A stretch of 64,000 nucleotides of DNA. Origin: a virus. The notes under the pieces were generated by a model. The model had not been told where the DNA came from and did not search any database. It saw only the letters and a list, made by a program, of their open reading frames with translations. The stretch lies in the IMG/VR virus record IMGVR_UViG_3300028384_000675, positions 1 through 64,000 of that record. One strand, given 5' to 3'. Positions 1-64,000 of the stretch are shown in pieces. Position numbers and translations under genes: made by a program. The stretch's first letter is position 1, and every line of letters begins with the position of its first letter.

Positions 1-704
1 GTAACCTCCGTTCCAGTTTTGTTTTGACGTCGACCAAGAATCCAGATGTTATCAGCAGAGTAATAGATACCCGTGCCGCCCGAGACGATATCTTTCGGGA
101 ACAAACCAATTTCTTTGTACGTGTGATTAATTGCAATCAATGGGATGCTCTTCATTGTCAGGTATGGCGTAGTCATACGGAACAGACCTTTCAGTGCTTT
201 GGCACGTGACATATCAGCAACTGACTTCTCATTGATCGCATCTTCAAGTTCTTTCTTTGATGCTAGGTTGCCCACCGAGTCAATCACAATGATTACCTTG
301 TCGTTTTTGTCAAGGTTTTCAAGTTGACCGATCAGATCAAACTTCAGTTCTTCGACATTCATGACAGGTGTGTGTAGTACGCGATCCGTGTCAATACCGA
401 AGTTGGTGAAGTATGACTGGGGTGAACCGAACTCAGAGTCATAGAACAGCATGACTGCTTCGGGGTTAGCATCCAGGAATGCCCCTGCCATCTTCAACGC
501 GAATGATGTTTTAAAATGCTTAGATGGACCGGCAAGAACGGTGAGTCCGCTCGTGAGTCCACCGTCAACGCGACCAGACAGCGCAACGTTGAGCATCGGT
601 ACATCGATCGTGGTGATTTCTTTTTCATTAAAAAACTCTGACTGACTGAGCACCGAAGTGCCCGAGACTTTTGAGTTCTTCTTAAGTTTTGCCATTATAG
701 ACAT
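1..704 (-). CDS. uvsX: UvsX RecA-like recombinase (3' end outside window)
   Basis: RecA-family strand-exchange ATPase that coats ssDNA and drives recombination-dependent replication with UvsY and gp46/gp47. I translated the minus strand from the ATG at 702-704, which has an AGGAG Shine-Dalgarno about 5 bases upstream; a second ATG three codons later (693-695) is possible. The first 234 residues are in the window. Walker A (GPSKHFKTS) is at residues 59-67 and Walker B (KVIIVIDS) at 136-143, followed by the region with NHTYKE and SGGTGIYYSADNIW typical of T4 UvsX. T4 UvsX is about 390 residues, so roughly the last 40 percent lies beyond position 1. It follows the primase-like gene and gp43, as in other T4-like phages where recombination and polymerase genes adjoin. 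Confidence 0.93.
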   Translation of the reverse strand, partial: MSIMAKLKKNSKVSGTSVLSQSEFFNEKEITTIDVPMLNVALSGRVDGGLTSGLTVLAGPSKHFKTSFALKMAGAFLDANPEAVMLFYDSEFGSPQSYFTNFGIDTDRVLHTPVMNVEELKFDLIGQLENLDKNDKVIIVIDSVGNLASKKELEDAINEKSVADMSRAKALKGLFRMTTPYLTMKSIPLIAINHTYKEIGLFPKDIVSGGTGIYYSADNIWILGRRQNKTGTEV

Positions 705-712
705 AGTTTCTC

Positions 713-1636
713 CTAACCATTCCGGTAAATATATTCAAGAGCGGAATCCGCTTCAAGTTCCAATGGTCTATTATCATACCAATTTCCATTGTCTTTGTCA
801 AATTCAGAGCACAGTTTCGCTATTTCTTTCGCCGTTATAGGGTACTCGCGCTTCACAGCATTGCCTGCGATAGCGACCATGATCTGAAACATTTTATGAT
901 ACCAACCTGTGCTGGTAATCGTTTGGTATTCCATGGCAAGTTTCTTGGGGAAAAACGGGCAGTCAGTATAACTTGTCCACGTAATACTTGTATTATTGAG
1001 CGATTGTTTGCGATGCTCGATGACCGCTCGTTGCATCTCTTCAGGCAGACGTTCCAAGAAAGACTTACCTTCACGCTCTTTATATGGATGCTTTACAACC
1101 AGATAATCAATATCGACAGGATCACCTGCATTATGGAAAATAAAATTGTGAGCGCCATCGTATTTTGCAGGGACATAGTACATCCTGCTAAGGTCTTTAG
1201 TTTGTTTGTCTCCAATCGAATCGAGCTCGGTATTAAGTGCGTACCAGAACTTGGAGATTTGATCTTTATGTACAACCTCCATAAGGTTGAATACAAGTCT
1301 GAACTTCGGTCGATCCACGGTAGAAGACGCAGTACTATAGCAAACGAAATCCCAATGACCAAAACGCTCAGTAAGAATTTCCACGAGTTTATCTGCTGGT
1401 ATATCAATGTCATCGACATCAACTGCAGCCCACTTTCCCCACATATTGACATTTTTGTTACTCCTTGTTGTTCCTTCTTCATAGGTTGCTGGACTAATCA
1501 ATGGCGCGGTTGCCTTAGTTTCTGGTTTCTCAGATAACTTGTACAGCAAAGACACGAACTCATCCCAGGATTCAAAGTTCATGCTCTTATGCGTTTTGTT
1601 ATCGTACCGATTCTTAAAGATAGTCAGCGAGTACAT
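713..1636 (-). CDS. conserved protein, possibly primase-polymerase-like
   Basis: A 307-residue protein of uncertain function. The start is the ATG at 1634-1636, which overlaps the gp43 stop as TAATG, so the two are translationally coupled; the frame stays open upstream only through gp43 DNA. Visible features are an acidic motif AVDVDDIDI at residues 71-79, a STASSTVDRPKFRLVF segment at about 101-116 and DLSRMYYVP at 148-156. An aspartate pair followed by an arginine-bearing strand resembles the catalytic core of archaeo-eukaryotic primase or plasmid RepB-type primase-polymerase domains, and the position between polymerase and UvsX fits a replication role. I cannot confirm the full motif set, so the primase assignment is an inference. 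UvsX follows after 8 bases. Confidence 0.75.
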   Translation of the reverse strand: MYSLTIFKNRYDNKTHKSMNFESWDEFVSLLYKLSEKPETKATAPLISPATYEEGTTRSNKNVNMWGKWAAVDVDDIDIPADKLVEILTERFGHWDFVCYSTASSTVDRPKFRLVFNLMEVVHKDQISKFWYALNTELDSIGDKQTKDLSRMYYVPAKYDGAHNFIFHNAGDPVDIDYLVVKHPYKEREGKSFLERLPEEMQRAVIEHRKQSLNNTSITWTSYTDCPFFPKKLAMEYQTITSTGWYHKMFQIMVAIAGNAVKREYPITAKEIAKLCSEFDKDNGNWYDNRPLELEADSALEYIYRNG

Positions 1637-4068
1637 TATATAAAAAAATCTTCCAATGTTGCACGTGGTTCTGACGCCCACCCAACTGCATCAAGTATGG
1701 GTTCGAGCGGATCTAAAAATGTCTTAGTAAACATTGTATCATAATCAACCGAAGAAGTCAAGCCAAATTCTGGGGGCAGTACTGTGGGGAAAGCAATGAC
1801 GTTTTCTCTGATGCGGTTGGGTTTCTTAAGATAGATGAACTTGACTTTCTCTCCATCTTGTATGCGTTCATACTTCTGCTCTAGGTCAAGGTTTTGTAAC
1901 TGTCGATTGTATAGTAGAGATCCACGCGCATGTATAGGAGTTGCCTTCTTGTAGATCTCTTCTCGATCAGAGAACTTGGTAAGTTCAGACACGCCACGCG
2001 GGAACGCGATCGCCTCGGCGGGAAGTTGTTTAAACTCTGCCTTGAAGTTGCGAATAAACTCCTGCGTTTCTTCCTCAGTGCCGTTCACGATTACCTTGAA
2101 AATTTCCTGAAACTTATCGCGTACTACTTGCGGCGTGCTAGACTTGACTGCCTCAATACCCATCATCTTTAACTTAGGAGTGGCATACTGTACTCCCTCG
2201 TTATTATGCACGTTCAGAATATATCGCTTCTTAGCAACCCAGATACCACGGTCAGCGATCGCCTCGCGCTTCATGATCATGCGATTCTCATACGAGTTAG
2301 TCATGGTTGCTAGTTTATCGTATCCTTCCTCCAACTTCTTCTCGAAATGCTGTTCGCAGATTTTATCCAGGAACTTTACAGGGTTGGGCGGATCAAACTT
2401 ATCGACCAGTGGCGCCATGTTGATGTATACTGAATCGGTATCGATGGCGAGCACATAGTCCTCGTCAGTAGTCCCTAGCAGTTTATTCATCTCATGGTTT
2501 ACGACTGCCTCGGCACACTTAATAGCGCGCTGACCAGACTTGGTGACGCCCTCAGCGATACGGTGATCAAAGTAGCGGAACCACTTATTAGCGAGCGCGC
2601 CATAGAGCGAGTTCATTAGAATCTTGATACCCATTTGCTGGTTGTCAAGGTTAGCGATCTGGTTCTCCAGTTTACGCGACGGTGACTGCTCATACTCCTG
2701 CTTCTTAGCAAGCATCTGATTCTTGATGTTGACACGATTGTCATAGAACTTTCGAATAACTCGAGGGATGATACCCTCTTTATCGGTACGGTAGTTCACA
2801 CCGTTGGCAGTCTTGGTGCCCTCAGGAGCAATCGTTTCGGGTGACATATTATACTGTACAATGATGTTAGGGTACAGCGAGTTCAAGTCAAACGAAACAA
2901 CCCACTCGTGACCGCCGACGAACGGTTCTTTCACATACCCGCCGACGATCTTACCGGCATCGTGATCAACAGAAGGTTTGAGTGGGATGACAATATTATC
3001 TGGGAGCAGTTCGTTGTAGATCACAGTGTCCCAGATGTTTGTGGTGCCCAGCGCGTCAGACAGATTAGTCTTGGCAGAATATGCCATGGTTAGCACCAGA
3101 GAAATAATGCCAATCTTTTCGTCGAGGCGATCCACCAGTTCAACGTCTTTGATGTTATAGTCAATGAACTTCTGGAAGTCATGCTTATACAGAGAGTGAA
3201 GCGAACCATACTCGTCATAGGATAACTTTCGCTCGCCGAGGATAACGTGAGCGATGTGATCCAGTTTATATGACTCTTGCCGTCCAAAGGTATTCAGGGT
3301 GAACTTCTTAAACAGATCAAGGTAATCGAGTTGCGACACGCCTTCAATCTCATAAACAGTCTGTTTTCTGCCACCCAGCGTTGGGATGTCACGCGCGCGT
3401 ATGCCGCGCCACGGTGAGAACTTTTTGGTGGTCTCATCGTTCATAATGTTTTTAATACGATTGACCAGATAGGGGATATCGAACAGACGCGAGTTCCAAC
3501 CTGTCAAGACGTCAGGGCAGTTACGCTCCCACCAATCCAAGAAGTTAAACAACAGTGCTTCCTCACTGTTCGCGTGATAATACTTGACGTTCTTGTCAGA
3601 TAGGGAGGTGTCGTAGTCATACAGACCCCAGACATAATAAGTGTCAGACTGATTGTTCTTGATAGTAATGGCGATGACAGGGTGTGCCGCCTCGTCAGGT
3701 TCAGGGAACCCAGCATCAGATGCCACCTCAATATCGATCGTAGCAATATTCATCTGATCTTGATCAAACTTGACATCATGCGGGAATCGGTTAGAGATAA
3801 ACTGAGAAACGTAATTGGTCTGCCCGTGGACGCCAAACCCTTCGACGTGCTTGTACCTTTCGAGGAACTCTGTCGCCTCGCGCATGGAACCAAGTTGCAC
3901 AGGTTCAACAGGGACGCCATGAAGTGTCTGGTATTTTCCGGTGGAGTTTTTAGATTCTACAAAGAGAACTGGTTGAAAGGGGATTCGCTCTTCGATACGT
4001 TTGCCGTTTTCGAATCCACGGTAGAGGATGTTGTTGCCGAGTCGTGATACATTCGTATAAAATTTCAT
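1636..4068 (-). CDS. 43: DNA polymerase gp43 (family B)
   Basis: Replicative family B DNA polymerase with 3'-5' proofreading, 810 residues (T4 gp43 is 898). Exonuclease motif I is ATIDIEV with the DIE triad at residues 112-114; Exo II (NSRLFDIPY) is at 192-200 and Exo III (YNIKDVELV) at 304-312. Polymerase motif A (DLNSLYP) is at 394-400, motif B (KILMNSLYG) at 482-490 and motif C (AIDTDSVY) at 541-548. All catalytic acidic residues are present. It acts with clamp gp45 and loader gp44/gp62 encoded upstream. A sigma70-like promoter (4075-4103) lies just before it, isolated from the upstream Hsp20 unit by a GC-rich hairpin. The stop overlaps the next gene's ATG. Confidence 0.98.
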
Positions 4069-4074
4069 TCAACT

Positions 4075-4103
4075 ATCATATAAAAAAAGGAAGGGAAAAG
4101 CAA
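4075..4103 (-). promoter_or_regulatory. sigma70-like promoter of gp43
   Basis: On the minus strand the -35 TTGCTT (4098-4103) and -10 TATGAT (4075-4080) are separated by 17 bases whose last part is a run of seven T and one A. The same layout, with a poly-T spacer, recurs before gp45 and gp55. It is placed 7 bases upstream of the gp43 ATG, which leaves a very short leader. Confidence 0.55.
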
Positions 4104-4105
4104 GT

Positions 4106-4131
4106 TGGGGGGAGTTAGCGACAACCCCCCA
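4106..4131 (-). terminator. GC-rich hairpin after small membrane ORF
   Basis: Six G (4107-4112) pair with six C (4125-4130), with an inner GTT/AAC pair and a small loop. In the minus orientation only a weak T-rich stretch follows, so efficiency is uncertain. It lies directly after the 45-residue ORF and before the gp43 promoter, which suits a unit boundary. Confidence 0.5.
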
Positions 4132-4139
4132 TGTCGTTA

Positions 4140-4277
4140 TTAGAGCGCAGTAGCAAAGACTGTAACAATCGGCAATGCAAACGATAATACGGTGAATAGC
4201 ATTGGTTTGATGACTGCTTCAGAATAGCGACCGCGTTCTTCCCTACTCACGTAGAGAATATCTCTTTCGCGGTGCAT
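4140..4277 (-). CDS. small membrane protein, 45 residues
   Basis: A short gene found by translating the gap between Hsp20 and gp43. The ATG at 4275-4277 has a strong AGGAG Shine-Dalgarno 5 bases upstream, and the stop is at 4140-4142. The product begins MHRERDILYVSREERGRY, a charged head, and ends with a hydrophobic C-terminal segment of about 20 residues (MLFTVLSFALPIVTVFATAL), so it looks like a tail-anchored single-pass membrane protein. It follows Hsp20 by 8 bases and is probably cotranscribed with it from the late promoter at 4789. Function is unknown. Confidence 0.7.
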   Translation of the reverse strand: MHRERDILYVSREERGRYSEAVIKPMLFTVLSFALPIVTVFATAL

Positions 4278-4285
4278 GTTTACTC

Positions 4286-4720
4286 CTAGGTTTTTTCTGA
4301 TTTGCCAATGGAAATTTTACGGGGACGCTTCTCTTCTGGCAGGACTACTTTCAAATCAATGACGAGTAATCCATTTTCGAAGTCTGCTCCATCAACAACA
4401 ACGTGCTCTGATAACCTAAATGTTCTCGTAAACTTTTTGGATGAAATCCCTTTGTGAATATACTCGCGTTCGGGTGTCCCTCCAAAAGACCCCTTAACAA
4501 CGAGAATACCCTCTTGAACCTCAACGTCGATCTCATCTTTGTCATATCCTGCCAAAGCGAGTTCGATTGAGTAGGTACTATCATCGTGCTTGACTACATT
4601 GTGCGGAGGATAGAGTTTAGTGTTTTCAGACGAAACTGCTGATAAACGCTCTATCTCGCGCCAAATATGATCAAAACCAATAAAGTGTGACTGCGGAAAA
4701 CTAAATGCTTTAGATACCAT
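4286..4720 (-). CDS. Hsp20 family small heat shock protein
   Basis: A 144-residue small heat shock protein with an alpha-crystallin domain over about residues 38-135. The N-terminal arm (residues 1-35) resembles bacterial IbpA/Hsp20 (FIGFDHIWREIERL). The conserved strand motif before the C-tail reads ENGLLVIDL, close to the family's A-x-x-x-n-G-v-L signature. Such proteins hold unfolding polypeptides without ATP. Hsp20 genes are a frequent feature of marine T4-like phages, where a role in capsid or tail assembly is suspected but not proven. A TATAAATA late promoter lies 69 bases upstream, which supports expression during virion assembly. A good Shine-Dalgarno (AGGAGG) precedes the ATG. Confidence 0.95.
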   Translation of the reverse strand: MVSKAFSFPQSHFIGFDHIWREIERLSAVSSENTKLYPPHNVVKHDDSTYSIELALAGYDKDEIDVEVQEGILVVKGSFGGTPEREYIHKGISSKKFTRTFRLSEHVVVDGADFENGLLVIDLKVVLPEEKRPRKISIGKSEKT

Positions 4721-4788
4721 AACGGTTCCTCCTTAAATTAAGCAAGGTTTGTTGTGTAAACGACCGGACAATCCGCGCCGTCAATATT

Positions 4789-4796
4789 TATTTATA
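4789..4796 (-). promoter_or_regulatory. T4-type late promoter of Hsp20
   Basis: An exact TATAAATA on the minus strand, the T4 late -10 element read by host core polymerase with gp55 and activated by the gp45 clamp. It lies between a terminator (4830-4859) and the Hsp20 start codon. Confidence 0.75.
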
Positions 4797-4829
4797 CATG
4801 CATAACTTTCAGTTATGCCGGAACGTGAA

Positions 4830-4859
4830 AAATTACCCAACCCGAAGACTAGGTAATTT
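4830..4859 (-). terminator. intrinsic terminator with TTCG loop
   Basis: On the minus strand a 13-bp stem (AAATTACCTAGTC pairing with GGTTGGGTAATTT, including G-U pairs) is capped by a TTCG loop and followed by a short T run. It closes the replication unit ending with the gene at 4872-5192. Confidence 0.75.
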
Positions 4860-4871
4860 CTGACGATACAA

Positions 4872-5192
4872 TCATTCAGAAACAGGTGGCATTTCTTCAG
4901 AAACGCGCGGAAGTTCTTGTGGGGCAGGTTCAGGTTCTGGTGCCACCACTGGTTCCAATGCGCGTTTCTGTGCTTCCTCTTTCTTCCTATAGTATTCAAT
5001 CAATGTCGAAACTGATGCTAGCAGTTCCTTCGCTTCATTGTACTTACGAACTTCAACATCTACAGATTCAATCAGATCAGAATGTTCGCCAATACCCATA
5101 GGGTTCTCAATGTACGTTCTGATGTTAGTGTTAGCAGCAAGCATCTCTGCCCGATACTTCATTTGTAGTGTTTGTAAAAAATCAGTTCTCAT
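4872..5192 (-). CDS. conserved marine T4-like hypothetical protein
   Basis: A 106-residue protein starting MRTDFLQTLQMKYRAEML. Residues 1-75 look helical (MKYRAEMLAANTNIRTYIE, then a long charged helix) and the C-terminal 30 residues are a Pro/Glu-rich tail (EPVVAPEPEPAPQELP). From memory, similar small helical proteins sit close to regA in marine T4-like phages; I recognise the family but know no function. It is the last gene before a strong terminator and is cotranscribed with RegA and the 52-residue gene upstream. Confidence 0.8.
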   Translation of the reverse strand: MRTDFLQTLQMKYRAEMLAANTNIRTYIENPMGIGEHSDLIESVDVEVRKYNEAKELLASVSTLIEYYRKKEEAQKRALEPVVAPEPEPAPQELPRVSEEMPPVSE

Positions 5193-5212
5193 AAAATTTT
5201 CATCCTAAACAA

Positions 5213-5371
5213 TTATACCCAAATATCGATTCTCGATTTCCTAGCTGTCAAACCCTCTTCGCGTAAAAACATTTGATAATAACGATCAAATATCTTTGGT
5301 TGAAACCTGGGATGTGGACAGTTAGGGTATCGCCTTCGGAATTTTTTCATCAATTCGTCGGCGTTTCTCAT
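5213..5371 (-). CDS. small conserved protein, 52 residues
   Basis: A short gene missed by length cut-offs. The ATG at 5369-5371 is preceded by AAGGG, and the stop at 5213-5215 leaves 20 bases before the next gene's ATG. The product is very basic and starts MRNADELMKKFRRRYPNCPH, continuing with PRFQPKIFDRYYQMFLREEG. The spacing behind RegA, the Shine-Dalgarno and the dense use of charged and aromatic residues support a real gene. Function is unknown; the basic, Tyr-rich character would suit nucleic-acid or protein binding, but that is inference. Confidence 0.72.
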   Translation of the reverse strand: MRNADELMKKFRRRYPNCPHPRFQPKIFDRYYQMFLREEGLTARKSRIDIWV

Positions 5372-5388
5372 TTTCCCTTAAGGTTTTG

Positions 5389-5796
5389 CTATTTACTGTT
5401 ACCTATGTTATACTTTGGACAGAGTTCCCACTCAGATTTTTCTTTAAATCCGATGATTTTGATTTGTCGAAGAGGAGCACAGTCCTTCGCAATTTCACTA
5501 TCAACAATCTGGATTAGTCCCCAGTCGGACAATAATGTAGCAATACTATTCCTTCGCTGTAGGTCAGAGAGTTCTAGGTTAGACTTCTTACCGTCAAGCA
5601 AAAATAATTCTTTGAAGTGGACGATAAAGTACCGCCCTTGTTTGTGTAGGATGTGACATGACTGAAAGAGTTTTTTCTCTTTACGTGATGCCACACCGAT
5701 ACGAGTTAATGTTTCACGAACCTTCAGAAAATCATCTGGTTCGTTGAGGGTTATCTCTAGCATATCTGCCGGAGACCAAATTTTAGTTTCTTCCAC
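5389..5796 (-). CDS. regA: RegA translational repressor
   Basis: RNA-binding repressor that blocks ribosome access to early phage mRNAs. The body matches T4 RegA closely: MLEITLNEPDDFLKVRETLTRIG, then LFQSCHILHKQGRYFIVHFKELF, a DWGLIQIVD segment and the end EWELCPKYNIGN. The longest frame begins with GTG at 5794-5796 (AGGA nine bases upstream). T4 RegA begins at the internal MLEITL, whose ATG is at 5761-5763 but lacks a clear ribosome site, so the true start is one of these two (124 or 135 residues; T4 has 122). It overlaps the end of gp62, as the adjacent gp62-regA pair does in T4. Confidence 0.96.
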   Translation of the reverse strand: MEETKIWSPADMLEITLNEPDDFLKVRETLTRIGVASRKEKKLFQSCHILHKQGRYFIVHFKELFLLDGKKSNLELSDLQRRNSIATLLSDWGLIQIVDSEIAKDCAPLRQIKIIGFKEKSEWELCPKYNIGNSK

Positions 5797-6160
5797 CTTT
5801 ATAGATCCTTGTTTTTATTGTATTCAACTGTTCTTTTGAAAGGAGGGACAAGGCATACTTTGCCTTTTCATTGCTGTAACCATAATATTCTTTTACCGCT
5901 TCCAAATCACTTTCAAGCTCAGGTTTGTTCCATTTAGAAAACCTTTTTCGCTTTCGTACAATATTTATTAAAAAGTCGAATTGGAGTTTGTTGTCCAACC
6001 CGTGATACTTATTTATAATATTTGCCGCTATCACAGTGTCTGGGAAGTAAGAAAGTGACCGATTTACCAAAAAAGAGTTATACGCTTTCGAGTCGAGATC
6101 GGTTTGCATCAGATCTTCTTTGGTAAAGTTAATCGCATTCACATAATCAAAGGGGTTCAT
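5783..6160 (-). CDS. 62: clamp loader small subunit gp62
   Basis: A 125-residue homologue of the sliding-clamp loader small subunit, the non-ATPase partner that forms the gp44/gp62 complex loading gp45. It begins MNPFDYVNAINFTKEDLM and contains SLSYFPDTVIAANIINKY and RKRKRFSKWNKPE, features of gp62 in T4-like phages. T4 gp62 is 187 residues; the shorter form is common in marine relatives. The position immediately before RegA matches T4 order. It overlaps the upstream membrane-protein gene by 4 bases (ATGA). Confidence 0.92.
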   Translation of the reverse strand: MNPFDYVNAINFTKEDLMQTDLDSKAYNSFLVNRSLSYFPDTVIAANIINKYHGLDNKLQFDFLINIVRKRKRFSKWNKPELESDLEAVKEYYGYSNEKAKYALSLLSKEQLNTIKTRIYKGGRN

Positions 6161-6966
6161 TTCATCACCATAATCTGGTTTTCATTCACTAAAGGAGAAA
6201 GTTCTTCTCTCCTCGGTTCTGTAGGGGCAGTTCTGATTGCTTTCACTGAGACTATCAGCAAAATGACTGCCAAGGGATCGAATACACTCACAATTAATAG
6301 TATAACTAATCTGACCGCTTGGTCAAAGTAATTTTCAGCATTTGCACCATAAATTAATTCCGAGATGTATTTAAGCGGTCCAACTTCAATCTCCAACGCC
6401 AACCTGTCGCGTTTAAGGTCGAATAGATCTGTTTGCCATGTTTCAATTGTCTGGTACGACTCATCGATCGTTTCGTTAAGAGTCTGCCTTTCTTCTTTCT
6501 GAGTCTCGCGCACAGCAATCGCACCGTCATCTCCTCGGATCCTGTCAAAATCGATGAGTGTTTGAACCGATGCGTCAAGTTGAGAGAGAACTGTCTCTGC
6601 GTCAGAAATAGTTCGGCGTTCATTTTCAATACGCCGTTCAATGTTTTGTATTTGTAATTCATTAATGCCTCCATCACTAACAGACTGTTCCATGTGCGCT
6701 TTCGAAAGATATCCAAAGATACCCATCGAAGTGATAAACATGAGAATAATCACAGCAAACGTCAAGTACATACGTGTAAACACCCCTGTACTCTTCCACT
6801 CTAGGTGCAACCATGTCGCTGCTACCAGTTTACCAATCTCCAGAACACTCGCCATAACCACAACTGATATGAACGCTCCGGAGAAAATACTTGCCAATCC
6901 AATGATTGAGAAGTATGCCGCAACAGCGGCGATACTAATTGCTGTGATCAGCGTCAGGTATTTCAT
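6157..6966 (-). CDS. membrane protein with central coiled coil
   Basis: A 269-residue protein with three hydrophobic segments near the N terminus (about residues 4-22, 27-50 and 66-88), a long charged helical region at about 95-200 (coiled coil likely: NIERRIENERRTISDAETVLSQL) and a final membrane segment at about 217-240 (LVILLIVSVFDPLAVILLIVS). Phage proteins with this layout are sometimes described as DUF-type inner-membrane proteins, but I cannot name a family. It sits inside the clamp-loader operon, overlapping the dehydrogenase gene upstream by 32 bases and gp62 by 4, so it is translationally coupled to both. A link between replisome and membrane is conceivable but unsupported. Confidence 0.85.
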   Translation of the reverse strand: MKYLTLITAISIAAVAAYFSIIGLASIFSGAFISVVVMASVLEIGKLVAATWLHLEWKSTGVFTRMYLTFAVIILMFITSMGIFGYLSKAHMEQSVSDGGINELQIQNIERRIENERRTISDAETVLSQLDASVQTLIDFDRIRGDDGAIAVRETQKEERQTLNETIDESYQTIETWQTDLFDLKRDRLALEIEVGPLKYISELIYGANAENYFDQAVRLVILLIVSVFDPLAVILLIVSVKAIRTAPTEPRREELSPLVNENQIMVMK

Positions 6967-7735
6967 CTGATCGGTTCTTACTGTTGGCGCGAATCATAGA
7001 CTCTAAAAAATCTGTATCTGTGTTCTGATTCGACATCTGCAACAATGCGTTTGTATCTTTTGGTAAACAGTGACCGCCATAACCAAACTTACCGTCCGGA
7101 CCAGGAACCTGAGAATGACTCGTCCCGATGCGAGGATCAATTCCAATCGCATCGACCATCACGTCAAAATCTTTGTATCCTAGGTCGTTGTAGATTTGAT
7201 ACATTTGATTCCAGAATGTCACCTTCATCGCAAGGAATGTATTCTCAACATACTTTGCGAATGCTGCCTGATCACGGGAGCAGAACTTTACATCTTCTAG
7301 GTGAGGCAGTAATGGTTTGAACATTTCATGCCAGAACCTCATAGCACCGCCGCCATATATAGCGAAGGTTTGGTTGGCAAACTCTTGCACAGGGTCGCGG
7401 TTAGCATTCGAACTTGCAAGAAACTCCGGAGATACCGTGATATCCAGATCGTCGTAGTCTTCAAGAAATGTAGGAATTACTGCGCTCTTAATAAGGTATT
7501 TGGTGTCACCATACTTTGCGAACACATCTGCAACATTAGATGTATCGCTTTCCCCGTTAGGTGATGCAGGAGTTGCAACGCAAACGATAACGCCATCAAC
7601 CGTATGCGCCTGATCTTCCGGAAACGTTGCGCCTTTATAGGGGTCGTCAATGTAGAGGTCTACACCTGCGTGCTGCCTCAGAACGTGCTCAATTGATTGC
7701 CCAACTGGACCATACCCTGCAATTATAATCTTCAT
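6935..7735 (-). CDS. UDP-glucose/GDP-mannose dehydrogenase-like protein, short form
   Basis: A 266-residue relative of nucleotide-sugar 6-dehydrogenases, which oxidise UDP-glucose or GDP-mannose to the uronic acid with NAD. The N-terminal Rossmann motif is IIIAGYGPVGQSIE (residues 3-16; canonical G-x-G-x-x-G modified to GYGPVG). The catalytic cysteine motif FGYGGHCLPKD is at about 218-228. Full enzymes have some 400 or more residues with a C-terminal UDP-binding domain; here the protein ends about 40 residues after the cysteine, so that domain is missing. It may be a reduced enzyme or have another substrate. It overlaps the nucleotidyltransferase gene upstream by 4 bases (ATGA). Confidence 0.88.
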   Translation of the reverse strand: MKIIIAGYGPVGQSIEHVLRQHAGVDLYIDDPYKGATFPEDQAHTVDGVIVCVATPASPNGESDTSNVADVFAKYGDTKYLIKSAVIPTFLEDYDDLDITVSPEFLASSNANRDPVQEFANQTFAIYGGGAMRFWHEMFKPLLPHLEDVKFCSRDQAAFAKYVENTFLAMKVTFWNQMYQIYNDLGYKDFDVMVDAIGIDPRIGTSHSQVPGPDGKFGYGGHCLPKDTNALLQMSNQNTDTDFLESMIRANSKNRSDEIPDADHSN

Positions 7736-8043
7736 TCTTCATCCTCAATACTTTGATGGCGTATCTTATAAGTTTGTTTGCCTGTCGAAACCTTTACAAT
7801 GTTGGGAACAGGAATTATCTCATAATCCTCTTTGTATGCATATCCCTCACGTTCCAATACATCTACAATGAAAGCGGCACGCTGATCCACTGATAGCGGG
7901 TTATTCGCAGAACCGTCTGATTCAATTAACATGATCACTACTTGACCAACTTCTTCAAGCGCCGATTTAAATAACTGAGTGTGACGGTCGTGCCAAGGTT
8001 GGAAACGACCGAGCATCTGCGCGGTGCGTTTTTGCCAATCCAT
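7732..8043 (-). CDS. small nucleotidyltransferase-like protein
   Basis: A 103-residue protein beginning MDWQKRTAQMLGRFQPWHDRHTQLF. The GRFQPWHDRH segment corresponds to the G-R-F-Q-P-x-H-x-G-H nucleotide-binding motif of NMN adenylyltransferases and cytidylyltransferases, with Arg in place of the usual Gly before the last His. The family's C-terminal ISSTxxR-type motif is not obvious, so it could be an N-terminal-half protein. The ATG at 8041-8043 overlaps the gp44 stop (TGATG), favouring this start over longer in-frame ones inside gp44. A role in NAD or CDP-metabolite synthesis would fit next to an NAD-dependent dehydrogenase, but this is inference. Confidence 0.82.
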   Translation of the reverse strand: MDWQKRTAQMLGRFQPWHDRHTQLFKSALEEVGQVVIMLIESDGSANNPLSVDQRAAFIVDVLEREGYAYKEDYEIIPVPNIVKVSTGKQTYKIRHQSIEDEE

Positions 8044-8981
8044 CACTGAAATTCCACGTTCGCCATTATCTCTGTCATACATGCAACAATATTTAGTTCG
8101 TGATCTGCAACGAATGCGTTCTTATATTGATAGTCGGCAAGATACAAAACCAACTGTGGGATAGAAGAGGGTTCAACTTTTTCGTACATGCTGTCATAAA
8201 TGCTGCGGAAAATAACAGAAGAATCAACGTCCATGTTATCTGACACCCACTTGCGCATCTTCTTAAAGTCTTTGTTCTTTAAGTGCTCAAACAGATCGTC
8301 ATACTGATCGCTGGCGCTTTGAAGCATGGCGATGTTCAACTTACCACCGATGGATGAACGCTGTAGTTCGTTCAGGACACGCCGCCAATCAGGGGCATAA
8401 CGCATGATCAGATTGGCGATTTCATCTTTGCTCTCAACGACGATACCTTCTTGCTCAAGGACATACATCGTTCGGGTAAAGAACTCAGCGCATAACTTTT
8501 GCATATCTTTCTTTGAGGTATTGAACTCATAGATACTGCACCGTGAGTGTAGTGGTTCAATGACACGGTTCTTAAAGTTACATGTCATAATGAACCGGCA
8601 GTTATCAGAGAACTCCTCGATGAATCCACGAAGGGCAGGTTGCGTTGACTGCGCGTTTAGGTAGTCCGCCTCGTCTAGGATGACAACCTTCAGATCACCT
8701 TCGAGTGACACGGTGGACGCGAAGTGTTTGATCTTGGTACGGAGAGTGTCAATATTACCCTCCTCCGAACCATTGATAAGAATATAGTCAAGGTTCAATT
8801 GGTTACAGATTGCTCGGGCGACTGTAGTTTTACCGAGACCTGCGGTGCCGGTGAGAAGCATATTGGGGACTTGTTCGTTTTCAACAATCTCAGAAAACGT
8901 AGACTTGAGTGACTCAGGGAGAATACACTCGGAAACTGTGCGGGGGCGATACTTTTCAACCCACAGAAAATCGTTACTCAT
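8043..8981 (-). CDS. 44: clamp loader ATPase gp44
   Basis: AAA+ ATPase that with gp62 opens and loads the gp45 sliding clamp; 312 residues (T4 319). Walker A is GTAGLGKTTVA at about residues 45-55, Walker B is VVILDEADYL at about 100-109, sensor 1 is RFIMTCNF at about 133-140 and the SRC trans-arginine motif is in PLHSRCSIYEF. The C-terminal collar domain follows. It comes after a terminator (9007-9024) and starts a tight operon: nucleotidyltransferase, dehydrogenase, membrane protein, gp62, RegA, all overlapping by a few bases. No clear promoter was seen in the 69-base gap upstream. Confidence 0.97.
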   Translation of the reverse strand: MSNDFLWVEKYRPRTVSECILPESLKSTFSEIVENEQVPNMLLTGTAGLGKTTVARAICNQLNLDYILINGSEEGNIDTLRTKIKHFASTVSLEGDLKVVILDEADYLNAQSTQPALRGFIEEFSDNCRFIMTCNFKNRVIEPLHSRCSIYEFNTSKKDMQKLCAEFFTRTMYVLEQEGIVVESKDEIANLIMRYAPDWRRVLNELQRSSIGGKLNIAMLQSASDQYDDLFEHLKNKDFKKMRKWVSDNMDVDSSVIFRSIYDSMYEKVEPSSIPQLVLYLADYQYKNAFVADHELNIVACMTEIMANVEFQ

Positions 8982-9002
8982 TACAACTCCATAATATAAA
9001 AT

Positions 9003-9024
9003 AAAAGAGGGTCATAAGACCCTC
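9003..9024 (-). terminator. intrinsic terminator upstream of gp44
   Basis: On the minus strand GAGGGTC (9018-9024) pairs with GACCCTC (9007-9013) around a TTAT loop, followed by TTTTATTTTAT. It closes the gp45-linked small-gene unit ending at 9051. Confidence 0.8.
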
Positions 9025-9050
9025 GCGATAAGGTCAATATTAACTGTACC

Positions 9051-9323
9051 TTATTTTAACTGAGTAGTCAACTCAGAAACAATTTCCGCCTTGGTAGATG
9101 AAGTCGGGACGTTGACACCTTGAGATGTAGCAAGTGACAAAAGTTCTGACTTCTTCATACGCATGAGCGCTGACTCAGATGGAAGTTCTGCGACTTCCGG
9201 TGCAGGTGGTGCTGCTGGTGCTGGATTGACAGGAGTCGAGGGGTCAACATGCTTGCTCCCAGGACGGACGATGTAAAAAATTACACCTGCCAAAAGTACC
9301 AGCAAAACGATTGCGAGTTCCAT
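9051..9323 (-). CDS. small membrane-anchored protein with HeH/SAP-like end
   Basis: A 90-residue protein. Residues 2-20 form one hydrophobic helix (ELAIVLLVLLAGVIFYIV), then comes a Pro/Ala-rich linker (residues 28-48), then a C-terminal helical unit (ALMRMKKSELLSLATSQGVN, ending with KAEIVSELT). The helix-extended loop-helix pattern K-S-E-L-L-x-L-A-x-x-x-G-V resembles HeH or SAP-type DNA-binding motifs. If so, it could tether DNA at the membrane, which is inference. It lies 3 bases after the next upstream gene and ends at a strong terminator. Confidence 0.8.
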   Translation of the reverse strand: MELAIVLLVLLAGVIFYIVRPGSKHVDPSTPVNPAPAAPPAPEVAELPSESALMRMKKSELLSLATSQGVNVPTSSTKAEIVSELTTQLK

Positions 9324-9326
9324 AGA

Positions 9327-9518
9327 TTACTCCTCTGTTTCCTCTTCTTCGCTTTGTGCTGCTTCGACTTGTTGAATCAGGTTGATGCAGTGATCACGCA
9401 ACTGCCCGATAGTCGAAAGTTCCTCGCCGCGGAAACCGCCGCGAGATGAAACAGTGTCAACCACAGCAACTGTGCTGCGAGCGACACGGTTTACCAGGTC
9501 GATCATTTCAGTATTCAT
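9327..9518 (-). CDS. hypothetical protein, 63 residues
   Basis: A small protein starting MNTEMIDLVNRVARSTVAVV and ending in an acidic tail (SEEEETEE). No family recognised. A good Shine-Dalgarno (AAGGAG) precedes the ATG, and the gene sits 10 bases after gp45 and 3 bases before the membrane-anchored gene, so it belongs to the gp45 transcript. Confidence 0.7.
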   Translation of the reverse strand: MNTEMIDLVNRVARSTVAVVDTVSSRGGFRGEELSTIGQLRDHCINLIQQVEAAQSEEEETEE

Positions 9519-9528
9519 GAATTACTCC

Positions 9529-10197
9529 TTAAAATTTACTTGTTTTCTGTAGCGCTACCCAATATTCGACATTGGATTCTGTGTTCACAAAGTGTGAAAT
9601 TAGTTTCGATGAGAGATACACGTCATAGTCGCCATCAATCATTTTGAGATTATTAATGTTGAAGATCATCTTGAAGTCTTCAGCATCAGAGTTACCGTCA
9701 ACTGCAATCTTCAATGTATTTGAGGTTGGATCTTCGTTGTTCAAAACAGTTAGAACAATCGCGCCATCCTCTTTCGTTACCGCAACCTCAGTGTGACCGA
9801 ATACAGATGCGGCACGCTTGATTCGACTCATAGTTTCTTGATCCAAGCGGAAAGAAACATCAGGGTCAGGCATAGAAACATCTTTGTTAGAGGTGGTAAG
9901 CATATTGGGATCAGAGTAAAAATACTTGACACTTGAGCGACCCGAACCATCAGAAATAGTCAGGAACTTTTCTTCGAACGCGATACGAGGCGAGTCGACC
10001 AGATTGAGTACACTGAGGAACTCGCTTAGGTCGTAGACTCCAAACGAAGAGGGGAACTCGACGTCTACTTCAGAGCGAGCAAGAACGGTCTTCGCCTCAG
10101 ATACTGTACGAAGAATGTTACCCTCTTGAATAACGATGTTCGAGTGGATGGATGCGAAGTTACGAAGAACTTGCAATGTGTTTTCAGATAATTCCAT
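9529..10197 (-). CDS. 45: sliding clamp gp45
   Basis: Trimeric DNA sliding clamp, the processivity factor of gp43 and the mobile enhancer of late transcription through gp55. The protein of 222 residues (T4 228) begins MELSENTLQVLRNFASIHSN, parallel to T4 MKLSKDTTALLKNFATINSG, so the ATG at 10195-10197 is preferred; an ATG two codons upstream (10203) is possible. FGVYDLSEFLSVLNLV and the C-terminal DGDYDVYLSSKLISHF are the characteristic clamp strands. A sigma70-like promoter with poly-T spacer lies directly upstream, overlapping the gp46 stop, so gp45 can be transcribed independently. Confidence 0.95.
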   Translation of the reverse strand: MELSENTLQVLRNFASIHSNIVIQEGNILRTVSEAKTVLARSEVDVEFPSSFGVYDLSEFLSVLNLVDSPRIAFEEKFLTISDGSGRSSVKYFYSDPNMLTTSNKDVSMPDPDVSFRLDQETMSRIKRAASVFGHTEVAVTKEDGAIVLTVLNNEDPTSNTLKIAVDGNSDAEDFKMIFNINNLKMIDGDYDVYLSSKLISHFVNTESNVEYWVALQKTSKF

Positions 10198-10226
10198 AAT
10201 CATTAACCCTTGTTAGTAATACATCT

Positions 10227-10255
10227 ATTATGCAAAAAAATAAACGAAAAATCAA
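10227..10255 (-). promoter_or_regulatory. sigma70-like promoter of gp45
   Basis: On the minus strand, -35 TTGATT (10250-10255) and -10 CATAAT (10227-10232) are separated by 17 bases ending in seven T and one G. The layout is the same as before gp55 and gp43. The -35 box overlaps the last codons of gp46. Confidence 0.6.
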
Positions 10256-11958
10256 GCCACTTGACTGAAGTTTTTACGTTTGACGAACTCAATCTTAGAT
10301 TCGAACTTGCCATCGAGCAGTTCACCCTTATGAGATATGATGAATACATTGGTATCGTCATCCAAAGTATCTAATATTTTTGTCAGGTTGTCAACCCCGT
10401 CGGCGTCCATACTTGAATCAAATGTTTCATCAAGAATCAGCAGGTTGGTTGCGACTGAGTTCTTCATCTTGGCAACCTGCCGCCATGTAAATAGTAGCGC
10501 CAAGTCAATGCGTTGCTTCTCACCCTCTGAGAATGAGTCATACGAGAACGCATCGCGGTGACGCGACTTGATAGTTTCTTTGAACGTATCGTCGAGGTGG
10601 AACGAGACGAAGAAGTCCAGCACCTGTAGATACTTGTTGGTGAGATTATTGATCACGGGCAAGTACTGCTTGATGATCTTGGTCTTGATGCCCGTATCCT
10701 TCAGCATCTCAGTGATCACCACATGGTATGATGTTCTGTCGGCGAGGTTAGATTTTTGCTCAACGACCTCATACTTCTGTTCAGTCAATGTACTCAGTTC
10801 TTTTTCTGCTGTTTCGATGTCGCCTGTATCCTGCTCATACTTAGTAAGTTGCGACTGCAGTTCAGTAATCCTGCGCTGGTACTCGCTCACTTGCATGTTT
10901 CGACGGTCAATCTCAGCGACGACAGCGGTACACGACTCAATTTCTTCCTCAAGTTCAGAAAGGGTTCGCTTGAGCGTTCTTACCTTTGCTGCTGCTTGGT
11001 GCCGACCTTCTTCAAATTGATCCCACTTCTTTGCGGAGGAGTCGACTCTTTTCTGTTTAAATTCTTCGTCGATACCTTGATCGCAGGTGGGGCAGGTAGT
11101 ATTGTTTTCATAAAATGTAATTTCCTTGTTCAGTTCTTTCTGCTTCACGCCGAACTGATAATCATACTTCTCAACCTCAGATATCTTCTTAATCGTATCT
11201 AATGACTTAGACTTGAGAGAGTCGAGGTTATCATGATCTGCTTTCTCCTGCGAGGCACGAAGTTCTTCAATGGTTTCTTCAAGTGCTTTGATCTCATTAA
11301 GTTTCTCATACTTCGCCTCTTGGTTCAGATTGTGAAGTTTTTCGACATATCGCTTCTGAGTCTTAACCTTCATCTCAACTGCATCCAAGTCAGCGATATT
11401 CGCTCGAACCTGCTCCTTGAGGACAGACTGGCGCTCCTTGAGGATGCCGTTCATCTTGGAGAATACATTGATGTCCAGCAGATCTTCAATCACGTCACGG
11501 CGAATATGCGAGGGTAACTGCATAAATGGCACGAACGATGACGAACCGAGGACAACGATCTGGTGGAATGACTTGTGATTCAGTTTCAGAATATTCTGCT
11601 CAAGAACTTTCTGGTACTCTTTATTGTGCGAGTCCTGATTCACAAGGTTGCCGTCGCGCCAAATCTCAAAGCGCACAGGTTTAATGCCCCGAACGATCTT
11701 ATAGTCTGAACCGTTGACCGAGAACTCAACCTCAACCAAGCAGTTCTTTTGATTGATAGAGTTGATCAACTGTGGTTTGTTGACATTGCGGTGTGCCTTA
11801 CCGAACAGAGCAAACGAGAGCGCGTCGAGCATGGTGGACTTACCGGCACCGTTTTGCCCAACGATCAGCGTTGATGAGTTTCTGTTAAGGTCAATTTGCG
11901 TGAACGAATCACCAGTACTAAGAAAGTTCTTGTACCGTAGCATTTTAAAAAATATCAT
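10252..11958 (-). CDS. 46: recombination nuclease subunit gp46 (Rad50-like)
   Basis: SMC/Rad50-type ATPase subunit of the gp46/gp47 nuclease that resects DNA ends for UvsX loading. 568 residues (T4 560). Walker A is GQNGAGKSTMLDALSF at about residues 34-49; two coiled-coil arms flank a zinc hook CPTCDQG at about 287-293; the ABC signature is FSEGEKQRIDLALLF at about 473-487; Walker B is LLILDETFDSS; the H-loop is NVFIISHKGEL. All key residues are present. It overlaps gp47 by 4 bases (ATGA). Confidence 0.97.
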   Translation of the reverse strand: MIFFKMLRYKNFLSTGDSFTQIDLNRNSSTLIVGQNGAGKSTMLDALSFALFGKAHRNVNKPQLINSINQKNCLVEVEFSVNGSDYKIVRGIKPVRFEIWRDGNLVNQDSHNKEYQKVLEQNILKLNHKSFHQIVVLGSSSFVPFMQLPSHIRRDVIEDLLDINVFSKMNGILKERQSVLKEQVRANIADLDAVEMKVKTQKRYVEKLHNLNQEAKYEKLNEIKALEETIEELRASQEKADHDNLDSLKSKSLDTIKKISEVEKYDYQFGVKQKELNKEITFYENNTTCPTCDQGIDEEFKQKRVDSSAKKWDQFEEGRHQAAAKVRTLKRTLSELEEEIESCTAVVAEIDRRNMQVSEYQRRITELQSQLTKYEQDTGDIETAEKELSTLTEQKYEVVEQKSNLADRTSYHVVITEMLKDTGIKTKIIKQYLPVINNLTNKYLQVLDFFVSFHLDDTFKETIKSRHRDAFSYDSFSEGEKQRIDLALLFTWRQVAKMKNSVATNLLILDETFDSSMDADGVDNLTKILDTLDDDTNVFIISHKGELLDGKFESKIEFVKRKNFSQVA

Positions 11959-13028
11959 ACGAGTTCTAGAGTCTGCGCCTCAATCATTAGTTCATGAACC
12001 ATGTTTTTGATCCGGTCTTTATCGAGCGGAGTATCAACAGCATCAACATAACTATACAATAAATCTTCGGTGGAGTCAAGAGAAACTTTCTCATCCTCGA
12101 CTGACGATCCCACGAACTCCTCAAAGTTCTCAGCAATCTTCAACTCATGAATGCGGCGAGAGTTGATACGGTCGACAAACTTTTCGAAGAGTTTCGGGTT
12201 GGACTTATTGACTACAATTAGCTTGACAAACTTCTCATCGATGTCAGGCAGTTTACCTGCATTGTAATAATAGTCTGACTTTTCGCGCGTATCGTCATAA
12301 TAAATCTTTTCGAACAGACGTACAGGATTCTCTACTGCTTCCAGTTCACGCGTGTCAGTGTCAAACACATGGAAGTATTTTGGATCGTGTGCATCATTCC
12401 AGAAGAACTCCATTTGCGATCCAAGGTAGTGGATATTGCCGCTTGAAGACTTGGTATGAAAGTGTCCCGTCAGAACGCTCTCAAATCGCTCAAATACGCT
12501 TGCAGGCATCCCCTCGGTACAAGGTATACCCGCTTGCATTTCGAACCCTGCAATCTCTAGATGCGCTCCCACATGCGTCGCTTTGCACTTAGATAAAAAG
12601 CGCATTGATTCCACTTCGTTTTCGTGGTTTATCCATGGAATCAATGCGAAGTCTAGACCGTCATAATTCACCACCATTGGTTTCTCAATGATGCGAACTT
12701 CTTGCATATAATGCCCGAGCAACTCTTTCAGAGCATTAAGATTATTTGTGTTCTTGTAATATACGTCATGGTTTCCTGGTATGATGTCCATGTGTATCTG
12801 TAATTCTCGGAGCTTCTCCAGAAAGATCTTCCGATTGTGTTCGAGTGCTTTGAAATTAATAAACTTACGATTATCGTAATAATCGCCCAAGTGCAGAATC
12901 TTTTTGATGCCGTGCTGCTCAAGATGCGGGAAGAAAACGTCACGATAGAATTTTTCCTGATAGTCCATTAATATTTCGGATGAGTTGCGAATACCACAAT
13001 GGGTATCGTTAAGAATAGCAATCTTCAT
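11955..13028 (-). CDS. 47: recombination nuclease subunit gp47 (Mre11-like)
   Basis: Calcineurin-like metallophosphoesterase subunit that works with gp46. 357 residues (T4 339). Metal-binding motifs are NDTHCGIR at residues 6-13, HLGDYYDNR at about 46-54, IPGNHDVYY at about 82-90 and TGHFHTK near 195. The start ATG overlaps the stop of the small membrane-protein gene (TAATG). Confidence 0.97.
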   Translation of the reverse strand: MKIAILNDTHCGIRNSSEILMDYQEKFYRDVFFPHLEQHGIKKILHLGDYYDNRKFINFKALEHNRKIFLEKLRELQIHMDIIPGNHDVYYKNTNNLNALKELLGHYMQEVRIIEKPMVVNYDGLDFALIPWINHENEVESMRFLSKCKATHVGAHLEIAGFEMQAGIPCTEGMPASVFERFESVLTGHFHTKSSSGNIHYLGSQMEFFWNDAHDPKYFHVFDTDTRELEAVENPVRLFEKIYYDDTREKSDYYYNAGKLPDIDEKFVKLIVVNKSNPKLFEKFVDRINSRRIHELKIAENFEEFVGSSVEDEKVSLDSTEDLLYSYVDAVDTPLDKDRIKNMVHELMIEAQTLELV

Positions 13029-13222
13029 TATATATTAGCCAGTTGTACAACAATGATGAATAGTAGAATATTTGTCATAAACAATTCTAAAGCAAGAATG
13101 GTATGGTACCAAACCCACCTAGTCTTGTATGCATTTTCGACGTTTAGATTTTCGGGATTCGGATCTTCGTTCGGTTTAGACGCCAAACGTAAACCCTTAG
13201 AGAAGAATTTAATCCACCCCAT
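13028..13222 (-). CDS. small membrane protein between gp55 and gp47
   Basis: A 64-residue protein if started at the ATG 13220-13222 (MGWIKFFSKGLRLASKPNED), which has AGGA about eight bases upstream; an ATG three codons earlier (13231) is also open. The C-terminal 25 residues (ILALELFMTNILLFIIVVQL) form a membrane helix. It overlaps the end of gp55 and the start of gp47, so it is embedded in a translationally coupled unit. No function known. Confidence 0.72.
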   Translation of the reverse strand: MGWIKFFSKGLRLASKPNEDPNPENLNVENAYKTRWVWYHTILALELFMTNILLFIIVVQLANI

Positions 13223-13817
13223 ATTCTTCATCCTCTCCTATGAACTCGCTGAGATCAGAGTCGACTTTGCGTTTGCGCTTTTGCCGCTGACCTTTTTCAT
13301 ATGCCTTCACTACTTTATCTGATTCCTTGACTATGTCAATACGCCCACGCAGTTCATCTACAAATGCCTGAGTCTGGCGGAATGCATCATCATTCTGCGA
13401 CTCCTCGGAGATGAGATCTTCAATGCCACTCTCAGTGAGGTAGCGCATCTTGATGTCTTGCTGTTTTTTCTCTCGCTCGATGCGGCGCAGGAATGCATAC
13501 CATGAGATCTGTGTAAAGTACGCAAAGGCATTCGGTTTACCTGTTCGCGTAGCAGTCTCAAGGTTATAGTTGTCAATTGCTTTCAAGCAGTTCTCAACTG
13601 CGTCCATCATCATTTCTTCGCGATAAGTGTATCGTACAAAGTTCGCTTTGTGCGACAGACCCTCGGCGATCTTCAAAAAACATGAAGCGATATAGTCATT
13701 GATCTGAGGTTTATCCAGACCCTGACTTTCTACTTCGCGCGCGTGCTTTACATACTCAACCACCGCCTCAGAGAACTGAGCGTTGTTAACATAATGCGGT
13801 TTGTCTTTCGCTTTCAT
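13209..13817 (-). CDS. 55: late transcription sigma factor gp55
   Basis: Small sigma-like factor that directs host RNA polymerase to TATAAATA late promoters and is activated by the gp45 clamp. 202 residues (T4 185). Recognisable regions are YVNNAQFSEAVVEYVK, the region-2 core YTYREEMMMDAVENCLKAIDNY and AFAYFTQISWYAFLRRIEREKK. The C-terminal charged tail (KGQRQKRKRKVDSDLSEFI) resembles the part of gp55 that contacts the clamp. Directly upstream is the best sigma70-like promoter of the window, fitting early or middle expression ahead of the late genes it serves. Confidence 0.95.
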   Translation of the reverse strand: MKAKDKPHYVNNAQFSEAVVEYVKHAREVESQGLDKPQINDYIASCFLKIAEGLSHKANFVRYTYREEMMMDAVENCLKAIDNYNLETATRTGKPNAFAYFTQISWYAFLRRIEREKKQQDIKMRYLTESGIEDLISEESQNDDAFRQTQAFVDELRGRIDIVKESDKVVKAYEKGQRQKRKRKVDSDLSEFIGEDEEYGVD

Positions 13818-13847
13818 ACAGATACCTCTACATCAAATACTTCATAC

Positions 13848-13876
13848 ATTATACAAAAAAAACAGATGAAAATCAA
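13848..13876 (-). promoter_or_regulatory. sigma70-like promoter of gp55
   Basis: Minus strand: -35 TTGATT (13871-13876), a 17-base spacer ending in eight T and one G, and -10 TATAAT (13848-13853). The -10 box is a perfect consensus match and lies 31 bases upstream of the gp55 ATG. Confidence 0.75.
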
Positions 13877-13937
13877 CCCCTTGCTTTTTCTGAAAATATA
13901 GGTAGAATAGATCTTGAATCGCAGGGGAAAGAATATA

Positions 13938-14429
13938 TTAATGAATTGAATCAGGTCCTGGGAACTTAATGATATTTGAACCGCCATCTGAATCATCTAA
14001 ACTAAAAGATTCTTCTTCTGTTTGTTTTTCCATTTCATCAATTAATGCCATGATTTCATCATGCATTTTAGCATATTGATTTTTTTGATCGTTAACAATC
14101 TGTTCTTCGGTTTGGGCCCGAGCGCGTGAATTTAAATGCATTTCTGTTCGCGCTTTCCTATACTCAGAATACAACGTTGTGTTGGGTGAAACACAAGCGA
14201 CTATATGATCTTTGGCAATAGAGATCAATTGATCTTCTCTTTCTGCCATAGTGAACCAAGGTTTGAACATGTACTTAGTATGTGATGTTCCCACAGTCTT
14301 GGTGATCATAGATAGTGCATTCTTAACCACATAATCTGTACCTTCATCTTCAGGATATTCCATCACTTGGCAAATTATTTCTTCGCCGTTGGTCATCTTA
14401 AACTGCATAATTCCTGGGTACATCATCAT
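13938..14429 (-). CDS. conserved T4-like hypothetical protein
   Basis: A 163-residue protein with a beta-rich N-terminal half (MQFKMTNGEEIICQVMEYPE, then YVVKNALSMITKTVG) that has the look of a small barrel such as an Sm-like fold, followed by a charged helix (about residues 95-145) and a disordered Asp/Ser-rich end. A similar protein lies between UvsW and gp55 in other marine T4-like phages as far as I recall; its function is unknown to me. The ATG overlaps the UvsW stop (TAATG). The first three codons are ATG ATG ATG, so the exact start is uncertain by two residues. Confidence 0.82.
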   Translation of the reverse strand: MMMYPGIMQFKMTNGEEIICQVMEYPEDEGTDYVVKNALSMITKTVGTSHTKYMFKPWFTMAEREDQLISIAKDHIVACVSPNTTLYSEYRKARTEMHLNSRARAQTEEQIVNDQKNQYAKMHDEIMALIDEMEKQTEEESFSLDDSDGGSNIIKFPGPDSIH

Positions 14430-15904
14430 TAAATTTCTACCTGAGTAATTTTATAGGGGAATTTCTCTTTAGTATATATCTTAATTCTTTCACCGCTATG
14501 CAGCAGCGTAAAGTTCTTCTTGGACTTCCAGTGAAGGTCGTCCGCGATGTCATATAGTTTAGTCACCGAACCGTCATCAGACAAACGAAGACCCCGACCT
14601 ATCGATTGGAGTACTCGGATTTGACTTTTTGATGGAGATGCAAAAATAACGTTATGCAGATTTTTGATATTAATACCAGTGGAGAAAGTGCCCAGAGAAG
14701 CGAGTATAATGCTATTCTTTTGCTTGTCCACAATATTCCGGATTTGTTCGCGGTCTGTTGTTTTTGTTTCGCCTGAGACGAAAAAGAGTCGTTGTCCATT
14801 TTGTAATCTCGACTCAATTAAATCCCGTAGACCCTTGCCGTGGCGATCCACAAGGTTAAACAAAACAAGTGTATTTCCAGTTTGATTGACTGCAAGGTTT
14901 GCGATAAACTTGTTCCGCTTTTCATATGTGACGAGGAAATCGATTTCATCTTGGTAACTCCTATTCTCTGTCGGTCTACAAAACTCTTCGGCATACTTTA
15001 ACAATATGATATCAATGTCGAGTTCCGCGAGCGCTTCTTTCTTTTGAAGTTCGTGCGTCGTGATGACTTTCTTAACAGGTCCAAACAGTCCTTCAAGAAC
15101 TAATTTGTGGACCTGCGTACCATCTAACGTACCCGTTGTGCCGAAACGATATTCAGCATTGATCGCTTTATTCATAATCGAAGACAGAGACTTGGACTTG
15201 AATCCATGTACTTCGTCGCCAATGATACAACCGAACTGATGAAACCAGTTAGGGTGTAATTTGTAGATCGACTGCCATGTTGATATGACAATCGGGCATT
15301 CCGTTTCCTTATCTTTTCCTGAGTAGATGCGGTGACAATTTGTTTCTACATCATACCCGTACTCAGAGAAGTCTTTGTACATCTGCTCTACGAGTGATGT
15401 GGTCGGAACAACAAGGAGAATTTTTTTATTGCGGTTTTCCAAATACCAGCGCGATAGCAGGTAAATGATAAATGATTTACCCGAACCTGTCGGGGAAACG
15501 AGAATACATCTTTTGTTCTCAATGCCATGCGCTATAGCATCGTATTGGTAGTCGCGAGGTTTGAACGGCAGGTTTAGAGTGTCGAACCACTCCATTGTTT
15601 TCATATGATTTACGGAGTTTTTATCATACGGGTATCCATATGGACCCTCTTCAACCTTGATACCATACCCACGCTGTATGGCAAACTTCTTGATTGCCCA
15701 GTACAGTCCTGCGTTGATCTCGCCGTTGGTGCGGTTGAACATACGGATCTTTCCGTCCCACACCTTCTTTTTTACTGCTGGCATAAACTTAGCGCCAGGA
15801 ACCTCGAATGTAAAATATTCTGACAACTCAGAGACGACGTGTGGCGCGCACTCTATCATCTGCAGCATCGAATAATCTTTCATTCTCAGTTTAATTATTT
15901 CCAT
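14429..15904 (-). CDS. uvsW: UvsW recombination helicase
   Basis: Superfamily 2 DNA/RNA helicase that unwinds branched intermediates and R-loops, moving replication from origin-dependent to recombination-dependent mode. 491 residues when started at the ATG overlapping the UvsY stop (15902-15904), which begins MEIIKLRMKDYSML; T4 has 503. The N-terminal DNA-binding domain contains VKKKVWDGKIRMFNR. Walker A is VSPTGSGKSFIIY, motif II is IIGDEVHGF, motif III includes GTTGTL, and motif VI is QSIGRGLRLSDDG. Confidence 0.96.
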   Translation of the reverse strand: MEIIKLRMKDYSMLQMIECAPHVVSELSEYFTFEVPGAKFMPAVKKKVWDGKIRMFNRTNGEINAGLYWAIKKFAIQRGYGIKVEEGPYGYPYDKNSVNHMKTMEWFDTLNLPFKPRDYQYDAIAHGIENKRCILVSPTGSGKSFIIYLLSRWYLENRNKKILLVVPTTSLVEQMYKDFSEYGYDVETNCHRIYSGKDKETECPIVISTWQSIYKLHPNWFHQFGCIIGDEVHGFKSKSLSSIMNKAINAEYRFGTTGTLDGTQVHKLVLEGLFGPVKKVITTHELQKKEALAELDIDIILLKYAEEFCRPTENRSYQDEIDFLVTYEKRNKFIANLAVNQTGNTLVLFNLVDRHGKGLRDLIESRLQNGQRLFFVSGETKTTDREQIRNIVDKQKNSIILASLGTFSTGINIKNLHNVIFASPSKSQIRVLQSIGRGLRLSDDGSVTKLYDIADDLHWKSKKNFTLLHSGERIKIYTKEKFPYKITQVEI

Positions 15905-16347
15905 TAAAATCCTGCTTCGAACTTCTTCCACTCAAGGGCATTACGAATCGTTTGGTGCCGCCACTTGATGCTTTCGAGGATCTCCTTCAACGTTTCTATC
16001 ATAGTATTTAGGTATGCCATTTTCGCCTCGCTGGCAACCAACTCTGGGTCTGCCTCGACGTAATGCTGCATCTCACCCTTGAGTATACGCAACCCGTCAA
16101 ATGGATCGGGGTCCCAACCTAGTTTTTCAATCTCGTGTTGATCAAGTTTGCCATTATACCATAACCACTTATTCTTCATGAGTTCTTTCTGTTTGAACTC
16201 CGCGTCCTTCAACTTGAGTTTGTACGTTGAAAGCAACTCGAGATACTTGGCATGTAGTTTTGGGGTCTCTACTGAACTCACGTCCAGTTTGTTAAATTCA
16301 ATTTGCGAGTCAGATTTCCATTCGGCATGCAACTGCTCTAGGTTCAT
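15904..16347 (-). CDS. uvsY: UvsY recombination mediator
   Basis: Recombination mediator that helps UvsX displace the ssDNA-binding protein. 147 residues (T4 137). It is almost entirely helical: MNLEQLHAEWKSDSQIEFNK, then KYLELLSTYKLKLKDAEFK, a KWLWYNGKLDQHE segment and the C-terminal WRHQTIRNALEWKKFEAGF, which matches the T4 end (RAFEAGK). The stop overlaps the UvsW start. The order gp3-UvsY-UvsW follows that of marine T4-like phages. Confidence 0.94.
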   Translation of the reverse strand: MNLEQLHAEWKSDSQIEFNKLDVSSVETPKLHAKYLELLSTYKLKLKDAEFKQKELMKNKWLWYNGKLDQHEIEKLGWDPDPFDGLRILKGEMQHYVEADPELVASEAKMAYLNTMIETLKEILESIKWRHQTIRNALEWKKFEAGF

Positions 16348-16387
16348 GATGTAGTGCTCCTAATAATACTGTATAGACTATATTGTA

Positions 16388-16882
16388 CTATGCAAGAGTG
16401 AAATAGTCAAATCTAAATGTGACTGGGAAAGTAATATATTCTCCGGTTGAGGTAGAAGAGAAGTTAACATTTCCGATGTTGATGGGTGTAGCGTTCACAT
16501 AACGAAACGCTCGGTTTGGATTATTCGAACTGGTGAGTATGAACAGAGTGATATCCTGATAAGATGGTGGTAATGGTTCTTGCGTGATATTCAGACGGTG
16601 ATTGTATTCGACCATGCCTTCAAACCACAGATACATTTCTTGATAGACATTCATGTCTTCGTCCATCAACACATCGAATGTCAACTGTCCAAACTGCAAC
16701 GACTCACCCGAAAATGGAATTGGAGTTGCCTTCCGGAAGTTCACCTCTGACGTGTCAATGTTTAGATCGGGGTGTTGTACAGATTGCGCAAAAAACTCGA
16801 GGTTCGAATAGTTCTCTCGATTTATAACAATCTTGAAACCATTTGGTTGCAGGAAGTTAGTTCCGCACTCAAAGTTTGCCAT
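16388..16882 (-). CDS. 3: tail terminator protein gp3
   Basis: A 164-residue tail-tube-fold protein starting MANFECGTNFLQPNGFKIVI. It matches T4 gp3 (176 residues) in the central strand-helix FDVLMDEDMNVYQEMYLWFEGM, the strand DITLFILTSSNNPN and the end FPVTFRFDYFTLA. gp3 caps the tail tube at the neck end and fixes tail length. The related tube protein gp19 is encoded at 27287. The ATG at 16880-16882 is preferred to an upstream TTG. A perfect late promoter lies 30 bases upstream and overlaps the gp23 stop. Confidence 0.85.
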   Translation of the reverse strand: MANFECGTNFLQPNGFKIVINRENYSNLEFFAQSVQHPDLNIDTSEVNFRKATPIPFSGESLQFGQLTFDVLMDEDMNVYQEMYLWFEGMVEYNHRLNITQEPLPPSYQDITLFILTSSNNPNRAFRYVNATPINIGNVNFSSTSTGEYITFPVTFRFDYFTLA

Positions 16883-16911
16883 GGTTGGTTCTCTCAATAA
16901 TCAGTACAAGT

Positions 16912-16919
16912 TATTTATA
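16912..16919 (-). promoter_or_regulatory. T4-type late promoter of gp3
   Basis: Exact TATAAATA on the minus strand. Its first TAA (16915-16917) is also the stop codon of the gp23 frame, so the two elements share bases. Confidence 0.75.
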
Positions 16920-18240
16920 CGCAAAAAAAAGGGCACCGAAGTGCCCCAAAAAACGATCCCTTGTGAGGATTCTTATTTTTATGGTTAGACGCCATACCAT
17001 AACGAGTCTTAAACCCGATACGTGGTTGGAAGTCATTCTCACCAACTGCACGTACCATCTGCAGCGGTACGTATGGGCAGTAGAACATACCAGCGTCATA
17101 TGGGTTAGTACCCTTATAACCAACTGTCACGTAGTCAGCGACCGCATATGGATCGATGTATACGCGTGTACGACCGTTCAATACACCAGCGAACGTGTTA
17201 CCAGTGTCATCAACTTGCAAGTTAGTTGACAATGCTGGAGTGTAGTCAAGCATACCAGCAGCAACAAGAGCAGTAGCAACATCAGAAGAACAAACTACGA
17301 TGTTACCCTTACCGCGACGTGTTTCTTTCGCGATAACGTTTGCTTCACGCTCGAGTTGAACCAACAGACCCTTGAACTTCTCAACAGACCAACGACCGTC
17401 AGCGTCAGTTGAAAGGTCAAATACGCCCTGATTAGTGACGTTAGATTGACGACAACCGATCTTCGCTTGAGCGTTGATTGTGCGGATAACTTCGCGGTTG
17501 ATTTCTGCGAGGATTTCTGTTGACAGAATGTTTGCCAACTCAGTCTCAGCGTCAAGACCGTGAATTGCCTTCAAGTCCTGAGCAAGTTCGAGAGTGTATT
17601 CTGCCTTCAACGCGCGCGAACGTGCTGTAACAGTTGACTTCTCGATTGTGAAACCCATCTCAGCAAAATCATTGCCACCAGGGGTGCCAAGTGCTTCTGC
17701 GTCAGCAGTCTGGTAACCCAGTGATGCTGGTGGTGTACCAACGCCATCTGGACCAGTGTTTGAAGCGACGTCTGAATCTGGAACACCAGCAAGACCAGAT
17801 GGTCCTGTTGTCTGAGAGTTCGAAGAATCGCCTGAGTATGGTGCTACTGGCTCTTGGAATAATGCCTCATCGCCAGCGGTTGCGCCGCCCTTAGTTGTCT
17901 GGTAGCGTGACTTCATTGCGAAGATCAGACCAGTTGGACCTGTCATTGGCTGAACGCCAGCAAGGTCATATGCCATCAGGTTTGGCATTGCGCGACGTAC
18001 AAGTGCGATCAAAACTGGATTCCAGTTTGCGCCTGTTACGCCATCAGCAGCACCTGTTACTGATGCGTTAGAGTTACCTGCAACTTCATTGAGTTGTGCT
18101 TCCTCGCGGAATGCAACTTCTTGGTTCTCAAGAATTGCAGCAGTTACAGCACGACGGTGAGCGTCTTTGATTTCACCCGCGCTAGTTTCGTCAAGAACTG
18201 GACTCCACTTCTCGACCAGCTTATCGTAAGATACTGTCAT
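16915..18240 (-). CDS. 23: major capsid protein gp23
   Basis: HK97-fold major head protein, 441 residues by this frame. Typical stretches are NWNPVLIALVRRAMPNLMAY and GPTGLIFAMKSRY near the N terminus, VTARSRALKAEYTLELAQDL and the C-terminal DAGMFYCPYVPLQMVRAVGE. In T4 the prohead protease gp21 removes about 65 N-terminal residues; here QLNE at residues 49-52 is a likely cleavage site. The end is odd: after RYGMASNHKNKNPHKGS the frame runs through a perfect terminator hairpin and its T run before reaching a stop. The last 12 residues (FFGALRCPFFCV) are the translated terminator, unlike any capsid protein I know. Confidence 0.97.
   Translation of the reverse strand: MTVSYDKLVEKWSPVLDETSAGEIKDAHRRAVTAAILENQEVAFREEAQLNEVAGNSNASVTGAADGVTGANWNPVLIALVRRAMPNLMAYDLAGVQPMTGPTGLIFAMKSRYQTTKGGATAGDEALFQEPVAPYSGDSSNSQTTGPSGLAGVPDSDVASNTGPDGVGTPPASLGYQTADAEALGTPGGNDFAEMGFTIEKSTVTARSRALKAEYTLELAQDLKAIHGLDAETELANILSTEILAEINREVIRTINAQAKIGCRQSNVTNQGVFDLSTDADGRWSVEKFKGLLVQLEREANVIAKETRRGKGNIVVCSSDVATALVAAGMLDYTPALSTNLQVDDTGNTFAGVLNGRTRVYIDPYAVADYVTVGYKGTNPYDAGMFYCPYVPLQMVRAVGENDFQPRIGFKTRYGMASNHKNKNPHKGSFFGALRCPFFCV
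16923..16946 (-). terminator. intrinsic terminator inside the gp23 frame
   Basis: Minus strand: GGGCAC (16941-16946), loop TTCG, GTGCCC (16931-16936), then eight T (16923-16930). A textbook terminator, but it lies upstream of the gp23 stop at 16915-16917, so a transcript ended here would have no in-frame stop codon. Confidence 0.9.
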
Positions 18241-18252
18241 TTTGGATACTCC

Positions 18253-19305
18253 TTACTTAGAGGTTTTCTTAATTGCGTTGAGGTACTGTGACATTACAGC
18301 ATTAACTTCTACTGGTTGGTCATCAGTACTCCAGTCTTCTGTAATCTCTTCAGTCTCTTTTACATTCTTCTTGAAGTAAGACTCTTTTACAGTCCTAACT
18401 TTCTGAGCGAATGATTCTTCGTCTTCGAAGTCTAGAGATTCTACAAGAGATGCTAATTTTTCTACTTGAGTTTCCGCCAAATCACGTGACGCTTCACGGA
18501 TGATTGTGTGACGTTGGAAATCTTCAAGCGATTCGTTCATTTCGAGCATATTAGCAGTTTGGACGTTGAGTTTCTCTTCGAGATCTTCAACCTGCTCTGC
18601 CAACTCGTCAACTAGATCTACTTTGGATTCTGGAACATCGATGTAAGATTCAACGAACAACTCACGGAGATTGTTCATGAAACCTTCAGCGATTTCAGTA
18701 CGGAGACCATTCTCGACAGCGAGTTTGTTCTCCTCCATCCAATTTTCAACCACGTAGTTGAGGTACGAATCAATCTTCTCTACGAGGTCAGAACGAGTAG
18801 TGTTCAGTTCCTCTTCGAGACGTGATTGATATTCATCCTCCAAGCGTTCGACTTCTTCAGTCAACTTGGAACGAATAGCGGTTTCGAAAATAACAGCAGT
18901 TTTCGCTTTAAATTCATCGGACAAAGTTTGTTCTGATTCAACCAGTGCGTTTAGATCATCAGAGAAGTCGTATGAAGTTTCAGGCAGTTCAACTGCATCT
19001 GATTCTTCAAAATCTTCCATATCAAGATCTTCACGCATTTTCTTATATGCTGCAGTGAGTTGGTCTTTTTTCATACCAGACATTGTAGCATACATTGCGT
19101 TGATCATTCCTGCTTTTGTTTTCGGCATCGGATCCTGCTTAGTTTGATCACCTTTACGTGAAGGCGCTTTCTTCACAGCATCGTCAGTTTTATCTACAGA
19201 CGCGATAGAATCTGCCTCAGTACCAACTGGCATTTTCTGAGCACTTGCTTCCTCGATTTGATTGTTCTCCTCGGCAGGAAGCTCAACATTGTTTATTTCT
19301 GACAT
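18253..19305 (-). CDS. 22: prohead scaffold core protein gp22
   Basis: Major internal scaffold of the prohead, 350 residues and strongly acidic. The N-terminal 60 residues are low-complexity (ending AVKKAPSRKGDQTKQD), followed by KAGMINAMYATMSGMKKDQL, a segment typical of gp22 in marine phages. The rest is a long charged coiled coil (LTEEVERLEDEYQSRLEEEL onward). In T4 the core is degraded by gp21 after assembly. It lies between gp21 and gp23, in standard order, with short ribosome-site gaps and no separate promoter seen. Confidence 0.93.
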   Translation of the reverse strand: MSEINNVELPAEENNQIEEASAQKMPVGTEADSIASVDKTDDAVKKAPSRKGDQTKQDPMPKTKAGMINAMYATMSGMKKDQLTAAYKKMREDLDMEDFEESDAVELPETSYDFSDDLNALVESEQTLSDEFKAKTAVIFETAIRSKLTEEVERLEDEYQSRLEEELNTTRSDLVEKIDSYLNYVVENWMEENKLAVENGLRTEIAEGFMNNLRELFVESYIDVPESKVDLVDELAEQVEDLEEKLNVQTANMLEMNESLEDFQRHTIIREASRDLAETQVEKLASLVESLDFEDEESFAQKVRTVKESYFKKNVKETEEITEDWSTDDQPVEVNAVMSQYLNAIKKTSK

Positions 19306-19310
19306 ATGTT

Positions 19311-19976
19311 TTACTCCTTAAAATTAGATTTGAGCAACGAGAGGAAATTCTTGTACTCACGAACCTGCGTCTCATAGAGATGCTTTTTCGGAGCATTACT
19401 AATTTCTGTCTCCATTTGTTCAATGACTTGAGGTTCTATAACACCGTTGTTCCATACCCACTCAACACCTTCCATTATGCCGTTGACAAATGCAGCGGGT
19501 GCTGATGGATCCTGTACAATATCTACCGTGTTTAGAATAAAATCGTCGCGAACGTACATCACGCCGTTTTTCTGCTCAAGACTACCCATACCACGAGTTG
19601 ACACGCCTAGTTGAACGCCACCTTCTAGAAGACCTTTCACAATCTGACCCATTGGTGTATCCAATATTTGTGCCTTTCCCATAACATCATTTCCCTCAAA
19701 ACGGAGGTCGGTGATGAGATGCGAAACTTTATCGAGGTTCACAGTCGGTCCCTCAGGGTGATTTAACTCCCCGACGGCACGCTTCTTTTTAACTTGATCC
19801 TCGACGTATTTGTTGACCGCGTTCTCCATAATTGCTTTAGGATAAACACGACCATTTCTATTCTTTTGTTCTGCTTGCGCGAAGATGCCTTCGATGATGA
19901 AGTTCTTCTCGCCATTCTCTTTCTTCTCTACGATACATTGAATATCGTTTTCTTGGTATTCTGCAATTAGTTTCAT
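19311..19976 (-). CDS. 21: prohead protease gp21
   Basis: Serine protease (T4 gp21 family, herpesvirus-assemblin-like fold) that cleaves the scaffold and gp23 during head maturation. 221 residues (T4 212). The catalytic His lies in GELNHPEGP (H73) and the catalytic Ser in LGVSTRG (S126). The N-terminal FIIEGIFAQAEQKNRNGRVY is also characteristic. It overlaps the gp68-like gene by 4 bases. Confidence 0.95.
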   Translation of the reverse strand: MKLIAEYQENDIQCIVEKKENGEKNFIIEGIFAQAEQKNRNGRVYPKAIMENAVNKYVEDQVKKKRAVGELNHPEGPTVNLDKVSHLITDLRFEGNDVMGKAQILDTPMGQIVKGLLEGGVQLGVSTRGMGSLEQKNGVMYVRDDFILNTVDIVQDPSAPAAFVNGIMEGVEWVWNNGVIEPQVIEQMETEISNAPKKHLYETQVREYKNFLSLLKSNFKE

Positions 19977-20188
19977 TTACTTAACTCTTTAGCAAACTCC
20001 ATACCTGCTTTCTGCGCTTCACGCTTCGAGCGAAACGTATCGAGTTTGTCACCGTCGATGTAAACAGTAAACCCCTTGGCGTCTTTGTGAATCATCACTT
20101 TCACGTTCTTGACGCGCTTGTCAAAAACATGTTCGCCAGGAGGCATACCCCTTAACTTTTTTTCTCTTAATTGCTTGAAATCAATCAT
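19973..20188 (-). CDS. 68: prohead core protein gp68-like
   Basis: A 71-residue basic protein beginning MIDFKQLREKKLRGMPPGEH and ending REAQKAGMEFAKELSK. T4 gp68 (141 residues) is a minor prohead-core protein encoded between gp67 and gp21, and this gene holds that place. Assignment rests on order, size class and basic character; marine versions are shorter than the T4 form. A late promoter lies 28 bases upstream. Confidence 0.78.
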   Translation of the reverse strand: MIDFKQLREKKLRGMPPGEHVFDKRVKNVKVMIHKDAKGFTVYIDGDKLDTFRSKREAQKAGMEFAKELSK

Positions 20189-20216
20189 TTTAGATCACTT
20201 TCACTTGTAACCAAAT

Positions 20217-20224
20217 TATTTATA
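20217..20224 (-). promoter_or_regulatory. T4-type late promoter of gp68-gp21-gp22-gp23
   Basis: Exact TATAAATA on the minus strand in the gap between the gp67-like and gp68-like genes. No further late promoter was seen before gp23, so it could drive the whole prohead group. Confidence 0.75.
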
Positions 20225-20243
20225 CGAAAAAGAATTTTAACTA

Positions 20244-20558
20244 TTACTCAGCGTTATCGAAGTCTTCTTCGTCAGTAAAATCGTAATCGACCTCTTCTTC
20301 ACCGACTTCTTCAGACTCTTCATCCGATTCTTCGCCGTTAAAAATACCTGAGGCGATACGAACTTTCGCCTGATCCAGTGTGTCTTGTAGGCGATCGCCG
20401 ATTAAGTCATTGAACTGACTCTCCGCTGAAGTATAATCTTGAGTTTCGATTGCGTTCAGAAGATCTTCGATGGGGTTGTTGTTTTCAATTGGATCTGCAC
20501 CAACCTCAGCAACAACAGGATCTTCGATGGGGTTTTGTACTGCTTGTTCGATATTCAT
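20244..20558 (-). CDS. 67: prohead core protein gp67-like
   Basis: A 104-residue, very acidic protein beginning MNIEQAVQNPIEDPVVAEVG. The centre (LLNAIETQDYTSAESQFNDL) resembles the amphipathic core of T4 gp67, and the last 35 residues are nearly all Glu/Asp (GEESDEESEEVGEEEVDYDF), also as in gp67. In T4 it is a scaffold component cleaved to internal peptides. The ATG at 20556-20558 has GGAG upstream; the longer TTG start is less likely. Confidence 0.82.
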   Translation of the reverse strand: MNIEQAVQNPIEDPVVAEVGADPIENNNPIEDLLNAIETQDYTSAESQFNDLIGDRLQDTLDQAKVRIASGIFNGEESDEESEEVGEEEVDYDFTDEEDFDNAE

Positions 20559-20594
20559 AATTTTCTCCAAATAGAAATAATAAAAACCACATAG

Positions 20595-20602
20595 TATATA
20601 TA
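20595..20602 (-). promoter_or_regulatory. possible variant late promoter of gp67
   Basis: TATATATA on the minus strand, one base from TATAAATA. It lies just after a double terminator and 37 bases before the gp67 ATG, where a new promoter is needed if the terminators work. Confidence 0.45.
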
Positions 20603-20605
20603 GGC

Positions 20606-20669
20606 GAAAAAAAAGGCGGAGTCAACCTCCGCCTTTCTTCATATTATAAAGGGAGGATTGCCCCCCCTT
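20606..20669 (-). terminator. tandem terminator hairpins after the fibre gene
   Basis: Minus strand, two hairpins in series. The first is AAGGGGGG/CCTCCCTT with a five-base loop (20649-20669). The second is AAGGCGGAG/CTCCGCCTT with a five-base loop (20613-20635), followed by a run of seven or more T (20606-20612). The second is a strong intrinsic terminator. Confidence 0.88.
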
Positions 20670-20685
20670 AATCAGTGTAGGATAA

Positions 20686-22533
20686 TTACTTACCCATAAC
20701 TGTAACTTTGACGTTGGTAAGGTCGACCAATGAACGGATGTTCAAAGTGTCCTTATCAACTGCTTCGATGTCGACAGAGATCTGAGAGTTGTCAGAATCC
20801 ATAACGTTAACAACGAAGTTCGCTGAAGAAGCGAGGTCAAGGTTGTGAGCAACTGAACGTGGTACACCTGCAGTAACCGCAACTGTAGAGTTGTGGCACT
20901 TGATGTGGTCACGCGCTTCGAGGACTGCAGTACGACCTTGGAGATCAAGGATGTCTGAGTCGTTAGAAACGATTTCTGATTGCAACTCGTTAACTGCACC
21001 AGCAAGGTCAGCGGCGTCAGTTGTAAGAGCAGTGCCGAAACCAGCAAATGTCTGCATCGCAGCGATGTCAGAGTCATTTCCAGTGATGCGCGCATCGTTA
21101 GTATCAACTTCACCATGGATCTCGTTGATTGCAGCAGCAAGATCTTGTGCTACTGTATCAAGCGGAGTACCTTCGCCAGTGAATCCTTGCAGAGAAGTGA
21201 TCGAAGCAAGGTTAGCAGCGATGTCAGAATCGTTACCGAGGATTGCTGACTCAGCATCACCCATACGTCCTTGAAGAGAAAGGATATCTGAGTCGTTACC
21301 TTCGATAGCAGATTCTGCTGCGCCCATACGTCCTTCAAGAGAAAGGATGTCCGAGTCATTGCCCGCAATTTGCGTGAATGCAGACGCGATGTCTGAATCA
21401 TTTGCTGTAATTTGCGCTTGAAGGTGTGCGATGTCGGAATCGACGCCTGAGAGAATATCACCTTCTACCTCAGTGATGCGAGCGTCGAGAGCAGCGATAT
21501 CGGAATCGTTAGCGATGATTGCAGCAAGGTTGGCAGCAGCTTGAGCAGCGTTTGCAGCGATGTCTGAATCGTTACCTTCGATAGCAGCAAAGTTAGCATC
21601 TACTTCACCGTGCAATTCGTTGATTGCAGCAGCGAGATCAGTAGCAACTGTGTCGAGTACAGTGCCTTCGCCAGTAAATACCTGAAGGGAATCTACTTCA
21701 CCTTCAACAGCAGACATACGAGTGTCAGCAGAGTCTGAACGACCTACCAACTCATTTACAGCACCAGCAAGAGTAGTTGCTGTTGTAGTAAGTGTAGTGC
21801 CTTCGCCTACGAATGTTTCAAGAGCGTCGACTTCTGTGTCTGCGGAGTCCGCGCGGGATACCAACTCGTTGATTGCTGCAGCAAGATCAGTTGCTGTTGT
21901 ACTGAGGGCAGTACCTTCGCCGGTAAAGGTTTGCAGAGTTTCGATGTCGCTAGCATTGTCGCTGATGTCTTGCTGGTTTTGCGCGACGTCAGAAGCGAGT
22001 TGAGAACCCGCCAAAGTTGCTGGAGTGACAGCGAGTGAAGTGCTTACACCAGAATCAACTTCTGTTTGAGTAGCAATCTCGATGATACCTGCTTGATCAG
22101 TTGTAGCAGCATCGATGTTACGGTTGAAGACTGTTGCTTCAGTTGAAGATGTGAAGAGAACGATATCGCCTACTTCAACCTTCGCGCTTGGCGAGAACGT
22201 TACGCCAGTCTTAGCGAGATCGCCAGCAGCATCAACTACATACTGATAACCTTTGATCGCGTCAACTGATGCAGTGTCTGCGTTAGTTGGGTTGATAACG
22301 CCTTTAAATACTACGTCTCCGTCGATATCAGACGATACGCTTGAAAACTTTACGCCGTCCCAGATGCGAATTGCTTGGAGGGTAGTATCAAAGATGATTA
22401 AACCAGTGTTAGCTGCAGAAAGTTGTCCCGCGAGAACACTAGCTTCAGCAGATGTGACGTTTTGAATACGCGCATCTACTAATTGACCTACTTTTACAAG
22501 GTCAATGTCGTGGTAAAATTGTTTTGTTGCCAT
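20686..22533 (-). CDS. tail or head fibre with heptad-like NDSDI repeats
   Basis: A 615-residue fibre protein. Residues 1-150 are a globular N-terminal part (MATKQFYHDIDLVKVGQLVD, later YQYVVDAAGDL). Residues 180-530 are an extended repeat region in which GNDSDI or ANDSDI alternates with amphipathic stretches (LQGRMGDAESAI) and longer linkers (TFTGEGTALSTTATDLAAAI), the pattern of a trimeric coiled-coil or beta-helical shaft. The C-terminal 85 residues (starting near HIKCHNSTVAVTAG) form a small beta domain, likely the tip or attachment cap. The binding target is unknown. It ends at tandem terminators. Confidence 0.85.
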   Translation of the reverse strand: MATKQFYHDIDLVKVGQLVDARIQNVTSAEASVLAGQLSAANTGLIIFDTTLQAIRIWDGVKFSSVSSDIDGDVVFKGVINPTNADTASVDAIKGYQYVVDAAGDLAKTGVTFSPSAKVEVGDIVLFTSSTEATVFNRNIDAATTDQAGIIEIATQTEVDSGVSTSLAVTPATLAGSQLASDVAQNQQDISDNASDIETLQTFTGEGTALSTTATDLAAAINELVSRADSADTEVDALETFVGEGTTLTTTATTLAGAVNELVGRSDSADTRMSAVEGEVDSLQVFTGEGTVLDTVATDLAAAINELHGEVDANFAAIEGNDSDIAANAAQAAANLAAIIANDSDIAALDARITEVEGDILSGVDSDIAHLQAQITANDSDIASAFTQIAGNDSDILSLEGRMGAAESAIEGNDSDILSLQGRMGDAESAILGNDSDIAANLASITSLQGFTGEGTPLDTVAQDLAAAINEIHGEVDTNDARITGNDSDIAAMQTFAGFGTALTTDAADLAGAVNELQSEIVSNDSDILDLQGRTAVLEARDHIKCHNSTVAVTAGVPRSVAHNLDLASSANFVVNVMDSDNSQISVDIEAVDKDTLNIRSLVDLTNVKVTVMGK

Positions 22534-22578
22534 TAGAGTTTCCCCTTGTTATTATTCTAGAATAAAAGTTAAACTGTA

Positions 22579-23262
22579 TTAGTTTGAGATAACATAAAGG
22601 CTATGTCCATTAAGTGTGATGCTGGATTCAACTGTCAAGTCAGAATCACTAATGTTGACATCTACATCAACAACATTACCATGAGGATCCAACACATAAA
22701 AGTTAATCAAGTTATTAATACCATTATGCTCGAGCGAGTAGCTATTTCCGCTCAGGTTGTATTTATACGAATTCTGAATTGGAGATTCGCTGGCGCTAAT
22801 AACACGACCCTGCATGTCGATAATAAGCGATGGAATTTTGTTTCCGCCGCCGTATCGACCGAACTGAACTCCGGTGTCAGTAAGGGAGATAAGAGTTTTA
22901 TCTCCCGCAGGTTGCATATAAATACCATTACCGGCGACTAATCCTTCGCCGCCAAAGAAGAAAGGTTCCCAATAATCGCTATCGTTCGGAAGGTCTCCGG
23001 TCGAAGCGTCTCTTTCTTCGCCCTCCTTTAGAGTGTATTTATAATATTGATCACCGTCAAAAGAAGAATAACCATTTTTTAGGTAAACAAGCATGCCTTC
23101 CTGAAGTCTTTGTCCAGGAATGTCTTCCATACGATCGTCTGAATCGCCGGTAATAAATCGCAATCCACCACGAATTTCCGTGTCGAGCGCGATCGGGTGG
23201 TCACCGCTTGGCGACCAAGTACCCGTCCATGTATTACGTGTCAGACCATCATAATTTGCCAT
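22579..23262 (-). CDS. putative fibre-associated structural protein
   Basis: A 227-residue beta-rich protein starting MANYDGLTRNTWTGTWSPSG. It has Gly/Asp/Asn-rich turns (LVYLKNGYSSFDGDQYYKY, FFFGGEGLVAGNGIYMQPAG) as in phage fibre heads. No family recognised. It starts directly at the stop of the collagen-like gene (shared boundary at 23262) and is followed after 45 bases by the NDSDI fibre, so the three genes form one fibre cassette. A role as connector or receptor-binding part is inferred from context only. Confidence 0.78.
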   Translation of the reverse strand: MANYDGLTRNTWTGTWSPSGDHPIALDTEIRGGLRFITGDSDDRMEDIPGQRLQEGMLVYLKNGYSSFDGDQYYKYTLKEGEERDASTGDLPNDSDYWEPFFFGGEGLVAGNGIYMQPAGDKTLISLTDTGVQFGRYGGGNKIPSLIIDMQGRVISASESPIQNSYKYNLSGNSYSLEHNGINNLINFYVLDPHGNVVDVDVNISDSDLTVESSITLNGHSLYVISN

Positions 23263-25331
23263 TATGCAATCCTCACGTAAGTATCACCTGGCTGCAGCGT
23301 AATACCATAAAGTTTGTATGATTCTGGAATATAATCAGGAGCAGCAGAATCGGGGAACAACTCTACGGTATACCCTGATGTAATCGTTACATCCGATAAC
23401 AGCGAAGCACTTGGTCCGGTTTGGAATACGTTAGGTTGCGATGTGCTTCCTCTCACACCAAACCAAAAACACTGAGGCACGTCAGCAGGGTTTGTAATGA
23501 AACCAGATATATCTTTATCGTGGTTTGAATACTCGACGACATCAGAAGAGAAGTCGAATCCGGTTACGACATCTGACCTCGTGGGAACTGTCGCATTATC
23601 TATCGTAAACACAGAGAAACTAGGGTACGAGAATGACGCACTAATTGTTGTGTCATCATCATTATCGATTACAGTATACTCTACACCCGTCACTGATGCT
23701 GGTCGAGTAAACGTTGCTGTCAGATCAATTGTTCTGCCGCTATTGTTATTCTTGTGGAGATACTCGGCGAATGTCATCACACCGCTTCCTGATGCATTCG
23801 AAAGCGTACCTTGTTGCGGTTCAACTACGATCTGTGCATTATTATTATTTCTCAATCCTGTTATTGAAACAGTATAGTTTACCTTGTCATAATACTGAAG
23901 GAAGTTTTTGCCAGAGAGGTTTCGGAATCTGACAGTAGAGTTTGCGTTTGCCCAGTTAAAGTTGATCCGCTCTTCTACATCCGAGTAAACTGAACCATCG
24001 TCTTCAAGGAAACAAACTTCAAGGAACGCGCTGCCCCCAGATAATCCAGAACCGTTAGAATATATCACCGCTGAATCTGCGTGAGTAAATTCTTGCCTCC
24101 AGTCTACTCCACCGTTGGGGTCAAGGTTAGGTCCGTTCGTATTAAAGTTCGAGATTGCTTGTGTAACGCCAGCAGAAGCGTTAATAATATTTGCCGCTGC
24201 AATAAAACGAGAAGGAAAATCGTCAGGGTTCTCTACCGAAACACTAAACTTAGTTGCTGGTTCATCCCACTTTAATGATTGCCCTGTTACTGAGAAAGTA
24301 GGAGAGAAGTTTGCAAGTTCTACTTGAATCTGGTCGTCAACTAAATTGACTGCGCGGATAGAATATTCGTTATCGTTTTCGAAGAAAGAAGCAGTAGTAC
24401 GGAACTGATCTTGCTCGCCGCTAGTAGTCCACTCAAAATAAGAGTGCTTACTGCTAACCTCATTCACCAACTCAGGAAGGGAGCGGACCTTAAACTTACC
24501 AATTGATTCGTCAAAAATTAAGATGCCGTCATTAATGACTTCACCGTGTTTTATTGACTTATATTCTACATCTCGATTATCAAGAAGTTGATATGAACCG
24601 CCGCCAGAAGTAGCGCCGACAGTTCCGTCAGAAAGCATCTTGAGTCTTTGTTGTAGACGCTTGCTCGCATCATTCTCAAAGTCAGCGATCTTCTTAGTAA
24701 ACTTTCCGACCAGTTCTTCGAAGCGAGGTTCGTAATCTGGCACCTCTCCTGGGTCACCCTTCTCACCTTTCTCGCCCTTTGGTCCCATTGGACCAGTTGG
24801 ACCAAGTTCGCCGCGATCGCCCTTCGGACCGATTGGACCGATTGGACCAAGTAAACCTGTTTCGCCCCGATCGCCCTTTGGTCCCTGAACTCCAGGATAT
24901 CCGCGCTCACCCTGATCACCTATTGGACCAGGAATACCCTGCGGACCAATCTCGCCTTGGAGACCTTGGATACCCTGTATACCTTGGATGCCTCTCGGAC
25001 CGATCTGACCAACTTCGCCTTTAGGACCACGCGGACCAACGTCGCCTTGTAGACCCATTGGACCAACGTCACCGCGATTACCCTTTACACCCTTACTACC
25101 TTGGATGCCGCGTTCGCCACGATCCCCTTTAAGACCTCGGTCACCCTTGATGCCTTTATCACCGCGAAGACCCTTTTCTCCGCGTGCACCCTGTGGTCCA
25201 CGTGGACCAACCAGTCCTTTCGTGAATTTAGCATCAATCTCTTCTTGTAGTCGTTTTTCTTGCTTTTTTAATTCTTCAGTTGTATAAGCAATGTTAAAAG
25301 CATAAACGACCTCAGGGTCTAGCTTCTCCAT
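23262..25331 (-). CDS. collagen-like fibre protein
   Basis: A 689-residue protein. Residues 1-38 are a helical N-terminal anchor (MEKLDPEVVYAFNIAYTTEE). Residues 39-196 are Gly-X-Y triplets with many Pro, Lys, Asp and Arg, expected to form a collagen-like triple helix. Residues 197-245 look like a coiled coil ending in TSGGGSYQLLDNRD. The last 440 residues are beta-rich modules, some resembling Ig or fibre-knob domains (FEWTTSGEQDQFRTTASFFE, later YTVELFPDSAAPDYIPESYK). It begins 7 bases after gp20 and lies in the same orientation, so portal and fibre may share a transcript. Confidence 0.88.
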   Translation of the reverse strand: MEKLDPEVVYAFNIAYTTEELKKQEKRLQEEIDAKFTKGLVGPRGPQGARGEKGLRGDKGIKGDRGLKGDRGERGIQGSKGVKGNRGDVGPMGLQGDVGPRGPKGEVGQIGPRGIQGIQGIQGLQGEIGPQGIPGPIGDQGERGYPGVQGPKGDRGETGLLGPIGPIGPKGDRGELGPTGPMGPKGEKGEKGDPGEVPDYEPRFEELVGKFTKKIADFENDASKRLQQRLKMLSDGTVGATSGGGSYQLLDNRDVEYKSIKHGEVINDGILIFDESIGKFKVRSLPELVNEVSSKHSYFEWTTSGEQDQFRTTASFFENDNEYSIRAVNLVDDQIQVELANFSPTFSVTGQSLKWDEPATKFSVSVENPDDFPSRFIAAANIINASAGVTQAISNFNTNGPNLDPNGGVDWRQEFTHADSAVIYSNGSGLSGGSAFLEVCFLEDDGSVYSDVEERINFNWANANSTVRFRNLSGKNFLQYYDKVNYTVSITGLRNNNNAQIVVEPQQGTLSNASGSGVMTFAEYLHKNNNSGRTIDLTATFTRPASVTGVEYTVIDNDDDTTISASFSYPSFSVFTIDNATVPTRSDVVTGFDFSSDVVEYSNHDKDISGFITNPADVPQCFWFGVRGSTSQPNVFQTGPSASLLSDVTITSGYTVELFPDSAAPDYIPESYKLYGITLQPGDTYVRIA
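24744..25217 (-). repeat. collagen-like Gly-X-Y coding repeat
   Basis: About 52 consecutive Gly-X-Y codon triplets within the fibre gene. Because every third codon is GGN, the opposite strand is rich in CCN and gives open but meaningless plus-strand frames. Confidence 0.92.
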
Positions 25332-25337
25332 GAACTT

Positions 25338-27086
25338 TTATCGCTCTTCGTCGTCTACCAATTTATTCATATACCGATTCATCGTCTCCATCAATTCTTC
25401 TTGTTGAGTCGGTATGTAACGATTGTCCTCTAGGTCAATCTCTTCTTCATAACAGTCTTGAGCGGTGTCCGAGTTCCCATCTTTATATAAAAAATGCTCT
25501 TCTTGTTGTTTTGGTTGTTGAGGTTTTGGTTCCGGTTTTGGTTTTGGTTCTGGTTTCTCTTCCGGTTCCTCTTCGTCTCTAGGTTCTTCCCCAGCGATCT
25601 CCTTTTCCATATCCTTAATATCGTCATCAGAGAGTCGTAATACTGAACGCTGAACCCATTCTTTCGAGAAGTAATCACCAACATACTGCGAAACTTGATC
25701 AAGCAACGCCATACGCTCGCGAAGAACTTCTGATTCTTTCAATTCGGTAAAGTGATTATCTTTAACGTAGTTGATGTAGATGTCGTCTTTCCATCCATCC
25801 CAATCTTGCTCGGTGATAATGCCCTTGAGCAATAACTGTTTGCGGAGAATCCCTAGGAACATCCAAGAGAAACGACGACGGAGTCGGTCGATAAACTTCT
25901 GGAACTTAACCTCGTCCCTAGAAATTTCAGAAGACCGACCCAATGAAAACTGTGCCTCTTGTTCCAGACGGTTCACCGGAACATTGAGCGAACGATACAA
26001 TCTCTTTTGGAAGTAGACGATATCGTCAATCTGCCCGAGGTTCTCTCCCCCAGGAAGTGTGGTGATCTCAGTACCGCGACCGTTCTCTCGACGAGGTAAC
26101 CAGAAATCTTCAAGCATTGACATATGCTTTCGGTCATCCTTGATCTGACCTGTGTTGGCATCGTACACCAGTTTGTTACGGTACTTTGCCTGAATATCTT
26201 TCATGTACTGATCTGCCTTACCGCGTGGCAAGTTACCCACGTCGATATAGAAGATACGTCGCTCGGGCGCACGCGCGAGGCGGTAGATTACCAGCGAGTC
26301 TTCCATCATACGCAACTGGTTGATTGGTTTGAGTGCTTTATGAAGGTGGGAAAGAACCTTCTTTCTTGACTCATCCAATACGCCAGATGTCACATAACTG
26401 ATCGCGTCAGTCGAGATACGAACTGCTGATGAAGTTGCTGCTGACCCAGTCGCCCTTGACGTTCCTGGTTTTTCTTCGTACACATAGTATTCTTCGATCT
26501 TATCGATAATCTTGACGTTTGTCTTCGGATCTTTCTTATACTTGACTTCTTTTACTTTACGGATTTTTGCCGCATCAATATTACGAATCTCTTGAATACC
26601 TGCTTTCATATTGCTTTCGTTCACGAGCAGGTGATGAACCACGCGACCGTCGACATACCATCCACGGAATATATCGTGTGATAATTCGTTGAAGTCTAGC
26701 ATGCCAACAACGCCATCAAACTCTTCACGAATTTGATCTTTAATTTTGTCAGGTGCTTCTACATCATCGAGCGACAACTCTACTGAAGACTGCAACTCAG
26801 AAGCAGAGATTGCTTCGTTAACAACCTCTTCGATTGCCATGTCAACTTCAGGGTGTTGTGATACGCCGCGATAGCGCATAATCAACTGGTGATTATCTTT
26901 CGCCTGATCGCCTTCGATATTGATGTATTGACCATAGTAACCCGCGCCACTGGTTATGTATCCAGCGCCATCCGGATCGGTTGGGGGGACTGGAGAAGGT
27001 AGTTCTTTCTTCTCTCCGGTTTTACCTTGCGCTCTTCGGACTTCAAATCCAAATAGCTTGAATATATTGTTCTGCTCGTCTGCCAT
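25338..27086 (-). CDS. 20: portal protein gp20
   Basis: Portal vertex protein through which DNA is packaged and where the tail joins. 582 residues (T4 524). Conserved gp20 stretches are YRGVSQHPEVDMAIEEVVNE, the segment APERRIFYIDVGNLPRGKAD, the DDRKHMSMLEDFWLPRRENG block and NRLEQEAQFSLGRSSEISRD. The C-terminal tail is unusual: from about residue 493 it is Glu/Pro/Lys-rich (EEPRDEEEPEEKPEPKPKPE), then carries a short mixed segment. This tail explains the extra length. It starts a unit after the gp19 terminator. Confidence 0.97.
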   Translation of the reverse strand: MADEQNNIFKLFGFEVRRAQGKTGEKKELPSPVPPTDPDGAGYITSGAGYYGQYINIEGDQAKDNHQLIMRYRGVSQHPEVDMAIEEVVNEAISASELQSSVELSLDDVEAPDKIKDQIREEFDGVVGMLDFNELSHDIFRGWYVDGRVVHHLLVNESNMKAGIQEIRNIDAAKIRKVKEVKYKKDPKTNVKIIDKIEEYYVYEEKPGTSRATGSAATSSAVRISTDAISYVTSGVLDESRKKVLSHLHKALKPINQLRMMEDSLVIYRLARAPERRIFYIDVGNLPRGKADQYMKDIQAKYRNKLVYDANTGQIKDDRKHMSMLEDFWLPRRENGRGTEITTLPGGENLGQIDDIVYFQKRLYRSLNVPVNRLEQEAQFSLGRSSEISRDEVKFQKFIDRLRRRFSWMFLGILRKQLLLKGIITEQDWDGWKDDIYINYVKDNHFTELKESEVLRERMALLDQVSQYVGDYFSKEWVQRSVLRLSDDDIKDMEKEIAGEEPRDEEEPEEKPEPKPKPEPKPQQPKQQEEHFLYKDGNSDTAQDCYEEEIDLEDNRYIPTQQEELMETMNRYMNKLVDDEER

Positions 27087-27243
27087 TATTCTTTCCCAAA
27101 AATATAGTTCCTAAACGAAAACGCTCTATGGACTACACCTCTGGTAGAATCTGAGCGTTCTAAAATAATTTTATAACACAATTACATAAATTTTTTTCAC
27201 GTTTCTCACTTGCCGCTCAGGCTTCCCATTCAATATATTCAGT
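27087..27243 (-). promoter_or_regulatory. gp20 leader with structured element and weak late-type box
   Basis: A non-coding leader of about 160 bases between the gp19 terminator and gp20. On the minus strand, AACGCTC and GAGCGTT (27153-27159 and 27120-27126) can pair around an inner CTAC/GTAG hairpin. TATAAAAT (27168-27175), two bases from the late consensus, lies just upstream and is the best promoter candidate here. Nothing else was recognised in it. Confidence 0.35.
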
Positions 27244-27271
27244 AAAAATGGTGGGGGGTTTCGCCCCCACC
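27244..27271 (-). terminator. intrinsic terminator after gp19
   Basis: Minus strand: GGTGGGGG (27264-27271) pairs with CCCCCACC (27250-27257), loop of six bases, then A and five T (27244-27248). It separates the gp18-gp19 unit from gp20. Confidence 0.82.
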
Positions 27272-27286
27272 TCATATAGTTTTAGT

Positions 27287-27814
27287 TTAACTTGTAGTAT
27301 TGCTTTCCCAATACTGGTATGAGAATGAAACAGTAAACTGCTCAATCTCACCACGCGTGTCATAACTTAACTCGATTGGACTGAGTACTGTCGGAAACGC
27401 TCCACGTATATTTATACGTTTAATAACCGACTCGTCACGATCTAATTGTTCAACGATCAAATCTGCCTGATAGTCAACAGGGTTGACCAGACCAGTATTT
27501 GCCGCATGACCGTTAATACCGTTCATCCAACGCTCCATCGGATCACGTACACCAAAGTCAGTATCGTTGATGATTGTTACTGTCCAATCTTCAAACGTTC
27601 GCTCCGAAGCAACTTTTAATTCGCGACCGCGAAAGTTTACTGGGAACGAACCAACACTTGACTGTGGTAACTGTGCCGCCTTACAAAGGAACGACGTAAG
27701 TTCTACATCACCGCCAGCATATGCAGGGTAGTTCAGTGTAACCTTGAATAGATTAGCACGAGCACCGCCGCCACGGAGTTTTGACTTAAAGTCATCTACA
27801 CCTAAAATTGCCAT
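27287..27814 (-). CDS. 19: tail tube protein gp19
   Basis: Subunit of the inner tail tube, 175 residues (T4 163). It starts MAILGVDDFKSKLRGGGARA and contains LCKAAQLPQSSVGSFPVNFR, the VTIINDTDFGVRDPMERWMN strand-helix unit and the final FTVSFSYQYWE, all standard for T4-type tube proteins. It follows gp18 after 11 bases and is followed by a terminator, so gp18 and gp19 form one late unit. Confidence 0.95.
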   Translation of the reverse strand: MAILGVDDFKSKLRGGGARANLFKVTLNYPAYAGGDVELTSFLCKAAQLPQSSVGSFPVNFRGRELKVASERTFEDWTVTIINDTDFGVRDPMERWMNGINGHAANTGLVNPVDYQADLIVEQLDRDESVIKRINIRGAFPTVLSPIELSYDTRGEIEQFTVSFSYQYWESNTTS

Positions 27815-27825
27815 TTCTATTCTCC

Positions 27826-29631
27826 TTATACAATTCCAACAACTTCTTCGAAGTCTACGCCAGTTCTAACTGCTACGAAGTTCAATGTAACGTAGTTGAT
27901 AGAACGCGCAGGTTTCACGAAGATAGATGCGACGAATGAATTGTTGTCGATAACATCAGGCGTGTTGTTTGTTTCGTCACAAACTACACGGAAATCGCTG
28001 ATGCCACGACGACCCTTGATCTCACGCAGGAATGGTTCTACAATGTTAACAAACTCAGCACGAGTAAACTCGTCGTTGAATTCGAACATAACACCTTGCG
28101 CTGCTTGCTTGATAGCACGCTCCATCACTAGGAACAAACGGCGAACGTTGATTCGGTCGAATGCTGATGGGCGACCCAACTTAGTCTTATCTCCATAGAG
28201 CAAGATACCCTGTCCAGGAAGGTTGACGATTGGGTTAACAGATGCTTTGTACAGCGTATCGCGCTGAGTCTTAGTTGCGCTGTATGCCAATGAAGTCACG
28301 CCAAGGTATTGACCACGACGCGAACCTGCAGGCGAGAACCATGGTGCAGAAGTGAAGTCAGTTGATGCCATCAAACCTGCAGTTGAAGATGCTGCTGGGA
28401 TAAACGTATACTCATCATTGTACTTGTCATAAACTTTCAAGAAGTTATTATCGAGTACGAGGTATGATGATGCTACCTGTGCGTCTGCGAATGCCTTGAC
28501 TGAGGCGACAACTGTAGTTGGATTGTTAATACCAACAACTGCGTCACGGTGCGGAGAAGAAACAACAACACAATCTTTACGGTCTGTCGCAGTTGCCACA
28601 AGGTCAGTAATGATTGCTGTTTGATCATCTTGAGATGCCATTTGCGGTGCGATTAAGAAATCTACCTGAATCGCATCGGCGTCTTCGTATTGATTGAATG
28701 CTGTTAAATAACCATCCTTACCGACTGTTACACTAGAATCACGACCGCCCCGAGTAAGCGAGAAGTCAAGAACGTTATCTGTACCAGAAGCGCTGTCCCA
28801 CGCTGAAGCAGAAGTCAATTCTGCGTCTGTTAAATCTGCACCCCATACGTATGACGAACGATCGTTCAATACGTCAAGAATGTAGTTAGAAGAACCATCG
28901 ACAGTCTTAGCATCTGTTGCCAATGAAACGAATGGGAATGTTTCTAGAACAGTACCCTTCGAACCAGTGAGAACGCCATCTTCATCGACAACTACAACGT
29001 GCGCTTCATCATATGCATCTGCACCGTCTTGCGACAGAGCAGCAACGTAAGATGAAGTTGTTGGAGCAGCGTCGAATGCGCCGGAATATGCCCAGTTTTC
29101 GAATGCTGAATCAGCAGCGATCGCTGGAACGTAACCAGGAGCACCTGCTGAATCGCCAACTTGATCTACAGCAGCAGTTGCTGGACAAATAGAAACTGCG
29201 AGAGAGTTACCGACTGAACCAGGATACTTTGCAATGATCTGGTTATCGCTGAAGTCACCGCCATCAAACGCATCGCGATTCTTGACTTGAATGTCAATCG
29301 TTTCCGCCGCTGAGTCTTGTGTAGTTGCAAAGGTTGCTGCCGCACTGTAGTCAGAATCTGCTACTGCGCGAGTTACAAAGGTGTTTGTAGAATATTTGAG
29401 GAAGTATGCCGCAGACAAAAAGTCCGTGGAAGACGCTCCTCCTGAGAGAGAGGGTGCACCAAAATTCGCTGCCAATTCCGCTTCGTTACCGACAAGGATT
29501 GGTTGCTCCGCTGGTCCCCAATTAAAATCTCCGACTAACGCGCCAGTTGATGATGTAACTGCCGGAACAACGCCCGACAGATCAATCTCTTTGACGACGA
29601 TATTAGGAGACTCAGACAATTTGAGTGCCAT
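27826..29631 (-). CDS. 18: tail sheath protein gp18
   Basis: Contractile sheath subunit, 601 residues (T4 659). It starts MALKLSESPNIVVKEIDLSG, as T4-like sheaths do. The middle holds the variable outward domains (residues about 90-330). The conserved C-terminal core is clear: NLPGQGILLYGDKTKLGRPS, then RINVRRLFLVMERAIKQAAQ and FNDEFTRAEFVNIVEPFLRE. A late promoter lies 71 bases upstream in the gap after gp17. Confidence 0.97.
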   Translation of the reverse strand: MALKLSESPNIVVKEIDLSGVVPAVTSSTGALVGDFNWGPAEQPILVGNEAELAANFGAPSLSGGASSTDFLSAAYFLKYSTNTFVTRAVADSDYSAAATFATTQDSAAETIDIQVKNRDAFDGGDFSDNQIIAKYPGSVGNSLAVSICPATAAVDQVGDSAGAPGYVPAIAADSAFENWAYSGAFDAAPTTSSYVAALSQDGADAYDEAHVVVVDEDGVLTGSKGTVLETFPFVSLATDAKTVDGSSNYILDVLNDRSSYVWGADLTDAELTSASAWDSASGTDNVLDFSLTRGGRDSSVTVGKDGYLTAFNQYEDADAIQVDFLIAPQMASQDDQTAIITDLVATATDRKDCVVVSSPHRDAVVGINNPTTVVASVKAFADAQVASSYLVLDNNFLKVYDKYNDEYTFIPAASSTAGLMASTDFTSAPWFSPAGSRRGQYLGVTSLAYSATKTQRDTLYKASVNPIVNLPGQGILLYGDKTKLGRPSAFDRINVRRLFLVMERAIKQAAQGVMFEFNDEFTRAEFVNIVEPFLREIKGRRGISDFRVVCDETNNTPDVIDNNSFVASIFVKPARSINYVTLNFVAVRTGVDFEEVVGIV

Positions 29632-29701
29632 AATCGTGTCCTTTTTTTCGTTAAGTTATGATAAGATTTCATAATACGGTGTATTTCTTTCAATCATTCA
29701 T

Positions 29702-29709
29702 TATTTATA
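29702..29709 (-). promoter_or_regulatory. T4-type late promoter of gp18-gp19
   Basis: Exact TATAAATA on the minus strand, between the gp17 stop (29721) and the gp18 ATG (29631). Confidence 0.78.
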
Positions 29710-29720
29710 CTTAACGCTTT

Positions 29721-30842
29721 TTAGAGATCATATGGGTCGAACAGTTGCCACGGTTCGTATTTCATCCTTTCTTGTTCTTCGATTTGCTGAATTGCGTCGC
29801 TACCGTCGTCAATAAAACCGAACGGAACGATGTCGTCTTCGATCTGTCTCATCTGTTGTTCGAACATCATCTGCTTTAGGTTGATGTCTGTCATATCAGC
29901 GAACATCTGAGTTGTAATGAAGTACCCTAGCATCACGAGGTTCATCATGAGGTCGTCGTGGTTTCCTTCGCTTGCTTCGTATGACACTCCTTTCGATACA
30001 AAGGTAGACACTTCCATGATCGTATCTTCGTCAACAATCTCAAGCTTTTTCTCTTCTAGCAAATCTTTAATACCCGAGCAACCGAGACGCTTGACCCTTC
30101 GTGTCATCTCAATACCAATAGCATTCGCTTTCACGGCAGACTCTACGTGTACGTTCTCGTACTCCAGATCGTAGTACAGACCATTACAGACGACTGCGCC
30201 CTGATCGTTCGACTCAATTACGACGTATGCATTGTTGTATGCTTTCGCGATTTTATATATAATATCAGGGAAGAGTATTGGAGAAATAGTGTTGTTCCGA
30301 TACGCAGCGACCTGACGAAACGGGCGTGTGGCAATGTCGATAACTGTAAAAGTCGAATAGTCCTGTCCTCTTCCTTTCGCTACGTCAACAGTCATGAGAT
30401 ATTCATGACTGGGTTGTGTTTCTTCGTATACGTTGAGGCAACCATTCTCCAATACTTTGATCGGTGGCAGTGCCCTAAGATTCAATAGAGTTTCTGCGCC
30501 GATCAAAGTATCCCCCGTTCCGAAGAACGTGTTGTGGGAAGTAAACGATTTATCGTGATTATAAACTTTGCCGTTTTCTACATTCAGCGGGTCATAAAAA
30601 TATTGCCCCTCGCAAACTTCCCTACGAACAACAACCTTTCCTATGTCATCTCCGGAGAAAATATCTTTGGCAAACTTGACTTGACTGGTAATAACAAATT
30701 TATGATTGATTGCGGTGCAAAGTTCAGTGCCGTCTTCGAATACAAAACGAAACCCATAATCATGCCAATAACGATTTACACCATGAAATTTTTGAAATCC
30801 AGAAGGTGTTAAGATTTGTATATCGATGGGAGCCTCTCCGTT
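29721..30842 (-). CDS. 17: terminase large subunit gp17, C-terminal part with intein C-fragment
   Basis: The frame opens after a stop at 30843-30845. Its first 104 codons are an intein C-fragment and the last 269 are the gp17 nuclease domain. After the junction HN/T the extein reads TFFGTGDTLIGAETLLNLRA, then the RNase H-type nuclease: TVDVAKGRGQDYSTFTVIDI with its metal-binding Asp, and VIESNDQG. Joined to the N-part, gp17 would have about 530 residues (T4 610). No ATG, GTG or TTG opens the intein fragment. GGAGAGG (30833-30839) stands five bases before ATC (30825-30827), which may be the start. A TTG at 30506 would give only a truncated extein. Confidence 0.9.
   Translation of the reverse strand, partial: NGEAPIDIQILTPSGFQKFHGVNRYWHDYGFRFVFEDGTELCTAINHKFVITSQVKFAKDIFSGDDIGKVVVRREVCEGQYFYDPLNVENGKVYNHDKSFTSHNTFFGTGDTLIGAETLLNLRALPPIKVLENGCLNVYEETQPSHEYLMTVDVAKGRGQDYSTFTVIDIATRPFRQVAAYRNNTISPILFPDIIYKIAKAYNNAYVVIESNDQGAVVCNGLYYDLEYENVHVESAVKANAIGIEMTRRVKRLGCSGIKDLLEEKKLEIVDEDTIMEVSTFVSKGVSYEASEGNHDDLMMNLVMLGYFITTQMFADMTDINLKQMMFEQQMRQIEDDIVPFGFIDDGSDAIQQIEEQERMKYEPWQLFDPYDL
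30531..30842 (-). other. split intein C-fragment (IntC) in gp17
   Basis: Up to 104 residues. It contains IDIQILTPSGFQKFHGVNRY near the start, a block-B-like DGTELCTAINHKFV (Thr and His of the splicing site), a GDD motif, and the closing FYDPLNVENGKVYNHD with the C-terminal splice end SFTSHN followed by Thr. The ending His-Asn and +1 Thr are the standard intein block G. From memory, the sequence resembles the C-part of the atypically split AceL-TerL intein of environmental phages (ILSPNGF, SINHPF, YDPINVE, VVSHN). Confidence 0.9.
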
Positions 30843-31531
30843 CTAGTTTTTCCAGACACTATATCTGCAATGCATTTCGCAGTAACATTATAATACTCGC
30901 AATATTTTCTGGCGAATGTAGAGTATGGAGTTATCGGTTTCCAACCAGAATTTTTCTTTCTTCTTTCTTCGTTAATCGGTATCAGTTCTTCTCTTATTTT
31001 ATCTAGTTCTTTCGCAAAAGTATCTCTGATCTCATCAACTTGATTGTCTGTCAATTTTGGCGGTCTTAATCTTTTTCCTGATTTGGATTCTTTTTGTTTT
31101 TTAATATATTCTGGGTTTTTGTAATTTTCTTTACTTCTCTTTGACCTTATGTGAAATCCTTCTCTTTTTGCGCGTTTTTTTGCTGACTCAGACATTTTTT
31201 TTCTTTGTTCGTCAGAAAACTTATATCCCAATGTTGTGAAGTTAGGCGAGTTGTGCCCATACCCTTTACCAGAAGGAGATTCGTTCAACCCATTATTAAA
31301 CGTATCAAGGGAATTAATCCAATACTCTTCTCTTCCTTCAATATAGTTTCGGTCGTTAGATTCTTCAAGTATTTGTACATCGAAATCGTCACCTTTAAAA
31401 CGATTAGACCTTTTGTGATCGCCCATTCGAATCTTGAATCTACGTTGTATGGTAATCCCAACGTATTGCTTTGAGTCTGACTTCCTCTTCAAAAGATAAA
31501 CCAAGTGTTTCTCTTGTTCTGATACAGTCAT
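30809..31531 (-). CDS. GIY-YIG homing endonuclease inside the split gp17
   Basis: Free-standing homing endonuclease, 240 residues. The GIY-YIG domain comprises VYLLKRKSDSKQYVGIT (residues 11-27), the following conserved Arg region (RFKIRMGDHK) and the catalytic Glu in YIEGREEYWINSL. A NUMOD3-like segment (FSDEQRKKMSESAKKR) is at about 105-120. The C-terminal KLTDNQVDEIRDTF and YNVTAKCIADIVSGKT look like a helix-turn-helix DNA-binding unit. It overlaps the intein N-fragment by 92 bases and the C-fragment by about 34. A late promoter lies 34 bases upstream within the intein N-fragment. It probably cuts intein-less gp17 genes and so spreads this locus. Confidence 0.93.
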   Translation of the reverse strand: MTVSEQEKHLVYLLKRKSDSKQYVGITIQRRFKIRMGDHKRSNRFKGDDFDVQILEESNDRNYIEGREEYWINSLDTFNNGLNESPSGKGYGHNSPNFTTLGYKFSDEQRKKMSESAKKRAKREGFHIRSKRSKENYKNPEYIKKQKESKSGKRLRPPKLTDNQVDEIRDTFAKELDKIREELIPINEERRKKNSGWKPITPYSTFARKYCEYYNVTAKCIADIVSGKTRTERLPSIYKS

Positions 31532-31604
31532 AAAAATCGCCTATTCTTATTTCGTATATAATATTATTTATAAGAACAGTTATTTGAGAACGACTTTCTA
31601 GGCA
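31440..31604 (-). other. split intein N-fragment (IntN) in gp17
   Basis: It begins at Cys codon 31602-31604, directly after the extein residues QEFGN. The first 28 residues (CLESRSQITVLINNIIYEIR, then IGDFYDCI) form intein block A: nucleophilic Cys, a beta strand and the I-G-D motif. The remaining 26 residues (RTRETLGLSFEEEV onward) lie on DNA shared with the endonuclease gene and look like an unselected extension. The functional fragment is therefore very short, as in atypically split inteins. Confidence 0.88.
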
Positions 31605-32408
31605 ATTACCAAATTCTTGGTCGAACTGTAATTGCGAAGTGTTTGAAATTGTTTGTCGTTTCCACTCCTCGTCTCGACCAGGAACGTCCCACCAATTTAC
31701 CGTGAATGCTTTGTACTCATTAACCTTTTGTACAGCACCTTCCCATATTTTATGATAGGTGTTTCCGATACCATTCGCTGTAGATGTAATAATAACTTTC
31801 GTATCTTTACCAGATGAGATAACAGGATAGGTTGAAGTATAGAACTCAGCAGCACGCTCAACAAACGCAAACTCGTCCAGAAAAAGCAGGTTAACAGACA
31901 TACCACGTATAGAAGAACCAGAGGTGGCAGCAGCAATAATGCGAGAATTATTACTAAACTCAATTGAACCTTTATTAAGAGCGCGACACCCTGGCTGTAG
32001 AAAAAACGGTAAATTTTCAAGCGCCAAGGTGACTCTGGCGAGCATCTCTCGAGCGGTTGCACCTTTGTTAGCGAGGACAGCGATCGTCTTCTCAGGGTGA
32101 AATATAGCATACCATAATAGATAAACAACGGATGAAATAGACTTACCACTTTGTCGACAGGCGAGGACGATCGAGAAACGATTATCATTAAAGTGGTCAA
32201 ACATATTTTCTTGATATGGGTAAAGGTCAAAGTTGACAAGTCCTTTATCGAGAGAAATGATTTTTACATATGTTCGTGCAAAATATGCAGGATCTTTCAT
32301 ACATTTAGCATACTCAACGACCTGTTCTTCAGTCCATTGTTGTTGTACGCCATCCCGTTTTACATTAATATTACCAAGGTAACTATCATTCATCCTGATC
32401 GCTAGCAT
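31440..32408 (-). CDS. 17: terminase large subunit gp17, N-terminal ATPase with intein N-fragment
   Basis: ATPase half of the packaging motor. Walker A-type motif CRQSGKSISSVVYLLWY, Walker B LLFLDEFAFVERA and the coupling motif ITSTANGIGN are all present. The extein ends QFDQEFGN at the hinge between ATPase and nuclease, where an intein Cys starts. The start chosen is the ATG at 32406-32408 with GAAGG six bases upstream; homology to other marine gp17 proteins instead suggests the ATG at 32391-32393 (MNDSYLGNINVKRDG). It overlaps the end of gp16. On its own this half would lack the nuclease, so protein trans-splicing with the C-part is needed for a complete motor. Confidence 0.94.
   Translation of the reverse strand: MLAIRMNDSYLGNINVKRDGVQQQWTEEQVVEYAKCMKDPAYFARTYVKIISLDKGLVNFDLYPYQENMFDHFNDNRFSIVLACRQSGKSISSVVYLLWYAIFHPEKTIAVLANKGATAREMLARVTLALENLPFFLQPGCRALNKGSIEFSNNSRIIAAATSGSSIRGMSVNLLFLDEFAFVERAAEFYTSTYPVISSGKDTKVIITSTANGIGNTYHKIWEGAVQKVNEYKAFTVNWWDVPGRDEEWKRQTISNTSQLQFDQEFGNCLESRSQITVLINNIIYEIRIGDFYDCIRTRETLGLSFEEEVRLKAIRWDYHTT
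31565..31572 (-). promoter_or_regulatory. T4-type late promoter of the homing endonuclease
   Basis: Exact TATAAATA on the minus strand, inside the intein N-fragment (coding for part of VLINNIIYE) and 34 bases before the endonuclease ATG. Late promoters in front of mobile endonuclease genes are known in T4, for example for I-TevI. Confidence 0.7.
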
Positions 32409-32742
32409 CAATCACCTTCTCATCATTTTGTTGCAGTAGTCTCTGCAGGTCAGTGGTACTTCCTATGAAAACATTATTATTAGTGATTGCCTTTTGTTCT
32501 TCTTTCTTAGGATCGCTCATTATATCCATGTTCTTTTTATTTAGATCCATCAGTTTGTCGGTCACATCAGCGATGTTCTTGATCATGCCGGATAGAACCT
32601 CGAACGCACGTGGGTGCTCGCTCTCGCGCGCGACCTCCATCATTAGGTCCATGCCACGTTTACCGTTCTCAATTAAATCAAGATATGTATCGCGAGAGGT
32701 TTCATAATCGTCTTTGATGTTTTTCTTATCTTGATCTGTCAT
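32386..32742 (-). CDS. 16: terminase small subunit gp16
   Basis: A 118-residue helical protein (T4 gp16 has 164) encoded immediately before gp17 and overlapping it by 23 bases. The centre (KRGMDLMMEVARESEHPRAF, then EVLSGMIKNIADVTDKLMDL, NKKNMDIM) matches gp16 of T4-like phages. It binds DNA and stimulates the gp17 ATPase. It overlaps the end of the Calx-beta gene upstream by 4 bases. Confidence 0.93.
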   Translation of the reverse strand: MTDQDKKNIKDDYETSRDTYLDLIENGKRGMDLMMEVARESEHPRAFEVLSGMIKNIADVTDKLMDLNKKNMDIMSDPKKEEQKAITNNNVFIGSTTDLQRLLQQNDEKVIDASDQDE

Positions 32743-35700
32743 ACTGGTTCTCCTCCTTCAAACGCTTCATATGCTTCAAGCAATACAAGCCAACTGTCGG
32801 AATTACTAGGGTTTGAAGTTTCGCGAATCTCAAACAAAATCTGCAGGTCTGCCATAAAATTGGGATCAGTAACTGTTATGGACCAAGTTCTGTTCTGATC
32901 CAGCGTTTCCCAACTGCCGAAACTTCCAGTAGCAACTCCGGAGTAATAATTACGAGTCGCTTTGATTACATAATCTCCTGCACTCGTTGGCAGGTTAGTG
33001 GTTGGATCTAACCAAGTTCCAACTGTGTTTGTAACAAATTGATTGAACGGGTTGGAACTCATAATATCACCATCAGGTTCGAACCTGACAGTTGTCGTTA
33101 CTGACTGACTGTTTCCAGACGTAGTGATACCAAAAGGTTTGTTGGATATCTCAACAATATCTGCTTGGGTTGTGTCATTAATATTAATTAATCGTGAAGC
33201 GAGTAGTGAACCGACATGAGAATCGTAAACACCGAACGTATAAACGTCATCTGATAGATCAGAATCTTCTGCTACGTCGACTCGAAATGTTCCTGAGTTT
33301 GAGGAGACGCTAAATGAACCTGATGCTTCATATATGTCATCAAAGTCTTCGAACACTTCAGGTTGCGCGAAGTGAAAATCGTATCCGACTGGTAATGAAG
33401 AAAGCGGAACTGCGTTACTCATAGTCACGCCAGATCCAGGAGATATACTCACGATAGTTCCAGGAACATCCGGAGTGTTAGACTCCATACCCAGCGCGAG
33501 GTTGGAAGTGTCTTCAAGATATATGAAGAATGTTCCTTGAGGAACGACCTGATCTGTTCTGACCGGATATATGTTTGATGTACGATAATAATATGTGCCA
33601 TCAGTAATATTTGTGCCGTCAAACGTAAAGTTAATCGTGTCACCTTCGTTGGCAGAATCATTAGCGAGGTCAGTCGATAAAGAATAAACGGATGCTTCGT
33701 CAGATAGAACAAAGGTATCTGATGCCAAAAACAATCCATTAGCACTATCGAGTCTTAACGTCACTGTTCCTGTCAAATCTCCATGACCAATATCATCTGA
33801 GGTCGTAACGAACTGAGTAATAGTCGGTGTTGAATTTACAACAGCAGTTTTAGAAGTTATAGGGAACCTGCTTGTTATTCCAGCACTGCCAGTGATCGCA
33901 AAATGAACCGCTTCATTTTGTGCTCTATCTGCTATAGTGCTAATGGTGAACAGATTTCCCTCTGTCACATTGAACGCATCTGCAGTGTACGTCGGAATAC
34001 TTGTGTCAAGGATTGTAATCGTTGGTGATTCAGCAAGCGCACCGCCTCCTGCTGTTTTAGAAACCAGAACTTTGTATGTCTCAGTACCTTCGCGGAGAAG
34101 ATCTTCGTTCAGATCAGCAAAGATTGTACCATAACTTGTAGAAACGGTAAACGCTTGTTTTGCCGAAACAGGAGCGAACCCAGAAACGAAATCGTCGGAG
34201 GTTATATTGTCCCCTTGAAACCAGTAATAGTATGTTCCGTCGGAATCGGTCGTATAGAACGAAACAGTCTGTACCACTTTCGATTCATTGATCTCTAGGT
34301 TGGCGCTGTCCAAACTTAATTGATACACGCGGTTTCCTGCGATGGTGTAGTCTAGCGTTGCGAGTTCAGTTCCGGTAGTTGTTTCTACCACTGCAGTAAA
34401 TGTTTCTGGGTCGAGGTCACCGTTAGTCGCAAACTGAAGTAGCGGTGAAGGGGAACTGACGCCGCCTGACATGGTGATGGTGTCAGGAGAACCTGATTGC
34501 GGAACCGTTCCCACGAAATCTGCAGCAGAAGTTTCCCCAAAATTGATATAAAAGTTCACATCTGAGTCAGGGATATTTGTACCGCCGATCTCATATGATA
34601 CCGAATCGCCTTCGGTCGCAATCGCAAAAGAAGGCGTGATGGTATAAACAGGTGCCTGATCTAAAATATCAAAGGTATCGTTGGCAGTAAATCCTAGGTC
34701 AGAAGTAAACGAGACAGTTCCTGCCGTTGGACCTTGATATGTGAGTAGAGAAGTTGTGTTAGACAGAAAGTAAGTATCGTTGACACCCGTAACTGTAAAC
34801 GAACCAGAAGAAGATAACAAGCGCGAATCTGAAGCAGCAGCGCCTGTAACGCTCCAGTTAACTGTGTCCCCGATTGTTGTCGAATCAACTGACAGTGAAG
34901 CGAGAAGCGGATTGCCTTCCACTGGATCGTCGACAGTCAGATCAAACGTTGGAATTGTATCAGAAACAGTAATTAAAACAGAACCTTTCGCTATGCCGCC
35001 ACTCGCTTCAGTTTGTAGTGAAACTGTAAAAGTTTCGTTATCGTCTACAACATTGTCAACCATTGTTCTCAGCGAGAATGAACCGTTGCTGTTTAATATA
35101 GAAAACGGTTGCGCGGCAGTGGACATTGGCGGTGCAACTGTGAAGTCCGAGTCTGAGGTTGTACCATGCGTAACGTAATAGTACAACGTTGTGTTGCCGT
35201 TATTCGGTACGTCTGTTCCGGCAATATCAAATGTTATGATATCGCCCTCGCTTGGTGTAGCAGACGATGGTGTGATAACATATGAAGAAACAACATCGTT
35301 CAGATTAATTAATGACTGACCCTTTACACGTTCTTCGTCATCAATTACAAATACATTGAACTGCTCAACGCCTTCTGCTTCATCAGAATCTGTTCTAGTT
35401 GGAATAGAAAACTTACCGACCGCAGTACCAGCACTGTCATTTATTTCAAAGTATGATGGCGACAATATGCTCGGCGGAGGCGATACGAAATCTGAGTCAG
35501 ATGTAGAAATATGATCCACATAATAATAAAGCGCATCTGTATTATCTGGCACATCAGTTCCGCTCACTGTAAACTTAAATAATGTTCCCTCGTCTTCAGA
35601 GTCAGAGGGTGATACCCCTATAGAATATGATGAGGTAATCCTCTGAGAGACTGCAGAGTCGTCCATGCGCGTACTTACCAGAGACTGTACCGTATCCTCT

Positions 35701-36317
35701 AGTAATACTTCTCCGGCGAGGTACATACCTGCAGGGTGTACGAACAGTTTGAACAAGTCTTTCCACTGCGATATGGGAACACTAGCACGAACCAAAAGTG
35801 CAAACGTTTGATACAGTTCATCATTGGTTAAATAGCGCAGAGAGTCGGCGCCAATCCTTGAGTTGACGTCGCCGACCTTAAATATATTTTCTTTTGGATA
35901 CACTACCTCGGCATCAATCCCGTAGAAAGAACGGAAGAACCATTCGATAGCGAACCGTGTCCCCTTTGAGCGGAACATAATATTCGAGAAGTTAGCAGCA
36001 GCACGTAGTTGCGCCTCGCGCTCTTGCGGGGTTGCGTCTTGATTCGCGAACCCTTGGAAATATGAACCACCAAGTAACAACTCGTCTTCGATAAATGAAA
36101 GCAAATCTATCTCAGTTTCATTGATATCGCGCGCAGCGAATAAGTGATTGAGCATCTCTGTTGAGGAACCGTCAGAGTCCATGAATTCATAGTAGTGTTC
36201 GAGCAACGAAATAAATTTCGGATATGATGCCGCAAAGTGTTCAGGAAGAACACCGCCTACTTTCGCAGTGCGTAGATTTATATGCCTACGTTTCTTGTCT
36301 AGAAAATGATTATGCAC
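32739..36317 (-). CDS. large virion protein with Calx-beta-type repeats
   Basis: A 1192-residue protein. The N-terminal 210 residues form a distinct domain (MHNHFLDKKRRHINLRTAKV, later GTRFAIEWFFRSFYGIDAEV and LFKLFVHPAGMYLAGEVLLE) seen, as far as I recall, at the start of structural proteins next to gp16 in marine T4-like phages. The rest is a chain of beta-sandwich repeats with the pattern ...EGDSVSYEIGGTNIPDSD..., YYYV and a closing D-rich strand (ETFTVSLQTEASGG, TVSDTIPTFD), resembling Calx-beta modules that often bind calcium. It is probably a fibre or neck/baseplate decoration; the exact site on the virion is unknown. It directly precedes gp16 (4-base overlap). Confidence 0.85.
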   Translation of the reverse strand: MHNHFLDKKRRHINLRTAKVGGVLPEHFAASYPKFISLLEHYYEFMDSDGSSTEMLNHLFAARDINETEIDLLSFIEDELLLGGSYFQGFANQDATPQEREAQLRAAANFSNIMFRSKGTRFAIEWFFRSFYGIDAEVVYPKENIFKVGDVNSRIGADSLRYLTNDELYQTFALLVRASVPISQWKDLFKLFVHPAGMYLAGEVLLEDTVQSLVSTRMDDSAVSQRITSSYSIGVSPSDSEDEGTLFKFTVSGTDVPDNTDALYYYVDHISTSDSDFVSPPPSILSPSYFEINDSAGTAVGKFSIPTRTDSDEAEGVEQFNVFVIDDEERVKGQSLINLNDVVSSYVITPSSATPSEGDIITFDIAGTDVPNNGNTTLYYYVTHGTTSDSDFTVAPPMSTAAQPFSILNSNGSFSLRTMVDNVVDDNETFTVSLQTEASGGIAKGSVLITVSDTIPTFDLTVDDPVEGNPLLASLSVDSTTIGDTVNWSVTGAAASDSRLLSSSGSFTVTGVNDTYFLSNTTSLLTYQGPTAGTVSFTSDLGFTANDTFDILDQAPVYTITPSFAIATEGDSVSYEIGGTNIPDSDVNFYINFGETSAADFVGTVPQSGSPDTITMSGGVSSPSPLLQFATNGDLDPETFTAVVETTTGTELATLDYTIAGNRVYQLSLDSANLEINESKVVQTVSFYTTDSDGTYYYWFQGDNITSDDFVSGFAPVSAKQAFTVSTSYGTIFADLNEDLLREGTETYKVLVSKTAGGGALAESPTITILDTSIPTYTADAFNVTEGNLFTISTIADRAQNEAVHFAITGSAGITSRFPITSKTAVVNSTPTITQFVTTSDDIGHGDLTGTVTLRLDSANGLFLASDTFVLSDEASVYSLSTDLANDSANEGDTINFTFDGTNITDGTYYYRTSNIYPVRTDQVVPQGTFFIYLEDTSNLALGMESNTPDVPGTIVSISPGSGVTMSNAVPLSSLPVGYDFHFAQPEVFEDFDDIYEASGSFSVSSNSGTFRVDVAEDSDLSDDVYTFGVYDSHVGSLLASRLININDTTQADIVEISNKPFGITTSGNSQSVTTTVRFEPDGDIMSSNPFNQFVTNTVGTWLDPTTNLPTSAGDYVIKATRNYYSGVATGSFGSWETLDQNRTWSITVTDPNFMADLQILFEIRETSNPSNSDSWLVLLEAYEAFEGGEPV

Positions 36318-36323
36318 AACGAA

Positions 36324-36638
36324 TCACCAAGGGAGTCCGGAAGCAACTCTTAAAAATTCTTCAGATTCGACTCTATATCTAAATTCTACTTCCTCTTCGG
36401 TGTCTCTTTTCAGTTTAGAATTCGAGTGAATCCAATCTAATACCACCTCTTCTGTCAAACTATCATATTCCACAAATGAAGAGTCTTGAGAATCCGGATT
36501 AAAAATTGTCATTCCCTCATAATCAACAGAAAATATGCTGCCATCGAGGTCTTCAGATTTTGTACATTTCCAGCGGACGGCGAAAACGCCACCGTCCGAA
36601 ATATTCCTGTCCATCGAGACAATAGTCCATGTTATCAT
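36324..36638 (-). CDS. conserved marine-phage hypothetical protein
   Basis: A 104-residue protein: MITWTIVSMDRNISDGGVFA, then VRWKCTKSEDLDGSIFSVDY, and a YDSLTEEVVLDWIHSNSKLK segment. From memory, the pattern of a W-T-I start, a strand with RWKCT and a L-T-E-E-V-V-L-D-W-I helix occurs in small proteins next to fibre genes of marine T4-like phages. Function is unknown; the context suggests a virion or fibre-assembly factor. It sits 6 bases before the Calx-beta gene. Confidence 0.8.
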   Translation of the reverse strand: MITWTIVSMDRNISDGGVFAVRWKCTKSEDLDGSIFSVDYEGMTIFNPDSQDSSFVEYDSLTEEVVLDWIHSNSKLKRDTEEEVEFRYRVESEEFLRVASGLPW

Positions 36639-36649
36639 TTCTATATCCT

Positions 36650-39600
36650 TTACCTTTGGTATCCATAAGTCGCTTCAAGAGAGCGAAAATAAGCTAAAGC
36701 GGGTCCCACATAATTGGAAAGCTTCCATGTTACTGCGAGCGTGATTCCTTGTGATGCAGTTGTTGATGGCAAAATACCACTGAAAGGAATAGACACATTG
36801 TGAATGCGACCGTCTACTCCGCCGCCGCCTCCATTAGTTACACCAATTTTATTCCAGTCAGCGGTGTTAGTTGCGGAAGAAGGTATTAACTCCCATGTTG
36901 CGTTATCTCCTATCGGTCCATCATCCTCATCATAAAGGAACAACGTTTCGTTGCTTGTTGGATCATAATTAGCACCATAAAATGCTCTCGAACCACCTGA
37001 GCTAGTATAAATTATTCCACCACTAACTACTCTATCAGTATAATTTCCAGAAAATCTAGCATATTCTTTACGTCCTGACCAACCGCTAGGGATAGCACCC
37101 AAGAAACCAGTAAGCGTTGTGCTAAACGTCGGACCAGATACATATCTTATTTCTACTTCAAAATTTTGATATGATGCAGAGCTGGACGGGGTTAAAATTA
37201 TTCTACCGTCAATAAAGGGTCTTTTAGAAATTCCTCCTGTCGGTGGTGGAATATAAATCTCTTGCGTTTCTGTAGTTACACCAAAACTACCCCCAGACGA
37301 TCTTACATAAGTATAAATTTCAGCAACATCACCAACCAGTTGTGTTGATGACAGTGTTCCGTTAATCGTAACATCGCCGTTTAGTGCAATGTCATTTCCA
37401 TTAATTGAAAACGGTGTAACCGCAGTGTTTGAAGCATTCACTATTTTAAATGTGTCTGCAGTGATAACGAAACTAGAAGTCTCTCCTGTATTCAATAATT
37501 CTAAACCAGAAATATGCCCATCAACGTTAGTCGTCACAAAATATTTCGATTGAATGTTAGTAATATCACTATCTATTGCTTCAACCTGAGTCACCAACCC
37601 TTGAGTAGCTGTTGCGACACTAGAATCGATACTTGATGACAAATTTGTGATATCTTGCGATACAACGCGCAGTCTATCGCTGTCTCGGTCTATTCTGGTC
37701 GAAAGGTCACTAAGTGCCTGACCAGTAACATCTAGGACAAAGTCAGAGTCAAGCACTTCTGTAAGCGAAACTTCGAATTCTTGTACGCGTCCGGAAAGAA
37801 CTGAAATACTGCTATCGGTTAGATCGATTCTAGAAATAACTGAATCAGTAGCAGTCGCTAGAGCATCCAACACGAAGTCAGAGTCAAGCGTATTATTTAA
37901 TGCAGCAGACAGCGAGGTAACTTGTTGCGAGAGAATTGTTAGACTATCGCTATCCTGGTCAATTCTGGTCGACAATTCACTGACCGCGTCACCGACAGCA
38001 TCTACGACGAAACTTGAATCAATCGCATTAGATAATTCAGCAGATAATATAGTAACATCTTGTGATAAAACTGAGAGTCTATCGCTGTCTCGATTAACGC
38101 GCGTCGACAGATCGTTTACTGCGCCACCAACAACTGACAATACCAGATCAGAGTCAATACCTTCAGTCAACGATGCCTCGAATTCTTGTACCCGTCCAGA
38201 AAGAACTGAAATACTGCTATCGGTTAGATCGATTCTTGACATTACTGAATCTGTGGCAGTAGCAATCGCTGACTGTACAAACGATGAGTCTAGTCCAGCA
38301 GTTTCTAGACTAGTCTCGAGTTGCGTTACCTGCTCTGATAGAACAGTAACACCGCTGTCAGTTTGATCAATTCTAGAGTTGACCCCTTGAATTGATGTTG
38401 CCATCGCATCGACGACAAAATCAGAATCAATCGTTTCTAGACTTGCTTGAAATTCTTGCATCCTACCAGATAAAACTGTCACGCCACTATCAGTTTGATC
38501 AATACGAGCATATACAGAATCAACTGCGGTAGCAATCGCTGAATGTACAAACGATGAGTCTAGTCCAGCAGTTTCTAGACTAGTCTCGAGTCGTGTTACC
38601 TGCTCTGATAGAACTGTCACGCCGCTGTCAGTTTGATCGACCCTTGAGTTGACCCCTTGAATCGCAGAAGCAGTAGCACTTTGTATGAAGTCAGAATCGA
38701 TCGTTTCTAGCGTTGCTTCAAATTCTTGCATCCTACCAGATAAAACAGAGATACTGCTATCGGTCAGATCAATACGAGCATATACAGAATCAACTGCAGT
38801 AGCGAGCGCTTCTTGGACAGAAGAATCGTTTCCGATAGTGCTCAACCTTGCTTCTAGGTATAAGAACTGATCTGATAAAATAGTAAGGTCGCTGTCTGTT
38901 CTGTCGATTAGAGTTCGAAGTTGACTTCTCGCGTCTGCAGTAGCATTGACAATATAGTCAGAATCAATAGTTGCGAGTTCTGATTGAAGGTCTACAATTT
39001 TTAGTGACTCGATTGTTAACCTATCGCTGTCCAGATCAAGTCGAGTCGACAGTTCTTCTCGCGCTCTCCCAACTGCGCTATCGATAATATAGTCCATGCC
39101 ATCGAGTCGCTCAAATGCTGAATCGAGCGAAACTGATAATTCTACAAGGTCGCGTGAAAGGAGGTTTATGCTGTCGGAACTAACGTTGACTCTCGCTTCT
39201 AATAACGATAACGCTTGTGCCGATGCTTTAGATGCAATCACCGCATTTAAATCAACTATTTGCCTCGCCAAGGCAGATATCCCGCTATCATTATGTTCAA
39301 CGTATGCTGTTAATTGATTCAGAGCAGTCGCGAATGCAGAGTCTTCTGAGTTCAGTGCCGCTTCCAATGCCAGTGTATACTGAGATAATGCTGACAGAGA
39401 ATCGCTGTCCTGATCAATCCTAACTTCTAATGTTCGTAATCCGCTGGCGACAATGCCTTGTATTGAGTTGTATTGCCCATCCATGAAACTGCGCAATGCT
39501 GCTGAAGTTGGAATAGCATCCTCTTGTTCTAAAAGCATTTCTCTGGTATTCGCAATACCAGATGCCACGACGTCGTTATCCCTATCTTCAAGTTGACCGA

Positions 39601-39853
39601 AAGATACCTTACCTGTTGTTCTTAAATCACCATATAAGATAATATCGTTGTTGACGATAAGATCTGATGCGACAACAGCATTATCGCCGGAATCGGTAAC
39701 ATTCTTGGTGATTTCTTTTAGAAGGTCGCCTTTGCGAACGGTTCGTGTTTTGTTGCCCAAACTGGTGTCACTGACGATGAGAATGTCATCGTCGCTGACT
39801 TCGACTACTTTCTGTAGTTCTGAGATTCTTACATCTTTATCATCTGTCGTCAT
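36650..39853 (-). CDS. tail fibre paralogous to the giant fibre
   Basis: A 1067-residue fibre. Its N-terminal 130 residues (VRISELQKVVEVSDDDILIV, TRTVRKGDLLKEITKNVTDS, VVASDLIVNNDIILYGDLRT) are clearly related to the start of the 3595-residue fibre at 40709-51496, so the two share a virion attachment domain. Residues 140-740 are repeats built on S-R-I-D-Q-D-S-D-x-L-x-x-L-S and D-S-S-F-V-x-x-A-x-A-T, forming an extended shaft. The C-terminal 300 residues are beta-rich (ending RSLEATYGYQR), a probable tip. It is preceded by its own late promoter. Confidence 0.88.
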   Translation of the reverse strand: MTTDDKDVRISELQKVVEVSDDDILIVSDTSLGNKTRTVRKGDLLKEITKNVTDSGDNAVVASDLIVNNDIILYGDLRTTGKVSFGQLEDRDNDVVASGIANTREMLLEQEDAIPTSAALRSFMDGQYNSIQGIVASGLRTLEVRIDQDSDSLSALSQYTLALEAALNSEDSAFATALNQLTAYVEHNDSGISALARQIVDLNAVIASKASAQALSLLEARVNVSSDSINLLSRDLVELSVSLDSAFERLDGMDYIIDSAVGRAREELSTRLDLDSDRLTIESLKIVDLQSELATIDSDYIVNATADARSQLRTLIDRTDSDLTILSDQFLYLEARLSTIGNDSSVQEALATAVDSVYARIDLTDSSISVLSGRMQEFEATLETIDSDFIQSATASAIQGVNSRVDQTDSGVTVLSEQVTRLETSLETAGLDSSFVHSAIATAVDSVYARIDQTDSGVTVLSGRMQEFQASLETIDSDFVVDAMATSIQGVNSRIDQTDSGVTVLSEQVTQLETSLETAGLDSSFVQSAIATATDSVMSRIDLTDSSISVLSGRVQEFEASLTEGIDSDLVLSVVGGAVNDLSTRVNRDSDRLSVLSQDVTILSAELSNAIDSSFVVDAVGDAVSELSTRIDQDSDSLTILSQQVTSLSAALNNTLDSDFVLDALATATDSVISRIDLTDSSISVLSGRVQEFEVSLTEVLDSDFVLDVTGQALSDLSTRIDRDSDRLRVVSQDITNLSSSIDSSVATATQGLVTQVEAIDSDITNIQSKYFVTTNVDGHISGLELLNTGETSSFVITADTFKIVNASNTAVTPFSINGNDIALNGDVTINGTLSSTQLVGDVAEIYTYVRSSGGSFGVTTETQEIYIPPPTGGISKRPFIDGRIILTPSSSASYQNFEVEIRYVSGPTFSTTLTGFLGAIPSGWSGRKEYARFSGNYTDRVVSGGIIYTSSGGSRAFYGANYDPTSNETLFLYDEDDGPIGDNATWELIPSSATNTADWNKIGVTNGGGGGVDGRIHNVSIPFSGILPSTTASQGITLAVTWKLSNYVGPALAYFRSLEATYGYQR

Positions 39854-39884
39854 GTCACCAATGTTCCAAAATTTATTTACGTGT

Positions 39885-39892
39885 TATTTATA
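39885..39892 (-). promoter_or_regulatory. T4-type late promoter of the 1067-residue fibre
   Basis: Exact TATAAATA on the minus strand in the 42-base gap between the two fibre genes. Confidence 0.75.
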
Positions 39893-39895
39893 CGG

Positions 39896-40705
39896 TTAAT
39901 TGTTGTCGAATCCGCCACCACCGCCGAATCCACCGCCGAATCCACCACCAGTAGCGCTTCCGTTACTCGCAGAAAGAGATATCTGTGTAGCAGTAACGCT
40001 GCAAACAGAATAGAACGTTCCTGCACTTGATACGATTTTTATTCTAAAATGAGGATCGCCACCTAACACCATAGGGAACGAACCAGATATATTGCCAGAA
40101 AGATTTTGATTGGGATTGCTCATCGCCAACCATTCAAACTTTAATCCTCCAGAACTCGGAACAGTATAATATGATCCGCTACTGTATCCAAATAGTGTAG
40201 GAGTGTAACTACCATCATTAGGAATTCCATTACTGCCCATTGTTGCACAGTGACTGGTACAAGATTGCGATGATACATTGTACTGCGCTTCAATCGAAGT
40301 GATTGTACCCAGATTACTGTAATTTACATATCCAGTATATACTGTCGGTTGAGCAGTAGAATCACCATCTGCCCAGTTAATCTTTACCCGATTGTTTGTA
40401 TTCTCGCGAGAAAATTGTACCCATCCATATGCTTCAGTGTAACCGCTTGGTTGATTGACAGAATTTTGAAGATCCCAACCTGACATACTCCATGACGTGT
40501 CTACTGTACCAGAAACGTTTGACGCATTATAAAAGTCACTCCAACGTATTTCGCCAGATGCCGGAACGTTTGGCGCAGTTGCAGATGTAACGAGACCAGC
40601 GCCCGAGTAGTAATCGCTGATCTCGTTTTCGGTCTGACTGTTCGTCCCCTTGAACTCAGTAATAATCTGACCGAACCCAATCTGTCCAGAAGCAGGAAGT
40701 GCCAT
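39896..40705 (-). CDS. fibre-associated protein with glycine-rich end
   Basis: A 269-residue protein. It begins MALPASGQIGFGQIITEFKG and includes YYSGAGLVTSATAPNVPASG, IRWSDFYN, a module I recognise from tail-fibre proteins of marine T4-like phages. The middle is beta-rich. The last 25 residues are Gly/Phe-rich (GGGFGGGFGGGGGFDNN), like the flexible ends of phage adhesin proteins. It starts 3 bases after the giant fibre stop, so it is translated from the same transcript and may act as a tip adhesin for it. That role is inference. Confidence 0.8.
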   Translation of the reverse strand: MALPASGQIGFGQIITEFKGTNSQTENEISDYYSGAGLVTSATAPNVPASGEIRWSDFYNASNVSGTVDTSWSMSGWDLQNSVNQPSGYTEAYGWVQFSRENTNNRVKINWADGDSTAQPTVYTGYVNYSNLGTITSIEAQYNVSSQSCTSHCATMGSNGIPNDGSYTPTLFGYSSGSYYTVPSSGGLKFEWLAMSNPNQNLSGNISGSFPMVLGGDPHFRIKIVSSAGTFYSVCSVTATQISLSASNGSATGGGFGGGFGGGGGFDNN

Positions 40706-40708
40706 ACC

Positions 40709-43700
40709 TTACCCCTTCAACGCCTTGATTTCTGCCTTTAATGCTTCAATCTGTTCTTGCTGTTCTTTAATCGCCTCAATAAACAGAGCACTCATAGTAT
40801 CATAGTTGACGGTCTTGACGACTTCGCCTTCACCCATGATATCTTTCTCCTTGACTGCCTGAGGAAGAACCTTCTCGACATCTTGCGCGATCACACCAGC
40901 AGACTTTTCACCGTCCTTTTTCCACGTAAACTCTACGCCGCGAAGTTGCTGTACTTTATCTACAGCATTCTCGACGACCGTAATGTTTTCCTTCAACTTC
41001 TCATCAGATACTGAGTTAGAGTATGCGATGATATCACCGTCAGCATGGAAATCACCAGTAGAGACATTGAAGAAGAATTTGTTAGCATTCGCCACATCAC
41101 TGATATAAATGTCATTGGTAGAAACTTGATTCTGGTGAATATACAAGTGACTTCCGTCGAACGAAATTTCATAGTCATCACCAGTACCGAACTGAACCTT
41201 CTTATCATCGTTCAGATCAATATGATCACCACGAATATAATAACGTCCGTCTAGATCAACCGACGCTCCTGCCGAACCTGTGCCTGTCAGCGAGAGAACA
41301 CCGCTACCTGTATTGAACGATGCCGCATTAATGTAGTCAGTAGAACCGCCAGACGCTGCAGCAGGAAGAGAAACTGTTTTCGTGTTAACTGCAGTTATGT
41401 GACCTTCTGGGTTGGTTGTGATATTATCGACAACAGTGAACGAACCGCTGTATCCAGGAGAAGTGCTGTTCGTTGTATTCGTTCGGTCAGTCTTATTATG
41501 ACTAATCGCTAGATCATATGGGTCACCAGTAGAACCAGGAGAAGTGTCGACCCAGTTCATATTGATGTAATTGGAAGATCCAGAAACAGATGCTGCTGCT
41601 TCAACAAACTTGAACCTCTTTCCGTGAGACATAGTAACAGCAGTGCCGTCTCCATCTTCAACGGTGAAGGTGGTTAGTCGATTTGTATTGGTATCAGTGT
41701 TTGTATCAGTCCAAGGAACATTGACGTACATCTGACCATTCGACAGTTCAACTGGGTAGTTCTGACCGTTCTCGTTGTAACCAATCTTGACAAGACCCAG
41801 CGTAGAACTTGTTGCTTGCGAGTAAGTCGTGTTTGTATCTGTAGTTGAGTAGCGACCATCAAGGTCAACAACAACGTTCGACATTCCTCCGCTACGACTC
41901 AGCGTCAGTTCACCGTTGCCAGTGTTAAACGAAGCACCGTCAAGGTAGTTGTTGCTGTTGCTACCAATCGTCACATCGATAGAGGACAACCCTGCACGAT
42001 GTAATGTCAGTTTACCAGATCCAGCACTATAACTAGCAGAGGAAACATAGTTGTTTGTATCAGTAGAAGCAATGTTAATTTGGTTGCTAGAAACACGACT
42101 TACTGAAACATTGTTGCCACCTTTCAACCATACCTGATCTGACGTTCCGGTACTAGGGTCTAGTGTAATCGCCGCGCCGTCAATATTTGCGCTTGTAGAA
42201 GCATACAAATCGTATGTTGTATCTGTATTACTTGTCGCGTAACGACCGTCAAGGTCAACTGTTACGTCACCCAGACCTGCTCGCGATAATGTTAGAATAC
42301 CGTTAGTGTCATTGAACGAAGCGCCATCGACATAGTAGTTCGTGTCGGTGTTAGTGTCAGTAGAAGAAATTGTTACCGTGTTTGTTTCAGCATTATACCC
42401 TAATGACGTTGCGCCGCCTGACAAGAACTTCAGCGTATTTCCTGAGTAGATGTTGTCAGTGTTATTTGATCCAACCTTCACCTTCCAGTGATTGTAGTTG
42501 TCATAACTTCCTGCTAACTGATAGCGTCCATCAAGACTTACCGAAGCACCTGCTGCGCCGACACCACCCAAAGCGAGCACACCACCACTGAAACTTGCGC
42601 TGTTGACATAATTGTTAGTATCCGTTGAACTAATCGTTACCTTCTTACTTGTAGCGTTGTATGAAACGCTACTAGCACCGCTTCCTGCGAACTCAATTGT
42701 TTCGCCAGAAGTAACTGCTTCGGTGGTGCTTCCATTCTTTAAGTTCCAAGAAACATAGTTATCGTATGTTCCCTGTAGCAGATAACGTCCATCCAGATCA
42801 ACCGAAGCGCCTGCACCACCAGTTCCGGTGAGTGATAGAATACCTGTTCCTGTACTGAACGAAGCGCCAGTGATGAAGTCGTTAGTATCTGTCGAAGTAA
42901 TTCGAAGTGTATTTGAAGCAGCATAATAAGTGGTAGAAGCAGCACCCGCCCCTTCAAATTTTACTGATTGCCCGCTGGTAACCGCCTCATCATGTGTGCC
43001 ATCAGTTATAGTCCAAGAAGTATACTTGTCGAATCTTTCCGTCAGACCCAAGTCAACCGTGACATCTGACATAGAGTGTCTGCTCAGAGTCAGAACATCG
43101 TTCGAACTATTAAACGAGGCACCGTCGACATAAGTGTTGGTAGAACCAATTGACAACGTGTTTGTCGATGCAGTGTAAGTTGTACTTACATCGCCAGACC
43201 CAACAACCTTAAGAGTATCGTTAGAATAGATGTACTCGTGATTGGTACCGTCGCTGATCTTCCAACGATCATACTTGTCGAACCTTTCCGCCAGACCCAG
43301 ATCAACTGATAAACTGCTCAGACCGTTTCGACCAAACGTGATTTCGTCAGTAGAAGCATTCCATGAAACGCTTGAGAGATAATTGTTAGTGTCAGTTGCA
43401 CTAATTGTCAATTGATTATCAGTTGTATTTAACGAAGTAGTGACATTCGTGCCACCTACAACCTTAATGAGGTCAAGGGATGTTACTTCTTGAGAAGTAG
43501 AACCGTCAGATAAACTCCAAGAAACATAATTGTCATATGTTCCCTGTAGTAGATAGCGACCATCAAGGTCGACTGTATTCCCGTCACTGATCGTAAGTTT
43601 ACCGGTGGTTCCGTTCCAAGAAAGCGTCTGATCGTCATATTCAAAGTAATCGCTGATCGTAACAGATTCAGAAGTGCCATCACCTTTATGGATTGTGATT

Positions 43701-46700
43701 GTGTCATCAGATACTGTTAATGCGTTACTGGCACGAAGTGCTTGGGGACTAGTCTGCTCAACATACCGACCATCAAAGTCAGTCGTCAATGTCTGTCCAT
43801 CATTACGATTAGCAGTAAGAACTCCATTACCGGTATTAAATGATATTCCTGTAACGAAATAGTCAGTACCGATTGCGTCACTAATTGTAACAGATTCGGT
43901 TGTGCCATCTGCTCTCTTCAGAGTAATTGTGTCATTGTTAACCTGTAGCGCATCTGTTGGATGCAACGCCTGAACGTGTGAGGTTGTTACATAATCTCCG
44001 GCAGGTTGGTAACGCCCATCAATATCGATTGTGTTACCACCAGAAATACTGATCTGACCATTCGCTCCATTCCAACTCAGATTTTGATTCGGGAAGAAGT
44101 CGTCGTCAATTGTTACAGCATCTGTCGATCCGTCTGCCATGTGGAGTGTGATGGTATCGCCGCTGACTGTAAGAGGGTTCGTTGTTCTGAGTAACTGCGG
44201 ACTCTGACTATGTACGTATCGATCGTCGAGGTCAACAGAGAAATTGCCACCATCGTTTCTACCGATCGACAATACTCCATTCACATCATTAAATACGAAT
44301 GAGGTAGTGTATGTGTTTGTGTTAGCGTCCGAGATCGTTACTGATTCAACAGTGCCGTCTGCTCGAGTCAGAGTAATTGTATCATTGTTTACCGCAAGTG
44401 CCGCCCCTACAGGTAATGCTTGCGAACTTGTCTGATGAACATAACGACCATCAAGGTCAACTGAGTTTCCATTAGAAATCGAAAGAACACCAGTACCGCT
44501 GTGACCACCGCTGAAAGAAAGGTTTTGATAATGATAGTGCTCATCATCAAATGTAACTGATTCGTACGTCCCGTTCCCCTTATACAGGTAAATCGTGTCA
44601 CCAGATATTCTCAATGCATCAGTTGAATGTAACGCCTGCACTCCATCATTAGGAACATAACGTCCATCAAGGTTTACTGATGCTCCTGCTGCTCCGACAC
44701 CAGTCAACGAAAGAGTACCGCCATTAAATGTAGCAGCGTTGATGTAGAAGTTAGTGTTTGCATCACTAATCGTCACTTCATCCGTTGTCCCATCTGCAAG
44801 ATGAAGTGTTATCGTGTCATTGTTAACTGTCAGAGGGTTGGTCGCACGTAGTGCCTGAGGACTTGTCTGTTCAACATATCGACCGTCAAGACTCACCGAA
44901 GCGCCTGCGTCTCCGGTTCCAGTTAACGAAAGAGTACCATTACTAAACGAAGCGCCAGTGACGAAATCGTTTTCAGCACTAATCTCCAATGTATTCGTTG
45001 ACGTTGACAACGTTGTGGTTACATTATCACCACCAGAAACCGTGATAGTCTCACCAGATGATATCGATTCGGTTGACGAACCGTCAGTCAATTTCCAGTT
45101 CGAGTAATTATCGTATCTACCATCGAGACCGGCAGTCACTGAATTACCATCGTTGCGCGTTCCGGTCAATACACCATTCGATGTATTGAAAGACAGACCT
45201 GTGATGAAGTAGTCGGTACCAAGAGCGTCAGAAATGTCGTGACTTTCTGAGGTGCCGTCTGCTTTATTAATTGTAATTGTATCGTCGTTCACTTCCAGTG
45301 CGTTTGTCGGATGCAACGCTTGGGCACTTGTTGTTGTAACATAATTACCAACAGGTTGGTAGCGACCATCAAGACTTACCGAAGCGCCTGCAGATCCAGA
45401 TCCAGTTAGGGAGAGAGTACCACCAGTAAACGAGGCGCCAGTAATAAAATCATTATTGTCAACGATAGTAACTGCTTCGCGAGTACCATCACCCTTGTAT
45501 AGATAAATCGTGTCGCCGCTCGACCTTAATGCGTCAGTTGGGTGTAACGCTTGCGGTCCTGCTTTATCAACGAAATGACTTTCTAAATCAACAGTAAATG
45601 AACCACCGTCATTTCTTCCTATGGTCAGTTCACCATCGGTGCTTAGTGCAAGAGAAGTAATATAGGTGTTAGTGTTAGCATCGCTAATTGTTACAGATTC
45701 TGATGTACCATCGCCTTTGTAGATTGTAATTGTATCATTGTTAACTGCGATTGCGTTTGTAGAACGCAAAACCTGCGCGCTTGTAGTCTGAGTATATCGC
45801 CCATCGATATCAACAGTGTTTCCATCCGATATAGTCAACTCACCTGACGAAGCATTCCAAGAAAGCGTTTGATCGTCAGGATAAAACTCGTCGTCTATAT
45901 CAACGCTGATGGATGTACCGTCAGCACGATGTAATGTAATAGTGTCACCACTAATAGTCAGTGGAGTGTTAGCGCGTAGTGCCTGTACACTATTCTGATT
46001 GACATAACGTCCATCGAAGTTTGTTGAGACCGTATTCCCGTCATTACGAGATCCAATCAGCGTGCCACTACTAGTATTGAACGATAAACCTGTAATGAAA
46101 TAGTCAGTTCCGATTGCATCAATGATAGAATGAGATTCGAATGTACCATCTGCTTTGTAAAGAGTGATTGTATCGTCATTCACTTCTAATGCGTTAGTTG
46201 GATGCAATGCTTGAGCGCTGGTTTGTTCAACATAGCGTCCATCCAAACTAATTGTTACTAATCCAGCATCATTGCGATATGCGGTTAAGAGACCTGTTGT
46301 GGTATTAAATCCAACGCCAGTCAAGTAATTGTCGTTAACAGTTACCTGAACAGAATTTCCATCTGCTAGATTCAGAGTGATAGTGTCGTTAAGAACAGTG
46401 ATCGGGTTAGTTGGATCTAACGCCTGTGCGCTATTGGTAGTGACATAATTACCTGTTGGTTGATAACGACCATCAAGTGTCACATTCAGATCAGGTAATC
46501 CAGAACGTGATGCTGTTAGTACACCGTCCGATGAATTGAATGTCAAATTATTGACGAAGTTGTTAACATCTGAATCGTCAACAGTTACCTGAGCAGTATT
46601 TCCATCTGCTAGGTGAAGCGTAATTGTATCGTTGTCAACCGTTATAGGGTTGACAGAACGTAACGCTTGACTACTTTGGTTGTGCACATATCTGCTATCG

Positions 46701-49700
46701 AATCCGGTCGCGACAGTTTGACCGTCTCTTCGGAATCCAGTCAGAACACCTGTTGTTGGATTTAGCGAAATGCCAGTTAAGAAGTTATCGTTAACTGTAA
46801 CACTGACACTAGTGTCATCAGCAAGGTGTAATGTGATTGTGTCATCGCTGACTGTAAGAGGATTCGTTTCACGAAGAACCTGCTTTCCGCCCTTTATATC
46901 CTGTATCGTTGTTCTAATGGCATCGATGTCAGAGTCATTACCATCAACTCTTAGGTCGAGCGATGCGATATCATCGTCGTTTCCTAGGATCCTAGTGCCT
47001 AGTGCCGAGTCAGCGAGTTGTAATGAAACGATATCGCCAAGAACATCAACCAATACTGCAGAGTTTGAGTCCAGTCGATCTTCTGTGATTTCTATTCTTG
47101 AGATAACTGAATCAAAAGCAGTCAGGTTGTACAATGCGTTTGCTGCAATATCAGATTCTGCTGCTGTCATACGACCTTCAACTAAGTCGTGCTCACCGTG
47201 TAATTCGTTGATAGAAGGAATGATTACTTGGTTAACAGTGTCGAGTGGTCCAGACCCTAGTCTGCTCTGAAGATCTGCAACATCTGACTCGCCGACTGAG
47301 GTTCTTCCTTCAAGAGAATCTAAACGGTTCTCTGCTGAATCCATTCTCGGTTGAAGATCATCAAGAATATCTTCGGCGTCATCCATCTCCCCTTGTAGAG
47401 TACCGACGTCGGTATTCAGAGTTGATAGTATCGAAGAGTTATTCTCGATTAGTGTTTTGAGATCACTATCCGCGTCTCTGAACGCTTCAATGATTTCTAG
47501 GATTGTGTCCAGATCACCAGGAGCGCTGTCCAATAACCCATCAACTCTGCGGTTTACAGCGTCAATGTTAATTTGTAGTGCAGAGTCAGCATCATATCTC
47601 GTTTCCGCTTCTTGAGTTATGGCAGTACTGAGTTCAGAATCACGAAGAATTGCGCGTGCTATTTCCTGATCGATTAATATGTTGTTCGCTCGAATGTCTG
47701 TTGCATTCGAATCAATCATGCTGGTTAAATCTGCCTCGAGGTTGATAGATCGACTTAGACCTGAATCAATCTGACTTTGTAAATCTTTCTCAACATCCAA
47801 TGCACGATTCATTTCTGAGTCGATCAGGTCACTGAGAGTCTTGTTTATATTCGTCAGTCGAGATGTTGCCGAATCGATTCCGCTCTGTAGATCGCCTTCG
47901 GCAAGAATGGCACGAGTAATTTCATCAGCGATAGAAGTTGAGTTAGAGTCGATTCTACTGAGGAGGTCTGACTCCAAATTCACAGACCGCTCGAGTCCTG
48001 AGTCAATCTGACTTTGTAACCTTGCCTCGACGCCCTGCGCCCGAGTCATCTCAGAATCAATGAGATCAGAAAGTGTACGATTGATGTTTGTTAGGCGAGT
48101 GGTCGCAGAGTCAATCGCATCTTGTAGACCTTCTTCTGCCAAAATCGCTCTGCCTATTTCTTCAGCGATAGAGGTTGCGTTTGAGTCAATTCTTCCTAGT
48201 AAGTCAGATTCAAGGGTGACTGAACGTTCGAGTCCTGAGTCGATCTGACTTTGTAGCCTTGTTTCAACATCAATCGCTCGGCGAGTCTCAGAATCAATTA
48301 GGTCGCTCAATGCTTTGTTGATGTCAGTGACTCTTGTAGACTCGGAGTCAATCAGATCTTGTAAATCGCCTTCCGCTTCAATTGCTCGTGCGATCTCGTC
48401 AGCGATAGAAGTTGAGTTAGAGTCGATTCTGCTGAGAAGGTCAGATTCAAGGTTCAGCGTACGACTTAAACCTGAATCAATTTGACTTTGTAAAGATCCT
48501 TCTACTGCTAAAGCGCGAGTCATCTCAGAATCAATTAGGTCGCTGAGAGTTTGATTGATGTTGGTTAGTCTTAGTGATGCTGAGTCAATCAGATCTTGTA
48601 GTTCACCATCAACACGAATCGCTCTGGTAATCTCTGAGTCAATCGCTGCTGTGTTCGCATCAATATCGAGACGAATATCTGAGTCAGCGTTGATAGAAAG
48701 CGACAGACTCGAATCGATCAGATCTCGCAAGAAACGCTCTGCGTCAATGGCACGACTCAACTCAGAATCAATAAGTCCTCTCAATTCTGATTCGGCATCT
48801 AGAGCACGGTTCATTTCTGAATCAATAAGACCATCCAGAGTTTGATTGATGTTGGTTAGTCGCAGTGTTGCCGAGTCAATCTGACTTTGAAGATTACCTT
48901 CGACTCTGATTGCTCGTTGCGTTTCCGAGTCTATCATGCTGGTCAGGTCTGATTCTAAATTAAGTGTTCGACCTAAACCTGAGTCAATCTGACTTTGAAG
49001 GTTTCCTTCGATTCCGATTGCTCGTTGAGACTCAGAGTCGATCAGATCACTGAGAGTCTTATTAATATTTGATAAGCGAGCAGTTGCTGAGTCGATTGCT
49101 GTTTCGGCATCATCCAGTCTGCTCTCTGCCGAGTCCATTCTTGCAGTCAGAGAAGTAACCTCTCCTGATCGCAATCCAATAATTTCGTTATCGGTATACG
49201 TGTTCGCTTCTTGTTTCGCTGTAGCAATACGGGAGGTAATTGTGTTTCCTGCTGTACCGTCTACAGTCGCGTCACCGATCATTAATGCATCGCGTTGACG
49301 AGTGTACAGTCGCGCAGCAGAAAGGGTAGCAGAGTCTCCTACCGCCCTGAGCGATTCCTCTTGCTCGATTCTATCAATCAGTTCTTCTCGGGCAGAATCA
49401 ATGTTGCCTTGTAGGTCTTCTCCGACTGAGAGGCGATTTAAAACTTCTTGGTCAATTCTTGCATTGATATCAGAATCAGCAGCAGATCGTAGACTCGCTT
49501 CTGTATTGACACTTGTATTAATCGCGTCCTGTAAGTCAGAGTCTGCTGCTCTTCGCGCAGCAATTTCCTGATCAATTCGTACGCCAAGCGCGGAGTCACC
49601 TGCCAATCGCTCGCTCGTTTCGTCAGATACGCGAGTTGTGTTAGATGAAACGAGTTGCCTTACATCGCTGTCGACTTCATTAAGATAGTTGACGATTTCA

Positions 49701-51496
49701 GTCAACGAGTCTATAGCAGCAGGATCTGTGTTGGTTATGACGTTATTAATCTTGTCTTCGATACGCTGTTCTTCACCCTTTGCGCGCAGTTCTTCTGCGT
49801 CAATCTGTGCTCGTAGGTCAGAGTCTGCTGCGATTCTAGCAGAGTTTTCGATACCGACAGTGTTCGCTGCTTGCTGTATAGCATAGTCTCGTGCCGAGTC
49901 AATTCTTTCTACAACAGTGTTACCAGAAGTACCATCAATTGATGCGTCACCAATGAGTAGCGTGTCATGCGCCTTCGCGCTCGCGAGTGTATCCGAGTCG
50001 CCCTGATTAATTAAATCTGTCAAATCTTGGCGTAATGATTGCTCATCAGCAAGACGAGAGGTTCTTTCGGAATCAAGCGAACTGGTTAGTTCTGACAGCG
50101 CATCGATACGTGCTGAGATTTCTGAATCAAGTCCAGTTTGTATATTTTCATTGTCATCAATTCTATCCGATCGTTCAGAGTCAAGTAAATCGAGCAGGTC
50201 TTCGATTGCATCAAGGCGGTTTGATGTTTCTGAATCAACTTTAGAAGAGAGATTAGAAATAGCAAGGGAAAGTGCTCTCGCTTCTGAGTCAAGGTTGCTT
50301 TGTACCGCAGCGTCACCTAAAATCCTTGCGCCGCGCTCAGAGTCGATTAAACCTAAAAGATCAGCATCTGCTTGTATTCTATCTGCACGTTCTGAATCTA
50401 AGTTTGAGGACGCGCCTTGAATTGAGTTAATTCTGTCAAATCTTTCTGAGTCGAGTTCTGCCAATAAGTCTTCTATCGCATCGAAGCGATCTTCTTTTTC
50501 AGAATCCAGTTGCGCCAGTATGCTTTCGATTGCGTCAAGACGATCATCTTTTTCTGAGTCAAGTCGCGAGATAAGGTCATTGATTGCTGCGAAACGATCG
50601 CTCTTCTCTGAGTCGAGATCGCCAGAAAGTGCACTAAGTGCATCTATTCTAGCATTCGTTTCTGCTGTCAAATCAGAATCAAGGTTGGCGTCACCCTGTT
50701 GCCTTGCTGCTATTTCTATTTGTAACGCAGAGTCAAGGGAAAGGATTGCTTCTTCGTTGGTTGAAACTCGATTAGTAAGCAACCCGAGATTGATATTTGT
50801 AAGATCAATTCTAGATGACAGATCAGTGTCAAGCGAAGCAACTGTATTGGTGAGCGTTGTAATACCACCCTCGGCAACTCCCATACGAGAATTTAAATTG
50901 CTCAACGTTGAATTATTGTTGCCAATATCTCTGTTAACGTCAATCTTAAATTGATCAAACTCACCTTCTAATGATTCGAGGTTGTCGCTGTCAATGTTTA
51001 ATCGTTCTACAAGAGGAAGGGTCGCTGTCGCAATTACATCGTTAATAAATGCAGAGTCTTTTGAATAGATATCGTATCGCAGACCTTCGATTTTATCATT
51101 AAGTGCACCAACACCCATCTCTGCCATGGTGTCGACAACATAACCTCGGATCGCACCAGAGGTAGGAATCGTAGAGTCGAGCGTTAGAAAATCGTCAGCA
51201 TTATCTACAATGCCATTTACTGTAACTTGTGTGACGTGATCGCGTAATTTACCAAAACTTAATTCACCTGTCGCACGAACGTCTCCACCAACCTCAATAT
51301 CATTATTGACGATCAGGTCTTGACTAACAACCGCATCATTACCGACATCGGTAACGTTCTTAACAGTGTCAGCAAATAAATTTTCCTTTCTTACTTTCTT
51401 GGTTCTGCCACCGTCGCTTGCATCGTTGACAATCAGGGTGTCTTTATCACCAACCTGATCCAATTCTTGTAATTGCGATATTTTTACGTCTGTCAT
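40709..51496 (-). CDS. giant tail fibre with C-terminal S74 chaperone domain
   Basis: A 3595-residue fibre. The N-terminal 130 residues (MTDVKISQLQELDQVGDKDT onward) match the shorter fibre at 36650. Residues about 150-1480 are repeats of D-S-E-x-x-x-R-I-x-x-x-x-x-L, likely a trimeric coiled-coil shaft. From about 1520 to 3300 come more than twenty repeats of 50-75 residues with the pattern ALRATNPLTVNNDTITLHLADGT-like strands, then NFITGASF...GTLSL...DGRY. The C-terminal 100 residues (SDEKLKENITVVENAVDKVQ, GVEFTWKKDGEKSAGVIAQD, then a coiled end) are an intramolecular chaperone of the peptidase S74 type that trimerises fibres and then cuts itself off. It has its own late promoter. Confidence 0.93.
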   Translation of the reverse strand: MTDVKISQLQELDQVGDKDTLIVNDASDGGRTKKVRKENLFADTVKNVTDVGNDAVVSQDLIVNNDIEVGGDVRATGELSFGKLRDHVTQVTVNGIVDNADDFLTLDSTIPTSGAIRGYVVDTMAEMGVGALNDKIEGLRYDIYSKDSAFINDVIATATLPLVERLNIDSDNLESLEGEFDQFKIDVNRDIGNNNSTLSNLNSRMGVAEGGITTLTNTVASLDTDLSSRIDLTNINLGLLTNRVSTNEEAILSLDSALQIEIAARQQGDANLDSDLTAETNARIDALSALSGDLDSEKSDRFAAINDLISRLDSEKDDRLDAIESILAQLDSEKEDRFDAIEDLLAELDSERFDRINSIQGASSNLDSERADRIQADADLLGLIDSERGARILGDAAVQSNLDSEARALSLAISNLSSKVDSETSNRLDAIEDLLDLLDSERSDRIDDNENIQTGLDSEISARIDALSELTSSLDSERTSRLADEQSLRQDLTDLINQGDSDTLASAKAHDTLLIGDASIDGTSGNTVVERIDSARDYAIQQAANTVGIENSARIAADSDLRAQIDAEELRAKGEEQRIEDKINNVITNTDPAAIDSLTEIVNYLNEVDSDVRQLVSSNTTRVSDETSERLAGDSALGVRIDQEIAARRAADSDLQDAINTSVNTEASLRSAADSDINARIDQEVLNRLSVGEDLQGNIDSAREELIDRIEQEESLRAVGDSATLSAARLYTRQRDALMIGDATVDGTAGNTITSRIATAKQEANTYTDNEIIGLRSGEVTSLTARMDSAESRLDDAETAIDSATARLSNINKTLSDLIDSESQRAIGIEGNLQSQIDSGLGRTLNLESDLTSMIDSETQRAIRVEGNLQSQIDSATLRLTNINQTLDGLIDSEMNRALDAESELRGLIDSELSRAIDAERFLRDLIDSSLSLSINADSDIRLDIDANTAAIDSEITRAIRVDGELQDLIDSASLRLTNINQTLSDLIDSEMTRALAVEGSLQSQIDSGLSRTLNLESDLLSRIDSNSTSIADEIARAIEAEGDLQDLIDSESTRVTDINKALSDLIDSETRRAIDVETRLQSQIDSGLERSVTLESDLLGRIDSNATSIAEEIGRAILAEEGLQDAIDSATTRLTNINRTLSDLIDSEMTRAQGVEARLQSQIDSGLERSVNLESDLLSRIDSNSTSIADEITRAILAEGDLQSGIDSATSRLTNINKTLSDLIDSEMNRALDVEKDLQSQIDSGLSRSINLEADLTSMIDSNATDIRANNILIDQEIARAILRDSELSTAITQEAETRYDADSALQINIDAVNRRVDGLLDSAPGDLDTILEIIEAFRDADSDLKTLIENNSSILSTLNTDVGTLQGEMDDAEDILDDLQPRMDSAENRLDSLEGRTSVGESDVADLQSRLGSGPLDTVNQVIIPSINELHGEHDLVEGRMTAAESDIAANALYNLTAFDSVISRIEITEDRLDSNSAVLVDVLGDIVSLQLADSALGTRILGNDDDIASLDLRVDGNDSDIDAIRTTIQDIKGGKQVLRETNPLTVSDDTITLHLADDTSVSVTVNDNFLTGISLNPTTGVLTGFRRDGQTVATGFDSRYVHNQSSQALRSVNPITVDNDTITLHLADGNTAQVTVDDSDVNNFVNNLTFNSSDGVLTASRSGLPDLNVTLDGRYQPTGNYVTTNSAQALDPTNPITVLNDTITLNLADGNSVQVTVNDNYLTGVGFNTTTGLLTAYRNDAGLVTISLDGRYVEQTSAQALHPTNALEVNDDTITLYKADGTFESHSIIDAIGTDYFITGLSFNTSSGTLIGSRNDGNTVSTNFDGRYVNQNSVQALRANTPLTISGDTITLHRADGTSISVDIDDEFYPDDQTLSWNASSGELTISDGNTVDIDGRYTQTTSAQVLRSTNAIAVNNDTITIYKGDGTSESVTISDANTNTYITSLALSTDGELTIGRNDGGSFTVDLESHFVDKAGPQALHPTDALRSSGDTIYLYKGDGTREAVTIVDNNDFITGASFTGGTLSLTGSGSAGASVSLDGRYQPVGNYVTTTSAQALHPTNALEVNDDTITINKADGTSESHDISDALGTDYFITGLSFNTSNGVLTGTRNDGNSVTAGLDGRYDNYSNWKLTDGSSTESISSGETITVSGGDNVTTTLSTSTNTLEISAENDFVTGASFSNGTLSLTGTGDAGASVSLDGRYVEQTSPQALRATNPLTVNNDTITLHLADGTTDEVTISDANTNFYINAATFNGGTLSLTGVGAAGASVNLDGRYVPNDGVQALHSTDALRISGDTIYLYKGNGTYESVTFDDEHYHYQNLSFSGGHSGTGVLSISNGNSVDLDGRYVHQTSSQALPVGAALAVNNDTITLTRADGTVESVTISDANTNTYTTSFVFNDVNGVLSIGRNDGGNFSVDLDDRYVHSQSPQLLRTTNPLTVSGDTITLHMADGSTDAVTIDDDFFPNQNLSWNGANGQISISGGNTIDIDGRYQPAGDYVTTSHVQALHPTDALQVNNDTITLKRADGTTESVTISDAIGTDYFVTGISFNTGNGVLTANRNDGQTLTTDFDGRYVEQTSPQALRASNALTVSDDTITIHKGDGTSESVTISDYFEYDDQTLSWNGTTGKLTISDGNTVDLDGRYLLQGTYDNYVSWSLSDGSTSQEVTSLDLIKVVGGTNVTTSLNTTDNQLTISATDTNNYLSSVSWNASTDEITFGRNGLSSLSVDLGLAERFDKYDRWKISDGTNHEYIYSNDTLKVVGSGDVSTTYTASTNTLSIGSTNTYVDGASFNSSNDVLTLSRHSMSDVTVDLGLTERFDKYTSWTITDGTHDEAVTSGQSVKFEGAGAASTTYYAASNTLRITSTDTNDFITGASFSTGTGILSLTGTGGAGASVDLDGRYLLQGTYDNYVSWNLKNGSTTEAVTSGETIEFAGSGASSVSYNATSKKVTISSTDTNNYVNSASFSGGVLALGGVGAAGASVSLDGRYQLAGSYDNYNHWKVKVGSNNTDNIYSGNTLKFLSGGATSLGYNAETNTVTISSTDTNTDTNYYVDGASFNDTNGILTLSRAGLGDVTVDLDGRYATSNTDTTYDLYASTSANIDGAAITLDPSTGTSDQVWLKGGNNVSVSRVSSNQINIASTDTNNYVSSASYSAGSGKLTLHRAGLSSIDVTIGSNSNNYLDGASFNTGNGELTLSRSGGMSNVVVDLDGRYSTTDTNTTYSQATSSTLGLVKIGYNENGQNYPVELSNGQMYVNVPWTDTNTDTNTNRLTTFTVEDGDGTAVTMSHGKRFKFVEAAASVSGSSNYINMNWVDTSPGSTGDPYDLAISHNKTDRTNTTNSTSPGYSGSFTVVDNITTNPEGHITAVNTKTVSLPAAASGGSTDYINAASFNTGSGVLSLTGTGSAGASVDLDGRYYIRGDHIDLNDDKKVQFGTGDDYEISFDGSHLYIHQNQVSTNDIYISDVANANKFFFNVSTGDFHADGDIIAYSNSVSDEKLKENITVVENAVDKVQQLRGVEFTWKKDGEKSAGVIAQDVEKVLPQAVKEKDIMGEGEVVKTVNYDTMSALFIEAIKEQQEQIEALKAEIKALKG

Positions 51497-51529
51497 CTTA
51501 AACTGATCCTGGTGAGTAGTTATACAAGA

Positions 51530-51537
51530 TCTATTTA
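51530..51537 (-). promoter_or_regulatory. T4-type late promoter of the giant fibre
   Basis: Exact TATAAATA on the minus strand, 34 bases before the giant fibre ATG and just after a strong terminator. Confidence 0.78.
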
Positions 51538-51551
51538 TAAGATATTGAAAT

Positions 51552-51578
51552 AAAAAAAGGGGACCGAAGTCCCCTTTT
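51552..51578 (-). terminator. intrinsic terminator with TTCG loop
   Basis: Minus strand: AAAAGGGGAC, loop TTCG, GTCCCCTTTT with further T, giving a 10-bp stem and a run of seven T. It ends the propeller-protein transcript. Confidence 0.88.
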
Positions 51579-51601
51579 AGATTATCAATAGTGATGCCGG
51601 T

Positions 51602-52891
51602 TTAGAACTTGAGATAGCACATTACGATCTCATGACTTGAGTTAGAAGTTCTATTTTTTACGCCCACCATACCGATGACCGACTCACTAACCTTATAGAA
51701 AGACTCAGGTTGTGTTGTCATTGGTGTTACGCTCGGTGTACTGAATGTTACAGTGCCAGAAGTGGCAGGAGAGCAGATTAGAGTGTTGCCCGAACCTGGT
51801 TTTAATACTCGGATTCTATAATTATATGGATTCCTAAATTGATCATCAGACCATTGATCGGTGGTATTGTTAGCCCCATGATTCGAATGAATATAAACCA
51901 TTGTCTTCTCATCGTCGTTACCAAGTTGATGCCATTCTAGGTAACTTGAATCGATTCTATAGTCGCGCGCTATATCATTGGCGAAACTTAGTTCTGAGGT
52001 CACATTATTACTATTAGTGCCATAACCGCGTACATATCCAACCCCTTCACCGACCATATACCAGTCGGACGTCGAGTATGCAATAGGCAGTGAATTCACC
52101 AGATCTGCCAAATCAGCATCCTGAGGTGATCCACCGGTTCTCGCCATCACATCGTATACTTGACTTCCGGAGAAATTGCTACGGAAAATCATATACCCAT
52201 TCGAGCTGCTGACTGAGCTGTTGGAGTTCAAGTAATAGGTTATAAAGAATTGTCCTGGCGTAGATTTAACTTCTTTCATACTTACCCAACCGTAAATTCT
52301 GTTGTTAGTTTCCATAAATTGTCCTGAACCAGGAACACTCATGGCGGTAACAGACATATTATCGCTAGTCGTACTGAATGAAATTTTATCAAGATGACAA
52401 TACGTGTAACCAGTAGAAGATCTATATTCTGGCCAACCGAAGGCAACTTGGTTCTCGGCAACTTGTTCAAACATCACACTCATATACTGCGGGGCAATAA
52501 TACTAGGAATGGTGTATTCGTCATCTACCTGATACATATTGTTGTCATCATCAGCATCAATTCGAATCGGGTACACATTGGCAGATGTGTTCGACTGAAC
52601 TAAAATTGCAACTGTGTTGTCATTAAGTTTTGCGACTCGAAGTCCATAATGTGAACTAGTAGTAGTTGTCGGCGCGATACCTGCGATAGATTGCGTTTTT
52701 TGAATTGTAATGGAAGGGGAACTTGTTCCTTCTCCGGTTACAGTGTAAAGGCAACCAAATACGTGGTTCGGATTAGTTTGAGCATAAACAACAAAATATT
52801 GACCATTGCCCATTTGACAATATCCAGCAGTCGACAGGTCAACAATGGATCCGCCGTCAACTGGGATTGGAGTTAAAGATACTTGTGACAT
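51602..52891 (-). CDS. putative beta-propeller virion protein
   Basis: A 429-residue protein starting MSQVSLTPIPVDGGSIVDLS. It is beta-rich, with recurring units of the form hydrophobic-L-x-D-N-T-V-A-I-L-V (VAKLNDNTVAILVQ), QYFVVYAQTNPNH, VAFGWPEY, FFITYYL and KTMVYIHSNH, spaced about 55-65 residues apart, which suggests a beta-propeller of six or seven blades. No family named with certainty. It stands as a single-gene unit with a late promoter upstream and terminator downstream, between two giant adhesion proteins, so a receptor-binding or enzymatic tail role is plausible. Confidence 0.82.
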   Translation of the reverse strand: MSQVSLTPIPVDGGSIVDLSTAGYCQMGNGQYFVVYAQTNPNHVFGCLYTVTGEGTSSPSITIQKTQSIAGIAPTTTTSSHYGLRVAKLNDNTVAILVQSNTSANVYPIRIDADDDNNMYQVDDEYTIPSIIAPQYMSVMFEQVAENQVAFGWPEYRSSTGYTYCHLDKISFSTTSDNMSVTAMSVPGSGQFMETNNRIYGWVSMKEVKSTPGQFFITYYLNSNSSVSSSNGYMIFRSNFSGSQVYDVMARTGGSPQDADLADLVNSLPIAYSTSDWYMVGEGVGYVRGYGTNSNNVTSELSFANDIARDYRIDSSYLEWHQLGNDDEKTMVYIHSNHGANNTTDQWSDDQFRNPYNYRIRVLKPGSGNTLICSPATSGTVTFSTPSVTPMTTQPESFYKVSESVIGMVGVKNRTSNSSHEIVMCYLKF

Positions 52892-52916
52892 TTGCTGTCT
52901 CCTTAAAGGTTTTGTT

Positions 52917-52924
52917 TATTTATA
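52917..52924 (-). promoter_or_regulatory. T4-type late promoter of the propeller protein
   Basis: Exact TATAAATA on the minus strand, 25 bases before the ATG at 52891. Confidence 0.78.
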
Positions 52925-52956
52925 GTTTTTTCGTTGTTACGCTGGAACTAATCCAG

Positions 52957-53883
52957 TTAGTCAATAATAGTGAATGTTCCACCCATATTTTGATGCAATT
53001 GGCACTTATACTCATAACTTACACCCGACACTGGGGTGAATGAGACACTACCAGTTTCCGTTGGATCAGCAATGAGGACATTATTATCGTCAACGATCAT
53101 AAACGGATGACCAGAAGTGTTTACATTAAACGTATATTCTGTTCCAGAAGTAAGGTCTAGTGATGGAGCTTCCACACCATTCAAATAGAACTTACCGTTA
53201 GAAACTGTCACGTTAAATGTCGTAACTTCTGGTTCTGGATCAGGTGCCGATTCAACCGTAAAGTCAGAAGTCGTTGTCGTAGCATTACCATTCGCATCAG
53301 TCGCAGTAAATCTCATTGAGAACGAAGTCGCTTCACTTCCTGGTGTTACTGTGAATACATTATCAGACTGGGATACTGTAGCGCCGTTGAGTGCGGAAGA
53401 AGCAGAAATTGCAGTAACTGAAACACCGAATTGATCGCCCCCAGAACCATCAAACGCAGTTAGTTTGGTTGGTTGAGCAGATAGATTGTTTGCGTCATAG
53501 ACGTAGACTGAACCAGTGTAAGAATCGTCATAATACGCACCAACGACGATCTTATCAGCAGTAGCAGCAACTGATATACCGAACTGATCGCTAGCAGCGC
53601 CATCAAACGCTGTTAGTTTAGTCGGTTGAGCAGATAGATTGTTGGCATCATAGACATAAACTGAACCCTTAGTGTCGTCACCATATGCACCAACAACGAT
53701 CTTATCACTAGAAGCAGCAACTGAGTGTCCAAAGAGATCATTCGCAGCACCATCAAATGCTGTTAGTTTCGTTGGTGTTGCAGATAGATTGTTGGCGTCA
53801 AAGACATAGACTGAACCAGATTGAGTTCCATTGTCATCGTCAGCTTGTGCGCCAACAATGATCTTGTCAGCAGTAGCAGCAAC
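52957..53883 (-). pseudogene. 3' continuation of the giant FG-GAP gene beyond a double stop, with cupredoxin-like end
   Basis: Reading in the same frame as the giant gene, codons directly after TAG-TAA continue the repeat without loss: VAATADKIIVGAQADDDNGT, then two more complete blades, the strand LNGATVSQSDNVFTVTPGSE, and a C-terminal domain of about 90 residues. That domain (FNVTVSNGKFYLNGVEAPSL, SGHPFMIVDDNN, ending YKCQLHQNMGGTFTIID) has the His and Cys-x-x-His-x-x-Met spacing of cupredoxins. No ATG, GTG or TTG occurs in frame until 53316, inside the strand before the C-terminal domain. So this part is either a disabled tail of the protein, read by stop suppression, or an artefact of assembly in repeats. 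Confidence 0.75.
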
Positions 53884-53886
53884 TTA

Positions 53887-56800
53887 CTAACCGAAGGAAT
53901 CAAAAGAAGCACCATCAAACGCAGTTAGTTTAGTCGGTTGAGCAGATAGGTCATTGGCGTCATAAACATAGACTGAACCATTGAAATCGTCACCATTTGC
54001 ACCAACGACGATCTTGTCGGAAGAAGTAGTAATTGAATATCCGAATTTATCATTCGCAGCGCCATCAAATGCAGTTAGTTTAGTTGGTTGAGCGGATAGA
54101 TTGTTGATGTCATAGACATAGACTGAACCAGTGTAAGAATCTTCGCCGTATGCACCAACAATGATCTTATCAGCAGCAGTAGCAATTGAGATGCCGAAGA
54201 AATCGCCCGCAGCACCATCAAATGCTGTTAGTTTAGTTGGTGTTGCAGATAAATTATTGGCGTCATAGACGTAGACTGAACCAGACTGAGATCCATTGTC
54301 ATCATCTAGGCGTGCACCAACAATAATCTTATCAGCAGTAGCAAAAACATTCTCTCCGAAGCAATCACCTGCAGCAGCATCAAACGCTGTTAGTTTCGTT
54401 GGTGTTGCAGACAGATTGTTGGCGTCATAGACATACACTGAACCGGAACTAGATCCATTGTCGCCGTCACCCCATGCACCAACAACGACATAACTTGATC
54501 CTGACGCTACTTCCTCATAAGACCATGTAATCGCATCGCCTTCTGGATCAGTACCAACTGCAGTAATTGCTGTTCCGCTTCCACCTGCTGTCAGCAGATA
54601 TGAAGACTCAATACCAGTCACCGATGGTGCTTGGTTGACATATGTAAAGTCAAAGTCAGATGACACTGACGTTACATTACCTTCTGAGTCAGTCGCCTTA
54701 AAGGTCAACTGGAAGTCAGCGTCCTGTTGACCAGGAGTTACTGTGAACACGTTATCAGATTGCGCAACGGTTACATCACCGAGTGGACTAGGTGCAACAG
54801 ATCCAACTGCGTTAAATCCAAAGCTAATGCTAGTACCAGTTCCCGCAGGTGGATTTACTAATTCTGGTGCTGCCGATAAATCGCTCAGGATGTAAACATA
54901 CATACCACCAGTACTCGCGTCTTTTCTGTGAGCAGAAGAATATAACTTATCGCCAATTATGGTTGTGTTATATCCTAGCATTGCACCTGTTGCTGGAGAT
55001 TCCAATACTGTCGGAGCAGCAGAAAGGTTGTTTATGTTATAAACATAAATAGCACCTGCTGATGAGTTTCTTTGGTGTGCCCCGACGAAAAGTTTATCTT
55101 CGTGTGGAAGAACAGACATACCAAAGTAATCTCCTTCAGCAGCATCGAATGCTACAAGTTTCTCAACAAAGGATAAGTCGCTTTCGTTGTACACGTATAC
55201 AGCACCACCACTAGTACCGTTCGAATTATGGTCCGCAGTCACAGCAGAAATATAGATCTTACCCCCATAAGTTTTTATTGAGTATCCGCCAAATCTGTCA
55301 GACTCAGACGCATCTGGCGCAGTTAATTTCTGTACGAATGCATAAGTATTGACATCGTAAACATAAACTGCTCCAGCATCAGTACTATTGTCGTCGTCTC
55401 CCATCGATCCAATCAAGATATGATTAGATGTTACTGTTATACCTCCGCCAAGTCCAAAATAGTCGCGATGATCGCCGTTGGTAGGAGTTAATGTTGCCTG
55501 AAGCGAAAGGTCAGATTTGTTGTAGATATAGACTTTTCCGGTATAATCATCATTACTGTTCGTTGTTGGTCCCCATCCATATGCTCCAATGATCAATAAG
55601 TCGTCAGTGACGGAAATTCCGCTTCCGAATCGAAGGTTATTCTGCGCTTCGCCAGTAAGCATGGTCGGCGCGGCAGAAAGGTCGCTTCTATCGTAAATAT
55701 AAACCGCTCCGCCCCAGGTTTCATCCGATTCATCTGACATCATCTCACCTATGTAGATTTTGTCGGAATCAATTTCCATTGAAAATCCAAATCGTTCTGC
55801 TGATGAACCGTTCGGCGCAGTAAGCAATGTTGGTTCCTCTGTCAAATCAGTTGGATTATATACATACACATAACCCTGATAACTATTAGATTGTATCGCA
55901 GAAACAAATAACTGATCTTGTGACGTGGATGACACTGCCTCATACGACCATGTAACCGTGTCACCTTCTGGGTCAGTTGCCGCAGCAGTGATCACAGTGC
56001 CCTGACCTTGAGTCAGAGTATATGTTGAGTCAATACCAGTCACCGATGGTGCTTGGTTAACATAGGTCAACGAGAAGTCTGCATCTCTGGTATCCGTATT
56101 TCCTGCTGTATCAGTGAGGGTGAATCGTATCGTGAAGTTTGCATCAGCAGTTCCTGGTGTTACTGTGAATTCGCCGCCATTTTGCGTTATAGCAGTTCCG
56201 TTCAAACCAGAAGGAACGCCTCCGTTCAAGACTTCTGCAAACGACCAAGTAACAGCGTCGCCGTCAGCGTCAGATGACATACCAACGATCACCTCGTCTA
56301 CACCCTGAGTCAGCGTATACACAGATTCAATACCTGTGATCACTGGCGCAGCATTATAGTCAAAGGTGATGTCAGAGGTCGCAGTAGTCGCTGCACCGTT
56401 TGTATCAGTTGCCGTAAAGGTCAACTGGAAGGTAGCATCTTGATCCCCAGGAGTGATTGTGAACACGTTACCCGCCTGAGTTACTGTTGTACCTGAAAGG
56501 TCGCCAGAAGTTACTGCGTAAGTCAACGAAACAGTATCACCGTCAGAGTCTGAAGTTGTTACTGTGATCTCAGTATCTTGACCTTGATCCAGCGTATACG
56601 AAGAATCAACGCCAGTTATTGATGGCGCGTCATTATAGTCTAGTGTAAACTCAGAATCGAAGTTTGTCTGGTTTCCTGACTCATCAGTTGCAGTAAAGCG
56701 CAACGTGAAGTTAGCATCCTGTTGTCCAGGAGTTACTGTGAAGTCATTACCGTTCTGCGTTACAGTAGTTCCGTTCATACCAGAAGGAACACCCTCGCCT

Positions 56801-59800
56801 AGAACTTCTTCGTAACTCATAGTAACTGTTTCGCCTTCGGCATCAGATACTACAGGAACGATTACTTCGTTAACGCCCTGAGTCAATGTATACGCAGGTT
56901 CAATACCGCCGAGTGACGGTGCTTGATTCACGTATGTAAAGTCAAAGTCAGATGTTGTAGAAGTCACATTACCGTTTGAGTCAGTCGCCTTAAAGGTCAA
57001 CTGGAAAGTAGCATCCTGTTGTGCAGGTGTTACTGTGAAGACATTGTCAGATTGTGTTACAGTGACACCGTTGAGTTGCGAAGATAGATTATTTGCAGAA
57101 ACTGAATAACCGAAATAATCTGCTCCTGCGCCATCATATGCTGTTAGTCTGGTCGGTTGAGCAGAGAGATCATTTATATCATAGACATAAACTACTCCAG
57201 TATATGTACTACCAGGACCGCCGTATGCTCCGACAATGATTTGTTCAGACGTTACCGCAAGACCAGTGCCGAACATATCAGTCGCAGCACCATCAAACGC
57301 TGTTAGTTTCGTTGGTTGAGCAGACAGATCGTTTGCGTCAAAGACATAAACTGATCCAGATTGCGCCCCTCGGTCATCATCAGCATATGCGCTCACAACT
57401 ACCTTATCAGAACTTATAGCAACGTGTTGCCCGAACATATCGCTCGTTGCCCCATCGTATGCTGTTAGTTTCGTTGGTGTCGCAGAAAGATCGTTCGCGT
57501 CATAGACATAGGCAGTGCCTGTATTGCTATTATCGCCCCTCGCTCCGATAACGACCTGACTAGAGGATGCTTCGATTGATATTCCAAACATTTGGTTTTC
57601 TGAAGCATCCGGAGATACCAACTTAGTTGGTTGAACAGAAAGGTCTGACTTATCGAAAACGTATACCGCTCCAGAATTATTTCCGTGATCGTCATCAAAC
57701 GATCCGACTAATATCTTATCAGCAGTCGTAGCGAATCGATATCCGAAGTTATCACTCACAGCGCCATCATATGCTGTCAACTTAGTTGGTTGTGCATTAA
57801 GGTTATTTATGTCAAAGACATAAACTGCACCGGCATAAGTTGCCTCTTGATCATCCCAAGAATTTCCGACAATAATTTGATCTTCGGTAACTAGAACACG
57901 TTCTCCGAACCTTTTATCTCCTGCTTGATTATGCATATCATATGCTGTCAGTTTTGTTGGAGTAGCAGAAAGGTTGTTCAAATCGTACACGTAAACTGAA
58001 CCAGAGTTAGGTTGCCCATCATCATCACCATATGATGTTACAGCTAATATATTAGAATTTAAAGAAGAATGCCTGCCGAAGGAATCACCCGCAGCACCAT
58101 CAAACGCAGTTAGTTTCGTTGGTTGGGCAGATAGATTATTCGCGTCAAAGACATAAACTGAACCAGAATTAGACCCGTTGTCATCGTCTCCTGCTGCTGA
58201 CACAACCACATAATTCGTACCAGAGATTACTTCCTCATAACTCCATGCGATCGCATCACCTTCTGGATCAGTTCCGACTGCAGTGATCACAGTGTCCTGA
58301 CCTTGAGTCAACGTGTAAGCAGACTGGATTCCAGTCACCGATGGCGCTTGGTTGACGTAAGTAAAGTCAAAGTCAGAAGTTGCTGAAGTTGCGTTACCTT
58401 CTGAGTCAGTCGCAGTAATGCGTAACTGGAAGTCAGCATCAGCAGTTCCTGGCGTTACTGTAAACACGTTATCAGATTGTGTTACAGTGACACCGTTGAG
58501 TTGTGAAGGAGCAGAAACTGCAGCGACTGCCCAACCGAAACGATCGTCGTAAGCAGCATCAAATGCGAACAACTTAGTTGGTGCTGCTGATAGATCGTTT
58601 CTATCATAAACCCATACTGACCCATTTCTGCCATCGTCCATATTGGCGCCAATTACAATACTGTCTTCATTTATAGAGATATCTTGTCCGAAGTATTCGG
58701 ATTCAGTATCGCCATCATCAGGTGCCGTGAGTTTTGTTGGAGCAGCAGAAAGATCGCTAGTATCATAGACATAAACTGCGCCTTGATAAGCATTACCATT
58801 TTCTGATTTTCTTTCTGCACCAACTACAAGAGACCCATGACGTGCATCGACCCGCTCTCCAAAGTAACTATTTGACGTTAAATCTGACTCAGTAATAATT
58901 GTTGGCGCTGCTGATAGATCACTCAGAGCGTAAGCAAAGACTGCACCTTTTCTACCATTATATCCCATGGCACCAACGTAAAGATTAGTGTCATCAGAAG
59001 CGAGGTAACAACCTAACTGTAAGTAATCTGTACCATCTTCGAGTTTTGTTGGTGCTGCTGATAGATCGCTCAGAGAATATACATAAACTGCTCCGTGATT
59101 ATAAGAACCATGTTGTCGGCAACCAACATAAACATTATTGCTGTCTATGTGTACAGCTCTTCCAAATTGATCAGAACTACCGCCATCAGGTGTAACCAAC
59201 TTGGTAGGAGTTGCACCTAAATTAGAAGCGTCATAGACATAAACTGCACCGGCATTAGTCGTTTTTGTATCGTCGTTGATTGCAGAGACTACTACATGCG
59301 TTTCAGTTGCTGAAATTGCCCAACCCACATTGTCAGACGCAGTTGATGGTGATAGTATTGTTGGTGCTGCTGATAGATCGCTTAAATCATAGACGTAGGC
59401 GCTACCAAAATTGTTCCCTCCGGTGTCATCGGAATAAGCACCAACGTAAAGTTTAGTGCTAGTCATAAACATACTCGCACCATAATTGCCGGAAACTGGT
59501 GATAATTTAGTTGGTCGAACAGATAAATTGTTAGCATCATAGACATAAACTGAACCAGAGTTAGTTCCGTGAACGTCATCGAGCGGTGCACCAACAGCAA
59601 TATAACTTGATCCAGACTTAACTTCTTCGAACGACCATGTAATCGCGTCACCTTCTGGATCAGTTGCCGCAGCAGTGATCACAGTATCCTGACCTTGAGT
59701 CAGCGTGTAAGCAGACTGGATTCCAGTGACGGTTGGCGCTTGGTTGACATAGTCGAAGTTGACCGTTGCTGGTACAGTTGCCGTGTTACCGTTTGAGTCA

Positions 59801-62800
59801 GTCGCCTTGATGTTCAATGTAAACGAAGCATCCTGAGTTCCTGGCGTTACTGTGAACACGTTATCAGACTGTGTTACAGTAGTTCCGTTGAGTGCAGATG
59901 ATAATACATTATATTCATTAACATTCTTAGAGTCATTGTAGTCCGCAACAAAAACCTTACCAGATCCGAAACCTATACCCAACTCAGAATAATTATATGA
60001 GTATTCAGATGGATTGTATGATCCTGCTAAAGCATTTGTACTTAGATCATATATCCTCATCTCACCAGAATTATGATTCAGTATCAAATATCCATCAGAG
60101 ACAGATATCTGTTCAGATATCTGACTACTAGAATATGAAACTACATCAGAGAGTCTATTTCCAGTGGTAGCATCGTATACGAAGATGGTTCTTTGGTCCG
60201 AAACATAAATCTTATCGTTCGAAATCTCAACATCCGCTATCTCATTAACTCCATCGAAATCGATTCTAAATGAACCATTTTGATAATCTGTGATGTCTGG
60301 ATATACAGTTAAGTGTTTTCCATATGAACTCTTGCTAGCCACTACAACCTTATTCTCTTCGGATACTATAACTTCTCCCCATTTAGCATATTCTACAGCA
60401 CCTTGTGGATCAGCAATCCATCCATCTATTTCAGCATATGTGTTTTTGTCGTAAATACGAATTGCACCAGATTGGTTTCCTGATTGATGTCTCCCATGAG
60501 CACCAACAACAATTCTATCGGTTGTCACAGTGACAGCGAAACCGAATTTTTCACCGTTAGATCCAGATGGGTTGTAGATTGATTGGAGTTTATTACCATT
60601 CAGGTCTGCAATCACAATACCACCTGCTTGGGTTCCGCCTGTAGGCGCTAATTGCTCCCCGCCGCTGACAACAATATCGTCCCCAAAGGCAATTGAAGCG
60701 CCTAAAAACTGAGATCCGGATGTCGAATCAGGTTCTATTCTATTAATCAATTGTCCTGTTTGATGATTGAACAGGAATACTGCTCCTCCATAACTACTAT
60801 ATCCAGTATTACTGATCGCAACGATATCACCGCTTACTTTTACCGTCTTCCCTGGGCGATCAGAAGACCCCGGATCTGCAAATTTATATGGTGCATAACT
60901 GTTTCGAACGAACGATTCAGAAGTTAGAGAAACAGATAGTTGCTCCTCGAACGACCATGTGATCGCATCACCTTCTGGATCAGTTGCAGCAGCAGTGATC
61001 ACTGTATCCTGACCCTGAGTCAGCGTATATGCTGCGTCAATACCAGTAACGGTTGGAGCGAAGTTATGCGCTCTTGCGTCTGCTGTATCATACATTGCAA
61101 GAGAAGATCCCAAGAATGCGCGATTAGTTGGATTAGACTGGTGAATTGTATTCAGTAGATTACCGCTCATGTCGTATACACGGAGTTCACCAGAAGAAGT
61201 CTCTGCTGCATTCTTACCGTAGTCGCCGACAACGATTCTGTTGTTTGCAACAGAGATTCGAGTGTTGTTGGTAGATGCGATCTTTTGCATATTCGATCCA
61301 TCAAGGTCGAAGATGTAGAAGTGAGCGGCGTTATCTGAACCGACAACAACCTTCTCATGTCCAATTGCGAGACCAGTACCGAAACGGGCAACACTTGTAA
61401 GTGCTGGATCGTAGAGTCTTACCTCATTAGATCCATCGAGGTCATAAAGATAAACCGATCCAGCGAAACTGTTGATTGATCCGCCGTCAGCGATAAACGC
61501 AGTAACTGCAATTTTTCCGTTACCAATAGCGATCTCATAATCGCCGAATTGATCGCTTTCAGTCTGACCATCTGTAGCAGAAATTGTATTTATGAACGTT
61601 CCCTGCATGTCATAGATATAAACCTGACCTGAATCTGTAACACCGTCAGCATCTGCCATTGGAGCGCCGACTACGATTCTTCCATGACCCGCAGCAACTT
61701 TCCAACCGAATTTGGTCCAACCGTTCTGACTTCCTGCTCCTGGTAATCCAGCAGAAGGTTCAGTAACTTTAATTTCGTTTGAACCATCCAAGTCGTAAAT
61801 GTAGAATTCCCCTAGTCCAGAACCGCCTTCATAAGTACCGACGATAATCTTCCCATCGCTGATTGCGACTGATGTACCGAATAGGGTACTAGGTGCCGAA
61901 GGAGTTATCTCTATTGGTTCGTTTGTAGTTGCGAGATCGTATACGAAGACTCTCTGTTCAGTTCGTTGACCAACAACGAGGATTGTACCGTCGATTGCCA
62001 TGTTTTCGTCAGCACCGAACTGAGAATCATTATCCATACCTGCTGGGATGAACAATTCTTTCTCGTTTGATCCGTCAAGGTCAAACGCATACAATTTGTT
62101 CGAGTAGTTGTTATTTGATGCTGCTGCAATAATTCTTCCAACAGAAGTATCATTAACAACTGGTACCGGAATCTCATAATCGAACGTTGGTGTGACCTTA
62201 GTAGAATTGCCTTCTGAGTCAGTCGCCTTGATGTTCAATGTAAACGAAGCATCCTGAGTTCCTGGTGTTACTGTGAATACGTTATCAGATTGTGTGATAG
62301 TGACACCGTTGAGTGCAGACGAAGAAACATACCCTACCATATTGTCACTAAATGCAACATAAGTATTTGACCCAGAGATTTGATGCGATGTTCCTTGCCC
62401 AGTATAGAGATATGTACCAGAACTTAAATCCGCAAAGTCATATACATACAATTTTCCGGTGTTATTATTCTCAGTCTTGTCTCCAACAAAGAGTCTATCT
62501 CCTGATACGGCAAGATCTGAACCGAATTCATAACCCGTATTGGAAGGTTTGTATATGATTGCTGGATTGGCACTCAAGTTATTCCTATCGAACACCCATA
62601 CGCTTCTATCACTTTCTTTCTGGACTATTACATGATCAGAAGAAAGTGCAACACTTCTACCAAATTTAGCGCTTCTAATAGCAAACAAAGGTACAGATAT
62701 TGGCGCTGCAGACAAATTTTCAGTATCGTAAATATACGCTGCTCCGGAGTTTGCCTGAGATCCATTATATTCAAACGGTATACCAACGACAAAATGCGTT

Positions 62801-64000
62801 CCGAAAGCGGCAATGGAACAGTCTTGTAAAGTTGCAGACGCATTTAGTACTGTTGGAGACGCAGATAAATCGTCAAGGTCATATACGACCAAAATTCCAT
62901 AACTTTGACCTGACGCAGTCGACTGCGAACAGATCAACTTATTACCCGAAACGACGATATTTTCACCAAAATCACGATTCATTGCAGAATTTGGCGAAGT
63001 TAGTACTGTCTTGTTAACAGTATACGGATCGACGGTACCAGAACCTAAATCATTCAGATCAAATACCCATATTGCACCGCGATTGTTTGTTAATGATGGA
63101 TGACCTACAATTAGGTGATTATCTGTAATTGCAATTGATTCTGCAGTAGATTGATACTGTATTTCAACTTCATGGGTAGATAAATCATTTAGGTCATATA
63201 TTCTTATTGAATTACCACGCTTTCCTGCTAATTTACCGCCGCCAACAGTCATCATTATCAGAGGATCTTGAATGGTTTCGATTAGTTCCATTGTAGACGG
63301 GTTGTACAAATATGTGTCGTAACTGCTTTTAACAAAAACGCCTGATCCCAGTACTTCTTCGAACGACCATGTGATTGCATCGCCTTCTGGATCAGTTCCG
63401 ACTGCTGTGATCACAGTATCCTGACCTTGAGTCAGTTCATATGTTGAGTCAACGCCAGCAATTACTGGTGGTTGATTGACATATATGATGTTAGTTGTTA
63501 CAGATGTTGTGTTGTCTTCAGTGTCAGTCGCAGTAATACGCAAGTTGAAATCTGCATTTTTCATTTCTGCTGTTGGTGTCACTGTAAACGTGTTATCAGA
63601 TTGCGTGATAGTGACGCTGCTCGCTGGAGCAGTGTTTGCTGAAACTCTAATTCCAAAGAAATCCCGATATCCACCATCGAATGCTGTTAACTTGGTTGGT
63701 GCTGCGGATAGATCGTTTAGATCATAAACATAAGTCGAACCGGCTTGATTTTCACTATAACTCGATCCGACGATAACATGATCGTCAGTTATCGCAACAT
63801 CTGATCCGAAAAATTCGAATTCAGAGTCGCCGTCATCTCCCACATACAATTGAGTCGGTTGAGCAGAAAGGTCGCTTAGGTCAAAGACGTAAACAGCACC
63901 TTGATACACTTGTCCATCCATTGTTTTTCTATGGGCAGCGATTACAGCAAAATTTTCGTTCGCTACAATCCTATCTCCGAAGTTGTCTCGACCATGACTA
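53887..64000 (-). CDS. giant FG-GAP / cadherin-like adhesion protein (5' end outside window)
   Basis: At least 3370 residues; the frame continues upstream past 64000 (residues before the first Met include SHGRDNFGDRIVANENFAVI). Two module types alternate. One is an Ig/cadherin-like domain: YTLTQGQDTVITAAATDPEG, DAITWSFEE, then after an insertion LNGVTVTQSDNVFTVTPG and a strand F-x-L-x-I-x-A-T-D-S-x-G-N. The other is an FG-GAP blade of about 55-60 residues: FG-x-S-V-x-x-x-x-D-K-I-I-V-G-A, then G-S-V-Y-V-Y-D-x-N-D-L-S-A-x-P-T-K-L. Blades come in groups that would form integrin-like propellers and carry D-x-D-x-G calcium-type loops. The protein ends in mid-blade at FDSFG. It is probably a very long tail adhesin; the host receptor is unknown. 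Confidence 0.9.
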   Translation of the reverse strand, partial: SHGRDNFGDRIVANENFAVIAAHRKTMDGQVYQGAVYVFDLSDLSAQPTQLYVGDDGDSEFEFFGSDVAITDDHVIVGSSYSENQAGSTYVYDLNDLSAAPTKLTAFDGGYRDFFGIRVSANTAPASSVTITQSDNTFTVTPTAEMKNADFNLRITATDTEDNTTSVTTNIIYVNQPPVIAGVDSTYELTQGQDTVITAVGTDPEGDAITWSFEEVLGSGVFVKSSYDTYLYNPSTMELIETIQDPLIMMTVGGGKLAGKRGNSIRIYDLNDLSTHEVEIQYQSTAESIAITDNHLIVGHPSLTNNRGAIWVFDLNDLGSGTVDPYTVNKTVLTSPNSAMNRDFGENIVVSGNKLICSQSTASGQSYGILVVYDLDDLSASPTVLNASATLQDCSIAAFGTHFVVGIPFEYNGSQANSGAAYIYDTENLSAAPISVPLFAIRSAKFGRSVALSSDHVIVQKESDRSVWVFDRNNLSANPAIIYKPSNTGYEFGSDLAVSGDRLFVGDKTENNNTGKLYVYDFADLSSGTYLYTGQGTSHQISGSNTYVAFSDNMVGYVSSSALNGVTITQSDNVFTVTPGTQDASFTLNIKATDSEGNSTKVTPTFDYEIPVPVVNDTSVGRIIAAASNNNYSNKLYAFDLDGSNEKELFIPAGMDNDSQFGADENMAIDGTILVVGQRTEQRVFVYDLATTNEPIEITPSAPSTLFGTSVAISDGKIIVGTYEGGSGLGEFYIYDLDGSNEIKVTEPSAGLPGAGSQNGWTKFGWKVAAGHGRIVVGAPMADADGVTDSGQVYIYDMQGTFINTISATDGQTESDQFGDYEIAIGNGKIAVTAFIADGGSINSFAGSVYLYDLDGSNEVRLYDPALTSVARFGTGLAIGHEKVVVGSDNAAHFYIFDLDGSNMQKIASTNNTRISVANNRIVVGDYGKNAAETSSGELRVYDMSGNLLNTIHQSNPTNRAFLGSSLAMYDTADARAHNFAPTVTGIDAAYTLTQGQDTVITAAATDPEGDAITWSFEEQLSVSLTSESFVRNSYAPYKFADPGSSDRPGKTVKVSGDIVAISNTGYSSYGGAVFLFNHQTGQLINRIEPDSTSGSQFLGASIAFGDDIVVSGGEQLAPTGGTQAGGIVIADLNGNKLQSIYNPSGSNGEKFGFAVTVTTDRIVVGAHGRHQSGNQSGAIRIYDKNTYAEIDGWIADPQGAVEYAKWGEVIVSEENKVVVASKSSYGKHLTVYPDITDYQNGSFRIDFDGVNEIADVEISNDKIYVSDQRTIFVYDATTGNRLSDVVSYSSSQISEQISVSDGYLILNHNSGEMRIYDLSTNALAGSYNPSEYSYNYSELGIGFGSGKVFVADYNDSKNVNEYNVLSSALNGTTVTQSDNVFTVTPGTQDASFTLNIKATDSNGNTATVPATVNFDYVNQAPTVTGIQSAYTLTQGQDTVITAAATDPEGDAITWSFEEVKSGSSYIAVGAPLDDVHGTNSGSVYVYDANNLSVRPTKLSPVSGNYGASMFMTSTKLYVGAYSDDTGGNNFGSAYVYDLSDLSAAPTILSPSTASDNVGWAISATETHVVVSAINDDTKTTNAGAVYVYDASNLGATPTKLVTPDGGSSDQFGRAVHIDSNNVYVGCRQHGSYNHGAVYVYSLSDLSAAPTKLEDGTDYLQLGCYLASDDTNLYVGAMGYNGRKGAVFAYALSDLSAAPTIITESDLTSNSYFGERVDARHGSLVVGAERKSENGNAYQGAVYVYDTSDLSAAPTKLTAPDDGDTESEYFGQDISINEDSIVIGANMDDGRNGSVWVYDRNDLSAAPTKLFAFDAAYDDRFGWAVAAVSAPSQLNGVTVTQSDNVFTVTPGTADADFQLRITATDSEGNATSATSDFDFTYVNQAPSVTGIQSAYTLTQGQDTVITAVGTDPEGDAIAWSYEEVISGTNYVVVSAAGDDDNGSNSGSVYVFDANNLSAQPTKLTAFDGAAGDSFGRHSSLNSNILAVTSYGDDDGQPNSGSVYVYDLNNLSATPTKLTAYDMHNQAGDKRFGERVLVTEDQIIVGNSWDDQEATYAGAVYVFDINNLNAQPTKLTAYDGAVSDNFGYRFATTADKILVGSFDDDHGNNSGAVYVFDKSDLSVQPTKLVSPDASENQMFGISIEASSSQVVIGARGDNSNTGTAYVYDANDLSATPTKLTAYDGATSDMFGQHVAISSDKVVVSAYADDDRGAQSGSVYVFDANDLSAQPTKLTAFDGAATDMFGTGLAVTSEQIIVGAYGGPGSTYTGVVYVYDINDLSAQPTRLTAYDGAGADYFGYSVSANNLSSQLNGVTVTQSDNVFTVTPAQQDATFQLTFKATDSNGNVTSTTSDFDFTYVNQAPSLGGIEPAYTLTQGVNEVIVPVVSDAEGETVTMSYEEVLGEGVPSGMNGTTVTQNGNDFTVTPGQQDANFTLRFTATDESGNQTNFDSEFTLDYNDAPSITGVDSSYTLDQGQDTEITVTTSDSDGDTVSLTYAVTSGDLSGTTVTQAGNVFTITPGDQDATFQLTFTATDTNGAATTATSDITFDYNAAPVITGIESVYTLTQGVDEVIVGMSSDADGDAVTWSFAEVLNGGVPSGLNGTAITQNGGEFTVTPGTADANFTIRFTLTDTAGNTDTRDADFSLTYVNQAPSVTGIDSTYTLTQGQGTVITAAATDPEGDTVTWSYEAVSSTSQDQLFVSAIQSNSYQGYVYVYNPTDLTEEPTLLTAPNGSSAERFGFSMEIDSDKIYIGEMMSDESDETWGGAVYIYDRSDLSAAPTMLTGEAQNNLRFGSGISVTDDLLIIGAYGWGPTTNSNDDYTGKVYIYNKSDLSLQATLTPTNGDHRDYFGLGGGITVTSNHILIGSMGDDDNSTDAGAVYVYDVNTYAFVQKLTAPDASESDRFGGYSIKTYGGKIYISAVTADHNSNGTSGGAVYVYNESDLSFVEKLVAFDAAEGDYFGMSVLPHEDKLFVGAHQRNSSAGAIYVYNINNLSAAPTVLESPATGAMLGYNTTIIGDKLYSSAHRKDASTGGMYVYILSDLSAAPELVNPPAGTGTSISFGFNAVGSVAPSPLGDVTVAQSDNVFTVTPGQQDADFQLTFKATDSEGNVTSVSSDFDFTYVNQAPSVTGIESSYLLTAGGSGTAITAVGTDPEGDAITWSYEEVASGSSYVVVGAWGDGDNGSSSGSVYVYDANNLSATPTKLTAFDAAAGDCFGENVFATADKIIVGARLDDDNGSQSGSVYVYDANNLSATPTKLTAFDGAAGDFFGISIATAADKIIVGAYGEDSYTGSVYVYDINNLSAQPTKLTAFDGAANDKFGYSITTSSDKIVVGANGDDFNGSVYVYDANDLSAQPTKLTAFDGASFDSFG

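Follow-up and report, generated by a model that had tools for sequence, protein, structure and literature searches.

The closest named counterparts of the T4-like major capsid protein gene (gp23) considered here are found in marine T4-like phages such as Phage C48C1 (OQ984149), Pelagibacter phage HTVC008M and Synechococcus myophages, with which its product shares 57-67% amino acid identity over residues 1-419. The uncultivated relatives resemble the locus further in that a terminator follows gp23 and, in many of them, a TATAAATA box precedes the next gene. Whereas gp23 in the relatives stops before the terminator, the final 30 residues and the stop codon are absent from the copy described here. 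It is encoded in the window, a stretch of 64,000 nucleotides covering positions 1 to 64,000 of the IMG/VR virus record IMGVR_UViG_3300028384_000675, which is an uncultivated metagenome contig of 92,946 bp. The three nearest contigs, IMGVR_UViG_3300017719_000513 (L082/L085/L129), 3300049810_000202 (L083/L130) and 3300017752_001509 (L084/L131), share 96.7-97.3% nucleotide identity with the window over the 2.4 kb leading up to the junction between positions 16,982 and 16,983. The first of these matches the window at approximately 97% nucleotide identity through gp23 and gp22 and carries the same hairpin and box. All three nearest contigs encode an intact gp23 with the C-terminus NPFVG..NQYYRIFRVDNILA, followed by the stop codon, some 40 nucleotides, the same terminator and then the promoter. 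In L082 the same hairpin is located after the gp23 stop codon, at positions 3,119-3,136.

In the window, the gp23 open reading frame occupies positions 16,915-18,240 on the minus strand, running from an ATG at 18,240 to a TAA at 16,917-16,915 and coding for 441 amino acids. The earlier note had observed that this frame has no stop codon before a hairpin and its T tract and that its TAA lies in the promoter box of the next gene, and direct reading of the minus strand bears this out, with each element in the position given for it. The hairpin (minus strand, 16,931-16,947) has the form GGGGCAC-TTCG-GTGCCC, with a closing G-U pair formed with position 16,930, and is followed by an eight-T tract (minus strand, 16,923-16,930). 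It thus has the GC-rich stem and T run of an intrinsic (rho-independent) terminator, its folding energy is -12.7 kcal/mol (z -2.9), and by number of pairs it is the foremost terminator-like site on the minus strand between positions 14,000 and 22,000, making it a credible predicted terminator. The TATAAATA box (minus strand, 16,912-16,919), which contains the terminal TAA of the frame, is located upstream of a gp3-like gene (minus strand, 16,388-16,879) that begins with an ATG and is the next gene after gp23; within the nearest named phage, it matches a stretch where a 'tail tube' gene is annotated. As 13 copies of the box occur in the window against 2.2 expected, the reading of this motif as a late promoter made in the earlier note is sound. 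A stop codon inside such a promoter is unremarkable and to be expected, since TATAAATAA yields TAA in two of the three reading frames.

Alignment of the window to the three nearest contigs accounts for the unusual gene end. In blastn comparisons with each of them, the alignment splits cleanly in two at 16,982/16,983, where the window is without 97 bp that these relatives have kept. The absent block (junction at 16,982-16,983, minus strand) covers the final two bases of codon 420, all of codons 421-449, the stop codon and five further nucleotides, so that codon 419 is joined straight to the point 5 nt beyond the normal stop. Residues 1-419 of the predicted protein are genuine gp23 sequence, while residues 420-441 are translated from non-coding DNA: the tail of 22 misplaced codons, HKNKNPHKGSFFGALRCPFFCV (minus strand, 16,918-16,983), corresponds to the 3' untranslated DNA, terminator and promoter of the relatives. 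The frame crosses the terminator and ends in the promoter because the block holding the gene end and its stop is missing. The absence of the conserved last 30 residues had escaped the earlier note. The alignment of gp23 ends in related phages, a check that the note had itself put forward, is what settled the cause.

Of the three explanations that had been offered for the gene end, only a recent alteration through loss of the stop codon was upheld, and this in kind, given that the loss took codons 420-449 and five bases beyond the stop along with it. The proposal of a single wrong base just before the hairpin, which would mask a normal stop codon, has next to no likelihood. It goes back to the earlier note and has no tool result in its favour, and it is refuted by the alignment, as an entire coding block with its normal stop is gone and no one-base change could restore the conserved end. 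The third explanation, in which ribosomes trailing the polymerase prevent the hairpin from forming, is not supported, since all 85 relatives keep a normal gp23 end, with those listed stopping before the terminator.

The wider set of relatives shows the same boundary. Their alignments to the window gp23 nearly all end at query residue 419, beyond which the relatives continue with NPFVG...NQYYRIFRVDNILA or a variant thereof, a stop codon and then the terminator, with the TATAAATA box in many. Among the relatives listed, the gp23 stop precedes the terminator, and in none is there a non-stop or terminator-overlapping arrangement. A C-terminal strand with the pattern N-x-Y-Y/F-R, of which the Y-Y/F-R portion is kept in all 85 distinct complete gp23 ends from viral contigs, is absent from the window protein. 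In a profile of the relatives, this strand aligns with the very end of the T4 gp23 chain (up to residue 520 of 521). The window product shows a significant match to the Pfam family PF07068 (E 5.5e-141), spanning profile positions 2-354 of 376 only, whereas the intact relatives span positions 2-376, leaving the window copy without the last 22 positions. The window gene is gp23 by descent, yet damaged.

Taken together, these comparisons make it very probable that a T4-like gp23 lost 97 bp from its 3' end, so that the reading frame now continues into the gene's own untranslated sequence, and that the result is not an evolved gene ending. Under such a deletion, both the run through the terminator and the stop within the next promoter would be passive results, the capsid protein produced would be without its terminal strand, and transcripts ended at the terminator would form non-stop messages. 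The arrangement is an ordinary one, the trace of a 97-bp loss and not a non-stop message or an overlap with the terminator by design, and is of no importance as a mechanism. It does offer a caution, in that a lone uncultivated viral contig may hold a broken hallmark gene that mimics unusual gene regulation; comparison of the gene end with those of near relatives resolves such cases in a single step. Nothing specific to this gp23 case was found in the literature.

Codons 1-419 of gp23 are under strong purifying selection, with a dN/dS of approximately 0.04. Between the window and L082 these codons differ by 41 synonymous and five nonsynonymous changes (dN/dS 0.036), and the corresponding ratio against L083 is 0.034. 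This ratio implies that gp23 worked until very recently at most and that the damage is either very recent or non-biological. It also bears on the proposal of a genuine deletion that has become fixed in a living phage, in which the truncated gp23 works, ribosomes hold the terminator open and the stop codon is drawn from the gp3 promoter region. The frame is indeed open as far as the TAA in the promoter box, and the ends of the deletion lack the repeat that a simple assembly collapse requires. The remainder of gp23 is, however, without any sign of relaxed or changed selection, and the lost strand is kept by 85 of 85 relatives and has its match in T4 gp23. Structure models point the same way: AlphaFold gave a pLDDT of 65.3 and a pTM of 0.59 for the intact gp23 of a relative (the other four models 50-57) as opposed to 50.5 and 0.43 for the window protein with the same alignment, although both are modest, indeed poor, models. 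The intact model has a predicted terminal strand at residues 436-445 and, as expected, was placed by Foldseek with T4 gp23 and gp24, followed by HK97-fold capsids. The poorer modelling of the truncated protein lends weak support to its being defective. A fixed deletion in a living phage is accordingly highly improbable, and the fuller version, in which a living T4-like phage has a gp23 without the terminal strand that ends within the terminator and next promoter and thereby couples translation to terminator read-through, is slightly more improbable still.

Similarly improbable is a second complete gp23 in the same genome, or a missing end supplied from elsewhere through a split gene or translational bypass, with the present copy perhaps in decay. 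The genome is probably partly missing, the contig being 92.9 kb long against 156 kb for the nearest named phage, which leaves room for such a copy. Against this, the 92,946-bp contig contains no further Gp23 match, and neither the lost C-terminal segment of 30 residues nor the block, taken as 98 nt, has a copy in the six frames of the window or across the whole contig. A programmed frameshift or translational bypass would place the missing segment nearby in another frame, and it is absent from the contig altogether. Furthermore, each of the relative records searched has at most one Gp23 match, most of these records being short fragments, and codons 1-419 are free of decay.

With the 97-bp loss as the preferred explanation, its origin may lie in a library-preparation or assembly error, or in a real variant from the population sampled that is either defective or of very recent origin. 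A technical origin is moderately favoured, a real defective molecule is a substantial but lesser prospect, and other origins have a small share. No direct repeat of at least 6 nt is shared by the deletion ends in L082 and there are no N bases in the contig, which make a plain repeat collapse unlikely and would be compatible with a junction truly present in the DNA. The candidate sources are a chimeric molecule, a misjoin made during gap closing and a real defective genome. A chimera of two strains at the junction was considered and is not needed, as the next 60 or so nucleotides (leader, terminator and promoter) are still nearly identical between the window and its nearest relatives, and the switch in identity comes later, at gp3. 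A scan of viral contigs for the 18-nt junction sequence gave four matches, none of them within gp23, in collections that may omit the window's own closest records. When the neighbouring genes were compared with L129 for further frame breaks, the other gaps proved small and mostly compensated or in non-coding DNA, and no gap apart from the gp23 deletion takes away the end of a gene.

Several further features were observed in the window and its relatives. The gp3-like gene shares only 77-86% nucleotide identity with L129-L131 in 200-nt windows, while its flanks share 90-98%, which suggests a divergent cassette and a possible single-gene exchange. In the close relative L133, a 154-amino acid open reading frame resembling an HNH homing endonuclease is located between uvsY and uvsW (minus strand, 5,403-5,867); this frame is absent from the window, where uvsY and uvsW overlap near 15,904-15,931. 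At positions 29,296-29,329 the window has 34 nt where L129 has 85 nt, the 51-nt difference being a multiple of three and falling within the open reading frame at 27,826-29,655. A repetitive protein of 615 amino acids is encoded at 20,686-22,533 on the minus strand and contains many repeats of the 'GNDSDI' and 'LAAAINEL' types, which give rise to multiple off-diagonal matches both to the relatives and to a site at 83.1 kb on the same contig.
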